A stretch of DNA of 64,000 bases. Origin: Chlorella sorokiniana (taxonomy: Eukaryota > Chlorophyta > Trebouxiophyceae > Chlorellales > Chlorellaceae). This document shows, in pieces, positions 1 to 64,000 of the stretch. A program made the translations under genes and the position numbers. The DNA lies in assembly GCA_025917655.1 (NCBI GenBank), contig CP084613.1, positions 4,628,501-4,692,500 on the forward strand, read 5' to 3'. A model generated the notes under the pieces. It had not been told where the DNA came from. It was given only the letters and a program-made list of their open reading frames with translations, and did no database searches. How positions within the stretch are numbered: position 1 is the first letter of the stretch; each line of letters starts with the position of its first letter.

Positions 1-565
1 GACAAGGCCGCAGCGCTGCGGCGGCAGCGCCTCGAGCTCAGGCGCGCAGCGCTGCTGCCCGCCGCCCTTGACTCTAGCCGTGATGAGGCCTTTGCAAGCT
101 GGGCATGCCCAGCTGCTGGTTTACTGCCTTGTGACTACGTTGCAGGGCCCCCGCTGAACTTCTGCTTGCGCTCACAGCAACATCGGATTGATCCGTGCCG
201 GCTGCGCATCTTCCTCTGTCGCAGCGGCCTGTCTTCTTCGATGGAAGAGCACCACGTGCTCATCGACCGCCTGTCCAGCGACGGCGGCAGCCCAGCATCG
301 CCGCTGAGCCCCGTCAGCGAGGCGAGCGTGGAGCTTCTGCCGCGGGGGTCGTGGTCGGCGGCGGGGCCGGCCATGTCAGCAGCGGCGGCCTCGCGCAGCA
401 GGCGCAGCAGGAACGGCGAGCAGGGAAGGAGATGGAGCCGGGGGCGCCGCGGTGGGGGACGAGGAGTCTGGGTTGGGGCCCTTGGGTGGCGGCGAGGAGC
501 CTGGCGGAGAGCAGCGGTTGACCGGCGGCGGCGGCGAACCAGGTCAGAAGGAGGGACGCAGATAA
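1..565 (+). CDS. 3' end of an unidentified gene
   Basis: Frame 1 is open from the first base, so this is the C-terminal part of a gene starting outside the window. It begins DKAAALRRQRLELRR and includes a stretch ending SSSMEEHHVLIDRL at about 231-270. The remainder is Ser/Gly/Ala-rich. The most protein-like reading moves from frame 1 to frame 3 near 340 and then to frame 2 near 445, ending GGGGEPGQKEGRR and a TAA at 563-565. Staying in frame 1 gives an Arg-rich tail ending at 579, which looks like an out-of-frame reading. Both shifts fall in runs of G and both look like single missing bases. No domain was recognised. The existence of coding sequence is moderately sure; the exact end is not. 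Confidence 0.4.
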
Positions 566-917
566 CTGCAGCTTGGTAGCCTCACATTGCCTTTAGACAT
601 TGCTGGTTTTTCTCTTGCATGTTAACGGAAGACCTGCAAGACATGACAGCAAGGGTGAGACAGTGAGCAGCTTTGGCATCGCGACGTCACAGAGGCCCTT
701 CGCCGCCGCCCGCCTCCTGAGCCCGCTGCCAGCGGGAGGTAGGCACGCCAGCTAGCGGATCTGCTCTGCTGATTGTTCGTCCTCCCATGTTAGTCACACG
801 GTTTGAGCACGTTTCAGACACAGCTCACCCGGCTGGCCAGCATGAGTAGTCCCTGACTTTCCACCTTCTGCTGCTTGAATACAAGAGGCCCGGCTGCATG
901 TTCAGGCGAGCCACTGC
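566..917. other. Intergenic spacer before ZIP4
   Basis: No coding sequence can be supported here. It must hold the 3' UTR of the left gene and the 5' UTR and promoter of ZIP4. No TGTAA signal or convincing TATA box was seen. Confidence 0.4.
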
Positions 918-3900
918 ATGTCTCTAGCTATGGCTGACACACTCAACACCTCTCTGGCCCGACTGGCCGGTCTTCTTGCCGAGCTTGGCAGCTCTCCTGC
1001 TTCAGAGCAGCTTGAGCAGCTTCGTTCCATGTGCACAGCAGCTTTGACGTCCGTCCAAGGGAAGGAAGCCGGTTCAGCACAGCAGAAGCAGCTGTGGGAG
1101 GCTGCAGCCAGCCTCTGGGTGAGTTGAGTGCACCTGTAGCCAAACAACGCAACCCCAATCTTTCCCGCCTCTGGATCGTCTTCTTTGTATCTGCTGCAGA
1201 ACGCAAGCCTCGATCTGAAATGCAGCAACGGGGCGAGCGACGCGGCAAGCGGCGACGAGGGCGCCGCACACCTCCCTGCTGCGGCAGCGCTCCTGCAAGC
1301 TGCCTGCGATCTCTGCGTGCCTCTGGCACCTGCCGCCCTGCTGCCCCAGCAGCAAGTGCAGCTTGTCCGCTTCTACCTGAAGGCAAGCTGCTTCGCTGAT
1401 GCGCTGCGGGCATCGGTTTGTCCTACGACTGCTGCCGCTGTTTCATGGCGCAAGGCAGCTTACCTGCAGGGCCAGGGCAGCTGAGTGCTTGCTCTGTAGA
1501 TGCAACTGATGGAAATTGCATACGTTTGGTGCAGGCAGGACAGGCATGGGCGTTGCAGGGCGAGTTTGAGGCGGCAGAGGCGGTGCTCTCACGTGCCGGC
1601 GAGGCGGCAGCGGCGGCGGCCCCACTGGCACTCGAGCGGCGCGGCCGTGCCCTGCTGCATCAGGACGCCGCCGCCGCGCTTTCTTCCCTGCAGTTGGAGC
1701 GCGTGCGGGTTGCTGTGCGCCTGAAACAGCAGGTGGGTGCTGGCTGTGCGATGTGTTGTGGGTCGTCTGCACCCATCCTTGCTCGCAACCACTGGTTGAC
1801 AGCGCCCCCACTCAACACACACAGACACACACACAAACCCACACAAACAGTCTAATGCCACCTTGACTTGCTAGCTTCGAAAGCTGCGTTCCCGCGTTGC
1901 ACCCGCAATGCATGCAGGCCCTGGCAACCGAGCTGGTCTCTCGCGCCGCCGAGTTTGCCGGCGACGCAAGGCTGCCGCCGTCCGAGTGCCTGGCTCTGCG
2001 CCTGGCTCTCATTGAGCTACTGCGGGAGGAGGGGAAGCGCCTGGCAAAGGTGGGATGCGAATGGGTGCGTGGGTGGGGGTGGGTGGGTGGGGGTGGGGGC
2101 GCGGGGGCGTGGTACGTGGGGCAGGTAAGGGCCTGGCGCAGCTGCCGGTAAGTGCAAAGTGGCAAACCGTCCAGAAGGCTACAGCCACAGGGCCGAGGCT
2201 GCCTGCTCAGGATCAAAAGGCGTTCAGTTGTAAGCACCAGTGTGGGCTAATGCTTGCCCACAGCTACAAACCACCCATGGGCCATCACTGTCTGCGCCTG
2301 CACAGTTCTGTCCACCTGCGACACACACACACACCGCTTATCCATGCTCCTCAGCAGGCAGGCAGCGCCGCCGAGGCGGCCCCCTGCTGGGTGCCGCCTA
2401 CAACTGCCTGTCTCAGATTGATCTGGACGGCGGCGGAGGCGGCAGCGGCGGCGAGGCTGGCCAGCTGGCGGCTGAGGTGCAGGCAATTGGGGCGCAGGTG
2501 GGGCTGTCCCCCTAATGCAGTGCAACTGCCTGCAGGATGCGTGCTTGATTCCTGATGGCCTTGCGAGCCCCGCCTCCCCCAGCACAGCTAACTGCTCGCT
2601 CGCTGCGCACACCCCGCCACTGCTGACAGTCTTGCTGTCTGTTCTGCCGTCCCTCTTCTGTAGGTACTGACGCTGCTGGCGTGGTGCAGCACGGAGGCTG
2701 GCGAGGCGGAGCGCGCTCTGTCGTGCCTGCAAGCGTTGCGTCAGGTGGCGGGGCCCGAGGCCGCCGCCCACTTCTCCTCCTCCTACCTCTCCCTGCGCTG
2801 CCTGCTGCAGCTGGGCAGGTAGGCAGGAGGTTCACATGGGCTGCCTGACAGCTTTGCACCCAGCCCAAAGCGCGTCTTTGTGCAAGTTGCACTGGCTTCT
2901 GAGGTGTGTCTATCTGTCTTGCCGAGTGCCACCTCCCACACTGCTCTTCCAAGTCACCGTCCCCCCCTCCCTCCCCCAAATCAAACAACAACAAAACAGG
3001 CTTGGAGAGGCCCAGGCGGAGCTTCTGGGCCTGGTTTCTCACGAGGCCGCCACCCCCGAGGCCTGCCTTGCGGGGCTGCGCGCCGCGCTGCAGGCGCCCG
3101 GCGGCGGCGGCGTGGCGCTGGCCAGGCACGCTGCCGCTCAACCATGGTTCCTTGCCCACCCCTTTTGCCGGTTGGCCTGACTGCCCATTCGGCTTCTCCT
3201 TTGCCCTCCGGACTCCTTCAGGGACAGACCGTCGATCTCACTGCTCTGCACGGCTTTACCGGTGTTTTCTGTGCAGGGCTGCCCTCACAATGGTGCTGGA
3301 GCGCTTCTCTGAAGACCCCACACTCGTGGTGGAGCTCACGGCGGCAGCGCTGGCGGCTGTCGAGGCTGATGGCACCAACAAGCAACCCCTTAAGGGGGAT
3401 GCCGGTGGGGACGCTGTGATGGCGGCCGAAGAGGCAGGCCTGGCAGCGGGGGCGCCTGCGGGGAGCAGAGGGGAATAGAAGAGGCCGAGGAGCTGGTGCT
3501 GGAGCTGGTGGGGGACGACCGCCTGGTGGAAAGCGTGTGCGAGGCGTCCCAGGGCAGCGGCGGCGGCGGCGGCGGCGGCGGCGCATCGCCGCGGCGCCAG
3601 CTGGTGGCCCTGCTGTGGAACCACGGCGTGTCGTGCCTGGCCGGCGGCGCCGCCCTGGCCGCCGCCGCCGCCTTTTCGGAGCGGTGCTGCCGCTGCTGGA
3701 GCGGGGCGGCGATGGCGGCAGCGGCGCAGCATCGCAGCAAGGTGGCGGCGCCGCACAAGGAAGCGACTTGCCGCTGCCGGTGGTGTGCCGCCGCTCGCTG
3801 GCGCTGTGCTGCCTGGGCCTGAGCCAGCACGACAGGTGTGCACGGGGAGCCTGCCTGGTGGGCCATCTGAGGGCGCCGTCTGCAGGGCGCCGCCCATGTG

Positions 3901-6900
3901 TGTGCATCCTGTGAACAGAGCTTGCCTGCGGGGCATTGCAGGTGCCAAGCATGGCAACAGCCTCGACCGATGCCCTGGTCCAGGTGTTGCGCACTGCATC
4001 CCCCTCTCAATAACACTGAAATCCCCTGCAGGGCCTTGGAGCACCTGAAGGCAGCAGACCAGCTGGAGCCCGCAGCCGTGCCCACAGCCATGCTGCGCCT
4101 CACAGTCTGCCTGGCGGCGGGAGACGTCGACGGGGCCGCCGCCGCCGTTGCGTCGCTGGCGACTGCACCCGACGCCGATGCTGACGTGCTGCGCATTGCC
4201 TGCTGCCAGTGCTTGGACGCTGGGGCCAAGGGAGCCGCCCGAACGGCGCTGGAGAGGCTGCTGGCACGCTGCGCCGCCGCTGGGGCCGGCGGCGGCAGCG
4301 GGGGAGGCGGCGCCGGTGGGGGCGCCAGCGCTGACTGCGAGGTGCCAGCTGGCGGCCTGGGCGCCCCGGCTATGAGGCCACCGTGTTCCAGAACCTGGTG
4401 CAGCTGCTGCTGGTGCGACGATTGGCTCTGCAAACAGGGCTTAAAAGGCATGAACAAACGTTGCAATGGCACGCTTCTGCATTTTGTCGCTCGATGTCCT
4501 CCTACACAGACCCCACTTTGCTCTTTTGCGCAGGACTCCCCCAAAGATGGCGATCCTGATGAGACAGGGCAACAGCCTGCCTCTGAGACAGGCACTGAAG
4601 ACTCGCCGCCAGCGCTGCGCCGCTTCTCGGAGCTAGCAGCGGCCTTTGACTCGCTGGTGCAAAGGGTGCAGGCAGTGGGCGCGGCCACCTTCTTCGCGCT
4701 GGATCAGCCGGGCGGCACGGGGCGCAGCCAGCTGGAGTGGCTGGCCCTGCAGGTGAGGGAGGCGCAGGCAGCTCGATGCATGGGATGCTGGGGCAGTGCT
4801 GCTGGACGCACTGCTTCCTGACTATGGGGGTCGGGCCCGGAGTGCGATGAACCCATGTGCACACCTCTCCCAGGCTAAGAATCAACCAGTTGCCGCATAA
4901 CTCGCCCCCTGATGCACACTGACTGCAGGCGTGGAATGCGGGTCAGCGTGCCGGTGCGGCAGGCGCCCTCCAGCAGGCTGCCGTGCTGCTGGGAGTGTGC
5001 GGCGAGCTGCACGCGGCGCTGGGGGCGGCGCCGGCGGTGCTGGGGCGACAGAAGGTGGGCGGACACCCCCGCTGGGCTGCCGTTCCCCTTGCTATATCGA
5101 CACGAATGCAGCGATGTCTTCAGCATTTCCTGCCAAAGTCGCGGAAGGTGCATAACGATGCGTTGCTGCGTTGCTATTCACCGCAGATGGCCTTTCTCCT
5201 GGCAGCAGCCTCCTGCTGCGAGGTTTATGAGCAGCAGGTTTCAGAGGCAGCGGTGTTGGCGGCCAAGGAGCGCCCCAGCGCCCCTGCTGCCTCTGCTGCA
5301 TCCCCAAGCCCAGCGTCCGCCAGCGCCAGCCTCTCCCTTGCGCGCAGCTACCTGAACCAGGCGCGAGCGGCGGCGACGGGCCTGCAGACGCAAACTGCAC
5401 TGTTGGGCGGCGATTTGGCAGCAGCCGGAGGGGTGGGGGCCCCTGATGAAGCAAAATCAGATGTGTACCTGCTCCTGCTGGTGAGCCCCCAGCTGAACCC
5501 TCGCATGCCGTCGACGCAATCTGTGGAGCCTGCTTCTGCACGGCTGCAAGCTGCTCCCGGCGCTGCCGCACCCCGAGTTCCCACTGGTTGAGCCTTCGCC
5601 TTCTGGCCATCTCTCGTCCGCAGGAGTTCAAGCTGGCCTGCCTGGGCGGCGACAAAGCAGCCCAGCTGGCGGCGCTGGACCGCGCCCGCGCCCTGCCAGC
5701 CTTTGGAGCCTCCCATTTCGCCATTGCGGCGGCGATGGCAAGGGCAGGCGCCACTGGCGGCAAAGGAAGCAACGGCGGCGGCGGCGGCGGGGGGCGTCTG
5801 GCGGGGGCAGGAGGTGGTGCGTGCGGCGGAGGGCGCCCGCCTGCACCGGCTGACGCAGCAGGCGCCGCTGGACTACCCCGCTGTGGCCGTGGTGAGCTGG
5901 ACTCTAGAGCTGCTGATGTGATTGCGGCGCCAGTAAACATGGCTGAGCTGGTGCAGGCTCGCTTGCAGCACCCAGCTGCCAGGGACCAGCTGCCAGGGAA
6001 TCCCCGTTCCAGCCCGAGTTTCCGCTGGGCTGGCAGCTTGCGGTTCCTGCAGGCACTGTTTCTTGCAATCCTCCCTCCCATCTCCACCCCAGTCGCTGCG
6101 CACGCTGCTGGAGCTGTCGCCGGCCGACGCCGACAAGCTGCGCCTGCTGGGCGAGGCGGAGGGCTGCTGTCGGCGGCGCCGCCGGCAGCGTACCCCCAGC
6201 AGGCAAGTGAGGGCTGGTGTGTGTGCGCGGTGGGTGTGGGTGGGGTGACATGCCTATGCAGCAGGTCTGAAGGGCAGCCAAAGACGCGTCAGCTGCTCAC
6301 CATCTCAACAGCTCTGCAACCTTGCGCTTCCAGAGGACAGCTTAATGCGTACGAGCACATTTTCTACACACACACTCTGGACAACGCCCCATTCCATCCC
6401 ACCCCACCCACTCACCCGCGATGCCCTCCGCCAAACCACACAGCGGCGCGCAGCAAGAGCGCATACCCCCAACTTCGCACCTCCTGCTCCCTCTCCGCAG
6501 GAGCTGCGCTGGCTGGTGACCACAGCGTGGAACCGCGGCGCCGTGCACGCGCGCTTCGGCCGCACCGCCGAGGCCGCCGCCTTCCAGCGTTGGGCCGCGG
6601 CGGCGCTGCAGTACGATGCTGACATGGCACAGCAGTACAAGGTGCTTCCAGTGTAGCAGCTGCAGTGAAGGCGGCACTGGTCCGCGCCGGTTTGCTGCTG
6701 TGCCGGCACCTGCCAGTCATCCTCTGGGCTGCAGTGTTGCCCGTGCCACGCCAGCACTGCCCCTCGTGCTGCCACCCCGCAAGCTTCGCGCCTAACTTGC
6801 ATGCTGTCCATGCCCTGACAGGAGCTGATGCAGGAGGAGCTGGAACGAAGCCCAGCGGCGGTGGAGGGCCACCTGTGCGCCGTGGATGGCCTCGGCTCCC

Positions 6901-6911
6901 TGGCCATTTGA
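918..6911 (+). CDS. ZIP4: ZIP4/SPO22-like meiotic TPR protein
   Basis: ZIP4 (SPO22 in yeast, TEX11 in mammals) is a long TPR scaffold of the ZMM group that promotes class I crossovers on meiotic chromosomes. The reading has about 16 exons. Exon 1 is 918-1118 (MSLAMADTLNTSLARLAGL), with a phase-0 junction to exon 2 at 1200. The last exon is 6822-6911 and ends CAVDGLGSLAI. Helical Ala/Leu repeats run throughout. Two landmarks point to the family: LLWNHGVSCLAGG near 3610 and ELRWLVTTAWNRGAVHARFG at 6501-6560, the kind of WNxG motifs found in plant ZIP4. Low-complexity Gly/Ala inserts sit near 3560, 4290 and 5775. The frame breaks near 3465, 3670, 5795 and 6160, mostly as if one base were lost. 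The start is the first Met of an open exon and is plausible, not proven. The alternative is another SPO22-class TPR protein. Confidence 0.72.
1816..1838. repeat. CA microsatellite in a ZIP4 intron
   Basis: A short imperfect (CA)n tract lies in the intron between the exon ending near 1731 and the one starting near 1876. Confidence 0.6.
2062..2106 (+). repeat. G-run tract in a ZIP4 intron
   Basis: Repeated GGGT and GGGGGT runs lie on the sense strand directly after the exon ending near 2048. They fit the sequence rule for a G-quadruplex. Confidence 0.5.
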
Positions 6912-7392
6912 ACCGCCACAGCATGTCGCACAGCTCGCAGAACACGTAGGGCTCCGTAGCAGCGGCCTGAACGTCCAGCCAGCTCTGGATAGGTCGTATA
7001 TATACTTCTGCACAATCCCGAGATGGAGGGTATCCCCCTTTCACGATGATATTGCGCCGCTGCGATGCAGCCCAGCGCAATGCGGGAAGCGCCGCCGCCG
7101 CGGGGCAGTTCTGCGGTTCTCTGGGACGCCTGCCTTGCTAACACAAACTAGGTCACTGGACCTCTGTAATGTCTGATTTTATGCTGCATGTCATAGTTTG
7201 TAAGGAGGAAATTGGCATTTGCATTTGCAGGAATTTCTGTGCTTGAAGCACAGCGTGGGCAGCACATCGTCGTGCCGCACATGATGTCAGTGCCTAGTAA
7301 GCGGAACAACGCGATCTAAAGGTAGTTGCCGATTGGTTTGCCCTAAAGTATTAGGTTATTACAAGACTTTGGGCCTGGGAAGGCGGAAAGCC
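6912..7392. other. Intergenic spacer ZIP4 / TPR-J gene
   Basis: No supported gene. It holds the ZIP4 3' UTR with a perfect GTATATATAC palindrome at 6996-7005, a TGTAA signal at 7165-7169 and a second TGTAA near 7200. A less GC-rich stretch from about 7180 to 7390 is the likely promoter of the next gene and contains an ATTGG box near 7332. Confidence 0.45.
7165..7169 (+). terminator. TGTAA poly(A) signal of ZIP4
   Basis: TGTAA is the usual green-algal poly(A) signal. This one lies about 250 bases past the ZIP4 stop. Confidence 0.5.
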
Positions 7393-10300
7393 ATGGCCGC
7401 AAGCCTGGGCCAGCTGCCTAATCGCGCGGCAAACAGTTCCAACGTGCATGATACTCTGAACAACGCGCCAAAGGCACCCCGTGTGAGCTTCCTGACGGAC
7501 CCCACCACCTCGCGAGACTTATTCGGAGTTTGCAGGGGACGCTGCACGGCGTGCACCAAGTGTGGACGCTACCAGAAGCATACGAGCGAGTACACGGTGC
7601 TGCCCGGCCAGGTGCGCCCCATGCGGGGACCCCCCAGCCCCCCCCCCCCCCCCCCCCCCCCACGTTGCCCCTGCCGCTAGTCCCAGGCCAACATACACAT
7701 TCGCACCCTTTGCCCGCGCAGGTCGGCCGCCGCTTCCCTGACAACGACCCCTCCTTGATCAACTGCTCGCGCTGCGGGTGCCCCTCCTCGGCCCACGAAC
7801 TGGTGGAGCATGAGCAGGTTCGGCGGCGGCGGCAGCGCCCTGCCCGCTCGCCTTCCCAGCGCCCTGGCCCCTGCGTTTTCCCCATGCCATACATCGAGTT
7901 GCTCCCATTCTGCTGCCTTGCAACTTACACTCCTTTTCACTCTCCTACCGTCCAGGAGCGTGAGCTAGGCAACGACGCGTTTGCTCAGCAGCGCTGGGAC
8001 GCGGCGCTGGCACACTACACGCGGGCCCTGCAGCTGGCCCCCGCTGACCCGCTGCTCTGGTCCAACCGCGCCGCCGCCTACCTGTCCAAGGGCTGGTGAG
8101 CGGGCCAGGAAGTGGATCAGGGCTGGGGTCGCCCGTCGTGTATCACTGTATACCCTATGCACACACCACGAGGTCTCCTCCAACCACGTCACGCTCAGTC
8201 GCAGTCGCTTCAAGACGCTGCCCCAACCGCGTCCCCACCGCAGGGCCCAGCAGGCTCTCAGCGACGCGGAGCACGCCCTGTCGCTGTGTCCCGATTGGTC
8301 CAAAGCGCACGGCCGCCGCGGCGCCGCGCTGCTGCAGCTGGGGCGCGCCGGGGAGGCGGTGGGCGCCACGAAGCGGCCCTGAAGCTGGACGCCGGAAATG
8401 CAGCCCTGCTGGAGGGCCTGGCGGCGGCAAAGCGCGCGCAGCGCGCGCATCAGCATACGCTGGCACTGAAGAATAAGGGCGGGTCCTCTGTTGCAGCCGC
8501 AGGTAGCCAAGGGGAAGCTGCGAAGCTGCAGCCGCAAGCGGAAGATTATGCTCCACAGCAGCGCCAGGGCCGTCGCCAGCCGACTGTTGTTGCCAGCCGC
8601 GGGCCCCCGGCAGCCAGAACACCGGTATGGGAGAGGCGTGTTGGAAGAAAGAGGCGCCCACCCCAGCCCGAGCAGCAAGCCCGCCCCGCAAAGCCAGCGA
8701 CACGGGCGGGGCTACAGGTTGCGGCAGCAGCGCCGCCAGTGGCAGCGCAGACGGCAGTTTTGCAGGAAGCCCCCTTGGGAGCCCCTGTCCCTCCAGCGGC
8801 AACGACGCCATGCCTGCTGAGCCACCCGCAGAGGCGGAGGCGCCCGCTGCCGCTGGCGCCCGCCTGTTGCATGCCTGGAGCAGGCTGCAGGCGCAAGCCG
8901 CAGCAGCGCAGGCAGCTCTGTCCGATCTGCAGATGGGCATGCAGCGGTTTGAGGCGCTGCTGGCAACTGGCGGAGGCCTGGGAGCCGAGCAGACTGGGGC
9001 GCTGGGTGTGGCTGCCGAAGGCTGCAGCCCTTCCAGCAGCCCTTCACCCGCCAGCTCAGCGCCCTCTTCAACGTGTGACCTGGCACCGCCAGAGCCCATC
9101 GACTCACAGAGCAGCCGCAGCTCTGCCTCAAGCGATGGCGAGGGGGAGGAGGGCGAGCAAAGCGTCAGCTGGGTTGCTGAAGCACTGGCAGCGGCCGCTG
9201 CCGGCGAGCTGGCCGGCGAAAGCGTGCCCCCTGCTACCGTTGGCGCCTGCTCGCCCAGAAGCGGCTCCAGCTCTGGATCATCCACTGCCTCCAGCAGCAG
9301 CGGCGGCAGTCCGCCTGCCGCCTTGGCAGCCACCCATGAAAGCAGCGCCAAAGAGAGGCCTGTGCCGCCGCCCCACCAGCAGGCAGGCGGATCGGCAGCA
9401 GCGGCCAGCCACGGCAGCCCACCCGCGTGGAGCATTTCTGACCGCGCAACAGAGCGGCCTCCGCACAGCCATTTCAAGCGGCTGTCCCAGAATGAACAGA
9501 CAGGCAGCAACGGAAGCTCATCTGATGATAGCGACTCTGACGCCGCCATTGAGGAGGCCTCCAGCAACGCCCCGCCCGCCGCCACCGCCACCGCTCGCAG
9601 GGCCAGCCCCCCAGCCCGCTTCCCGCTGCGGCTGCTGCTGCAACAGCCGCTGCTGCTGTTCCCGGCTGCTCAGTCGCCTGCGGGCCCCACCCAGCACCCG
9701 CTGCTGCTGCAAGCGCACCCCCTGCCGCCATCCCGAGCACAAACGGCGGCCAGTCGGCTGCGGTGGGCCAGCCTGCACAGTGCGGCGGCGGTGCTGCGGA
9801 GTTGCCGGTTGCAGGAGGGCAGCAGTTGGAAAGCAAGCCATTGGTTGCCGGAACCCCGATGGTAGCAGCAGCACCAGCAACCGCTCGCTTTCCATGCCCT
9901 CAGCCTCCAGAAAGCAGCGTCCCTGCCTCCCAGATCCCCGCTGCCAACGCACCCGGCGCCGGCCCCCTTTAGCGAGCAGGACTGCGCGGCGACCGCCTGC
10001 CTCTGTGGCCGGCGGCGGGCGAGCCGCAGCTAGCGTGCTACACAGCACGGTGAGCAGTGCGAGCAGCAGCCCGGCGAGTGCCCCGAGTGTCAGCCCTTCC
10101 CTGGGCAGCGGCAGCTGCAGCAGCAACGATCTGGAAGGGAGCAGCGGCGCAGACGACCCCCGCCCCGCCCCAAGCCGCCCCTCACGTCGCAGCAGCAGCA
10201 GTGCCGGGTCTTCCAGCGCCTCAGATTCAGATTCAGATTCAGATTCGGATTCACAGAGCAGCAGCGGAGCGGGCAGCGGTGGGCAGGAGGGTGAGGAAGA

Positions 10301-11703
10301 GGGTGGCTTGGATGGCGGCGAGGATTGGATGGCGGCGGTGCAGGCCGCTCGCGCGCAGCTGGCGGCGCAAGGGGCGGCGGCGCCGCACGGCGGCCGGCGG
10401 CAGCCGCGTGCCTCGCTGAGCGGGGCCAACAGTACAAGCAGTACGCCTGCAGCAGCTGACGGGAAGCTGGGCCTGGGCAGCCTGCAGCAGATGTGTGCTG
10501 CGGCTGAGGCGGCGGCACTGGCCAAAGATGCTGCGGGGGTGCCCCGCGCAGCATGCAAGCACTGCGGGGTGGGCAGCTGCCCCCGCTTCCGACCTGAAGA
10601 GGGCTGTGGGGAAGCTGCCAGCATGGCTGCTCTGCTGGCCGCCCGCAGCAGCAGCCATGGCGGCGGCAATGCTCCTCATCTGCCCCCTGGCTTGATGCAC
10701 AGCGCACTGGGGGCCACCCACTGTGCTGCCTGCGGCTGCGCTGCCGCCGCACACGAGACGGCGCGGGAGGCAGCGGCGCGCGAGGCACGGCAGCGCCGAG
10801 CTCGCGAGCGGGCGGCGCGCCGCGGCGGCTCCCCGCCCCCGCGTCAAGTTCGCTTCTCCAGCGAGCATCCCTGCCGCTGCCACTGCTGCACCACACGCAC
10901 CAGCTGCAGCTGCCGCCCGGCCGAACTTCTACTGACTGCTGAGGAGCGGGCACGGCGCAGCCGCATGGCAGCTGCCGTTGCGCGGCGTGCAGCGGCTGAG
11001 GCGGCGGGGGAGGTGCTTCACGAGAGCGATTGCGATGTGGTGGGCCACCAGCGGCGGACTGCTTGCGGCGCTTGCGCCTCCTGCCCTGGCTTCAAGCTCA
11101 TCTACAGGTGAATGCTGCACAGGAGAAGGGTTGCAACTTCTTTATTTTGTGTGTTTCTCTGTTGGGTGGGATTGGATTACAGCCAGCTTTGTTGTACAGC
11201 AAAGCATAGTTGTACAGCAAAGCTGACAGCACTACCGCCAGCAATACCGCTTTCGCAACACCCCCACCTCCTTGTGCCGCAGGACTGCCGACGCCAACGA
11301 CGCAGAGGTCATGTTTCACTGCTCCCAGTGCGGATGCAGCGCCGACCTCCACGCTGTGGACGCAGAATGGCTGGCGGCGGCAGAGGCGAAGCGGGCCGCC
11401 GACGAGGCGGCAGCCGCTCGGCGCACGGCGGCCGCCGCCAGCGCCGCCAGCGCTGAGCAGAGCGCTGAAGCTGCTGCGTACGCTGAGCTGGGCTTGCCGC
11501 TCGGGGCGGACGCCAGGAGTGTGGCCCGCGCCTACAAGAAGCTGGCCCTCAGGCTGCACCCCGACAAGCAGGCCCAGGCTGCGGCGGCTGGCGGTGGCCC
11601 TGCTGCCGGGGCAGCTGCGGTACAGGAGCGCTTCCACCGCGTTGCCGCCGCCTACCGCCTGCTCAGTGAGCGGGGTGGCAAAGGGGGCAGGGCAGCGCGT
11701 TGA
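7393..11703 (+). CDS. TPR / J-domain protein with three Cys-rich modules
   Basis: A probable co-chaperone. Exons: 7393-7611, 7722-7817, 7956-8095, a long exon 8244-11107, and 11283-11703; the first phases join cleanly. Order of parts: (1) Cys module, CxxCxxC (CTACTKC) then CSRCGCPSSAHE; (2) two TPRs, ERELGNDAFAQQRWDAALAH and AQQALSDAEHALSLCPDWSK; (3) a Ser/Ala/Gly-rich region of roughly 600-700 residues with a short SD repeat; (4) second Cys module, CKHCGVGSC then CAACGCAAAAHE; (5) third Cys module, CGACASCPGF then, across the intron, CSQCGCSADLH; (6) C-terminal J domain with an intact HPD in RLHPDKQ. In modules 1 and 3 an intron separates the two Cys halves. Inside the long exon the reading frame steps back one base near 8368, 8630, 9620 and 9900. 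An uninterrupted reading of 8112-11111 is right only at its ends. The start ATG at 7393 fits the exon; an in-frame upstream codon exists at 7333. Function beyond co-chaperone and metal binding is unknown. Confidence 0.75.
7638..7661. repeat. 24-base poly(C) run in intron 1
   Basis: An uninterrupted run of 24 C lies in the first intron of the TPR/J gene. It is the longest homopolymer I saw and is likely to be unreliable in length. Confidence 0.8.
10221..10253 (+). repeat. TCAGAT hexamer repeat coding for Ser-Asp
   Basis: About five copies of the hexamer TCAGAT, one diverged, encode an alternating Ser-Asp stretch in the linker of the TPR/J protein. They sit in frame with the downstream Cys modules, which helps fix the frame here. 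Confidence 0.75.
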
Positions 11704-11854
11704 GAGCGTGGTGCGGCAGCCAGGCCGCAGCTGGGACCGGCCGTGAAGCGCCACACGCCCACACCATTTGAACCCTGATCAGCTGTAGCAGCTGCAGCTT
11801 GCAGCACAGCTTTCAAACCCGTGATTCAGTGCAAAATCAGCTGTACTAGTACTG

Positions 11855-11859
11855 TGTAA
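11855..11859 (+). terminator. TGTAA poly(A) signal of the TPR/J gene
   Basis: TGTAA lies 152 bases past the stop codon on the sense strand. Confidence 0.5.
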
Positions 11860-11887
11860 CTGCTGCGGGGCTCTTTTTCGGCCATCC

Positions 11888-11892
11888 TTACA
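11888..11892 (-). terminator. TGTAA poly(A) signal of ATXR2
   Basis: TTACA on the plus strand reads TGTAA on the minus strand, about 240 bases past the ATXR2-like stop. Confidence 0.5.
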
Positions 11893-12129
11893 CGCTGAGA
11901 CGCTCGGCAGAAACACAGCAGCAAGGGAGGCCACTTCCGTTGGGCGCCTGGCCGGCGTGCTTCTTTGCTGCTGCAGTGGCTGCCTCTGCAGGAAGCCCGC
12001 CTCAGCTGCCTCTCGGCGCGGCGCCGCTGCTGCCGCCTCAGCCCAGCGGCAGCGCCGCCGCCAGCATGTTGGGCTGCACTGGCTGCCTGCTTCCAGTTGG
12101 GCTGCAGCGAAGCACAGCCCTCCGCAGCG

Positions 12130-15100
12130 TCAGCCCAGCTGCAGCGCCGCCGCCAGCTCATCGGCGGCGCAGCGGTCGCATGCGCAGGTGAAGCCGTAGT
12201 CTGCCAGCTGCTGGCGCCGCTCCTCCAGCGGGGCCTCCTCCTCTGGAGGGAGCAGCAAGTGAGAAAAACAAATAAACGAAACTTGGTTAACAGGCGACTA
12301 CAAAACAAGATCTGGGAATGGAAGAAGTGCGGTGGGGGACTGTGGCCATGGGTACAGCGCGGGGCATGTCACGCCCAGCCTTGGGAACGAGAAATGCTGC
12401 CGCCGCGGCTCCATTCAGCACAGCAGCCGGCGCAGCAGCGGCCTGCATGCTTCACTGCACGCATCGCTTGTCGCGCTCACCTATGTAGGACAGCAGCACC
12501 TCCTCGCCCGCAGCGATGTCCCGCAGGGCGAGGATGACGGCTGGGGTGGGGGTTTGGGTGGGGGTGGGCGGAATGTGTGTGTGTGTGTGGGGGGGGGGGG
12601 GCGGGGGCGGAGGGGTGCAGGCAGTTTGTGTGTAGGGTGAGAGTGTGTGTGTAGGACCCACGCGAAGAGGGCAGAGACAGAGTGTGAGCAGACGCATGCA
12701 GGAGCACCAGCAGGGCAGGACAGGGGCCACAGGGGCCATCCGCTGCACACATCCCTGCGCCCCAAGCAGCTGTCGCCCTTTCAACCTGCAGCCACGAGAC
12801 GCAGCCTGTTCCCGCCCCCAGCCTCACCGCCGCCATCCACGTCCTCCCGCCGCTTGAAGGCCTCGGCGTTGGGGGCGCAGCTGTGGTTGCAACAGCTGCG
12901 GGGGGGATGGGTGGGGGTGGGGGTAGTGGGAGCGGGGGGGGATGGGTGGGTGGGGGTAGTGGGAGCCGGAAAAGGGGAGGGGAGGCGGGGCGGGGCAGAG
13001 GGTGAGGCCTGCGCAGCCTCGACCGTGCAGGCAGCGATGAGCGTTGCCGGGCCTTTCCTGCTTGTGATAAGCAGCACGCACCTGTGCAGCGCATAGAACG
13101 CGTTGCCGGCGCAGCTGGGGAGCTCCTCAGGCAGAGCATCCACAAAAGGCTCTGCAGCGGCGGCGGTAGCAGTGACTCATGGCCGGGCGGACCTGCGCTG
13201 CTTCACCGCGCGCTGCTGACACCCGCAGCCCGCCCGGCCCCAGCTCCCAGCGACTTTGACGCACGGCACCGTAGGCCGCAACACATGGAAACGCGGTGCA
13301 GGTACATAGGCTGCGCGCGCAACAGGACCACCAGCCTTCCCTGTCGGCTGCGTAGCGCCTTTATCCGCCACTGACCGCCTCCCGCTTCTCTTGGCCCCAT
13401 GCACTGTCCACCATGCGCTGCACACCCACCCAGTACACCCAACCCCACCCTCAAGTGATGCAAAGAAACGCATGCCACGCTGAAAACACACAGCGTCCTC
13501 ACCCGCCACTGCGTAAGCCGCATGTCGCTCCTCGGGCGGCAGCTCATCCAGAAGCTCCAGCCAGGGGTGCACGGGGCTGCCCACAAACACGTCCAAGTTG
13601 TTCAGCTCAAACATGCCTGCAGATGCATGAAGACAGCATACTTCTCAAAAAATCATAAAGGGAGAGAAACAGAACAACATGGCGTGCAGCCAGATGCCAG
13701 CCCGCTGTTCGTCGATGGCTGCAGGCATGGCGGCCTGATGGGCCAAAAGCCATGCCGTGAAGCAGCACGGCAAGGCAGCTGCTAGCAGGCGCACCGATAA
13801 TGCTGCCCCAGACGGGCAGCTGCAGCAGGGCGGGGTATCGGGCAGCCAGCGCCGGCGGCAGCGCGTCCGTCAGCAGCTGCAGCGCATCCGCCGCCAGCTG
13901 GCGCATGTCTGCGGCTGCTTCGGGCGATGGCGACCCGACCTCCCACCACGGCGCTTTGTGCCCGGCCGCAAACGGCTGCCACGCCGCCAACAGCGCTTGC
14001 CAGCAGGCCTCATAACTTGGCTCGGTGCTGCTGCCGCCGCCGCTGCTGCTCCCAGCAGCCGCGCTCCGCTGCCGCCGTCGCCGCTGCTCCCCAACTGGGG
14101 CAGCTGCTGCTCGGCTGCCAGCAGCACACGCGCCACAACGACGGCGGCCAGCCGGAAAACGTCGTTGGTGTCGTCGGCGAGCCGCAAGAACTCTATCAGC
14201 CCGGCACGGCGGCCCTGCAACTGCTGCGCGGCCCCGCTATGTTGGTGGCCGCATGTGCTGCCCACGACGGGGCCTTGCCCTTCCCGCCAAATTGCCGCCG
14301 GTGTGGCTGCTGTCAGGTGCATCGGCCTCGCCGCCGCCTGGGCCCAGGCACAGCAGCTGGTGGTACTGCTGCCATGCAGCTTCCGCGCAGGCCTCGCCGC
14401 AGTACCATTCCTCCGCGCAGCCGCCGCGGCAGCGCGTGGGCGGTGGCAGCGGGAACGCCGCCGAGTGGGACAGGCGCAGCTGCCCTGAAGCAAGGGCGTC
14501 TATTGCGCTTTCCTCTAGCGCCAGCGCCGCAGCCACATGCGACCCGCCCTCGCTGCAGCTGTCGCTGCCGCACTCGCTGCCGCTGTCAGACGCGGCTTCC
14601 TCGGCCGCGGTCGCGGCGGCTCCACAGCGCACCGCGGCAATGTGCCGAGCCAGCTGCTGCTCCAGGCTGCCGATGAAGCGAAAGCAGTGGGAGCACACCC
14701 ACGCCTCTGCAGGTAGGAAAGAAGCCGAAGAGGCAGTGATGCAACATCACGTTGCAGTAGAGGGATAGAAGCAGCAGCTCAAGAATCAAGGGGACGGCGT
14801 GAGGCAGCCAGGGCAGCCAGGGCTGTGAAGCCAGGGCGGCTGCAGCCGCACCCAGGCGATTGGCTGTGTGCTGAATGGCAGCCAGCGGCGGCTCGCGGAA
14901 CAGCAGCTCCCCTTCCTTAAAAACCTGCGAGGCAGTGGCAGCGTGCATGCAGATTACATCAATTCACAATGAACGGATCATTACAGCGCGGAGCAGGCAG
15001 GGGTGACGTTTAATAATATGCTCAGGCAGGTGATGGGTCCAGTGCCGGCTTGGCGGCGACAGGCCGGTCCTGCGGAGTTCGCAATCAATGTCGTACCTTG

Positions 15101-15415
15101 GTGGCGAACACGCCCTTGCCCTTGCCGCCACCAGAGTCCAGCCGCACCTCCAGCCCAAGCCCGGCTGTCAGCTGTAGGGAGAGGAGCAGGCGAGGAGCTG
15201 GGCTGTGCCAATGACCGGCAGCGGCGGCAGCAAAATGGAACCCACGCCCTCGCTGCGACATGCTTCCCGCGTCGCAATATGGATGCATCGCTTTTGCATG
15301 TCTTTTGTGTGTTTCCGCCCGCCATGCAGTCACGCACCTGGTCATAGCGCGAACGCTGCAGCAGGGCGGGCGGCGCAGCCAGCAGGAGCTGCACCTGAGC
15401 CTCAAGAGTTGCCAT
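12130..15415 (-). CDS. ATXR2: ATXR2-like SET-domain protein methyltransferase
   Basis: A plant ATXR2-type lysine methyltransferase, with a SET domain split by a Cys-rich MYND-like insert; family members act on histones in the nucleus. Reading from 15415: MATLEAQVQLLLAAPPALLQ; the SET start EVRLDSGGGKGKGVFATK then VFKEGELLFREPPLAAIQH; a first zinc half CSHCFRFIGSLEQQ near 14690; an acidic Ser/Gly/Ala insert; a second half CRGGCAEEWYCGEACAEAAW near 14420; the family-typical ADDTNDVFRLAA near 14190; MFELNNLDVFVGSPVHP at 13615; the cofactor-binding NHSCAPNAEAFKRRED near 12860; LRDIAAGEEVLLSYI near 12490; and a post-SET EERRQQLADYGFTCACDRC ending at a TGA at 12130. The NHS and SYI motifs are intact, so the enzyme could be active. 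The frame steps near 14220 and in low-complexity segments. Introns carry long C/G runs. The start is the Met of the first exon with a good donor. Confidence 0.85.
12574..12601. repeat. TG microsatellite followed by a G run
   Basis: A (TG)n tract of about 15 bases runs into about 13 G in an intron of the ATXR2-like gene. It reads as C run then CA repeat on the sense strand. Confidence 0.7.
12897..12965. repeat. G-run tract in an ATXR2 intron
   Basis: Two similar segments of GGGT/GGGGGAT runs occur in tandem. The G runs lie on the strand opposite to the transcript. Confidence 0.5.
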
Positions 15416-15929
15416 GAGGACCGATGTTTGCCAAATCGGCGGGCAAGCGAACACAGCAGGATGCAACCTTGCCACCGCCACGTAGCACAGCAGGCTGAAC
15501 GTTCTCCCAAACACAAATTGAGGACCTCCATGTGGCAAGGAACGGACAGCAACTAGTAACATTACAGAGGATGCTAAGCATGCGGGTATGTTTCACTCTG
15601 GATCAGTAGACAGACGCGCAGGAAAGGTGAGGCGGAAGGGGCAATCAGGCAGGGCATTGAAGCAACGTGCGGGAAGCTTGAGGCACTAGTATCGTGGCTT
15701 GTATGTCAGGCGTCGGCATGCATGCATGCCCACTGCATGCGAGCGCTCGCTGTGCTCATCGTCAGCAGAGCGTTGGGTCGGAAAAAAAGGGCGTCATGCA
15801 TTGGGGCGGGTCTTGGGGGCTGTGAGGGACGGGCCAGGGCATGGCGCCTGGCGTTGCGGTTAGTCGCTGCAGCACGGGACGGGCCCTGGCCGCGCCCAAC
15901 ATGGATAGCCGAGCTTCAAAAAGCGCTGC
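15416..15929. other. Spacer between transaldolase and ATXR2
   Basis: Both neighbours read leftward. The spacer holds the transaldolase 3' UTR, a TGTAA on the minus strand at 15562-15566, and the ATXR2 promoter. A GCATGC-rich patch lies at 15715-15740. No gene is supported. Confidence 0.4.
15562..15566 (-). terminator. Possible TGTAA poly(A) signal of transaldolase
   Basis: TTACA on the plus strand lies 364 bases past the transaldolase stop. The distance is long, so the assignment is tentative. Confidence 0.3.
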
Positions 15930-18900
15930 TCACGTGTTCTGCTTTTCCACCGCCACGGCGATAAGCTCTTCCAGCTTGCGCTGGTCGGCTGCAGTTGGGG
16001 AGGGCCAGCAGCGGGCAGGCACACCAGTGGTCAGCACCAGCGGCTGCAGGGGCAGCCCTCCTGGATTCTTCTGAAGGCTGCCACCTGCCGCCTCCTGCCA
16101 CACAGCGTCCCTGAGCAAGCACAGCTCAGACATGCAGAATTAACGCAAAGACAGGGGCTGTCTTGACCCCCAACATTCGCCCCATGTCCCCGGCTTCAAC
16201 AACGCCACCATCATCCCCACCCACCCGCAAAGTTGTCAATGCCCTCCTGCAGCTTGTCCACCGCCATCTGGTCCGCGCCGTGCAGCTCATCAAACTTCTC
16301 GCGAGCGAAAAAGTCCATGCGCACGTGCTCGTCCTCGCAGCCACCCTAGAGGCAATGTCAAAGGGAGCAGTAATGTTTGTGGGTTGTGGGGTGGGCTCAG
16401 GGGACAGCCACAGAGAGAGATGACCCAGGGGCGGCCCTGAGGCGCAGGCATGCGTGTGGGTCGGTGCGGTGCGGGGGCAAAGGCGGCTTTTGTGCGCCAC
16501 AGGCAGCAGGTGACAGCTCAACGGCGCACCATGCGCGGCCAGAGCTTGTAGGGCAGCGGGTCGGTGCTGGCCTCCAGCTCCTTGAGCAGCGGCGGCGCGA
16601 TGGTGATGTTGTCACATCTGCGGGTGGGGGAAGGGTTTAAGCAGCAGGGGGAGCAGTGAGGCACAGGGTGGGGCTGGCGTTGGCCAGCTGAACCTGCCCT
16701 GCCTGTCCTGCAGCTGCCTGTCACTGTTGCCTACTTGCAGGCCATACTGGCCGGCGCCGGATGTCGGCCAGCCCATGCGGTGCCGGTCTGCTGCTCATAC
16801 CGTCCAAGCCCACCTCTCTTCGCCCACTTGAACAATCCCAACCCCCGATTGCACTCCACGACCTGTTCCTGCTGCCTGCGCTCTAGCTGCACCCAAGAAC
16901 AGCACGCAAGGAGCTCACCCCGCCAGCTCCCGGATCTCGCCGATGTTGCGGAAGGACGCGGCCATGACGATGGTGTTGTAGTTGTACCTGCAAGGAGGGA
17001 AAGTAAAGCAAAAGTACAATCAGTACAACTGCGTGCGGGACAACACTTATGTGGCTGGTGCTTGTAAGTTTGCAAAGCGCAGGGTGGCAAAGCGCAGGGT
17101 GGCGGGCCTGCGGCAGCCGCAGCAAGCGGGCGGCAGCGGATAGCACGCTGGCGATGCTGGCAGCTTCTTCCCAGCTTCCCTCACTTCTTGTAGTACTTGT
17201 AAATGCGCTTCACGCTGGCCACGCCAGGGTCCTGCAGCGATGAGGGCGGCAGCAAACAGTCGAGGGATAAACAATGCGCTTGGCCTTCCTGCACTTGGCT
17301 CCCCACTGCCAGCCCGCGCTATACATCATCTTGAGATGTGCCTCGCGCTCAGATGTCTTCCACACGCACAAGCGCGCACACACCCGTGTTTGGCATGAAT
17401 GCAAAGCAGAAAGCAGGCCCTGCCCTCCCAACCCCTGCACGCCAGCCACCACACCTCCTCGGGTGTGAAGTCCCGCCCCTCCTTCTTCTTGTACCAGTCC
17501 ATAATGCGGCCCACAAAGGGAGAGATGAGGGCGGCGCCCGCGTCGGCGCAGGCAGCGGCCTGCACGCGGCAGCAAGAAGGGGGAATATACGTTAAAAAGA
17601 TGTAGTCGGGGGTGGCGGGAGGCCCATAACGCGCAGCCAGAAGCCCAATAAGGCAGCTGGCAGCAGAACAATGAGCTGGGATGGCGCTTGCATCCACGGC
17701 GCCCTCACCTGGGCAAAGGAGAAGAGCAGGGTCATGTTGCAGTCGATGCCCTCCTGCTGCAGCATCTCGCAGGCACGGATGCCATCCCAGGTGGAGGCAA
17801 TCTACGGGGGGGAGAGGGGGTACAGTGGTGAGGCTGGGTTGTGTGTGTGTATGTGTCGTGGGTGGTTGGGTGGGTGGGGGCCGTGGGGAAGGGTAGGGGT
17901 GGGGGTGCATCGACTGCTGGCGCCCCTGCTGGCGGCAGCAGCGCCAAAGATTGAAGCACGAGGTCGGACAAAGCACGCACCTTGATGTACAGGCGCTTGG
18001 GGTCCACCCCCGGTTGACGTACAGCTCGACCAAGTGCAGAGCCTTGTCGTAGGTGGCCTGCGGTACAGCAGTACGGTGCGGCATACAGGAGTGAGTGACA
18101 CATTTCTGCAATAGTCTGTTGACAAACATCACATGCATCGCACTGAGCCGCAGCGGCGCTTGTCGCGGCTGTAAGAGGCGCAGTTGGGGGAGTGCTCTGT
18201 CCGCCCCCGCCTCAATGAGCAAGCTTGCCAGAAGGCCCGGCTGCCCCGCGTGTGCCCCAGCCCCCTCTCGCCTGTGCATCGTGTGAAAGGTGCGCATCCA
18301 CCTCGGTGGACACCTGCAGCGCGAGAAATAGGGGTGGGGGCGGGGCGCGTCACCGCCTGTCTGCAGGTAGGCTGCACTCACGGCTCGGCACTGAACACAC
18401 TGCGACGCAGCATGCGGAGGTGCACCCCTGCTGTTGCCTTCTACCCGCCTGGTAGGGCTGGTCCGAGTGCTGGTCTTGCCACCCCTTCCTGCCCATGCCC
18501 CTGCCACCTTCACCTTGGCACCCGCCAGCCACCCGCCAGCCCACTTACCCGCCCCGGCACGATGTTCAGCAGCTCGGTGCCGATGTTCACCGCCAGCTGG
18601 TCGGCGATCAGGGAGTGGGGCCTGCGGAGCGTGCAGGAACAGAAAGCGACGTGTTGAGTGTGAGGCAGTGAGGTGCTGCCACGAGGCCTGGTGCCTGCGC
18701 AGCAACCCGCGATGCGGCCCGCTGCCCAGCCTACCACCGCTCCTCCCCCCCTCCTCCCCCCTCCATACACACATGCACACCATTCCCCCTACACACAGCC
18801 CCCGCGTGCCGCACCTGGCTCCCTCTGGGTTGCCCCGCCGCCGCTCTTGGTAGATGGCGTCTTCCAGCAGGGGGCGTAAGCAGGGTCCTGCATCGCCTTG

Positions 18901-19658
18901 AGCACCAGGCTGCGGCAGCAGGACGTGTTGTGTGGGGGGAGGGGGCAAATTAGAGGCTCTGCACACGTCGGTGGGAACAGCCAGGCGCAGCCAATGGCAC
19001 GAGAGGGCTGCTCGGGCAGGTCAAAGGCACAAGGTTTGACGAAGCCCGGGGGTGCTGAGGCGAGCGTGGGCGTGCCTGGGGTTGGTGGTGCAGTCAACGG
19101 GGCGGTAGCGCTCAATCGCCCGATCTCCCCTGTGTCCGCCACCACCTTGCTCATCTGCCGCAGCATCCAGCTGGTTGGCGGCCTGCATGGGGAGAGAGGG
19201 GGCAAAGGGGCTGAGGCGGAGCCTTTGCAGGTGCGAGGCTGCGCTGAACGAAGCGGCGAATAAGGGTGAGGGTGCCAAAGGCCTCCATGGCATATCGATT
19301 GGATGCATGAGTGCGGATGCCAGAGCAACACGGTCTGCCTATATTCTGTTGGCAAGCTGTGTTTGCTGCTTGAGTGTTCCAGAAACACCTGGCACCTGGT
19401 GGGCGACCCTGCTCGGCAACGGGCGGGCGACCCCTGTGGTCGCACCCCGCGGCCTAAAAGGTCGCGCGGTAACTCTTTAGGCTATGCAACGCAAACCCTT
19501 GCCTTTGGAGCGGGCGGAGCGGCCCCTGGCGCCTGTTGTGTCTCCTCCAGGTAGCTCGCCACGCGCACGCTGCCTGCCCGGCGGGCTGCGCGGCGCTGAT
19601 GAACTGCGGGACCAGCGGCCTGCAGCGTTGGTCGCTGTGGAGGGAGGACAGCTTGCAT
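15930..19658 (-). CDS. TAL: Transaldolase, probably plastid-targeted
   Basis: Transaldolase (EC 2.2.1.2) moves a dihydroxyacetone unit between sugar phosphates in the pentose phosphate pathway. Exon 1 starts [16 protein letters not shown] and continues with an [14 protein letters not shown] stretch that looks like a chloroplast transit peptide. Then follow: VVADTGEI and [12 protein letters not shown] near 19100; [14 protein letters not shown] near 18890; [20 protein letters not shown] near 18580; [12 protein letters not shown] near 18290; RLYIK at 17990, which carries the Schiff-base Lys at the exon end; [20 protein letters not shown] near 17780; [20 protein letters not shown] near 17500; [19 protein letters not shown] near 16950; and a C-terminal exon ending VAVEKQNT at 15930. 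The order and motifs match the TalB class. The frame is broken at about 18009, 18872, 19121 and 19165, each fixed by one extra base, so assembly error is likely. The exon 1 donor is unclear. Targeting is inferred. Confidence 0.88.
17862..17910. repeat. G-run tract in a transaldolase intron
   Basis: GGGT/GGGGGT runs follow a short TG-rich tract. They lie antisense to the gene. Confidence 0.45.
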
Positions 19659-19964
19659 GTTGGGCAGGTATGGCAGAGAGGCGGGGATCGGGTAACCGCA
19701 GCACTGCCACAGGCAATCAAACGATTTCAGAACAGTAATGGGCGATACGTAAGGGGTGAGAGAGCTGAGCGAGGTGGGCTAAAAAAGTACACTTTGGGGG
19801 CGGGTTTTCTTAGTAGCATCTGAGATCCGTGGGCGTGCACTGATCGATCCCCGATACTTGAAAGTCGTTATCGAACACAATACTTTGATCCAAAGCGGTG
19901 CATGTCGGAAACCCCACTTTGCCGTGCCTTGTGTTGCCCGTGAACCCGCTTGGCAGCACTTGGC
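19659..19964. promoter_or_regulatory. Divergent promoter region, transaldolase / FAAH
   Basis: The 306 bases between two divergent start codons must hold both promoters. The middle part (about 19740-19900) is less GC-rich than its surroundings and includes a CTAAAAAAG stretch near 19780. No defined element was recognised. Confidence 0.4.
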
Positions 19965-22900
19965 ATGTTCTCAAGCACATGCATAAAGACACTGCCACCA
20001 GTGGAAGACGTGCCAGACGACGGCAGCTATGACGAACCTTTTCCGCTGCTCAAGTTGCATGCCCCCGTCGTAACAGGTGCGAGTTCTCTGAAATTACTGC
20101 TGGAATTTGCATTGAAAGTGTTCCGCGACGTCCCGCTAGTAGCGGACGACATGCCCCGCCCATGTGCTGGCCCGCAGGCGTCGCCCTCAAGCTCTTTGTA
20201 GCAGTGGCGGAGAGCCCCTTGGCCAGCCTATCCGCAGTCAGCTGATGCGCAATAACAAGGTTCCGCAGGCAAGCCTTCTGCGCTGGCAGCGGCAGTTTCT
20301 TGAACAGCCGTTGTGCCATCTTGGAAACCGCGACGTTCCCCTCGGCCCGGCCACCCCTGCTTTTGAGGTTGTCTTCATGGTCATCAACCCAATCCTTTTT
20401 CACGACTGCAGATGCTCGAGGAAGTGTTTCTTCCGGAACGACCCACATTCCAGCCCAACACGGCTGGCTGGGCGGCCGAGGACACCTCTGACCTTGCCCC
20501 TCTGGGCGACCTGCCTGCCGCCGAGCGCGCCGTCGCCGCGGTGGCCACCCTACAATCCTTCTGCTCTCAGCTGGAAAGCATAGCAAACACACCGCACGAC
20601 GGCGGCAGCAGCGGCAGCAAGGGCAAGCGGCACTGCACGGCGGCAGACTTCCGGGGCGCGTATGCTGCGGGCACCGTCACACCCGCCCAGGTGGCTGAGA
20701 ACATCATTGCAGCAGTGGCCGCCAGCGAGGCGCAGGTGGGTTGCCCGCTGTGGTTGGGGCCGGGCTGGGAGCATGGGCTGGCGCTGGCAACAAAACGCTT
20801 CCACTCGCTGGCCTGGAGGGGCCGGTCAGTGCATCTGGCTGGGTGCCGTGTTGTTTTCCACTGGAGCCTGGAAGGGGTAGATATGTGTTGATCAGCCATG
20901 TAACATGGCACCCAGGACACTCTCCCTGCATGCAGTCGCCCCCATGCGCTTCTTCGTGGCACACGACCCCGCTCACCTCCGCGCCCAGGCCGCCGCCGCC
21001 ACGGAGCGATGGGCCCGCGGCAAGCCGCTGTCGCCGCTCGATGGCGTGCCGTTTGCAGGTGCGCTGCAGGCAGCAGAAACTGTTTAAGACGCTAGTCCTG
21101 CACCCTCTGCGCCACCGACTCACCTGCACTCCACCCATATCCCCACTTGCATTCTCAGCTATCGCATTCGACCTTTTACCATTGCACGTGCCTGCCTGGT
21201 CCCCCGACCGCCCCTCATGCCACCCACCTCCCACCCCCACCAACACATGTGGAAGATAGCTGCCGGGCGGTTTGCCTGCTTTGAATTCTCAGCGTGTATC
21301 CCTCAAACTCGCACTGGACTCTGCTTGGTTTACTTCTTTCCTTGCTGCAGTCAAGGACAGCTGCGATGCGCTGCCCTACCCCACTACCGCGGGCACCGCA
21401 TTCATGGCAGACTGGTGGGCGGGGCCAGTGCGGGGCTCGACGCTGTGGCTCTTGGGCCTGCCCGGCTGAGATTGTACTTCCACCCCGCTTGCCATCTATT
21501 CGCCCCTTTTCTTCCGAACGTTCTACCTTCTGGGAGAACCAGCGCCGAGTAGCTCGCACCTCGACCTTGGGCGCGGCAACCCTGGCAGGACCCCCTCCCC
21601 TTGAGCGCAGGCGAAAGCCTGTCGCCGGCCTGGCGGGGGTGCAGGCACTGATGGATGCAGGGGCGATGCTAGTGGGCAAGGCGACGCTGCATGAGATAGG
21701 TGGGCGGCGGCGGGTCGGTCCCCTCCACACAGCAGCAGAGTATGCAGCAGCAGACAGGATGCCGATGTGTGTGAAAGGGAACAGGGCCAGGCGGTGGGCC
21801 GGTTCAGCATGCATCTCGCCGCTGCCTGCCTGCCGAGCAGCAAGACTGCCGTTGCCGCGCCGTTCCAACCCGTATGCGCAGGCCTGGGCACCACAGGGCT
21901 CAACACCGTGACGGGCACAGCACGCAACCCGCACAGCACCGGCCACCACACGGGCGGCAGCAGCAGCGGCAGCGCCGCGCTCGTGGCGGCCGGCATCTGC
22001 CCCTTCGCCGTGGGTGAGCTGCAGCGCTGCAGTTGTCCCTGGTACTGGGAAGTTTGCTGCGGCGCTTCTATGCTGCACTCCCGCCTCGTTCCACCCTGGG
22101 AAAGCGAGCGGGCTTGCGGCCCGCCTTGCACGTGCAGGCAGCGACGGCGGCGGCAGCATCCGCATCCCGGCTGCGCTGTGCGGTGTGGTGGGCCTGAAGC
22201 CGACGCACGCACGAGTGGGCACAGCCGTGGTGAGCGGCGGTGCGCCTGGGCTGAAAGAAAGAAAGAATTACGCCCGTAGGCGTGGGTTGAAGTCGCCGTG
22301 GGCTCAAGTGCCCTCAGCGCCTGTGGGCATCATGGCATTAGCGTTGACGCGTGTTGCGCCAGGCTACGCTTCACCCTAACCCCGCGTGCGCCTGGGCTGC
22401 TGCGTGGCTTTGTATGAAAGCGGCCTCGCCGGCTGCTGGCCCTCCACAGGCGCAATGCCATGCTACCACCCGCTCCTACTGTCTGCCTCTCGTGTGCCTG
22501 CCCGGCTGCAGGGTACGCCCCCATTGACCAAACCGTGTCGGTGTTGGGGCCCCTGGCAGCGACTGTGCAGGTGGGACAGAGCTGCATCCTCCAGCGCTCT
22601 GCCCGCTGCATGCTGCCATACGCCAGCAGCCTCGTGATTGTTGTTGTTCCCCGTTTAGCCAGGATATTGGGGCGGGATGTTGCGCTGCTCTTTTGCGGGA
22701 GCAGCTGCCGCTCAGCGGCGCATGTTTTTCAGCGGTGTTTGTTTTTGCTCTCCATCGTCCTCTGGCATGGCACCTTGTGCCATTAAAACCCTGCAACGCC
22801 AATCTTTCCGGCCTGATTAACGTTCTTTGGTCGCTGCTTCCCGCAGGACGCCGCCCTCATGTACGCCGTCCTGGCCAACACGGGGCATCGCCCGAGGCGG

Positions 22901-24884
22901 CGCCGCCGCCGCCCGTTCTGCTGCCGGCGGCGCTGAGCCCGGCCAGCCTCTGGCGGGCAGGACGGTGGGCGTGTGCTGGCAGGTGGGTGAGGCTGGGGAA
23001 GCTGGCCACCAGGTTGCTGGCTTGAGCTGGGCATAGCAGCAACTCGTGAGTGTAACTGTACCTTAAGTACATGCCTGAATGCGCCAGTACTGCTCCCAGG
23101 CCATCGTATCCACAGTGATTTCCAGTTGGCTGATCGAATGTCCTAGGTCAACACTTTCCACCCACCTGCCCCCGCTGCCCGCTGTTGCAGTGGTTTGATG
23201 CCGCGGAGCCCGTCGTTCGGGACGCCTGCAACGCTGCGCTGGCGCTGCTGCAGGCGCGGGGCGGCGGTACAGATGTGGTTGGGGTGGGCTCTCGCCCTGA
23301 ACGGCAGGGCCAAAGCTAGGAATGCGCCCTCTTCGCCACATTGGCGGAGTATGGGTGGCAGCAAGTCCTGCCCGGCGTGCCCTTGAAGTGAATCTGTTCA
23401 CCTGCCCGTTGTGGTGCTGCTGCAGGCGCACGGAGCAACGGTGCAGGCAGTACACTTGCCTGAACTGGCGCTGCTACGGGCTGCCCACACCTGCACCATC
23501 ACCAGCGAGATGCGCAACAACATGAGCGGTGAGCGGTTAGGCTGTGGCGCCGGATGTTTCATGCCGCTGTTTATGTCTGTTATGTCCGTGCTGTGGTTGC
23601 AGCGCTGGGGTGAGAACCCAAGCCTCAGTGGACCCCGCCTGCCCCGGCCAGATGGCCAGCTGCAGAGGTCCCGCCGAAGGTGCTGAACACACACCGATTC
23701 TGTTCCGCTGACCATGCCCCCTCTCCACCCCCCACCAAACTCTGCTTGCAGCCGCGTTGCAGGACGCTTCTACCAGGAGGCTTTTCAACGCCGAAACTCG
23801 AGTGTCGCTGGCGGTGGCGGCCGGCTTCCAGGCCGCGCACTACCTGCAGGCGCAGAAGGTCCGCACGCGGGCTGAGGCCTTTTTCAGGTGGGTTGGCTGG
23901 TTTGCGGGGAGCACATTTCAGTTGTGGTTCCTAAAAAATTATGGCGCATGGGGGATGAGTATGGCCGCTGCGGTTCTGTGAGCTGCCAACGCGCTGCTGT
24001 CTGCTGCGATATGCAAGTGGGTCATGTTGCCTTGGTGCGGGATGTCGCTTCCTGCGCCGCGAGGCACCCCACCAATGCGCCTCCTCACTTGGCCCCCGTC
24101 TCCTTTGCATTGCCCGTGCAGGCGTGCGTTTGCCCGTTGCGACTTCCTCGCCACACCGTGCACCCCTTGCACCGCCCCGCCCATTAAGCCCGCTGCGCTG
24201 GCAAGTGGCGAGACCGGTGCGCTGACTGGTTGTGGTGGCAGTGTGGGGTGGCAGCTGGGTGGCAGGGTGGCGAGGGGTATGGTTGTGTTCCCTGGTGGCT
24301 GCAGCTGGGTTGTGGCAGGGTGGATGCTGGCACAGCGGTGCCTGTTGAACTTCCCGTGCATCCACATATCCAGGACCCTCACTCTCCCGCGCCTCCTTCT
24401 ACGGCTGGTCAAGGCCCAACCTGCTCCCTGCCCCCTTGTCCTGCCGCTCTTAAAACCCTGTCTGTCCTTCTGTTCGTCACTTGCAGACCTGGCCACAACC
24501 ACCAGCCTCATGTGGTACATGCAAGCAGCAAACATGCTGGGCCTGCCCGCCATCAGCGTCCCTGTTGGTGCAGCGCCCAGCACGCATGCAGCGGCAGCAG
24601 CGAGCAGCGGCGGGGCTGCACCCGCGCCACGGCTGCCCGTGGCGCTGCAGCTGATGGCGCCGTGCTGGCACGAGGCCTCGTTGCTGCATGCAGCGGCGGT
24701 GTTGGAGGCGGCGGTGGTTGCAGGCGCGCGCGCCGCCGCTGCCGCCCGTGTGGTTCGATGTGTTAACCGCACACAGCGGTGCAGTGGATGGCGGAGGCGG
24801 CTGAAACGATTCATCTGTTTGCTTGGCACGCATTGTGAGCGCAACATCGAGCAGCGAGCTTGGAGTGCGATCGCCTGGCGCTAG
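19965..24884 (+). CDS. FAAH: FAAH-like amidase (plant type)
   Basis: An amidase-signature serine hydrolase resembling plant fatty acid amide hydrolase, which cleaves N-acylethanolamines; substrate is inferred from similarity. Exon 1 is 19965-20076 and joins in phase to 20178-20268 to read [17 protein letters not shown], like the plant N-terminal segment. Exon 2 ends at a GC donor; exon 3 (from 20412) reads [15 protein letters not shown], so this Met is internal. Later landmarks: [11 protein letters not shown] then [18 protein letters not shown] near 21360 (catalytic Lys), [19 protein letters not shown] near 21650, [14 protein letters not shown] near 21955 (catalytic cis-Ser), [20 protein letters not shown] near 22150 (nucleophile Ser), [20 protein letters not shown] near 22515, and [10 protein letters not shown] near 24540. 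The full Lys-Ser-Ser triad is present. The frame steps near 20212. The C-terminus is ambiguous: the frame in use stops at 24884, but a shift near 24730 would give a better family-like end ([11 protein letters not shown]) and a stop at 24804. Confidence 0.82.
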
Positions 24885-24934
24885 GCATGCAAGTAGCGAA
24901 TGACTTACCATCACGGCACTGCTCTCTGTATGTT

Positions 24935-24939
24935 TTACA
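24935..24939 (-). terminator. TGTAA poly(A) signal of the 25-27 kb gene
   Basis: TTACA on the plus strand lies 82 bases past the minus-strand stop at 25021. Confidence 0.5.
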
Positions 24940-24954
24940 GTGCTAGAGGCAATC

Positions 24955-24959
24955 TGTAA
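24955..24959 (+). terminator. TGTAA poly(A) signal of FAAH
   Basis: TGTAA lies 71 bases past the FAAH stop. It lies to the right of the opposing gene's signal, so the two transcripts should overlap tail to tail. Confidence 0.5.
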
Positions 24960-25020
24960 ATTACCCGTAACTGTGAGCACCACGGTTCTTAAGTTTGGCA
25001 ATACCAGTGACGCAGCAAGA

Positions 25021-27243
25021 TCATGGGAGGTAGGGCTCTTCCTCCTCCTCCTCCTCCTCCTCGCCCTTCTCACTCTGCGGCTCTCCCGCCAGCTCAAGCA
25101 GCACACGCAGTGCATCTCGCCGCACGCTCTCCAGCCGCCGAAGGGTTGCCGCGCTCACTGGCGGTGTCCCGGGGCCTGCGCCGCCGTCCGCTGCGGCACC
25201 CAGCATTTCCGCTTGCAGCGCAGTTAGGCTGAGCATGAAGCGCCCGGGCGCACCCAGTCCTGCGGTGCTTCAAGCTGCGCCCTCAGGCGCTCGCGGCTGG
25301 TGGCGTCGGGCGGCGGCTGCCCCGCCCCAGGCAGCTTCTCCACATCTTCCGAGAAGGCGCGCGCAGCAGCGCTTGCCTGCGAGGGGGCAGGAGGGCCAAA
25401 AACCCGCACCCAAGTGTGTGACATGTACTTCCATATGCTTGCGCAATGCTGAACGATTCATGTAGAAAACGCAAGGAGCACGTTCAGAGCCAGCAGCAGC
25501 GTCAGCAGCAGTGGCGCTGGCCACACACCGCTCCCTTGGCCCCGGCATCGCCATCAGCCGCTGCAAGAAGGCGGCGCAGCTGGTGGGCACTGCTCCCAGC
25601 TGCGTGAAGGGCTGGCGCATGCCCAACAATGTGCGCGTTGCGGTGGCGCCGCCGGCGCCAGACTTGTCGCTGCCACGTGTGAACTCATGCTGCAGGAGAA
25701 GCTGCTGAACCTCTTCACGGGCAAGAACCAGCCGCGCAAGCAGCGGTCTGCAAAAGGAAACGCAAGGAACAGACTGCTTTGACACCAAGCACAAACCAGT
25801 GGGGAGTGGGGTGGAAGGGGCAGGACGGAGCCACTGTCGCTGCAGTGTCCCCGTAGCATGTTTGTTGCTTCAATGGAGGCCTCTCCTCATCCTCCGCACC
25901 TGTCCGGTATCTGCGGCATCAGCTCCATATCACCCAGCACCTGGCTGGCGGCGCGCTCCAGGTCGGTCGCCAGGCATTGCAACACCGCCTGGGAGGCAGT
26001 GCCGTCGTCCTTGTCAGTGCTGCTCTCGCTGCCGCTTTCGCTGATGCCGCTGCTGCTGCTGCTGCTTGGGCTGCTGGGGCTGACGTCAATTTCATTACGC
26101 GCCGCCGCCAGGGCTGCCTCGTCGAGGAGTGCATTGCGGCGCAGCAGCTCCTCGCGGGCGGCGGAATGCGGCGCGCGCAGCAGGGCATCCAGCAGCTGCA
26201 TTTCGGGCGGCAACCGGGCAGCCAGGCGGGCCAACACCTCCTCACGCACCAGTGCCAGCACCTCTGCACATGGGCGGGGTGTGGGTGGGGACGCAAGATG
26301 AAGGCCTGGGGTGTGTGAGAGTTGCCGTGTGAACAGCAACAACCACAGCGTGGATTGTACAGCAAATCTTGATGCTGAGGGCAGCAACATGGGGAGCAGC
26401 AGCAGGGGAGACAGCATAAAGAAGGCTGTGCAAGCAGCTGCCGCTGCAGATCATGGCTACAAGACCCGCCTCAGTTCCGCTGCGCTCAACACCCGCATGG
26501 ACTCCTTCATGGGTGCTCGTACGCAAAGGCATGCCGACAGCCAGCAGGCTGGCAGCAGAAACACACTGCTGAACCCTCCCCGCAAAGCGCCCAAAACCAT
26601 CTCAGCGCCGCACCTGCCACATCAGCTGCGCCCTTCTCCCGGGCCCCCTGCATGTATCCGTCCAAGGTGGCCAGGAAGGTGGAGTCCAGCTGCTCCAGGC
26701 GCTTCCCCACAACATGTGACACCACCGCCCGCGGCCCTGCCTCAGCTGACTCCTGTTCTGCGGGCGGTGAATGAGGGGCAGGAGCTCTTGGAGCAAAGAA
26801 GAATACACGCTGTATGGGTGCGAGTCACAGGCACGGTCAGGCAGCAGCGATGTTGCCAGGCGGGCTGAAGGCGCCCACCAGTGACGTAGGCAACTGTGGA
26901 ATCGAGGAAGAGCTCCCGGGAGATATCAGCCATCATTTCCTCGATAGCCTGTGCACTCTCCTGCACCTGCTCCATCACTGCGGTATACGCGAACAGTGGC
27001 GGAGTGGATGGTAAGTGGTTGGGGCTGTGACGGTCAGCGGCTGGCGTGAGGCAGCACCAGCGGCGGCGCACCCTTGGCTTGCGCCCGGTCGCCATCTTCG
27101 TCCGCAGAAGCTCGCGGTATCGCCCATTTAGACGGCCATCTACGAGAATGATAGATCCTTGCGGCTGCAGAACTGCGCACGAAACCTGCAGAGTGTTTGA
27201 AGTGTCGCTGCAGGGCTGCTATATGCATAACTGCAGTGCGCAT
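25021..27243 (-). CDS. Unrecognised helical protein, possibly organelle-targeted
   Basis: I do not recognise the family. The N-terminus (MRTAVMHIAALQRHFKHSAG, then AAARIYHSRRWPSKWAIPRA) is basic and Ser/Ala-rich, like an organelle presequence; a second Met five codons in is an alternative start. Later exons carry helical segments: VMEQVQESAQAIEEMMADIS near 26970, GKRLEQLDSTFLATLDGYM near 26700, EVLALVREEVLARLAARLPP near 26250, a short Ser-rich linker near 26060, ATDLERAASQVLGDMELMPQ near 25950, RPLLARLVLAREEVQQLLLQ near 25740, and RFMLSLTALQAEMLG near 25230. The protein ends in a run of nine Glu and EPYLP at 25021. Splice sites are good between most exons. One base seems missing near 25250. 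The conserved look of the helical blocks suggests a real plant-lineage family. Confidence 0.6.
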
Positions 27244-27563
27244 GGTTTCCGGATATCTGAATGCAGGAGTTTAACATGCATGCAGCTCTCGGTAGGGGTG
27301 AGCTGACTCTCCCTTGCCAGCGCACCACAGCATGGCGCAGCAGACCCTCGGAAACCCTCCCCACAGATGTGAATGCCATCCCAAAAGCGACCGTCAACTA
27401 ATCGACCAATCGCATGTAGGGCGACTCTCCCGCTTATCGACTTGTCCAGCTTTGACGCCCGTTGTCAGCCTTGTATAGCTTTGCTGGGCATCAAAAGTGT
27501 TGCGATGGTCATTTGGAAGCGAAGCATTGACAGCCGAGAGGACGCCGCTCGAGTTGCCACCAC
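27244..27563. promoter_or_regulatory. Divergent spacer
   Basis: This spacer lies between a minus-strand start at 27243 and a weak plus-strand start at 27564. It is less GC-rich than the exons on either side. No specific element was recognised. Confidence 0.3.
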
Positions 27564-28902
27564 TTGCCGCCGCCCGCCCCGCTACCAACTCTGCCGCCTG
27601 CGGCCACTTTGCGCTGCGAGGCGTTGCCAGCTGAGCAGGCCCAGCAGTGCTTTGCTCAGATATGCCAGCAGGTGGAGCATCTGTCGCTCAGCGCACGGGG
27701 CCGCCGCGGCTCCCCAAACCAGCACCCGCAACAGGCGCCCTGGGAGCTGCATTGCAGCGAGTGTCAGCTGCAGGCAGTTGTGCCGCTGGCGGCGGAGGTC
27801 CGCCAGCTGTGCCTGCAGCACGAGGGAGCCGCGCTGGCCCTGGTGCAAGCCGCCTTGCTTCTGCCCGGCAGTCGGCTGCAGCAGCTGCTGGTGAGGGCGC
27901 CGCTGTTTGCCACAGGGAGAGCCGCCCGGCCAAGTGTGGTGCTGTTTGCCGCGCCAACACTCCTCTTGCCTGCCCTGCAATGTGGCCGCATGATAGCCTA
28001 CCCGTGAGCCCTCTCATCCAACACCAAGAGCACATGCATATACAAGGGCAGAAAGAAAATACACAGAACGTACTTCCCGCCCGCCTTGCAGGCGGCGCTG
28101 GACGCTGTGGGCGAGATGCTGCTGGCCGATTTCCTTCGCACTTCGGTTTACAGTACCCATCTTGCTGAGCAGGTTGTGGCAGAGGCCACAATATCAGGAA
28201 TCGGCACTGCGCATGCGGGCGTGCGGCGCACAGCCCACACCTCCTGAGCAGCAGCAGCCCTGTGCGGGACTTGTGGCGGGAGGCGGCATCGGTGTGGGCA
28301 GCCGACAAGGAGGATGTTGCGATTCCGCACGTGTTTGGGCAGCTTGTTGTCCGTCCTAGCCGCAAGGCGCGCTGCAGCGGCGCCGCGCCGCGCCAAGGCC
28401 AGCAGCTGCCAAGCTGTAGCACCATCCCCGGCGCCGCCCTCAGCGCTGCTGATGCTCACCCGCTGGCGCTGCAGTCTGCGGAGGGCCCGGCCGAGCTGGG
28501 CCCGAGCGGGTGTGGGGCCATCTGGGCCCGCTGTCCACCGCTGTTGCCATGCGCTCTGCATGTAGCGCTGGAAGCCCCGCTCTTGCAGCACGATGTGGGG
28601 GCAGCTTGCGCCTCACATCAGCATCGGGAGCAGGTGGCAGTCGCGACGCGGGCAGAGAGGAGGACCTGTACGCGGCGCTGCTGCAAAGCCTGCCCCTGCA
28701 GTGCTTGCACAGCGGGGGCAGCGCAGCAGAAACGGACGAGCTACCAGGAAGCACGATGGGTGCGGTTCCCGGCACCTGTGCCGCAGCTTCTGACAGCGGC
28801 AACTGCGGCAATACCTGCGAGGGCAGCGAGCTCTCAGCCGGGCGGCCGCAAGGGGAGCTGGAAAGCCCGCTTCTCTTGCATTCATTGCTGTCTCCCCTTT
28901 AA
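27564..28902 (+). CDS. Weakly supported unknown gene
   Basis: No family was recognised. The first exon (27564 to about 27890) reads MPPPAPLPTLPPAATLRCEA and then Gln/Ala/Leu-rich sequence with a CSECQLQAVVPLAAEVRQLC segment, and ends at a GTGAGG donor. The second exon, after a TTGCAG near 28090, reads AALDAVGEMLLADFLRTSVY. Further right the likely reading moves through VRDLWREAASVWAADKEDVA near 28265 and ends in an acidic Ser/Gly-rich segment whose stop is at 28902. The joins between these parts are not clear. A minus-strand reading of 28148-28591 is also open and cannot be ruled out. Confidence 0.35.
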
Positions 28903-29473
28903 TCACACATGATGTCCTCGGTTGAGCTGGCGGCAACGCTGGCGGCGGCAAGTCAAATGGAAACGCGTGAAGACGCGCCTGGCAGCATTGCCCTCATCTC
29001 AATCATGCCATATTCTGTTGTGATCTGAAGAACCCGCATACAAGCTCGGCTTTTTGGCAGAGATGGACGAGGTGATGTCTCCTCCTTCTCCTGAACGTCC
29101 CGGAGATGGACCGTTATGCGCACACAACGAGCCCACAGTACTCCGGGAGTTGAATGGCAGGTGGGCGCAGGCGTAAACCCTGCTTGGCAACGCGATTTCG
29201 CCCATCGCATGCTTGGATTGGCGAGACACTTGAAGAGGCCAGTTAGTTGGTATCCATGCCAGCGAAAGCTTAGCCGTGAGCACAAGCAGTCGATTTGATT
29301 GCATCCAGCAAGGGGTGTCTCGCATTCGTCCATCGCCGCCGCCGCCCTTGCCGCCACAATGCCGCCGCTTGGGCTCACAGTCAACCGCCCTGGCGCCCAC
29401 TGCCATCTTCAGGAGGTTCTTCGTCTGCCGCCACTTCCCCAGCCACCACTGCTCTAAGTGGTGCCCAGCGGAC
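28903..29473. other. Spacer with no supported gene
   Basis: Open frames on both strands here look like chance. A minus-strand frame around 29310-29440 has an unusual Trp/Lys-rich composition but no start, splice sites or family resemblance. Confidence 0.3.
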
Positions 29474-30580
29474 ATGTGCCTGCTGCCGCCACGGCCCCTA
29501 GCCCCCTTGGCAACAGGCCGATCCTTATCCGAGCAGCCCGGGTGCTCGGCGGCAGCGGCCGCAGCTGTGTCGGCGCAGGGAGAGGAGGAGGAGCCCGCCA
29601 GCCCTCCATCCACTCTGGGAGGAGATGCAGGGGACAGCAAGACGCCCAGCCAACAACTTAGCACCCCGCGGTGCCAGGTACGCACGTAGAGCCGGCTGTG
29701 TCGCTCTTGGCCCTGTTCTTTCTGGTGAATGCGCCTGCACACTTTTCATCTCTGTTTTTGCCTTGCATACCACGCTAAAACTTCAATCCACTTCTACACT
29801 GTTCTTGCAGCTGCGCCTCGAAGACCAGCTCCCTGGACAGCAGCCAGCGGCGCGCGCAGAATGCCGCCGCCCAGCGCTCCCTGGTGCCCGTCTTCAACGC
29901 CTTCCGCCCCGCCGCCATCAGGTGCGTGCCCCGCGTCTAGGGCCTACTGCAGGGTGGCGCTGGCAGCTGGCACGGCAACAGAGTGGGCAGCTCCCCCAAT
30001 TTCCCCCGCCGCGCCACCCATCCGCCCACACCATGCGAAGCCTTTCGCCCACTCTACAGGGCTGCCCAGCTGGGCGGCAACTTCGTCACGCGGCGGCCCG
30101 ACTCGCGCCTGCTGGCCTCCATGCGACATCGTGCCTCTGGTGAGGCATCTGATGCATCTCAAGTTAAAGATGGACTAGCGTGGGCTTGCTGTGCTGTTCG
30201 TGCCTGCCACGCATGCTGCTCTGATCTAATGCCTTTTCGCCTGCTCTCATGCAGTCTCGCCCTCTGCCGCAGCGGCTGGCTCGGGCGGCTCCGGGCCAGC
30301 GGCGCGCAAGCGCGCACGTGGACCTGCGGCAGAGCAGCAGGCGCAGGCGGCGCAGCGACCGAGGCACCCCCTGCAAGAGCTTGCGCTGCCTGGTGGCGGT
30401 ACCAATGATGCCACATTCTCGCCGGCTCCCACGCATGCCCCCGCCACCTCTGCCCTCCTGTCGCCGGGCTCCTGGCCCAGCCGCCGCCGTTCAACCAACG
30501 GTGTCACGCCCATCCCTCTGGGCAGCTCTGCTGCGCCCGCTGGCTCGTGGCTACGCAGCGCGGCCCGGCCGCCGCAGTAA
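29474..30580 (+). CDS. Small unknown basic/Ser-rich protein
   Basis: No family was recognised. Exon 1 (from ATG 29474) is Pro/Ala-rich with an acidic EEEEPASPPSTLGGD patch and ends at CAG/GTACGC at 29678. Exon 2 (about 29811-29921) contains AQRSLVPVFNAFRPAAIR and exon 3 (about 30060-30138) AAQLGGNFVTRRPDSRLLAS; both have good splice sites. The last exon (30255-30580) has a basic patch AARKRARGPAAEQQ, possibly a nuclear signal, and ends WLRSAARPPQ. The join of exon 1 to exon 2 is out of phase unless another donor is used. The middle exons look conserved; a DNA- or chromatin-associated role is only a guess. Confidence 0.4.
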
Positions 30581-31469
30581 CACGGGCAGGCCATTGTTGC
30601 GATCATACCAGACCCCTGCGGCAGCCCGTGGGGCCCTTGTGTACCTTGAACGTAAGCGAGTTGTGTATTTTTATTCGAGTGTGCATGTTATCGTGAAAGG
30701 AATGGACCCCTGCCCGCTCTCCCTGCCTTCCCTGCACCGGCCCGACCCTCCGCCCCAGCCGCGCGCCCTGCATGCTGGGCATGGCAGCTGGCCACCGCCA
30801 GCCTGCCCTGATGTGCCCTGTCGCCTGCCTCTGCCTTTACACCCCTTTCTTCTTTGCCGCCGAGATTCTTGAGGCCTGGCCTTCTCTCGTTTGAGAAAAG
30901 CCTCTAGCTTTCCGTTCCTTCTGTGTTGCACACTAGCAATTGTTTGCTGCACTTCCTTGTAGGCTATGCATGCGAATCGTCAGACTCTGCAATCTGCTCT
31001 CAAGTTCCTCATGCCCAGCCAAGCTACCCTCTCCCTTGGCTTTTTGTTTCATTCCCAGTGCCGTCCTGCACACCCTCCTCCCTTGCTGCGGCCAGTCCTG
31101 TTTGATTGAAGTTGCACGGATTAACTGCCCACGTTGTTGACTGACACAACTGTACGCACTGATGAAGGTGCAACTGCGAGAGGACAGGGAAGACGGGATG
31201 ACCGGTGCATGCGGTTTGGATCGGCTGTTGATAAGGGGGTGGGTATCATGCTTTCATGGTACAGCAGGGGGCAATGCGCTCCTCAGCGCCGTCCCAGCAG
31301 CACAGGACGGGGGGGTCGAGAGAAGAAGCCGCCAGGTCACAACTGCCGCGAGCTGCCCATCAACAGCAGGCGTCGCTGGCGCGAGACATCCAGCAGCAGC
31401 CAGCATCACGGGGCATGCTGCCCTGCAGCAAATCTCTCGGTGCCGGGCATTATCGCTGCCACGAGACGG
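30581..31469. other. Convergent 3' spacer
   Basis: Here the plus gene ends at 30580 and the minus OSB gene ends at 31470. The first 300 bases are AT-richer than the exons. A TTACA at 30837-30841 could end the OSB transcript but is far away. A plus-strand open frame across 31162-31836 is mostly antisense to OSB and is not supported. Confidence 0.35.
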
Positions 31470-33235
31470 TCACTGCCGCGAGGCGTCCAGCCGCTGCAGC
31501 TCATTCCCCACCCACTTGGGAGTGTCGCGGCTTTCGATCCAAAGCGCGGGTGCTGTGGGGGCGCCGGCGCATGAGCAGAGGAGCCAGCAAGTCAGCATGA
31601 AGCCTATGCTGGGACCAAGAGGTGGATCGCTGCCTGCCTGCACTGAGAAGACAGCAGAAGAAGCGGCAGCAGCACATGCGCAGCAGCAGCGCGGAAGAAA
31701 AGTACATGCTGCTAAGCGAAAAAAACAGACTCACCCCCATGCCGCCCTCTTTCTTCTTGAAGTCAGGTTGTGTGGGCTTGGTCTTGGTCAGCCGGTTGTC
31801 ATGCCAGTCTGCAAAGCGCAAGGGGCAGTGGGGTAAGAGGCGAGGAACGCTGCGGAAGGCAGGCAGAAGGCTGTGGTGGCATGCTGAGGGTGGCAGGAGC
31901 AGGAGCAGGCCGGTGCAGGGGGTGAAGGGCTCACGGGCGCTACATGCACAACCCGGTAGGTTCAGCAGCCGCTCACTGTCAGGATTCATGAAAAAGTCCA
32001 TCCACTTCTCTTCCGTCGTCATCTGCTGCTGCTGCGACGTTGCTGCGGCGGCCCGCCGCGGCGGCGAAGCAGAAGGGGGAGGCAAGGCGTCCCAGGGTGC
32101 CTCCTCGGGTGCAGCCGCGCCTCGGCGGCAGCGCCAGCATCACGCGGCGGCAGCGTGGAGCGCACACGCGAGATGCTGGCAGCCACGATCTTCATGGCGC
32201 TGCGCTTCTGGCCCGTGAGCTTGTCGTCCCACCGGTCCACCTTCAGCCGGCCCTGGATACAGCAGGAAGCAACAGTGATGGTGTCAGGCTGGTGGAACGC
32301 TGGCGACTGCTGGCATATGTAAAGGCAGCAGCAAGGTGAGGCTGGGCATGGAGATGTGTTATGCAGCTTTGAACTCCGTGCTTCAAGAAGCCTGCTGCGC
32401 GCCGTGCCTTGGAGCGGCCAACTGCTGCAGGCCGCGCCTCCCCACCTGAACTGCGACGCGGTCGCCCTTCTGCAGCTGCTGGTCCGCACGCTCTGCCAGC
32501 GGGCCCCACACCTCCACATTGATCCTGCAGCGATGTTCATTGGGTAACCAGGGGCACAGAGAAGGGAGGGAACTGCCGCGGGACGGCGCAGCAACAAAGC
32601 CACTGCGCTCATCCATCGAGTGCTGCACGGCCGCCCCACCACTCGATCTCCTCAGGCTTGCGACGGTCGGGCTTGATGCCGATTGCAAAAGGCAGCAGCT
32701 TGGAGCGCTCGAAGACGCGCAGCTCGCGCTTGCCGCCCACTGTGCCAATCAGGCGCACTGCGGCGGACGGAGAGCAGCGGGCAGGGCAGTGGACAGGGCA
32801 GGCGGTGGGCAGGCAATGGAAAACGGGTGGGCAACCCGGCGACCCAACACGCAGCAGTCTGCTGCACGCATTTCTTGCTGGCAAGAGCGTGGTAAAAATT
32901 AATCAACACACATCAAGCCCACCTGTGTTGGCCAGCGCAGGATCGAAGTCCACCTCCGCGATCTCCACGGGCGCCGCCTCTGCCAGCGCGGCGTCATAGC
33001 TGTATGCTGCTGCGGGCTGCACGGACGCTGCTCGACTGCTGGTCCATCCACTTACAGGACTGCCGGCGGCTGGCAGGCGAGACAAAGTGGCAGAGCTTAG
33101 GCAGCGAGGATGGATCCCGCAAGCAACAGCCTTGCCAGTGACGTGAAGCGCAGGAATCGACGCCGAGCAGGATGCGTTACGGCCGAAAAGGAGAGTAGCG
33201 GCGGTGGCCCGCTGTGCTGCTCGCGCTAGGAGCAT
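31470..33235 (-). CDS. OSB: OSB-type organellar single-strand DNA-binding protein
   Basis: OSB proteins bind single-stranded DNA in plant mitochondria and plastids and limit recombination. The protein starts MLLARAAQRATAATLLFGRN, a typical organelle presequence. An SSB-type OB fold follows: VRLIGTVGGKRELRVFERSK, FAIGIKPDRRKPEEIEWW, INVEVWGPLAERADQQLQKG, then GRLKVDRWDDKLTGQKRSAM and KIVAASISRVR near 32160-32250. The plant-specific PDF motif comes next: EKWMDFFMNPDSERLLNL near 31990 and ADWHDNRLTKTKPTQPDFKK near 31780. After one more intron the last exon reads APALWIESRDTPKWVGNEL and ends DASRQ at 31470. That last exon completes the PDF motif and fixes the end. The start could also be an upstream in-frame Met at 33358, but the downstream Met opens the presequence. 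Confidence 0.85.
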
Positions 33236-34319
33236 GTGGGGAGAAGGAACTGAAAATGGCGGTGCACGGCACCCGACACAGTCGGTTGAGTCCAGGGTGC
33301 AACCCACCCGAAAGATAGGGGGACGTTTCGACATGCCGGCCCAGGACACAGCAGGCACGCCAGCGTGATGGGCATCGCACTATGTCGGTGCATGCTGGTC
33401 TGTGACCTCATGGCTTGAAATGTCCAAGCATATCTAGAAGAGTTCCAAGTCTTGGTGATTCTCAGAAAGAGACGGTTTACATTGTACTTTTATCGGCAAA
33501 TTATACACGTCAAGTCAACCGCCACCACCTCCCAGCCCCCTGCTTATGCACTCTGTTTGAGGTGTCATACAGAAATGTATAATGCAGCCAAAGTTCTAGA
33601 ATTATGAAGTTGCAGGTATGCAATGGCGATGCCATCCGCAGAAAGTATTCATGAGGTTCCTGCCCGCTCCTCATCCTCCTCCTCCACCGCCACCAGGCGC
33701 CCGCGGGCGGCCGCCCGGCTGGCAGCTCAAAACACAATTCGCCTCCTGCGCACCTGCGTCGCTGGCGCGCTGGTTTATCTGTTCCCGCACATTCATTGAG
33801 TGACACACGCCCCCTGCCAGGGTTTTGGCGCGCTCTGTGCAAGGTGAGCTCGATCGCTGCCCACAAGCGTCACTGCCTCCTGAGCTGCCCGCTATGCCCG
33901 GCTTCCCCCTTCGCCACAAAATTCCGTCATCTGTTGGAGGCGGGCCAGCTGGGCCAGCGGGGTGCAAGATGGCGCTGCTGGCTGCAGGGCGCCAAAGGGC
34001 GCCGACGGCCTTCCCAGGCTCAACTAGTGCTTTGCTCGATCGACTACCGATCGAACAAAGTCATCTGTGCCGCTGCCCCACACGCAGACCGACCACTTGC
34101 CGCCCGCCCTCTTACGGGGGCTCTATGTGCTTGGCGAGCTGCCTACCGTGCTTATTCGCTGGTGGCTGGGCCGGGTACAAGGTGCGAATCGCCGGGATGA
34201 CCAAGGGGTAGAACAGAACCTGCCTTTGCCGCCGCTGCTGGGCAGGAGCAGGCGCACTTTACGCGTCTGTCCCACGCTCCAGCACAACAACCGTGCCGTG
34301 GCTGGGCTCATTGCTACAG
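33236..34319. promoter_or_regulatory. Divergent region, OSB / DDT gene
   Basis: About 1.1 kb separates the OSB start from the first DDT-gene exon that I can support. The 33420-33640 part is AT-rich for this genome and is the likely shared promoter. The missing first exon(s) of the DDT gene must lie in the right part, possibly near 33970-34180, but no phase-consistent join was found. Confidence 0.35.
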
Positions 34320-37300
34320 GTGAACAAGTCTGTGGACAAGGCTTTCAGCAGCAACAAGCCGCAGGAGCCGGTGGAGCCTGCGTTTGTGACGGAGGCCAAG
34401 CTGCGCTGGAATGTGAGTGCGCGCAGCGGCGGCAAGCTCTGTCCTGGCTTGGCACATGCTTGCGTCGGGTGCGCTTTTATGAGAGCCGTCTGGTTGGAAT
34501 GATGCATGCACAAAAGACTGGTCTCGCCTCGCCCGCCTGCAGCTCACCACCAGCAAGCCCTCCACTTCGGCCGCGGAGGAGCAGCAGCGCCCAAAGCGCT
34601 CCGATCGCTACTCAAGCAAGGAGCTGGCCAGTAAGCAGCGGCTGGCAGAGTTGGTGGAGGCGCACAAGGCAGGGCAGCTTAAAGCGCCGGGGCAGCAGAG
34701 TGCGCGTCGGTGAGCCTTGTTGGATCTGCTGAGAGAGGCAGCTGCGTGCTGAAGCTTGAAGCCGTCAGGGGCTCGTGCAGCGAAAGCATGGATCCCATCC
34801 TAGCAGCATTCCAGCAGGCGGCGGCTGGCGAGGGGCAGCAGGGCTGGTCAGATGCGGCGGGGGGTTCGGAGGAGGCCGAGCAGGTGGCCAGCGGCAGCGC
34901 AGAGGAGGCGGAGGAGGAGGAAGACGGGGAGGAGGAGCAGGATGAGGAAGGTGCGCTGTCCCGTGTTGCTGCCGGCAGACCGGCTGCCTGCAGGGCTTTC
35001 CCAACGAGTTGCAAGCCGTGCAGCCAGTCCGCCCTTCGCCACACGCTGCGCCCGCCTGCACGGGCCCAATGTGTGGCTCCACGCCTGCCTGAAACTGCCA
35101 GTGCCGCTGGCGCTGCCTCTGCGCACGAGTGGACCCTGTTTCGCTGTTTCTAGCACCTCCCTGCAAGCTTAGGCCCTTCCCTGCAAACTGGGCTTTCAGC
35201 ATGCCTCATCTGTCACCGTCCAGCTGTCCACCCCATCCACCGCAGACAACACGTCAGACAGCGATTACGATGAGGAGGAGGACGTTGAGGAGCAGCGTCG
35301 CCGCCGCCGCGGGCGCGCCGCCTCCTCAGACTCCGAGCAGTCAGACCCAGACTACAACGCGGGCGCTCCTCGTGCGCCGCTGCTGCCCCCTGCTTGTGCG
35401 GCGTTCTCGCGCACCGTTCTCGTCTGGGCAGCCTGCACCTGGCTGCGCTGCCCCAGGCCAATGACGCCCCTGCTGCGCCCTGCTGTGTGCTGCTGCAGGG
35501 GCAAGCGGCGGCGTGAGCCCACTCCCCCTGGAGCGCGCCGCAGCGTGCGCATCAAGGTCAAGGGCATCGACTTTGGTGGGTGCCACTGTCTGCTGTTCTT
35601 CCCAGCTGTATCCCATCAGCAGCTGAAGCCCGACAGGCGGTCCACCTGCAGCCTTGTGCTGTGGTGGCTGGTGTTGCTGCTGGCTGCTTGTCCTGGCCCG
35701 ATTGGGTGCATGGTTCGTCTGCCGCTGTGCGGCCCGGATAATTTCTCATGCGGTTGCTCGCGCCACTGGCTGGTTTAATCTCGCCGCAGTTCATGAGGAG
35801 GAGGAAGATCTCGATCTGGAGGAAGCCCCCGCCGCGGCCTGCGCAGCTCCGGACCCGTCCCTGCCAGGAGCACCCCTCTGGCGGACGCAGCCGCGCCCGG
35901 GGCTCCCGCGCCGGCAGCGAGCAGCCTGGGGTCGCGGCTGCCGCGGCAGCAGCAGCTGCTGATGCCGCTGCCGCAGCAGCTGCCGCAGCAGCCGCCAAAG
36001 AGAGGGAAAAGTATGGGGGCCTGCCCAACCCGAAGGACATCCGCCGCGAGTACACGTGAGTGGAGTAGCGGAACTTAGCCGCGGGTGTCGTCTTGCGTCA
36101 CGCGGCAGATCTGCCTGCATGTTGCGCTGTGCTTTCCAGCGCTGCTGCGGGTGGTTGCCCCTTGGTGCCGCCACGGCCCGCCCTCACCCCCAACCCCTGT
36201 TTGCCTTACTTGGCCATCCTCTGCTGTGCAGGGATGAGGAGATGGCTGCAGACCTGCAGGAGGTGAAAGGGATGTGGGAGATGGCGGCCACCCTCGACTT
36301 CCTCAACCTCTTCAGGTGGGTTCGGGATGAGCCCGCCTCCCTTTCCATCTTTCCATTCAGGCGTGTGTGAAACAACAGTTCCCAGCTGCCCCAACTGCTT
36401 GCTTGTGCGCCATGCAGCCGCAGACATCTTGCTTGAAGCAGCAACACAGCCTGCGGCGTCTCACGCCCCACCCCCACCCACCTTCCGTGCAGGAAGCAGC
36501 TCAGCCTGAGCCGCTCGTTCGGCGCCGCGGAGCTGGAGCATGTGCTGTCCTTCAGCGACGGCAAGGACGGGCTGCTGGCCGACCTGCACATTGTGAGCTA
36601 GTGCCTGCTTTGCCTGCGTCTGTGGCGGGGGCAGGGATGGCTGGCGGGGCCCTACTTGGTGTGGAGCGCGCTGTCCTGCTGCGCTGCCTGAGAGATGGCT
36701 GGCCCTGCGCTGCCTGCCGGGGATGCAGCAAGCCTGTTGTCAAGTTTCAGGAACATGTCTTGAAGCGCCCCACCGTGCTACCCCCCGCCACAGGACATCA
36801 TGCGGGGCATCAGCCCCAAGCAGGAGGTGCCGCGCGACGCGTGGCAGGTGCACCTGGCCAACAAGATCAAGTACCACTGGCGCCCCTTGCTGAGTGAGCG
36901 GCTGCAGCTGTGACGCTGCGCTGCAGCCGGGCATCAGACCTCCATCCTATGATGCCGATGTTGCCTTGAGCCGTTCCGGTCCTGTGGTGCACTAGGCTGG
37001 GCCTTGTCGCAATGTGGACCGCTTGCACTGCTGGGTGCCTGCCCATGCAGCTCGCTTGCTTCCCAGCTCTGCTCTGCATCGCCCCCGCCGCTTCCGGGGG
37101 TCCATCTCTGTGTCTCACGCATTCTCTGCCCCTGTCGTCTCCCTCTGATTCCACCCAGGCGGCCTGCACTGCCCCTTCAAGCCGGACAAGTACTACGAGG
37201 CTTACCAGTACGCCCGCCTGCCCGCCCGCGACAGGTGAAGCATGTCGGTGTGCCTGTGCAATTGTGAGCTGTCCGGCTGGGGAGGGGGCGCTCACAGCTA

Positions 37301-40300
37301 AGAGCAAGTGGGCACCTGCCCTGCGTGCATGGCCTTTGCAGCGTGGCTGGAGCGCCGGTTGGCAGCGTGTTTACCTTCTTCTTCTGCTTCAGCCTTGCCA
37401 GCCTGCACGTTCTCTGCAAGATGCCCCTTTTGCTGAAGCCCTGCTGCTGCCTGCCCGACCCTGCACCCCCAGGGTGCGCGCCCTTCACTTCCTCTGCACC
37501 ATCCGCTGTGACCGCGAGGACATCCAGGTGGGGTGGTGCGGCAGGAGGGGCCCATGCACTGCGTGGCTTTCTCGCCGCCAGACCGCTGCATGCTACGCCA
37601 GGCTGCCCCCGCCGGCCGCCGCCCTTTTAGCAAGCTCCTGCGTCCCATCATCAAATGTTACCCGTCGCGACCCTGCGTTCTTGTGACGAGTGCAGTTCCG
37701 CGTGGCTGAGAGCTACATGCGGGAGTGGACAAAGGGAGAGGTGGCGCTGGTGCTGCAGGCGCAGGCGGAGGCTGTGCGCAGCGGCAAGGTGAGCTGCGCC
37801 ACGCGCTTCTTTTCTGCTGGCACACCTGCTGCCCAGCTCACGGCTGGGGAGTGATGGGTTGTGCTTGTTCGCAAGGAAACAACACAGTAACAGCTGCACC
37901 TGTGCTAGCGCAGTCTCCCAAGTATGGTGTGCAATCTGTGCTTCAGCCTCCGCGCGCAAAACCTGACCTGACCAGCCAACCTGCGCTTGCGCCCCACTGT
38001 CCTCCACACACAGCCCGAGGACGCACCCCAGGCCGACTTCTCGCCAGATGCCTTCCGGCGGCAGCCTAATGGGTTGGACGCAGCGGGGCGGCGCTACTAT
38101 GTTTTCAACTTCCTGCAGGCCAAGGGTGGGTGGGTGGGTGTGGGTGGGTGGGAGGGGGCGGCAGGATGGGGGTGAGGGCGGGGTCGGAGCGGCGGCTTGG
38201 GAATTGGGGCAGGAAGGGGGCATGCACCGGATGTCTCGCGCGCCTGTTCTGCTGCCACGGTTCTTAGGCAGCTCAGCTGCCATGTGTTGCCCTTTGCCCT
38301 GCCCTGCGCAGAGTTCCGCATGTACCGCGATACTCCCGCCAGCCTGTCGCCCCCGTGGCCAACGGCGGCTCCAGCGTGGATGTTGCTGCGCCACCGCTGC
38401 CGCCTGCCGCCGCCGTCAAGGCGGAGGCGGAGAATGGCGCCACAGCTGCAGCGGCCAACGGTGCAGAGATGGCGGCGGATCATGCCCCGCAGCCGCCTGC
38501 GACGGACCCCACCGCACTGCCCACCGTGGCGGTGGTACAGCTGCCGCAGGGCCTTGCAGCTGCACAGCCGCCAGCGCAGCAACCCGCGAGCAATGCGGGC
38601 AGCGACGACGAGGAGGGGTGGGAGGAGCGGCGGGCGCGGCTGCTGGGCTACCAGGTCCCGCCCGACCCCGAGCAGCTGGGCGGGTGGGAGCTGGTGGCCA
38701 CCACCCTGGAGGAGTTCCAGGTGAGTGCTGGGCTGTGTGTGATTGTGGGCTTGCCGCACGCCGTAATGCGTTGCGCCTGTGGGCTGCCGCTGCGACCCTC
38801 CTGCGCTGACGCGCCGCCTGGCAGGCTGCATCTGTCGGTTGCTGCGCCGCCGCGCACACTCTAGACTTCTCGCAGCGAGCTTCCCGCCCGTGCCCCTCCT
38901 CCCCGCAGGACTTTGCCAACCGCTTTGCCACAGGGGGCCAGCCGCAGGAGATGCAGTTCTCCCTCATCATCCGCCAGTATGTGAGCCGTTTGGGGGTGCT
39001 GGGCCTTTGGCATGCTGGGCCAACTCAGTGACGCCGCACAGGATGAAATACTGCAGCCATCTCTCTGCTCTGCCTCTGAGTCTCGGCAGCCCCTTCACTG
39101 CCAGCTGCCGGGCTGCCCCCGATTGACGGGTCAGCCTTCGCCACACAAACCCATCAACCCACCTCTGTGTTTCGGTTTGCAGGTCATCCCCGTCATCATG
39201 CAAATGCGGGAGGAGGAGGAGCGGAGGGCCAAGGCAGCGGAGCGCGTCCAACGCAAGCTGGGTGTGCAGCTCGCAGAGGCTGCCGCCGCCGCCGCCGCCG
39301 TGGCAGCCCCCGCCTCTGGCAGCGGCGGGAGTGGAGCGGTGGCGGGGGCAGTGCGCGGCGGCGGCGGCGCTGCGGGCCCCGGCTGGATGGCGGGCGTGAG
39401 CCGGGCGGCAGGTGCGTGCAGTTGCTTCTCGGCGGCCTTTGGGGAACTTGCTGCAGGGTTGCACGTGTGGGTCCCGGCCTGCTGCCTGCTGATCTGCTGT
39501 TGGCAGCACCGCATCCCATGCCGCGCTGCCAGCTCCCCACAGGCCTTCCCTTGCAGCCCTGCTGTGCCCTTCACCCCCTGTCCCCCTGAACCCACACCCG
39601 CCCACCCACCTCTCCCGCACGCACAGATCTCGGCGCGCCCGCCAGCGCGTCAACTATGCCTTCAACGACTACGACGAGACCCTGCGCAGCGGTGGGTGGG
39701 TGGCTGTGCGTACGTGCGTGTGTGATGTGGTGTAATGTGTGTGGGTGTGGGAGTGTGGAGGGTCGGCGGTCGTGGCGTGGCCTGGCTCCTGCATCGTCTG
39801 TTTCGCTGAAACTCCTCGCTTTGTTGTCGCTCTCCTTCCCCTCGCAGCCATTCGGCAGACGCAGCGCGGCGATGACGAATCAGACGATGAGGCGGGGGGC
39901 CGGCGACGTCGCAGAGTGAGGGCAACCGATTGTTTTGTGCTGCCGCTGGGCCTGCGCTTGTCGGTGAGGTGCGTCCTGCATCGCTTTACGCCTTTGCTTG
40001 TTGCCCCCCATGCAGCGCGTGCCACCCCCACCGGAGACCCGGTGGAGGCTGCGCGCGGTGGCCTGCGCAGGGGGCGTTCCGCCGCAGCCATCAAGGAGTG
40101 AGCGCCCTTGTGCTGCTCACAAATTACCGCCGGCTGGGCATTGCCGCTGCCGCTGCTCCTGGCAGCCCCACAGCAGGCACCTGCTTGCTGGGGGGTCCCG
40201 CCTCAAGCCCTGTACAGGCCCAGCATGATGCATGCCCGCCTGCACGCCCCCACCCCCCACCCCCCAGGGACGTGGTCGAGGTGAACCAGTTTCTGGACGA

Positions 40301-40768
40301 GCGGCAGCTCCGCGCCGCCGCCGCCCACCGCAGCTCCCGCGCCAGCTCGCGCGCTGGCAGCCGCGCGGCATCTGGAATCGACTTGGCCCAGCCGCAGGAT
40401 CAGTCTGGCGGTGGCGGAGATGAGGCGGATGAGCAGGGAGATGCAATGCTGGCCAACGGCGGCAGCGGCCAGAACGGGGTGGCGGCTGCGCCGGGTGCCG
40501 CGGCCGGGCAGCGCAGCAGCGGCGGGCGCAAGAAGCAGGTTGTGGCTCGCTACCAGGAGGTGCGGCAGGGCTGATGGGCTGGACACTGGCAATGGTGCTG
40601 GGTCTACCGCACCGCAAGCTGCCTGTTTGACTGGTGGTGCCATCACCTGGCCTGTTGCTGGCTCTGCAGGAGGAGGAGGACGAGGAGGAGGAGGAGGAGG
40701 AGGAGAGCGAGCCAGATGCCGGGGCCGACGCAATGTCGGAGGATGAGTACGTGCCTGGCAGCCGATGA
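34320..40768 (+). CDS. DDT-domain chromatin protein (DDR4-like)
   Basis: DDT proteins act as partners of ISWI chromatin remodellers. The first clear exon starts at 34320 after a CTACAG acceptor (VNKSVDKAFSSNKPQEPVEP), so the true start lies upstream. The N-terminal third is acidic and basic low complexity (Ser/Asp/Glu tracts, RRRRRGRAAS, and a poly-Ala helix before KEREKYGGLPNPKDIRREYT). The DDT core spans six exons at about 36232-37800: MWEMAATLDFLNLFR, QLSLSRSFGAAELEHVLSF, GKDGLLADLHIDIMRGISP, WQVHLANKIKYHWRPLLS, RVRALHFLCTIRCDREDIQ. The next part, GLDAAGRRYYVFNFLQAK then FRMYRDTP near 38080-38340, is the GRxY-type motif that follows DDT in the plant DDR group. The C-terminus has RSRRARQRVNYAFNDYDETL near 39640 and a long Glu/Asp run before SEDEYVPGSR at 40768. 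Gene size and the acidic tail are larger than in the plant relatives I know. Confidence 0.75.
38124..38178 (+). repeat. G-run tract in a DDT-gene intron
   Basis: Repeated GGGT runs start right at the splice donor after the FNFLQAK exon. They lie on the sense strand and fit the G-quadruplex rule. Confidence 0.5.
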
Positions 40769-41009
40769 GCCGCTCCGCCGCGGGGCCGCCCCTTGCTCTC
40801 ACCTCTCGCCCCTCTTTTGTTGCCTCTTACTGATCTACCCATACACCACCTCTACATGCAACAAGTCACTGCTCGCCGCTGAGCAGCGCCGCCTGTTTTT
40901 TGTTCGCGTGATATGCTGCAGGCCAGGCCCCGCTGCCTGCACCCTTCCTTGCCACTGCCAGCCACTGCCATCCCAGGGCAGCCTGTTGCCCAATTGATAT
41001 CACACCAGT

Positions 41010-41014
41010 TGTAA
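41010..41014 (+). terminator. TGTAA poly(A) signal of the DDT gene
   Basis: TGTAA lies about 240 bases past the stop at 40768. Confidence 0.5.
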
Positions 41015-41102
41015 ACGTAGACCTCCCATCTGAAGACGTGCAAGGCATATGCCTTGCATGCTGCTGCTTGGTGGAGGCCAATGACACACAAATCTCCTAT
41101 TG

Positions 41103-41107
41103 TTACA
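41103..41107 (-). terminator. TGTAA poly(A) signal of the 41-45 kb gene
   Basis: TTACA on the plus strand lies about 340 bases past the minus-strand stop at 41450. Confidence 0.45.
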
Positions 41108-41449
41108 AGATCGGCTGAAAGCAGACGGGACTGAATTGTGCACTTCACATCATAGTGCAAGTCAACACACGGAATCGGCTCGGCAGTTTGCAGGAAAGGC
41201 GGGGCAGGTGTGCCAGCGCTGTGCAACAGCGGCAGCTGGACAAGGTGGCAAGGCAAGTTGAAGCAGAGCAACAGTTGGGGGCTTCATCCATCTCAAGCTG
41301 GCAAGGGGAAAACTGGGCGGAGCGCTGCAGTACAAAATTGAGGCTGGCGTGGGGCAGGAGAAGAAAGGGACATGCAGGAGAGCATATGGCGGCATCGAAG
41401 CGGCGGGCCGCCAAAACAAGGAGCAGCGGCTTCATTGCTAGCAAGGGTC

Positions 41450-44400
41450 TCAGATGGCGGAGCTGCGCAGCATGCGCTCCACCTCGTCCTGAGCCTCGGC
41501 CTGCGGGGAAGAGCAGAGGCAGTGGCACGGGTGCTCAGCTGGCAGCCAAGAAGTGCAAGAACCACACTCTGCTCCTGCCCTGCCCCAGGGCCCTGCACAG
41601 GCGGCGAAGCTCACCTGTATCTGCCACTCCTCCTGCAGCGCCTCGATCTCGCTGAGCCGCGCAATCTGCTGCTCGATGCCTGTGTGTGCCAAGGGGGCGC
41701 GAGCAGGCAAACGCGTGTGGGGCAGGCCAGCATGGCGTGGCACAGGGGGATGCAGGCAAGGAGCAAACTCGTGCTGCACTGTGCCTCCAAGCGGGAGGTG
41801 CATGCGCGGGCGCCGTCGAGAGCTGTGAGCTACCTGAGCCGAGCAAGGCATGGCAATTCTAGCTTGGCAGCAGCGCAGCAGGGCAGCAGCACCCGCTCAC
41901 CCAGCACCTCCGCCGCGGGCAGGTCGGCGTCCATCTCCACCTCTATTTCAATCATGGCGATGACCCGCGCGTAGCTGTCCACCAGCTCTATGCGCTTCTG
42001 TGGTGAGCGGACAGGGAGAGGGGAGGAAGTGCGCGTTTGGGGGAGGGACATGCCCGCCTGCATGTGCTGCGAAGAGAGGCTGGACTGGCCAGCGACGACT
42101 GCGTGCCGAGTTCAAGAAGAGGCTGGTATTTTGACCAGGTGAGGCTGCCAGGGTTGCATGCGCCACAGCAGCTGCCAGCAGCCGACCTGCAACCGCTGCT
42201 CAATGCCCGCCCGCGCCTCCACCACGCGCTCCAGCCGCGCCGCGTACGCGCCCTCGCCCCCACCGCCGCCATCTTGCTCTGCAGCTGCCACAACCTGCAT
42301 TGGCGGCGGGGCGGAAACGCTGGGAAATTTGAGCTACGGCGTGGTGGGCAAAGGGGTGTGATCTGAAGTGCAGCGTCACTTACAGGCATGCATCTCAGTT
42401 CCAGGCAAAATAATCTCTTGACAATGCGACTACACGGGCCCACCTGGCCAACATCAAGACGTCCTCCACACTGCCATCCACCAGCTCGTTGATGCGTGCC
42501 TCCAACTCGGTGTGCTGGAGAGTGATGGAAGAAAACACATGGGTGGGTGGGAGGGTTAATGAGTGGATAGAAGAAAGACAGGTGCGTGGGTGAGGGGTGG
42601 ACGAATGAGCTGGGAAGCAGGAAGACAAGCAGGAGAGTCAGGACGGTCATGGAGACTGGCAGGCAGCGCATGCGACTCCGTTGCCCATTGTCGGCGCAGG
42701 TGCCAGATGAAGGCGCAGGGGGCCCCACCTGCGCCAGCAGTTTCTGCCGCGTGGCCTGCACCTCAAGCATCCGCTCGGGCAGCTGCTTCAGGCGCGGCAG
42801 CAGCAGTGAATTGCCCGCTACGCCTGTGGCAAGGGTGGCGGCCACGGCCCCCGCCGCTATGAAGGGCAGCGCTGGATCAATCAGCGTGGTGGCGGCGTCG
42901 CCCGCCGTCAGCACAACCGCTGCTGGCACCGCCCAGCTGGGCAGGCCAGCGCCAGCTCCGGGGCCAGGCGCCCGCAGCAGCGCGCTTTCTGTGCGGGTGG
43001 TGTGGTTGCTAAGCGACAGCGCCTCGCCTGCAGCGGTGCCGTGATGAAAGGGGCAGGTTTGGCAGGCAAGCTGGCGCTGCCCGCTGACTGAGGTTTGCAT
43101 TTGGCTCCCTCTGCTGGAAGAGCAGCGTAACGCCCCACCCAACCGCCACCAACCGGCATCCTACCTGGCTTGGTGCCGTGTGGCGCAGCGCCCAGCAAGC
43201 GCCGCTGTGCTAACGGCGAGCGTTGCTGCGGCGCGCAAACTAGGGTCACGCGGTCGCCTGCTTTGGCGGGCACGTCCGCAGTTGCTGTGCCCACCCTGCA
43301 CAGGACAGGTAGGGGAGAGCAAGGCATGCGCGGGCCATGGGCGGGATGTCCACGGGGCAAAATGAAAGAGGCACCTTGCCAATCCTACCGACAGCCTGCG
43401 AGGTGGCACAGGCGGGGTCGAACCCGCTGCCGCAGCTGCCTCATCCCCACCCCCTCAGGCCGCTCCCACCTGAAGGTGCGCTGCTGCCCCGAGGGCGCCT
43501 CCACCAGCAGCGTGTGCACGGCGCCCACGGCCGGCCGCCGCAGCAGGCCCACGCGCCGCGCCGCCGCCAGCACCCAGTTCTGGTCTGCAGGGAGGGGAGG
43601 GGAGGCGGGAGGGCACGCCTGCGGTAGTGACGCTGCTGTACGGGCTGGACTGAGGCTGCACATGGGCCCTGGCACGTGCAAGAGTGACGTACGCCCAGTG
43701 AAGGAGCTGTTGCCGCGTGCAGAGCGGCGTGTGTGGGGGCTGCTCGTTCCGGCAGCTCTCACCCGTCACAAGGGACTCGGACGTGGAGGAGGCCACGCGG
43801 CCCGAGAAAAGCTCGTACTCGTAGCTGGCGGAGCATAAGGGCGGGGAGCGTGGGTGCACAGCGTAAAGAAATGGGGAGCCGCATGGCGGCGCAGACCGGC
43901 GTGCTGGCAGGTGCCCAGCGCCAGCGATTGACGTGGCAGCACAGACGGAGCGCATGTGCTCACCGGCTGAAAGAGTCGGCCACCGTCTTGACGCCCTCCT
44001 GCGGCTGTACCACCGCAAGCGGCTTGGAGCTGCAGCGGGCAGGGGGCGGGCGTCAGGGGGCAGCAACTGAGCTCAGGCAGGCTGCTGGGCAGGCAGACGG
44101 CCAGCAGGCAGGCAGGAAGCAGGAGACGGGCAGCCAACGACAGACGAGCCCAGCATGCGGGCAATGATGCACCACGACCCCCCCCCCCCGGCCCCACCCA
44201 CACAAACCCCACCGTTCACCACCACCACCGCTCGCACCTGTCCTGCGGGCAGCCCACAACGTGACCGAAGCAGACGTCCTCGGTGGAAGCGAGGCCGCGG
44301 CTGCGAACCGAGTTGATGAGGGATATGGCTTCTCGTGTCATCAGCGAGCGGCTGAGCCCCACCACCAGGGCCGCTGCTGTCTGGATGCTGGCGGCAGGCC

Positions 44401-44902
44401 AGGCCAGGGCGCGGGCGCTGCCGCCCGCGTCGCAATCCAGTGAGGAGGAGAGGAGGGAGGCGCGGGCGCCACCGGCCGCCGCCACCGCGCTCATCGCCCT
44501 GAAGATGGAGAGCGCCAGGGCGTCGTTGCCGCGGTCCAGGCAGGCCAGCAGCAGCTCGCGGCACTGCACCTCCGTGAGCAGCGGCAGCGGCGCTGCTGGC
44601 ACCGTGGGGCTGCTGCTGTCGGGGCCGGCAGCCAGCTCAACGCACAGCACATCCAGTGCCTCATTGGCGTCCCCGGCTGCGGTGACCTTGCGCAGCGCTG
44701 TGGTGCTGATCCAAGCCTGCGGCTGCTGGGTGGCAGGATCGGCTGAAGCAGCTGCTGCAGCATGCGCCGCCGCAGAGTCGGTGCCTGCCTGAGAGCGTTC
44801 CGTGCGCTCAGCCGCTGCACAGCGCCGCTGCCTGCCGCCGCCGCGCCCCGTCGGGCATGCCGCTGCCGGCTGTGCGGTGCTGGGGGAGAACTTCAGGCGC
44901 AT
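41450..44902 (-). CDS. Unrecognised protein with helical repeats, membrane segment and coiled coils
   Basis: I do not recognise this family. Exon 1 (from 44902) starts MRLKFSPSTAQPAAACPTGR and could be organelle-targeting. It contains PPR/TPR-like helices: ISTTALRKVTAAGDANEALD, ECRELLLACLDRGNDALAL-type sequence near 44530, and ALVVGLSRSLMTREAISLIN. Next come SSKPLAVVQPQEGVKTVADS (44030), YEYELFSGRVASSTSESLVT (43820), RRPAVGAVHTLLVEAPSGQQ (43540) and VGTATADVPAKAGDRVTLVC (43290), which look like a beta-rich domain. A hydrophobic stretch with AAVVLTAGDAATTLIDPALP and FIAAGAVAATLATGVAG lies near 42830-42940. The C-terminal third is coiled coil: LPERMLEVQATRQKLLAQ, HTELEARINELVDGSVEDVL, KRIELVDSYARVIAMIEIEV, GIEQQIARLSEIEALQEEWQ, ending ERMLRSSAI at 41450. 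An organellar membrane protein is a reasonable inference. Confidence 0.65.
44178..44189. repeat. Poly(C) run
   Basis: A run of 12 C lies in the first intron of the 41-45 kb gene. Confidence 0.7.
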
Positions 44903-45573
44903 AACATGCTGTAGATGCGCCAGGGAAGCACCGAACAGCCGGAAATGGGACTGGGCCGGCAGACAACGCCGAGACAGTCCCCAGCGGCATTTCAGACAGC
45001 AGCGGGCTGCAATTAAATGCCAATAGCGATCAAGATTGCGGTAGAGCTGGATAACGTGCGCTAGACTAGGGAGGGTGCACTGCTTGAATGGGCAGGGGCT
45101 TTCGGAGGGCTGCTATCAGGAGCGGTTCCCAGCACACGATTGTGTTCGGGAGTGCTACACACACTTGTTAAGTGCGGCCTGGCGTCCCCATCAGGGCGCC
45201 CCATCACAATGAGCTGGCGGATGGCAAAAGCCGCGCATCGAGGGACCTTGAGGGCTTAAATCTGTACCTCGGACTTTGACGATGCATGCGTCGACAAGGG
45301 CAATGAGCCAATTGACTGCTTTGCCCGGGCCGTGGCGGCGCTTGTATAGAGCCTGACGCCCGCCTGACTACTCTCCTTTCCACGAAAGGCCTACAATACA
45401 TAATTGTTGCAAATCCGCATGTGATATCAGCAGGAGGGCGAGGCTGGCCTGCCCAGCAACGAGAAGCCCTGTGCGGGTGTCAGTTGATGCCAGCAAACAT
45501 CCTTCGCTTGCTTGCGCAAGCCTGCTTGACAGCATGTGGAAGCAAGTAACATGTATGGAGATGAAATGTGGTG
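44903..45573. other. Spacer between two minus-strand genes
   Basis: This spacer holds the promoter of the gene ending at 41450 and the 3' UTR of the one ending at 45574. The 45000-45450 part is AT-richer. No TGTAA on the minus strand and no gene were found. Confidence 0.4.
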
Positions 45574-48565
45574 TCATGCTGGGCTTGTTAGCGCCTTTGC
45601 CGGGTTCAAAATTCCTTCCAGCATGCCGCTGCCCCTAGCGCGCCCACGGCGCTGCCGCAGGCACCACTCCAGCAGCCGGTCAACCGGCATCAGCACCATG
45701 CCCAGCACAACTTCCCTGCACGGCAGTCATTCGCTTAGGTCCGGAGGGATGCGCACAGGCTGGCCTCCCTTCTGTCCCACAGGGGCTCACCAGTGGCTTC
45801 CAGTGCAGCGCTGAGTCGGTTGAATATTGCTAAGTTGGCAGGAAGGAGTAGCAAAGCGCCCATGTACGCCATCAAAAGAAAGAAGGGCTGCATTCCAAGG
45901 ACATACTGGATGCGCAGCTCGTTAACTGCACTCGCAGGCCTGTGGACACATGAGTGGCCTCACCTGAAGCAACACAAGGACAGTGGGGCTGCCAGGTGCC
46001 GAGTTGTCCTGTTGCTCTGACCAGCGGCGCCAAAAGACATCCAACCACAGTGATGGCCACTCAGTCTGGCTGCTTGCATCTGCACGCAGCCCTGCAGTTT
46101 GCATGACTTGGCCACCAGCTGCCACGGTCGAATCACTGGGAAGCAGCAGCCCCGGAAGGGGCTCTTCTACGGGAGACGCCGGCGACTCAATGTTGATGAT
46201 CTGCTGGCCCGATTCAGCTGCGGATACTGGTTGTAGCCTTGCCCGCCCAGCCAAGACCTCCTTGAAACTGGCCAACAGACCTGCGAAGCGCTGCACCACG
46301 TCCAACGGCTGCCATTCAGCACCTAAGCTGCTCAGAATGGATGTGCTCGGTGCAGTTTCTGGCTGTTGAACTTCTGGCAAGGCAGCAGCTGGCGAGAGTT
46401 CAGGGGATGCATCTCTGCTGAATCTGGAGGATGCCAAATCAGCAGGTGCTTCGCTGGTCACCGACCCAAAGCGTTCACACAGCTGTTGCAGCCGCTCTCG
46501 CAGCCCGCTGGGGTGGTGGCGTTTGCTGAGGCGGGGGTTATATGGCCTGCGGTCCCTGTCTGAGCTGCTGGCAGCCTGCTCTGTGGCATTCTCCAGCAGA
46601 CGCCATGCATCTGCCAGGGACCTTCCTTCTTGAGATGCAGCCAGGGGGCCCCTGGCGCCAGGGGAACGCAGTGCTGTACCAGGGGTGGCACGTGGCATAT
46701 AGAGTTTCCTCAGTTGTTCTCTGACAGTGCAGTCGCCTGTGCTGTGCAACGGTCAAGTCAGCGCCCACCAGTTGTTGCTCGCTGCTCCGCTTCCAGCAGC
46801 TTAGTCCAAATCTCGCCGAGACGCACGCGCTACATATCATTAGCACGAGTGCCAGTGCTTGGAAACTCTGCCAATACAGCGTCACACAGGAAACAATCCA
46901 CTGACTGTTGCACAATCTTCAATATGCTGTTGTGTCCCAATACCCTAAACCCTGCCCAAAGGATGCAACCTGAGCAGCCCGAGGCTTACCCCAGCCCCGC
47001 CTTCCTCAGTCATTTGATGCAGCAGGTCCTGGCTGCTTTCTGCCTCACTGATTGCAGCTGCGGCCAGTTCCTGCAATCGAAGAAAATGCCAGCAGTCCAC
47101 AACATCGACATGCGTGTCAAGGCACAACGCTACTTCTGCCGCCCACCTCCATCTCTGCAAGGTGATGCAGAATGTGTCCCCGCTCGCGAAGACCTTCTCG
47201 CCGCTGTCGTTCGGCCGTTGCCATGCGCTCCTGTAGCTGGGCGTGGCGACTGCGCTCTTCAGCAAGCAGCGCCTGCAGCTGGTTGGCAGCAGCTGCAGAT
47301 GCGGCGGTCTGGTTGCCCATGCTGTCCATGTGCGCCTGCATACGGTGTTATTTGAACAGCCACCATCTCGACAAAATGCAAGCATTTCTGGGGTGGTTGG
47401 GGATGTATTGCCAGCTGTTTGTGCTGCCCACCTGCACCTCTGATAGACCCTGCAGCAATTGCGCGGATGCCACTCTTGCATCTGCACCGCTTGTGCCGGA
47501 ACCGCGTCCACCTGCCAGATCAGCAGCAAGGCCGCCTAGAACCGACAATTTCTCCTGCAAACCGCCTTCGTATGCTGTTATCAGCGAACTGCTCTGCAGG
47601 ATCTCTGACGCTTCCTCTGCGGTGGCCACCACGCTGCCCGGTGACAGCCCCTCAAGGCGCCCTGCAGCTGCCTCTGTCCTTGCAACTTGGCCCAAAATGT
47701 GTGCCGCTGGGCAAGCTGAGGCTGCGGACGAAATCGCCGCTGTTGCCGCTGCAGACTCTGATGCGATTTGTAAGCCTTGCTGGTCTATCCGCGACAGGTC
47801 CAGCCGCCAAACGAAGTCCGCCAGGCCGGCGTAGAGGTGCTGCGGTGCAGGTAAAAACAGCAAGTGGCGAAGTGTGCAATGCAGGCAGGGACAGGTGCCG
47901 CCCACACCTGAAGAGCGGCAAGCTGCTCTGCCGCCACCAGTCTTTGTGCACGCTCTGCGGCTGCCATCTCCACAGCAGCATTGTACTCAGCCTGCAGCTT
48001 TGCTAGCAGCACTTGGGCAGCCGCGCGTGGTGCCTGATGACGGGCAGGTAAAAGGGGCAGCAACAAGTTATGGAAGGAGAGGCACAGGGCCTGTGCTTGG
48101 CCTGCACTCGGCCCTCAGCCCCCGGCTCAATGGTAACCATCTTACCAGAAGTAGTTGGGACTCCCCAACAGGATGCCAGTCAGGTGTTGGCGCGCTGCCT
48201 TCTGACATGCGGGCGAGCGGGGCGTGCTGGGCAGTCTCCCCTGCTGTTGCTGCTTCTGCTAGGGCAGGTTGCTGAGTCTGGGACCTTTGATGAAAGTCAT
48301 GAGCCCTTCCAAGGCTGCCAAAACCATCAAAACCATTCTGGCAGGGTTGCTGGTGTGGGGTTTGCTGAATGCCTGACATAGGGCAGCACTGCTCGGCAAA
48401 TTTCAAGCTTGCCTTAACTTCTTCTGAAACCAGAGAAACACAGCAATGGTTTTGTTCGAACAGGCATGCAGTGGGGCGCCGAGCTGGCGCTGAGCAGCAT
48501 GTGCTGGCGACAGGGAAACGGTGTATACCATTGCGATGCCCCACACCATCAAAGCTGGGTGGCAC
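45574..48565 (-). CDS. Coiled-coil protein with C-terminal membrane segment, unrecognised
   Basis: No family was recognised. The N-terminal limit is uncertain; the most upstream open frame starts at 48565 (MPPSFDGVGHRNGIHRFPVA). Exons encode long helices typical of coiled coil: AQVLLAKLQAEYNAAVEMAA near 48000, QASL-type Ala/Ser-rich helices with SVVATAEEASEILQSSSLI near 47620, NQLQALLAEERSRHAQLQER near 47270, and ELAAAAISEAESSQDLLHQM near 47050. A larger exon (46749 to about 45960) is Ser/Pro-rich with DAWRLLENATEQAASSSDRD and DVVQRFAGLLASFKEVLAGR, then LWLDVFWRRWSEQQ. The last exons hold one hydrophobic segment (QPFFLLMAYMGALLLLPANL near 45870) and a basic tail CLRQRRGRARGSG, ending LTSPA at 45574. 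A tail-anchored tether or golgin-like protein is possible but not shown. Confidence 0.55.
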
Positions 48566-48858
48566 TACTATTGACTGGAATAAACCACTAACTAACTACA
48601 TGAGCTGAACGACGACACGCTGGCAGAGCTGCCCCGCCTGCGCCTGCTCCGCCTGCTGGGGCTTGCATGTCAGCTTCAGCGGCCGGCCAGCGTCGTGTAA
48701 GACTTCCTGACGCTCACAGCCATCTGCAGAACAACCTGGCCAGCGTTGCCGCCAGCCGGCAGGGCGCCCTCCCGTGTCGCTCATGAGCGATCAGGGCGTT
48801 CCGACGGGGCTGAAGAGGTATCGCAAATAATACACATAGCGTTAGCGTCGAGTGCACG
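48566..48858. promoter_or_regulatory. Divergent spacer before the RUNKEL-like gene
   Basis: This spacer holds the RUNKEL-like promoter and 5' UTR, and the promoter of the minus-strand coiled-coil gene if its start is right. A short Leu-rich open frame at 48603-48699 (plus strand) has no gene context. No clear element was seen. Confidence 0.3.
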
Positions 48859-51800
48859 ATGAACAATTACCAGTGAGCCCCGGCTGCCACCTGCTTCCCT
48901 TGCAACTCACGTTATGGCCTGCGTGCGATGGGGGCGTCGTGCCGCGCTCATCTTCCTCAAGCAACACCAAGCATGCCATCCAGCGGACGCCGGACATCAC
49001 ATAGGAGAGGCCCCACCCCTCGCCGCCGTGGCTGTCGCCGGCGCGGCCCTTGCTAGCCTGCTCGACGTCGCCCGGCCCCCGCCACTGCAGCATTCACGAG
49101 ATCATTGGCCGTGGGCGGCAGAGCAAGGTATACAAGGCGCGGCTGAAGCAGAGCCTGGAGTATGTGGTGGTCAAGGCGTGCAGCAAGGACCTCAAGGCGC
49201 GGGTGCTCCAAGAGGTGCGGCCTGTGCACTGCCGCCAGGCAGCAGCTGGCGGGCCCAGTAGCGGCACTTGCATGCAGCGAGGTGCACTGTACTCAACGGT
49301 GTTGCCAAGCTGTTGGTGCCGCTTTTTGCTGGCCCCTGCTGGCTGGAGCCCCGTCTGCGGGCCTGACGCCCATTGCAGCTGGCAGTTTTTGTTGTACATG
49401 CGGCTGCGTTGGGCCACTTTTGGTGCAGGTCAAAGTCCTCAACAGCCTCGCCCACCCCAACCTTCTGCGCTTCCACACCTGGTGCGTGTTGCCGCTGCTG
49501 GGGAGCTTGCTGAGACGCCTGTACCGGTTCGCCCATTGCCCCTGGTGTCCCCTCCACGGCCCACCCCGTGGCCTCGCCCTGCTACCCCTGGCCCCCAGGT
49601 ATGAGACCCAGAACCACCTGTGGGTCATCCTCGAGTACTGCGTGGGAGGGGACCTGCTGGCGCTGTTGCGCGCAGACGGCGCGCTGCCTGAGGCGTCTGG
49701 TGGGACTTGGGGGTGTGCGCTGAGGGCTGCGCTCAGCGTGCATGCTATTTTTCACACGTGGGTGTGTGCATTGTGTGAATAAGCAGCCAAACAGTGAGCG
49801 GCAGACGCAGCGCAGGCGAGAGAGCGCATCCACTCTCAAGCTGTGTATTCCGTACCTTCCTGCAGTGTTGCGTCTTGGGCGGGACCTCGCGGCGGCACTG
49901 CAACACCTGCACAGCCGCGGCATTCTGCACTGCGACTTAAAGCCCTCCAACATCCTGCTGGACGGTGGGTGCCTGCTTTGGCAGCTACAGGGCTGCATTG
50001 CTGCTGGGGTTTTTGTGGCGTTCCATGCGGAGGCGGGGCACACTGTGGTCTGCGGCGGGGATAACGGCAGTGCGGCGGCAGCAGCACAAAGGTGCTTGCT
50101 AGGCACAGCTTGCGGTGCCTGCGATGCAGCAGCCAGTGTCACGAGCTGCACGAGCACACACCAGCCGCCGCTGCCCTAAAGCCCCGCCACAGCCTGCACT
50201 GCTCTCCTCCTTATCCGGCGCCGCCCCCGCCCCGTCCCCACCATTACACAGAGAATGGGCATGTGCGGCTTGGTGGGCTTGGCATCTCTCGGCGCTTTGA
50301 GGTGGTGCAGCGCCAGCTGGCCACACTGCCCAACGGCCTGCGAGAGATGCAACAAGTGAGGCGCTCTTGCCGTACCGCACTGCTGCTTGTACGCAGGCGG
50401 TACGCCGTGCATGGGCAGCGGCAGCAGTTTTGCGTGTCCTTGTGTATGAAGCCGGCCGACAGCTCGCCCATGCCTCCTTCTGTCCAGTGCGGGGCGGTAG
50501 TCAAAGCTGACTTCCCCTTCATGCAAACAAGCCCGAACTGCTTATTACCTGATCTCTTCTCCCTCCTGCCCAGGGCTCTCCCTACTACCTGCCTCCCGAG
50601 GTTGTGAAGACCCCAGGACTCTACACAACCTGTGCGCTTCTGCAATGCATGCACTGATCAAGCAGATGCTGTGCAGCTGTGTTGGCTTAGGTCGTGGTCG
50701 CTTGCCATGGCCCAGTCGTTGCCCTCGCCTTTACCACACCTTTGTGCCACACTCTGGACTGCAGCTGCTGACTTGTGGGCGCTGGGCTGCATGCTCTTCG
50801 AGTGCACCACTGGGCGGCCGCCCTTTGCGGCCTCCACCACCCAGCAGCTGAGCGTGATGATCCTGGAGCACTCGCCGCAGCTGCCACCCAGTGCGTTTCC
50901 CTGGGGTTGAAAAGCGGCGCTGCATATGCCAGCATGCCGGGGTTTCTGTGGTGCCTTGGGCCCGGGCCAGGTCAAATGCGTTCGCTTCTGGCGGATCTGG
51001 CTAGCTTGCCTTTGCCGACGCTCGCACCACCCTTTAAGAGCCGCCCTTTGCTCTTTATCTTGCGCACTTGCAGGCGCCAGCCCCGAGTTGCGGGATCTTG
51101 TGGCGCGGTTGCTGGACAAGGATCCGCTGTCTCGCTGCACGTGAGGGCTGTACTCTAGCACTTGCCAGATCGGCTGCCTTCCAACTGCCTCTCTCCTACG
51201 CAGCCTGTCTGCTCATACGCTTCATTGTTTTGAGCAAGCATGCCTTGCGCCCCTCACCGCCCCCATTCCCTGCAGCTGGACGGAGCTGTGCAGCCATCCT
51301 TTCTGGGGTGCCTCGCCACCCGCGCTGCAGCCGCTTCCTGATGAGCCAGTGTTGCAGCGGCTGCTGGAGGAGGAAGGGGCCAGGGGGTCGGCACTGGTCC
51401 CGTGGAGCGGCACCGCACCTCAGGCAGCGGTAGCAGTCTGGGCGGTGACGCAGAGTTCGCGGCGAACGGCATCGCGGCAGCAGGGCTGCGGGAGACGGGG
51501 CAATCGGTATCTAGCGGCGGGGGCAGCAGCGGCGCAGCGGGAAGCGCGCCCAGCAGCGCAGGCAGCAGCGGTGACTACATGCGTGGCGGGGCGGCCTTTT
51601 CGAGGGCGGCTCTCAGCTGCGTGGCGGAGACGCCAGCGGCGACTATTCCGCTTCGACGGCTGTGGCCCAGCAGGCAGCTGCTGCAGCAGCGGCAGCGACG
51701 GTCGCTACAGCCGCTGCTGCGACCGCTGCGGCACGAGAGCAGCAGGCTGTGTTGCCTCCCCATTCATTGGCTGAGGATCCCACCCAAACCCCAGCCCACC

Positions 51801-54800
51801 CTCGGGCGCTGGCACGTACTGCAGGCATGCATATGGCAGGTGGCGGCGGCGGCTCTGGCATGGCAGACGGGCTAATTGTAGCGGGAGCCGCTGGATTTGG
51901 TGCTGGTGGCCCACAATTTTCCGCGCACGGGCCGCAGCAACAGCCGCCTGTTGTGCAGCAGCACCGCCATCAGCAGCAGCAGCAGCAGCCAGGCAACAGC
52001 GGCGATGGTGGCAGCGCAAGGAACGGTCATCGACAGGGAAGCTTGCCCTTGTGGGGTGGCCTGGAGGCGCTGGTGTATCATCCCACAGACAGCGTGATGA
52101 AGCCAATTGTTGGGAACAAGCGGTGCGCACGCTGCGCACCTGTCCATGCCAGACCGCTGAAAGGCATGCCTATGTTTCGATGGTTATTCAACCCGTATAA
52201 TGTTGCAGGATAGAACGTGCTTTGGAGAGCATGTTTAACCCTTCCCTGCTACCCTTCCAGCCGATGGTACGCCTACACCTTCCACACCTGAGATCCCGCT
52301 CCTTTTGCAGCGCTTGCCCGTTCATTGCCAAGCTGAAGAAGCACCCAGTTTGCACACTGAGGTCCCCCTTTGGCCTGCTATTCATTGCGCAGCCGGCCCA
52401 GAAGGTTGCATCCCTGGCGCCACAGAGCAAGAGCGCGTTTGTGGCGGTTCTTGCGCGCACCATCAGCGGCGCAGGTGAGGAATGCCGGCCCTGTCTGCAT
52501 CCATGGTGGTTTGCCTGCCCTGGGGTGAATGCGTGTTTGTCAGCTACGCGCCTGGTTGGCAACTTTTATCAAGTCTCGTCTCATAACCTTCCCACGATGA
52601 TTCCCCCTCCCTTGCAGCACACCCACACACCAAGCTGGCCACCCTGGTGTACTGCGAGGGCTTGTGCATTGATGTGGCGCTGGTGCAGGAGATGCTCAAC
52701 GGCGATACAGGCCCTGCTCTGGTGGGTTGCACACTGGCGGGAAGCAGTGCATGCGGCACTGCTGAGTGGCGCACTATCGCTGATTCTTGCACGACGGTGT
52801 GCGCTGGACCCGAGCGTACTTTCTCTGTTGTCATGCAGGTGGCTCTGCTCGACCCCAGCAGCAAGGACCCCAGCCTGCGCTTGCGCGCTGCTAACCTGCT
52901 TGGCCTGCTCGTGCGGCATGCTTCCTCCATCAACTCGCGCCTAGCAGATGCAGGTGAGCTGCAGTTTTCATTGCTGCTGTTATTGCGGCATTTGCTCAAG
53001 GGAAGTCATGCCCAGTCTGCATCAAATCGCCTCCTTGTGCAGGTGTTGCCCAGGCACTGGCTGCCTGCATCCGCCAGATGGAGGACAGTCAACTGCAGCG
53101 TAGGGCTGCAGCAGCCCTGGGCGAGCTCCTGTTTTATGCCGACTCTCAGCGCCGGGATGCGGCCCAGCAGTTGCAGGAACGTAGCCAGGGCGCCACCCCA
53201 GGTTGGGACTTGTCGCAAGAGGCAGTCCAACGCTTGGCGGGGCTGCTGCAGCCAGATCAGGATGAGATTGCGCAGGTAATTGTACGTTTCTTGTGAGTGC
53301 TTTGACATGCCGGCATTGCCCAAGCAATATACACAACAGGCTGGCCTGCCCTTTTTCTGTGTGTTGAAGCCTTTCCGTCAATACGTCCTTGCTTTCTTGC
53401 AGCACTACGCAGCAAAGACGTTGGAGAATGTGTTTGGGTTGGGTGGGCCTTGGGCCCAGCAGCTTGCCACGACTGAAACTATGCACAACCTTGCGCAGGT
53501 TGGTTTCGCCTTAAATGGGGTCGGGCTAGGGTTGTCTAGCCCAATCTCCACATTGCTGTATGTCTGTCCATTGCAGATTGTGGATGGCCGGTTACCTGAT
53601 GTGCTGCGCGGCACTGCCGCGTCAGCCCTCTGCCGATTGCTTCGCTGCCAGCCCAGCTGCCTTGAGGATCTGGTGAACATGGGAGGGGTCGATCTTATTG
53701 CTGCAGGTAAGCTTCGCCGCAGGTGTGCATTCAATGCTAGTTCTCCCTTTATTGTGCTGCCTTGAATCAACGATGTCACTTGGTTGAATTCCTTACGCTG
53801 GGCACCTTTGTGTTTGCCCTTGATCTGCAGGTCTCACTGATGGCAGCCCGCGTGTGCAGCAGGCGAGCGTCACAATCTTGGGGCAGCTCCTGTCTTCACG
53901 CCAGCTCGCTCCAGCGGTCACCGAGCTGTGCCTGGCCAACGAACTGGCACTGGAGGGGTTGGGTTCTTTGCTTGACAATTCTGGTGAGACTCGCTCTACG
54001 GGTTAGCCAGCCTGGCAGCTATGCATTGAGCAATAGTGTTGTTGCTGATATAGCTGCTGTTCCCACGCGTGTAGACTGCAGCCTGATAGACCAACAGTCC
54101 CTTGCACGAGGTGCTTGCATCCTTTACCCGACAACTTACATGCAATCGTTCTCTTTCCTTTAAATGCAGCTGAATTGTTGCAGGCCAAGGCGCTGGTGGC
54201 CTTGGGACTCCTTTGTCGCAGCCCATCTGCCTTGGTCACCACAGTCACTTGGCGCGGCATGTTGCCGCAGATTGAGCGCTTATGCGGCAAGGAGCGACAA
54301 GGTTCTGCTGCTGGCAGCTCCGAGCAATACATGGCTGCGGCTGTTGCTGGCTTCCTGCAGCAGCTCTCAGCCAACGTTGGACCTTTGTTGCGCCAGGCAA
54401 GCGATGCAGCACGCTCAGCGGCACGGCAACATGGCGGTGCGGGTACTGGTGCTGCTGGCGGTAGCGCCAGCTCCAGTCCGAGCCACGTGTTGGCGCCGCT
54501 GGAGGCGCTGCTGCAGCTGTTGGGGTCGGTCGCTTTTCGTTCGGTGGTGGTATGCGATGGCCTTATCACAGGCCTAGCAGACCTGCTGACGAGGGAGCTA
54601 TCTTCCAAGGCAGGCGCAGGTGGCTCTGCAATACACCAAGAGCTCAAGGTATAATTGAGCAGTTTGATCGCTATGCCCAGCTCCTTCAGGGTGCTCATCT
54701 TGCTGTGTTCCAACGGTGCAGGCTCACGTGCTCAATGCCATCGATGCTGTGTGTTCTCACCCAGAGCTGCTTATCGAGCACTACGCGCCTGTTCTCAGTC

Positions 54801-56457
54801 ACCTTCTCCCATCTTTGTCAGCAGCAGGTATGACCTGTGCGTTGATGAGCGCATTGATGACACCTTGACCTTCTGGGTTGCTGACTGTGTGTTGTCGCTG
54901 CGGTGTTGCAGTGGCAAGCCACCGCGAGACTCCTGACACACGCTTTTGTTGCCTGAAGCTGTTATGTGACATTGTGCTTCAGGTGAGCTGCTGATTGGCA
55001 AGGTGGTGATTCACGCTGTGTTCAACCATGCGTTGCGTCAAACCGCTTCACTTTATTATTATCCATTGTCTGCTCTTGCTGCAGCTAGTCAATGAACCCC
55101 GCCTGTATATATCGCCCACAGAATCGGAGCACACCACTGCTGGTGAGTTGCATTCTATTTGAAATGCTATTGCATCCATGTAGGGCATCAGGGACTCGAA
55201 CTTCAGCCGCACAAATGTATGTTGCTCTGGGTGTAGATTCTGGCATTGCCAACGGTCTAATTGATACAGCAGTCGCACAGTATGTGCTCCCTTTGATGCC
55301 AGCGTTGTTTGCCGACGAGGACCCCATGCCCCTGTGAGTGCTGGATGCATATGTTTGTTTGTGTTGTGCTGCATTTTATCCTACTGCGTTTCGGTTAAAG
55401 CATTTGCTGTGTGCTTACGCCTTTTTATTGCCACAGGTATGCCTTGAAACTACTCGGCGCTTTGCTAGAGTTTAATCGAGGTTGGGTGGTGGATGTCGCT
55501 GCAGCAGGGCTTGCCAGCAGGTAGTTATGCTGGGCGGCTGGTGCATGGGGATGTATCAAGTTGCGGTATGGACTCAGATGCGGAATGCCCCCAAAGCTGA
55601 ACCATCATGTTGCACCTACCCCTGCCAGGTTTTTTGAGTGGTTGTCCATCTCTCACCCTCACAACAACGTCCACAATATGCGCCTGTGCCGCTTGGTAGC
55701 AGATGCCAAAGTTCTGCAACCTGCCGCCCTGGCTGAGGCAGATGCGATGTCTAGGGTGAGCGAGGAGTGCACTCATCAGCTGTCCAGGTAGTCCAAGCCA
55801 GCACATGCACCAAGCTTTCACCCTTTCCTTCCTGCAGGTGCTTGCAGTGCTGGCATATGCACACGAGAACGATGTTGAGCCTTTTCTTGAACCAGCTTTG
55901 CGCTTGACCGCTGCATTACTTAATGATGTTGGTAAGCGCCATTACAAGTGACATTCGTTGGTATCACACGCAGCACTTTGCAAGCAGTATGACACAAACT
56001 TACTTGTCCGTAAGTTGTATGATGTGCAGGCCCAGAGGAAAGCATAAAGGCCGTGTCCTCATTCCACTTGTTGTTGGAACTCGCTTCTTCTCCCGATGGC
56101 GAGGTGGCTTTGGCTGCGGCTCACTGCCTCCTCAAGGCAGCGCACTTGCATCCCGCCCAAGCTGCTAGTGTGTTGGCGGAGGAGGCAAACATTGAGTTGT
56201 TGGCCTGCTTGATGGCTCCCCAACGCAAAGATGCTAGCAACGACGCAGGCAGACGAACTGAACAACAAGCAACAACGTGCCATGCAGACCTTGCGCCTTT
56301 ATTATTATTGATGCTTGCAGCTGCCGCAGAGGCGCAACCAGCCTTGTTGCACGAGCAAGGCACCGCTTTGCGGCCTGTCGTTCATGCATGTCTAGCTGCT
56401 GTTGGTGATCCTGGACTGAAGCGGCGTTGGGCCCGCTTGCTTGGGCCTTACCCATAA
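48859..56457 (+). CDS. RUK: RUNKEL/ULK4-like (pseudo)kinase with ARM-repeat tail
   Basis: Plant RUNKEL (ULK4 in animals) is a microtubule-associated kinase-like protein needed for cytokinesis. Exon 1 is only 14 bases (48859-48872); joined to the exon at 49091 it reads MNNYHIHEIIGRGRQSKVYK, matching the invariant N-terminus of the family and fixing the start. Kinase landmarks: EYVVVKACSK (ATP Lys), LNSLAHPNLLRFHTW, WVILEYCVGGDLLALLR, RGILHCDLKPSNILLD, HVRLGGLGISRRF, GSPYYLPPEVV, SDLWALGCMLFECTTGRPPF (first two residues inferred), PELRDLVARLLDKDPLSRCT. The metal-binding DFG is GLG (codons 50275-50283). After a Gly/Ser/Gln-rich linker comes VYHPTDSVMKPIVGNKR near 52070-52120, a family signature, then ARM/HEAT repeats to the stop at 56457: PSLRLRAANLLGLLVRHASS, QLQRRAAAALGELLFYADSQ, AELLQAKALVALGLLCRSPS, EVALAAAHCLLKAAHLHPAQ. 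About 20 or more exons. The length agrees with the plant protein. Confidence 0.88.
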
Positions 56458-59400
56458 ATTAACGACGTGTTCAGTCGTCTATATGTACTCTGGTAAATGC
56501 AAAGCCAACACAAAGCTTCAAACATGGTAGCAACCCTGCTTCTTTACATGTTGCGTTAGGTGTGCATGTCGATCAGTACACGTAATCAAGTGTCCTTACT
56601 GGTGCACCAACGGTCTAGTAGAGGGATGTGGTGTTGCACTGCCCGGGTCGTCTAGGAATTATGAGCATGTGCCGGCCGATTAAGTGTCAGTTCAGAAGTT
56701 CCTGATTTTAGTATCCCCAATCATTTTATTGTGGGGTGGCCCAAAGGTGGAATGAATAAGGGGTGCAAAGGATATAGGCAATGTTGCACAATGAATTAGG
56801 GGAGACCAAGCCAACAAGTGGGATCATCATGCAACAACAAGCTAGGCTGATAGTTAGCTGTTTACAAAAAGGAACCAAACTAACGCATCACAAGTGCCTC
56901 AAGTTTGTTGACGAGTTGCTGGCATCCCTATAATGTCATTGAGGCTAAGCTTTCCAAACATCTGAACCGAGGGGTGAAGCAAAGAGGGCGCATCCGTATC
57001 TCTCACCACACACTACAAAGTCTCTCATCGCCGGTTGCAATGCGTCATTAAAAAACCAGAAAGGCAGCGAAACGCTAGAAGGTGTTCATGTCAGCATCCA
57101 TGAAGGTGTACTGTCTTGGTGTTGCAAGGGCTACACCGCTGCATAGCGCCAAAAGGATTAAGAACTTCATCATAAATGTCGCCACTTTGCTGTAGTACTT
57201 GTAAACCCTTCCTCACACACTCTTAGTTGTAAGAAGACTTAAACCATACATATAGCCTGAAAACAGAGGTATTATGTAGTAAGCGCGGGGCGGGCGGCCC
57301 CGCAGGGTGGGGGTTGGGGTGTGCAAAGTGGGGTGGGGTGCCACAGGGCAGCAAGGGTGCCAGTGGTGGTGCAGTGTGTGGGAGGGTAGGTGGAGGAGGT
57401 GGGCTGGCTGGGTGATAAGTGGAGGCAAAGGGAGGAGGGGGGGCACGAGCGGGACGCACGCGCGGGCCCAGGCATGATCAACCCACCTGCTGAGCCTTGT
57501 GGAGCAGCCTGGTTCTGCTGGGGCATGGTGTGCACCTGCACATGTGAGGAAGGTTGAGGTGTGTGAGGTCAGTGGGGCAATGTGCTGCATGGGTGCGACA
57601 TGCGACGCCGGCGCCCGCAGCGCTCCGGCGACGAGCGGAGGCTGGGTGCCCTGGCCCCACCAATCATGCTGCAGGCAAGCAGGAATGCAAGCCTGCAGCA
57701 TCCAGCTCATACTATAGGTCATGCTGGTGGTTGCTGGCAGGTTTGCCAGGCCAGCGTCACACCAGGCTTGGAATGCGCAGCGCACGTCAGTGCAGTGCAG
57801 GGAGTGCTGAGCAGCAGCAGACTTCCCCAGGCGACCCCCGCACCTCGGCCGGCGGCTGCGGGGATCGACTATGGCAGCTGTCGTGGGGCGGTTTGAAGGG
57901 CGATGCAGGCAACAACGGTCGGTTTCAGGGCTGGGGAAGTCGGTGCCCTCAGCACGGCGTCGCTGCGCTTGCTGGCACGCGCATTGTGCTGGGATGAAGG
58001 GAGAGGTGTGCCTGGGCGGTGCAGGCGCGTCCCGTGGTGCGGGTGGACTGTGGTTTGGGCGGGGGAGCGAGGGCAAGGATGGGGGACCTTCAAACGATGC
58101 AGATGGACGTTGCGAACGAGGATTGAGGGCGCACGCTTGTTGGGAGGCGTGGTCCAAAACAGCCCTGGTGGGGTGTACCTGCAGGTACTCCATCCGGCCC
58201 GAGCCGTTGGAAGGGCGAGCGGCTGCTGGAAAACGTTTGTGCGAGTGTGTGATCTCGATCTGAGGGGCGCCCCGATAGCCTGTTGGCCTCCAGCTGCCGC
58301 CAGCCCCAGCTGTGGTACACCCAGCTGTTGTACCTCTGCTGGAGGGGGCTGGCCGGCGCAGGCCATCCTTCCTCTCCTGCAACGCTTCTCCGTATTTAAT
58401 GCGTCGTTTGCCACCTGCACCCCGCCCGGCTGTCGCCCCCTTCGCCAGGCGATGGCCGGTTAGTTCCTATTTGTACATAGCCCTGCGCGCCTTCAGAACT
58501 CTAGAGGTGTACGTCAGACGCCTAATGGCGCAGCGCAGCCGTGCGACCGTGCAGAGCAGAACCGGGCTTGGCACTCCTCTGCCACTGCTGGCGGCACTGC
58601 CTGCGCAGCATGGGACGTGCTGCTGTGGTTGTGTGGGTGACATGCTGGAGGTCAGGCATTCATGGATGCCATCACAATGGTGTATGGTTGCCAGGATCAG
58701 GTTTGCAGCCTGGATGAACAGCCCATGGAGCCTGGGGAGGTTTCCCTCGCCGCGGGCGCGCGAGGCTTTTGCGGGAATGTTGCGCGCATGTCGTCAGACT
58801 TCAGGCAGGAGTGTTCAGTGATGGTTAGATGGCCCAGTACCTGCACTTTGTGTTTGGTTGAGCTGTGGTGGTGTTTGTTGTGAGGATGTCAGCTGTGGCA
58901 ACAAAGAAGTATGGTGTGGGGAGTGGTTGGCTCCACACGCACTGCGGGGGGGCGTCGCATACGCTTGCCTTCAAGGTGCAGCTGGCATGTTTTGCAGGTT
59001 GACAAGCTGCAGTGTGTAGCTGTATGCTGGTGCATCAGTGGTGATGAGTTTCTCAAGCTGTGCAAGTTGTGGCAGAGGTTGGACAAGACTGTGCCATGGT
59101 GCTCAGTTGTCAGCGGGCACCGAAAGGAGTCATGATATGATAGAAGTGCAGCCATGGTGCCTCTCAATGGTCTAGAAGCTTTTGCTGGCTTGTTTCTTCA
59201 TGTTCTGTAAGGATGAGCAAGTATCTGCAGTTAATCTCACCAGAAAGATGTGACTGTGAGCTGGACCAATTTTTCAGTGAAACTGTGTCACACTGCTGGA
59301 TGGGCAGAGATGGGTACACCAAGTTCAAGGCAGATTCTAATAGGCTGCACACTTACTGTATGCTAGTACAGTACAGGAAAGCTTCCTGCAAAGTTACAGC

Positions 59401-59837
59401 TCGGTATTGCACCATTTGGATGTAGTATGTCATGTCATTGTGTGTAATCAAGTGTGTTTCTGCCTCAGTCTTGACATGCTCTGATAGCATTGCACCACCT
59501 CCAGGACTGGTTTTGCAGGTTTAAAAGCTTGTCCAGTCTTGCTTTGGTGTATGCAAGGTGAATGCAAGCTTGGAGCTCAGTATTAACACCATTTAGATGT
59601 GAGTTCACATGATGGGGTGCTGCCTGCAAAGTGCAGCAGCACCACAGGGTGAGCAGATTTCACAGAACCACCTCCAGGGCTCATAACAATCGACAGCAAG
59701 TTTCCCCTAGCTCAAATACGTGTACAATGGCTGGTCATAAACTTTCAGCACGTAAATGCACGATTTGATGCCAGCATTGATGTGGCTGACCTTGAGTTTC
59801 CCTGCTGCCAGCCTGCACGGTCATGCCTCCCCGCCAG
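56458..59837. other. Gene-poor region with no supported coding sequence
   Basis: After the RUNKEL-like stop the sequence is AT-richer (56460-57250), then GC-rich again (57280-58460), then of intermediate composition (58460-59840). TGTAA occurs near 57195 and 57225, too far for a sure assignment to the RUNKEL-like transcript. The longest open frame (minus, 57213-58382) is Pro/His/Arg-rich without domain, splice or codon signals and looks like chance. The 58460-59840 part has many TGCA/GCAAG words and short phrases of coding-like texture and could be an eroded transposon. Confidence 0.35.
57283..57345 (+). repeat. G-run tract with GC-rich palindrome
   Basis: Runs of GGGG follow a GCGGGGC...GCCCCGC inverted pair near 57285-57305. 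They lie outside any supported gene. Confidence 0.45.
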
Positions 59838-60052
59838 AGCGCCGATTTCGCTCGAACAAAGGCCGGATCCAATGTTTTTGCTCATGAAAACATAAGAATC
59901 GAGCGAGTCTGACGCGATTGGAGCAGGTCGGTGCCAACATGTTGTCAGTGCAGGGAAGTGCAAGTTCGCCAGCGCGCCGTTTCCGCTCGAACAAAGGCCG
60001 GAAACAAGGTTTTTGCTCATGAAAACATAAGAATCGAGCGAGTCTGACGCGA
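59838..60052 (+). repeat. Two direct copies of an ~80-bp repeat, 135-bp period
   Basis: Copy 1 is 59838-59917 and copy 2 is 59971-60052. Both contain CTCGAACAAAGGCCGG (starting at 59851 and 59986) and both end with a conserved block that includes TTTTTGCTCATGAAAACATA and GAATCGAGCGAGTCTGACGC. The spacer between copies is unique. Only a few positions differ between copies, so the duplication is recent or selected. Nothing similar was seen elsewhere in the window. Confidence 0.85.
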
Positions 60053-60420
60053 ACGCAGCAACTTGGTTTCACACTTTTTCAGTGGTCAGCTGGTGGTGCT
60101 GGGGCAGCAGAACAGCATGGCTTTGTTGTCAGGCGGTGGATTTCGATGCTGTAACTTGCAGGCCAGCCCTGGAACACTTTTGAGCAGCATCCACGAAAGG
60201 AAGCACGTGGATTGGTCCTCTATTCACCACTCTGCACTTGCACCTGCACTTGCACCCCCATCAGGCCAGAGTACACAGCATAAGTTTGCTGCCAGGAGGT
60301 GCATTGTTGGCCTGAAAATTGCATGCCCTTGCTGCAGGGGTGGTGCAGCATGCATGCAGCTGAGTGCAGGCACAATGTGCAAGGGTAGCCCATGCAAGAC
60401 CAGCTTGGGCCCTCCTGGCA

Positions 60421-60439
60421 CCCCTTGCCATGCAAGGGG
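60421..60439 (+). repeat. Perfect hairpin, 8-bp stem
   Basis: CCCCTTGC, a three-base loop, then GCAAGGGG. Confidence 0.6.
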
Positions 60440-60541
60440 GCATGGCTGTGTGGGTTGCAGATGGCAGGCTGCATGCCTCCACTGATGGCACATTGGGTCC
60501 CCCAGCACCCCACGTGCATCATTGCCACTGGTACTGCAGTT

Positions 60542-60564
60542 GTACTGCAGTGCCCCTGCAGTAC
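60542..60564 (+). repeat. Perfect hairpin, 9-bp stem
   Basis: GTACTGCAG, a five-base loop, then CTGCAGTAC. A further direct copy of GTACTGCAG lies at 60531-60539. Confidence 0.65.
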
Positions 60565-61095
60565 AGGCCCCCAGCAGGGCAGCCAGGGGGCTTCCACCCA
60601 CTCCCTCAGAACAGTGGGCTCTTGGGGTGCACCCTCCCACCACCACCTCCCACACACCCTCACTGACACGCCCACAAAATAACATTTTGCATAGCATGGC
60701 ATTCTGCCACATGCAAAACACACTTTGGGCTCCAATGCACACCCACCCCAGTGCATGCCCCTCTGAACTCACCAAAAAACACTCTCACAACCCACAACAC
60801 ACACCCCCACACCCACAACACCACAACTAACACCCACACCAAAGCATCAACCATTCCAACACACGCCGACACACGCCGCCGCCACCACCAACCCCCCAAC
60901 CACCCTCCCTGAAAAAGTGCCAGCTCATTGAAAACGTGATGTGCTTGCAATGTTTACACTCACAAACAATCAAAAACACTCAGCAACACTCACAGACACT
61001 CAGCAAAGCACTCCAGCACCACTCCAGCTCGCGCACGCACCGCCGCTCAGCCGCCCATCCGCCACATGCTCCAACTCAGCCCATCAGCCTCACCC

Positions 61096-62188
61096 TCACC
61101 CTCCCTTTCCTAAGCTGCTGGGGGTGTTCTTGCCATACTTGTGGCTCCTGGGCTGCACACATCTCCACTTCTTCGTCCAAAACCTCTGGCTCACATTGAA
61201 CGCGTCGTCCGCCACCGCCACGTGCCACGGAGCCGCGCATGACTTGTCATGGCACTCACCCAGATGGGCCACAATGTACCTCTTCTTCCTCCTCCCACCC
61301 CTGGGGCCCCTTGGCCTTGCATCAAAGGGACACTGGGACAGCTCTGCAGGGGCACCAGGCCTCTGCTCACACACTGCCGCCGCCGCGGCAGCGCCGCCGC
61401 CGCTGCCGCCGCCAACATAACACGACGCTCACCGGTGTACCCATTCTTCATGTACGCCACCAAAACGTGCAGGCTGACGTGAACACGAAGCTTCGACTCC
61501 GCCTGCGACACGCCAACCGCCTCAGAAAGCACAAACCGCTGGAGTACTGCTGCCACGTACCGCTCACCTGCGCTCGGGGCTTCGTCCAAGCGCCCCGTTT
61601 GCCCTCCTTCAGCGCCAGGACGCCGTAAAGGTCGAATTGCAGGTACGCGTACCCGTCCGGGTTGCGGCTCAGCACCACCACCCGCCGGTCCGGCGGCCGG
61701 GCGCTGCCGCCAGGCAGCGCCCGCACCTCTGCAAAGTTCTCAGCAAGCCTCCTCTTGCAGGCTGGCAGCACACACCCACTGTAGATGTCATCCTCCTTCT
61801 TCCAGTGCATGCTGTCCTTCACCAGCTTGGGCCACTGCAGCCAGCTGTCCTCCGCCGACGCCGCCGACAGCGCCACGCCGTGCCCGGCATCGACGCCCAA
61901 CAAGGTGAAGGACTGCAGCTGCTGGGAGCCCTTGAAGCAGGGGTGCAGCACATGCCTCACCACATCCTCCCACTCAGACTTGCTGACCCTCACAACTGAC
62001 AGCTGCCTGCTGCCATCCTCCAGCACTGTGCACCTCAGCAAGCTGGGCGCCTCGTCCGAAAGGCACCCCAAACCCAGCTTGTCCTCGTACTTCTGCCTGC
62101 CTGGCCCCCCCTCCTGGCTGTCACCCTCTTCCCTTTCTGCCTGGTGGTCACCATGATTCTGCAGTGCATGCACAGGGGTTGGGATCAC
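61096..62188 (-). CDS. Mobile-element protein with His-Cys-box-like nuclease motif
   Basis: Three exons join in phase: 62188-61568, 61502-61433 (70 bases) and 61343-61096, giving 312 residues. The N-terminal 200 residues are of unknown fold (SQLSVVRVSKSEWEDVV-like helices, then RRVVVLSRNPDGYAYLQFDL). The second exon reads AESKLRVHVSLHVLVAYMKN. The third begins ELSQCPFDARPRG, has a basic patch RRKKRYIVAHL, and then the motif HLGECHDKSCAAPWHV with an Asn further on in VADDAFN. The spacing C-x4-C-x4-H-x8-N after a His-Leu pair is that of the His-Cys box (beta-beta-alpha-metal) nucleases such as I-PpoI. The His of HL would be the base, the Asn the metal ligand, and the Cys/His the zinc site. The stop at 61096 follows TPSSL-type sequence. 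The start is uncertain: an acceptor-like CTGCAG at about 62160 suggests an upstream exon. Nuclease function is inferred from the motif only. Confidence 0.6.
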
Positions 62189-62389
62189 ATGGGAGGGTCA
62201 GCACATGGGGAGAGGGGGAGCAAAAAATAGTGGAGCTAAGGGAGCCTGGGGCCTGCGCCTGCGCAACGGCGCAGGCACAGAATGCCTAAAAGCCTAACTA
62301 GAAAAAAATAAAATATCTGAGGAAGGAGCTAGGGGCTCATGCTCTGTGCAGAATCATAGTCTTCAGAAGAGGAGGAGCAAAGGTCAATC

Positions 62390-64000
62390 TCAATGTCCCA
62401 GCCCTCCTCCTCCTCCGCCGCCGCCCCGCCACTCCGGCTCCGCCTTCACCGCCACCAAGCCCGGCTGCTGCTGCTGCAGCTGGGCAAGCTGCTGCACAAC
62501 TTGGGACTGGAACTGCTGCTGCTGCTGGTGCATCTCCACAAGCTGCTGCCTCAGCTCTGCTGGCTTGGGCTCCAGGGCTGGCACCAGGGGCAGCGCAGCA
62601 GGCGCCGCACCCGCCAGCTCCGCCAGCGGGTCCACCGCAGCCGTGCCAGCCTGCTGCAAGGCCACATGCCTGTAGTGCTCCATGTGCAGCTGGGACACCC
62701 TCATCTGCTCCAGCTTGAAGGTGGGGAAGTAGGTGGCCATCCACTGGTACAAGGAGTTGCCCATCCCCCACGCCGCCGACTCGTTGTCCGGGCCAGCGCC
62801 GCCGCGCGACATGCGGTCAGTGATGAACACATGCCTCCCAAACTTGGGGCACAGCCTGACCCACTTCTGCAATGGGGGAGCAGGCAGGGTGGGGTGGTCA
62901 GGCTTGGGCATGCAAGTGGATGCTTGCAAGGGAGGGGCTGGCCGGCGCTGCGCCGGTACCGCTTCCGTACCGCAGCAGCGCACCCACCCACCTTGAAGAT
63001 CCTGGTGACTGAGGAGGAGCTCATGGGGACACCACCATCCAAGGTGCAGAAGGCTGTCTTGGTGCCCTGCACACACACCAAGGGGGCTGGCTCAGAAAAG
63101 CACCACGAGCGCGGCACCGCACACGCCCCCGCAAGCCCGCCCCGCACCTCAGCGGCGATCACGCCGTAGCAGTGGCTGAACCACACATCCATCCAGATGA
63201 GCATGGAGGGGGGAAGGGGTAGGTGATGGGGGCCCTGTCCCTCTGGCTGCTGTGGTCAGAGGTCTTGTGGTGGGGGATGAAGAGGGAGTAACCGCCACCA
63301 GGCGTGCGCAGAATGCCGTTGCCGCGGCAGCGCGACACGCGGCAGCTGCCCATGGGGCAGCTCTCAGGCCAATGGTCAGGGTGGCACAGGGAGGTGAACC
63401 ACTCTGGCCTCCAGGGTGTCAGATGGGCCATCCAGCAGCAGAGCATGAGGCCCTTGCCCCAGGCCTCGGCCGCGGCGCGCACAGCGGGGTGGCCGGGATG
63501 CGTCTCGAACAGGCGCAGCTCTGGGAACTTGAAGGAAGTGGAGGTGACAGTGCTGGTGGCAGGGGAGCCCCCAATTGCATCTGGAAGGGCCTGCAAGGGA
63601 GGGGGAGGGGCAGGCAGCCACATGGGTGGGAGGGGGAGGCACAGCGTACAGCGCACGTACATCGCCCGTACCGCCACCAGTACAGCAGCCCCAGCAAGGT
63701 GCAGAAGGCTGGCACCCACCTTCATGAGCTCCACAGCCTTCTTCTTCTCCTCCTCAATGAAGGCAATGAGCTCAGGGGCATCCTTCCACTTGGCCCCCTC
63801 CATCAGTGCCTTGTAGTCGAACGGCACGTGGCGGCAGATTTTGCGCAGCTGGTGCTTGAGGCTGGCAAGCTGGCTCTCCTGCTCCTTGAACTGCCTCTGC
63901 TTGGCTGCACCATAGGGCTGGGGGCTGAGGCCTTGAGGAAGTGCAGCAGCCTGAGGACAGAGTGGCAGGTCTTGGCCATGTAGTCGCGCCGCGCCGCCTC
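62390..64000 (-). CDS. Tyrosine-recombinase-like protein (Crypton/YR element), truncated by the window edge
   Basis: Four exons can be read: 64000-63720, 63590-63148, 63066-62992 and 62866-62390; the N-terminus lies beyond 64000. Exon a: RRDYMAKTCHSVLRLLHFLK, then a basic helical part KEQESQLASLKHQLRKI and FDYKALMEGAKWKDAPELIA, as in a SAM-like core-binding domain. Exon b: WGKGLMLCCWMAHLTPWRPE WFTSL (candidate first catalytic Arg) and GGGYSLFIPHHKTSD (candidate Lys), then PITYPFPP and LIWMDVWFSHCYGVIAAE. Exon c: GTKTAFCTLDGGVPMSSSSV. Exon d: FGRHVFITDRMSRGG (candidate His and Arg), ESAAWGMGNSLYQWMATYFP (candidate nucleophile Tyr), then a Gln-rich tail. The AAxxMGNSxxxW...Y pattern is what I associate with algal YR transposons. 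The frame slips near 63215 and 63920. The tail after the Tyr is long. An alternative is a domesticated recombinase. Confidence 0.6.

Follow-up and report, generated by a model that had tools for sequence, protein, structure and literature searches.

Gene content of the locus

We analysed a 64,000-nucleotide stretch of Chlorella sorokiniana DNA (C3:4628501-4692500; hereafter the window), taken from a genome of 38.8 Mb in 15 contigs and stopping where contig C3 stops. Two contigs are organellar, C14 (with cox1) and C15 (with chlN and a ccsA-like gene), and TTTAGGG-type telomeres open all 13 non-organelle contigs. The last part of the window, 61096-64000, holds a pair of coding parts that make up the outer half of a repeat of ~7.8 kb with which the contig ends. 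This C3 copy occupies 57270-64000 (no strand assigned), a region common to the right ends of C4, C8, C9 and C11; its inner boundary was taken from alignment, and the contig end at 64000 cuts the copy.

Two adjacent minus-strand genes, 201 bases apart, had been described here in an earlier note. The open reading frames (ORFs) at 62390-63076 and 61448-62188 are indeed so spaced, but they are pieces of genes rather than whole ones: read by eye, the coding parts consist of exons with GT..AG introns between them, oriented with their 5' ends toward the telomere. TGTAA is the green-algal poly(A) signal. In none of the five long copies are the two parts separated by a sense-strand TGTAA, and in four of them the first such signal follows shortly after the second part, so it is possible that both belong to one transcription unit.

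The inner half of the element (57270-61090, no strand assigned) is without a convincing gene by ORF survey and Pfam scan; for the ten ORFs scanned, Pfam returned just two weak matches, both to domains of unknown function. It contains a 119-base direct repeat (window about 59840-60055), the two units of which start 139 bases apart and are 83% alike in L011:4253-4510. Reading by eye, we saw a short inverted repeat inside each unit.

A recombinase-like part

The first coding part, on the minus strand, extends from 62390 beyond the window. Part of a core-binding region (63924-64000, frame 0), fuller in the C8 copy, runs past the contig end and is separated by a frame break from a linker exon (63720-63923). 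The exon at 63210-63590 carries the motifs PWRPEW and HHKTS, whose Arg and Lys we take to be catalytic, and a frame break at a run of C divides it from the exon SMLIWMDVWFSHCYGVIAAE (63148-63207). The exon GTKTAFCTLDGG..RIFK (62992-63066) lies inside the profile match described below, and the one at 62390-62866 has a further candidate catalytic Arg (KFGRHVF), the motif MGNS, a candidate catalytic Tyr (ATYFP) and a Gln-rich tail. The three candidate residues R, R and Y are identical in three aligned copies. Two places at which the catalytic region would have His read K and N in the element, with K-x-x-R where H-x-x-R is expected.

By the earlier note, failure of profile searches to recover a recombinase fold would refute the idea, and the outcome differed with the type of search. 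Pfam, PHROGs and NCBIfam gave no match, and PDB sequences yielded a single meaningless one (E = 1.9) and none with a profile. Profile-profile comparison with E. coli XerD and 129 relatives did match: the joined algal protein scored 29.9 (P = 0.00094), and the catalytic part alone, from two sequences, gave P = 0.00054, at an HHsuite probability of 22-30%. The alignment keeps its register as far as the second catalytic Arg, where KFGRHVF falls on HVLRHAF. None of 60 shuffled sequences (maximum 23.4) or 96 other ORFs (maximum 22.1) scored as well, and the reversed protein reached 19.3. An AlphaFold model of the recombinase piece from the C4 copy (312 amino acids, five-row alignment) was uninformative (pLDDT 35.9, pTM 0.22). 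We regard these comparisons as support, short of proof, for a resemblance of the first coding part to XerD-like tyrosine recombinases (YRs).

In the C8 copy, the recombinase frame closes with an acidic stretch (EEEEGWDIEIDLCSSSSEDYDSAQ) resembling a SUMO-interacting motif; the C3 and C11 copies are in another frame there.

A nuclease-like part

The second coding part begins in the minus-strand ORF 61448-62188, whose frames were compared in the selection simulation below. A His-Cys-box motif had been attributed to this ORF; the motif is present, but it sits in a separate minus-strand ORF at 61096-61374, found in all five long copies, which matches the Pfam family zf-His_Me_endon (PF05551) at E = 3.1e-5 and 24.6 bits, under the curated cut-off of 27. 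With the nuclease pieces joined, the same family gave 8.3e-5 for the C3 copy and 0.053 for the C8 copy, and a scan of the whole genome with PF05551 matched two of the five copies, none above the cut-off. Neither PDB nor PHROGs returned a match.

The exon with this motif is 74-95% identical to that of C3 in the other four copies, and its insertions and deletions are multiples of three. Residues of the zinc loop, AHL..C..C...H together with an Asn, are kept in C3, C4, C8 and C9, and the C11 DNA agrees with C3 there. We take their roles from I-PpoI, for which we also drew on PMC9587614. On this likeness, the second part resembles an I-PpoI-type His-Me motif and would belong to a putative nuclease.

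Two other matches were set aside. One, to the nuclease on a phage contig (L037, E = 2e-4), was taken as chance, since the surrounding region looks like a bacterial phage and shows no trace of a gene of this type; the other, inside C7 (E = 0.0025, 32% identity, one stop), is in low-complexity sequence. A search of viral contigs and phages found no relatives. Nor did Rfam report a group I intron, either in the window at 57000-64000 (gathering threshold) or in L011 (E up to 0.1), and with no self-splicing intron found in this way we do not read the gene as a group I intron homing endonuclease.

The earlier note had proposed a pairing of a YR with a His-Cys nuclease. Recombinase-like and I-PpoI-type His-Me-like parts do adjoin, in one order in all five long copies. 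As all five belong to one family in one genome, the common order does not count as independent evidence. A Crypton-type element, which the note had also considered, would have the recombinase as its only enzyme; here the His-Me part adjoins it, and we do not claim the element as a Crypton.

Copies at chromosome ends

The repeat was detected at seven of the 26 chromosome ends. Five are long (C3, C4, C8, C9 and C11), that on C5 was traced over 3.3 kb, and a remnant of ~170 bp remains on C10. The C4, C8 and C9 copies align over about 7.8 kb, not counting the telomere array. A 2.5-kb query from the inner half recovered the same five long copies, C5 and the ~170-base match at the end of C10. The C5 copy was followed to 224 bases before the contig end; its true end is uncertain, because the C8 match to this query is likewise interrupted where the C5 match stops. 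A query from the outer 0.93 kb matched C8, C4 and C9, and C11 over 736 of its 931 bases; contig C3 stops before that segment. We read five right ends and 13 starts directly and searched the other eight right ends; the repeat counts are lower bounds.

All seven copies share one orientation, and each occupies the right end of its contig; the element is absent from all 13 contig starts read. If contig orientation is arbitrary, the chance of an all-right-end placement is 1 in 64. Apart from the element, a comparison of 20 contig ends, including two organellar ones, showed no common stretch of at least 200 bases at the cut-off used, and a genome-wide search found no other strong match away from these seven ends. 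There are weak internal matches on C11, C12 and C2; the one at C12:339345-339571 (67% identity over ~190 bases near the element's inner end, E = 1.8e-13) may reflect a relic or composition.

Element ends and telomeric junctions

As the earlier note had anticipated, the ends of the element can be defined, here by alignment of the repeated copies. The inner boundary is identical to the base in C4, C8 and C9 (AGCACTGAAAATCACC), and C3 and C11 have a common one of their own (TATTATGTAGTAAGC). TTTAGG occurs no more than 15 bases inside this boundary in four of the five long copies, with ACAGAGG in C3, the inner flank of which is not telomeric; more than 150 bases away, the inner flanks of the copies contain a single TTTAGG in a total of 7,442 bases. 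On the other side, C4, C8 and C9 end in CCTAAACATGCTTTACGCGG followed by telomere, and C11 is without the last ~0.2 kb of the element and is capped by telomere. The terminal TTTAGGG array directly adjoins the element in all four copies with an assembled outer end, and copies are shortened on the telomere side.

Some chromosome ends also carry a palindrome, TTTAGGTTTT-N-AAAACCTAAA (spacer 8-22), which occurs at five places in the 38.8-Mb genome, all of them chromosome ends outside the window (C4:380-416, C7:317-352, C9:361-397, C13:336-370 and C9:2245411-2245446; control, 0). A looser form is found at six places, again all at chromosome ends, and a regular expression found the palindrome at 7 of the 18 nuclear ends read and nowhere in 117 kb of interior sequence. 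We considered it as an insertion site and rejected it, as the palindromic module begins 60-77 bp inside the element boundary in C9 and C11 and is not the junction. The sequence CCTAAACATGC in the outer end of the element (L009, L011 and L012) resembles CCTAAACATGG, found in the chromosome-end module that C1 and C13 carry at their starts, as if the unit had formerly ended in such a module.

Exchange between chromosome ends

The C3 copy is a recombinant. Of its informative sites, 98% are C8/C9-like on the telomere side but 8.5% in the inward part, which is C11-like. The changeover falls between alignment columns 2740 and 2947; over 557 sites the statistic is 9.26, and 500 permutations gave at most 2.08. 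C9 and C4 contain smaller mosaic runs. From the recombinant and these runs we conclude that chromosome ends exchange element sequence; that the element's own enzymes cause this exchange is something we infer. The arrangement, with an inner telomeric tract in 4/5 copies, an outer telomere in 4/4 resolved ones and exchange between ends in the form of the recombinant C3, is a Y'-like layout.

Selection and decay

Comparison of the C8 and C11 copies over 775 codons (249 substitutions) shows past purifying selection on both coding parts. Amino-acid changes number 141, compared with 170.4 (s.d. 6.7) under neutral simulation, and none of 2,000 simulations gave so low a count (P = 0.001 for the recombinase alone, 0.009 for the nuclease gene). 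One stop was seen where 7.6 were simulated (P = 0.009; 0.078 and 0.032 for the two parts, respectively). The choice of exons for the simulation relied in part on visual inspection for frames open in C8, a bias that falls more heavily on the stops than on the amino-acid changes. The signal is not seen with simpler measures: no window had codon-position periodicity of substitutions at p < 0.02, per-exon dN/dS between C8 and C11 ranged from 0.41 to 5.5 (exceeding 1 in one short exon), and the pooled pN/pS of 0.69 was no better than the 0.71 of the +1 frame.

The reading frame is broken in every recombinase copy as assembled. One break in a run of C is common to five copies, and a second is present in C3, C4, C8 and C9 and absent from C11; the core-binding part has further deletions in C4 (5 nt) and C11 (1 nt), and in C4, C9 and C11 indels of 1-2 nt also affect the first exon of the nuclease gene. 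Breaks at single-base runs may be assembly errors. As they stand, the frame breaks count against current function, and the element is real and partly decayed.

Origin and spread of the element

Our preferred reading, to which we give about an even chance, is of a selfish element embedded in telomeres that spreads between chromosome ends in the manner of yeast Y'. On this view, telomeric DNA would first have been invaded by an ancestral unit; the simplest route would be that its tyrosine recombinase joined a circular form of the unit to a telomeric site of AGG(G) type. Breaks made by the nuclease in telomeric or subtelomeric DNA could then have helped the unit to be copied onto further ends through break-induced replication, and erosion and telomere healing would later have trimmed the copies. 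Because the recombinase reads as broken in each of the five long copies, host recombination has probably been the means of recent spread. Such an element accords with the confinement of strong matches to 7/26 ends, the inner tracts and outer joins, the recombinant C3 copy, the recombinase and His-Me likenesses and the signal of selection. It is weakened by the broken recombinase frames, the non-telomeric inner flank of C3, the useless AlphaFold model and a His-Me match below the Pfam cut-off that recurs in only 2/5 copies in the genome scan, and the same layout could arise without any enzyme encoded by the element.

The strongest alternative, which we judge appreciably less probable, is passive subtelomeric duplication, whereby an old chromosome tip was copied by recombination at telomeric repeats and both genes are decaying passengers with no role in spread. 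The single orientation, the telomeric tract that four of five copies have where their inner end joins the chromosome, the outer end common to C4, C8 and C9 and its likeness to half of a chromosome-end module are as this account would have them, as are the recombinant copy and the broken recombinase frames. It fits poorly with an inner end that is base-identical within each subfamily, even in C3 where a telomere-like tract is missing, with purifying selection on both genes between subfamilies, and with the other ends examined, which are without such a common block.

HeT-A attaches by its 3' end at the chromosome tip, its 5' end being cut short. A telomere-targeted, retroelement-like element of this fashion would explain why the 5' end of the genes faces the telomere and why the inner end is constant and the outer one variable, but chromosome-end erosion yields the same truncation and no reverse transcriptase appeared in the subset of ORFs scanned with Pfam (five in the outer half, ten in the inner half), and we hold it to be very improbable. 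We think just as little of a non-mobile host subtelomeric gene family, domesticated for telomere upkeep for example: position at chromosome ends and selection would suit it, but no copy was found at 19/26 ends, copies are truncated and every recombinase copy is frame-broken.

A bolder form of the selfish-element reading, which we consider doubtful, is that this is a eukaryotic mobile element of a new kind, specialised for chromosome ends: a single transcript would yield both a YR and an I-PpoI-type nuclease, and the two enzymes would recognise telomeric or end DNA, insert the unit between telomeric repeats and trigger its copying to other ends.

Comparison with known systems

Like Cryptons and other YR DNA transposons (PMC3212892), the element is a repeat of a eukaryotic genome that codes for a tyrosine-recombinase-like protein. 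Cryptons as described there encode only a YR, whereas here a nuclease part adjoins, the position is at chromosome ends and the two catalytic His places are K and N (PMC3212892). KolobokP pairs a mobility enzyme with an I-PpoI-like His-Me nuclease, as the algal element would, and its authors propose that cutting drives recombination; it differs in its DDD/E transposase, long terminal direct repeats, animal hosts and opposite-strand nuclease (PMC9587614). A YR and an endonuclease also meet in one element among polinton-like viruses, where a YR and an HNH endonuclease are reported together in only two instances; those are viruses, with a nuclease of another type than that of the algal element (PMC12220804). 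No virus genes were recognised among the element pieces scanned. With I-PpoI and group I intron homing endonucleases the element would have the His-Me zinc-loop motif in common, but it is without an Rfam match and its putative nuclease is paired with a recombinase-like part. Among open-licence literature searched by title and abstract start, we found no paper on the combination of a YR with an I-PpoI-type nuclease at chromosome ends.

Retroelements and the helicase-bearing Y' elements are the main known cases of selfish DNA bound to telomeres. The yeast Y' is a unit lying between telomeric tracts in one orientation and exchanged between ends, with a helicase gene and no known recombinase or nuclease. 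The algal element is like it in all three respects of layout, and differs in that it alone has recombinase-like and nuclease-like parts. If our reading of a YR and I-PpoI-type nuclease element is true, it would give selfish DNA a further means of colonising and reshuffling chromosome ends, and it would become testable whether enzymes of this sort can use telomeric repeats as targets. As it stands, the element is an unusual pairing of coding parts whose spread resembles that of Y' elements.
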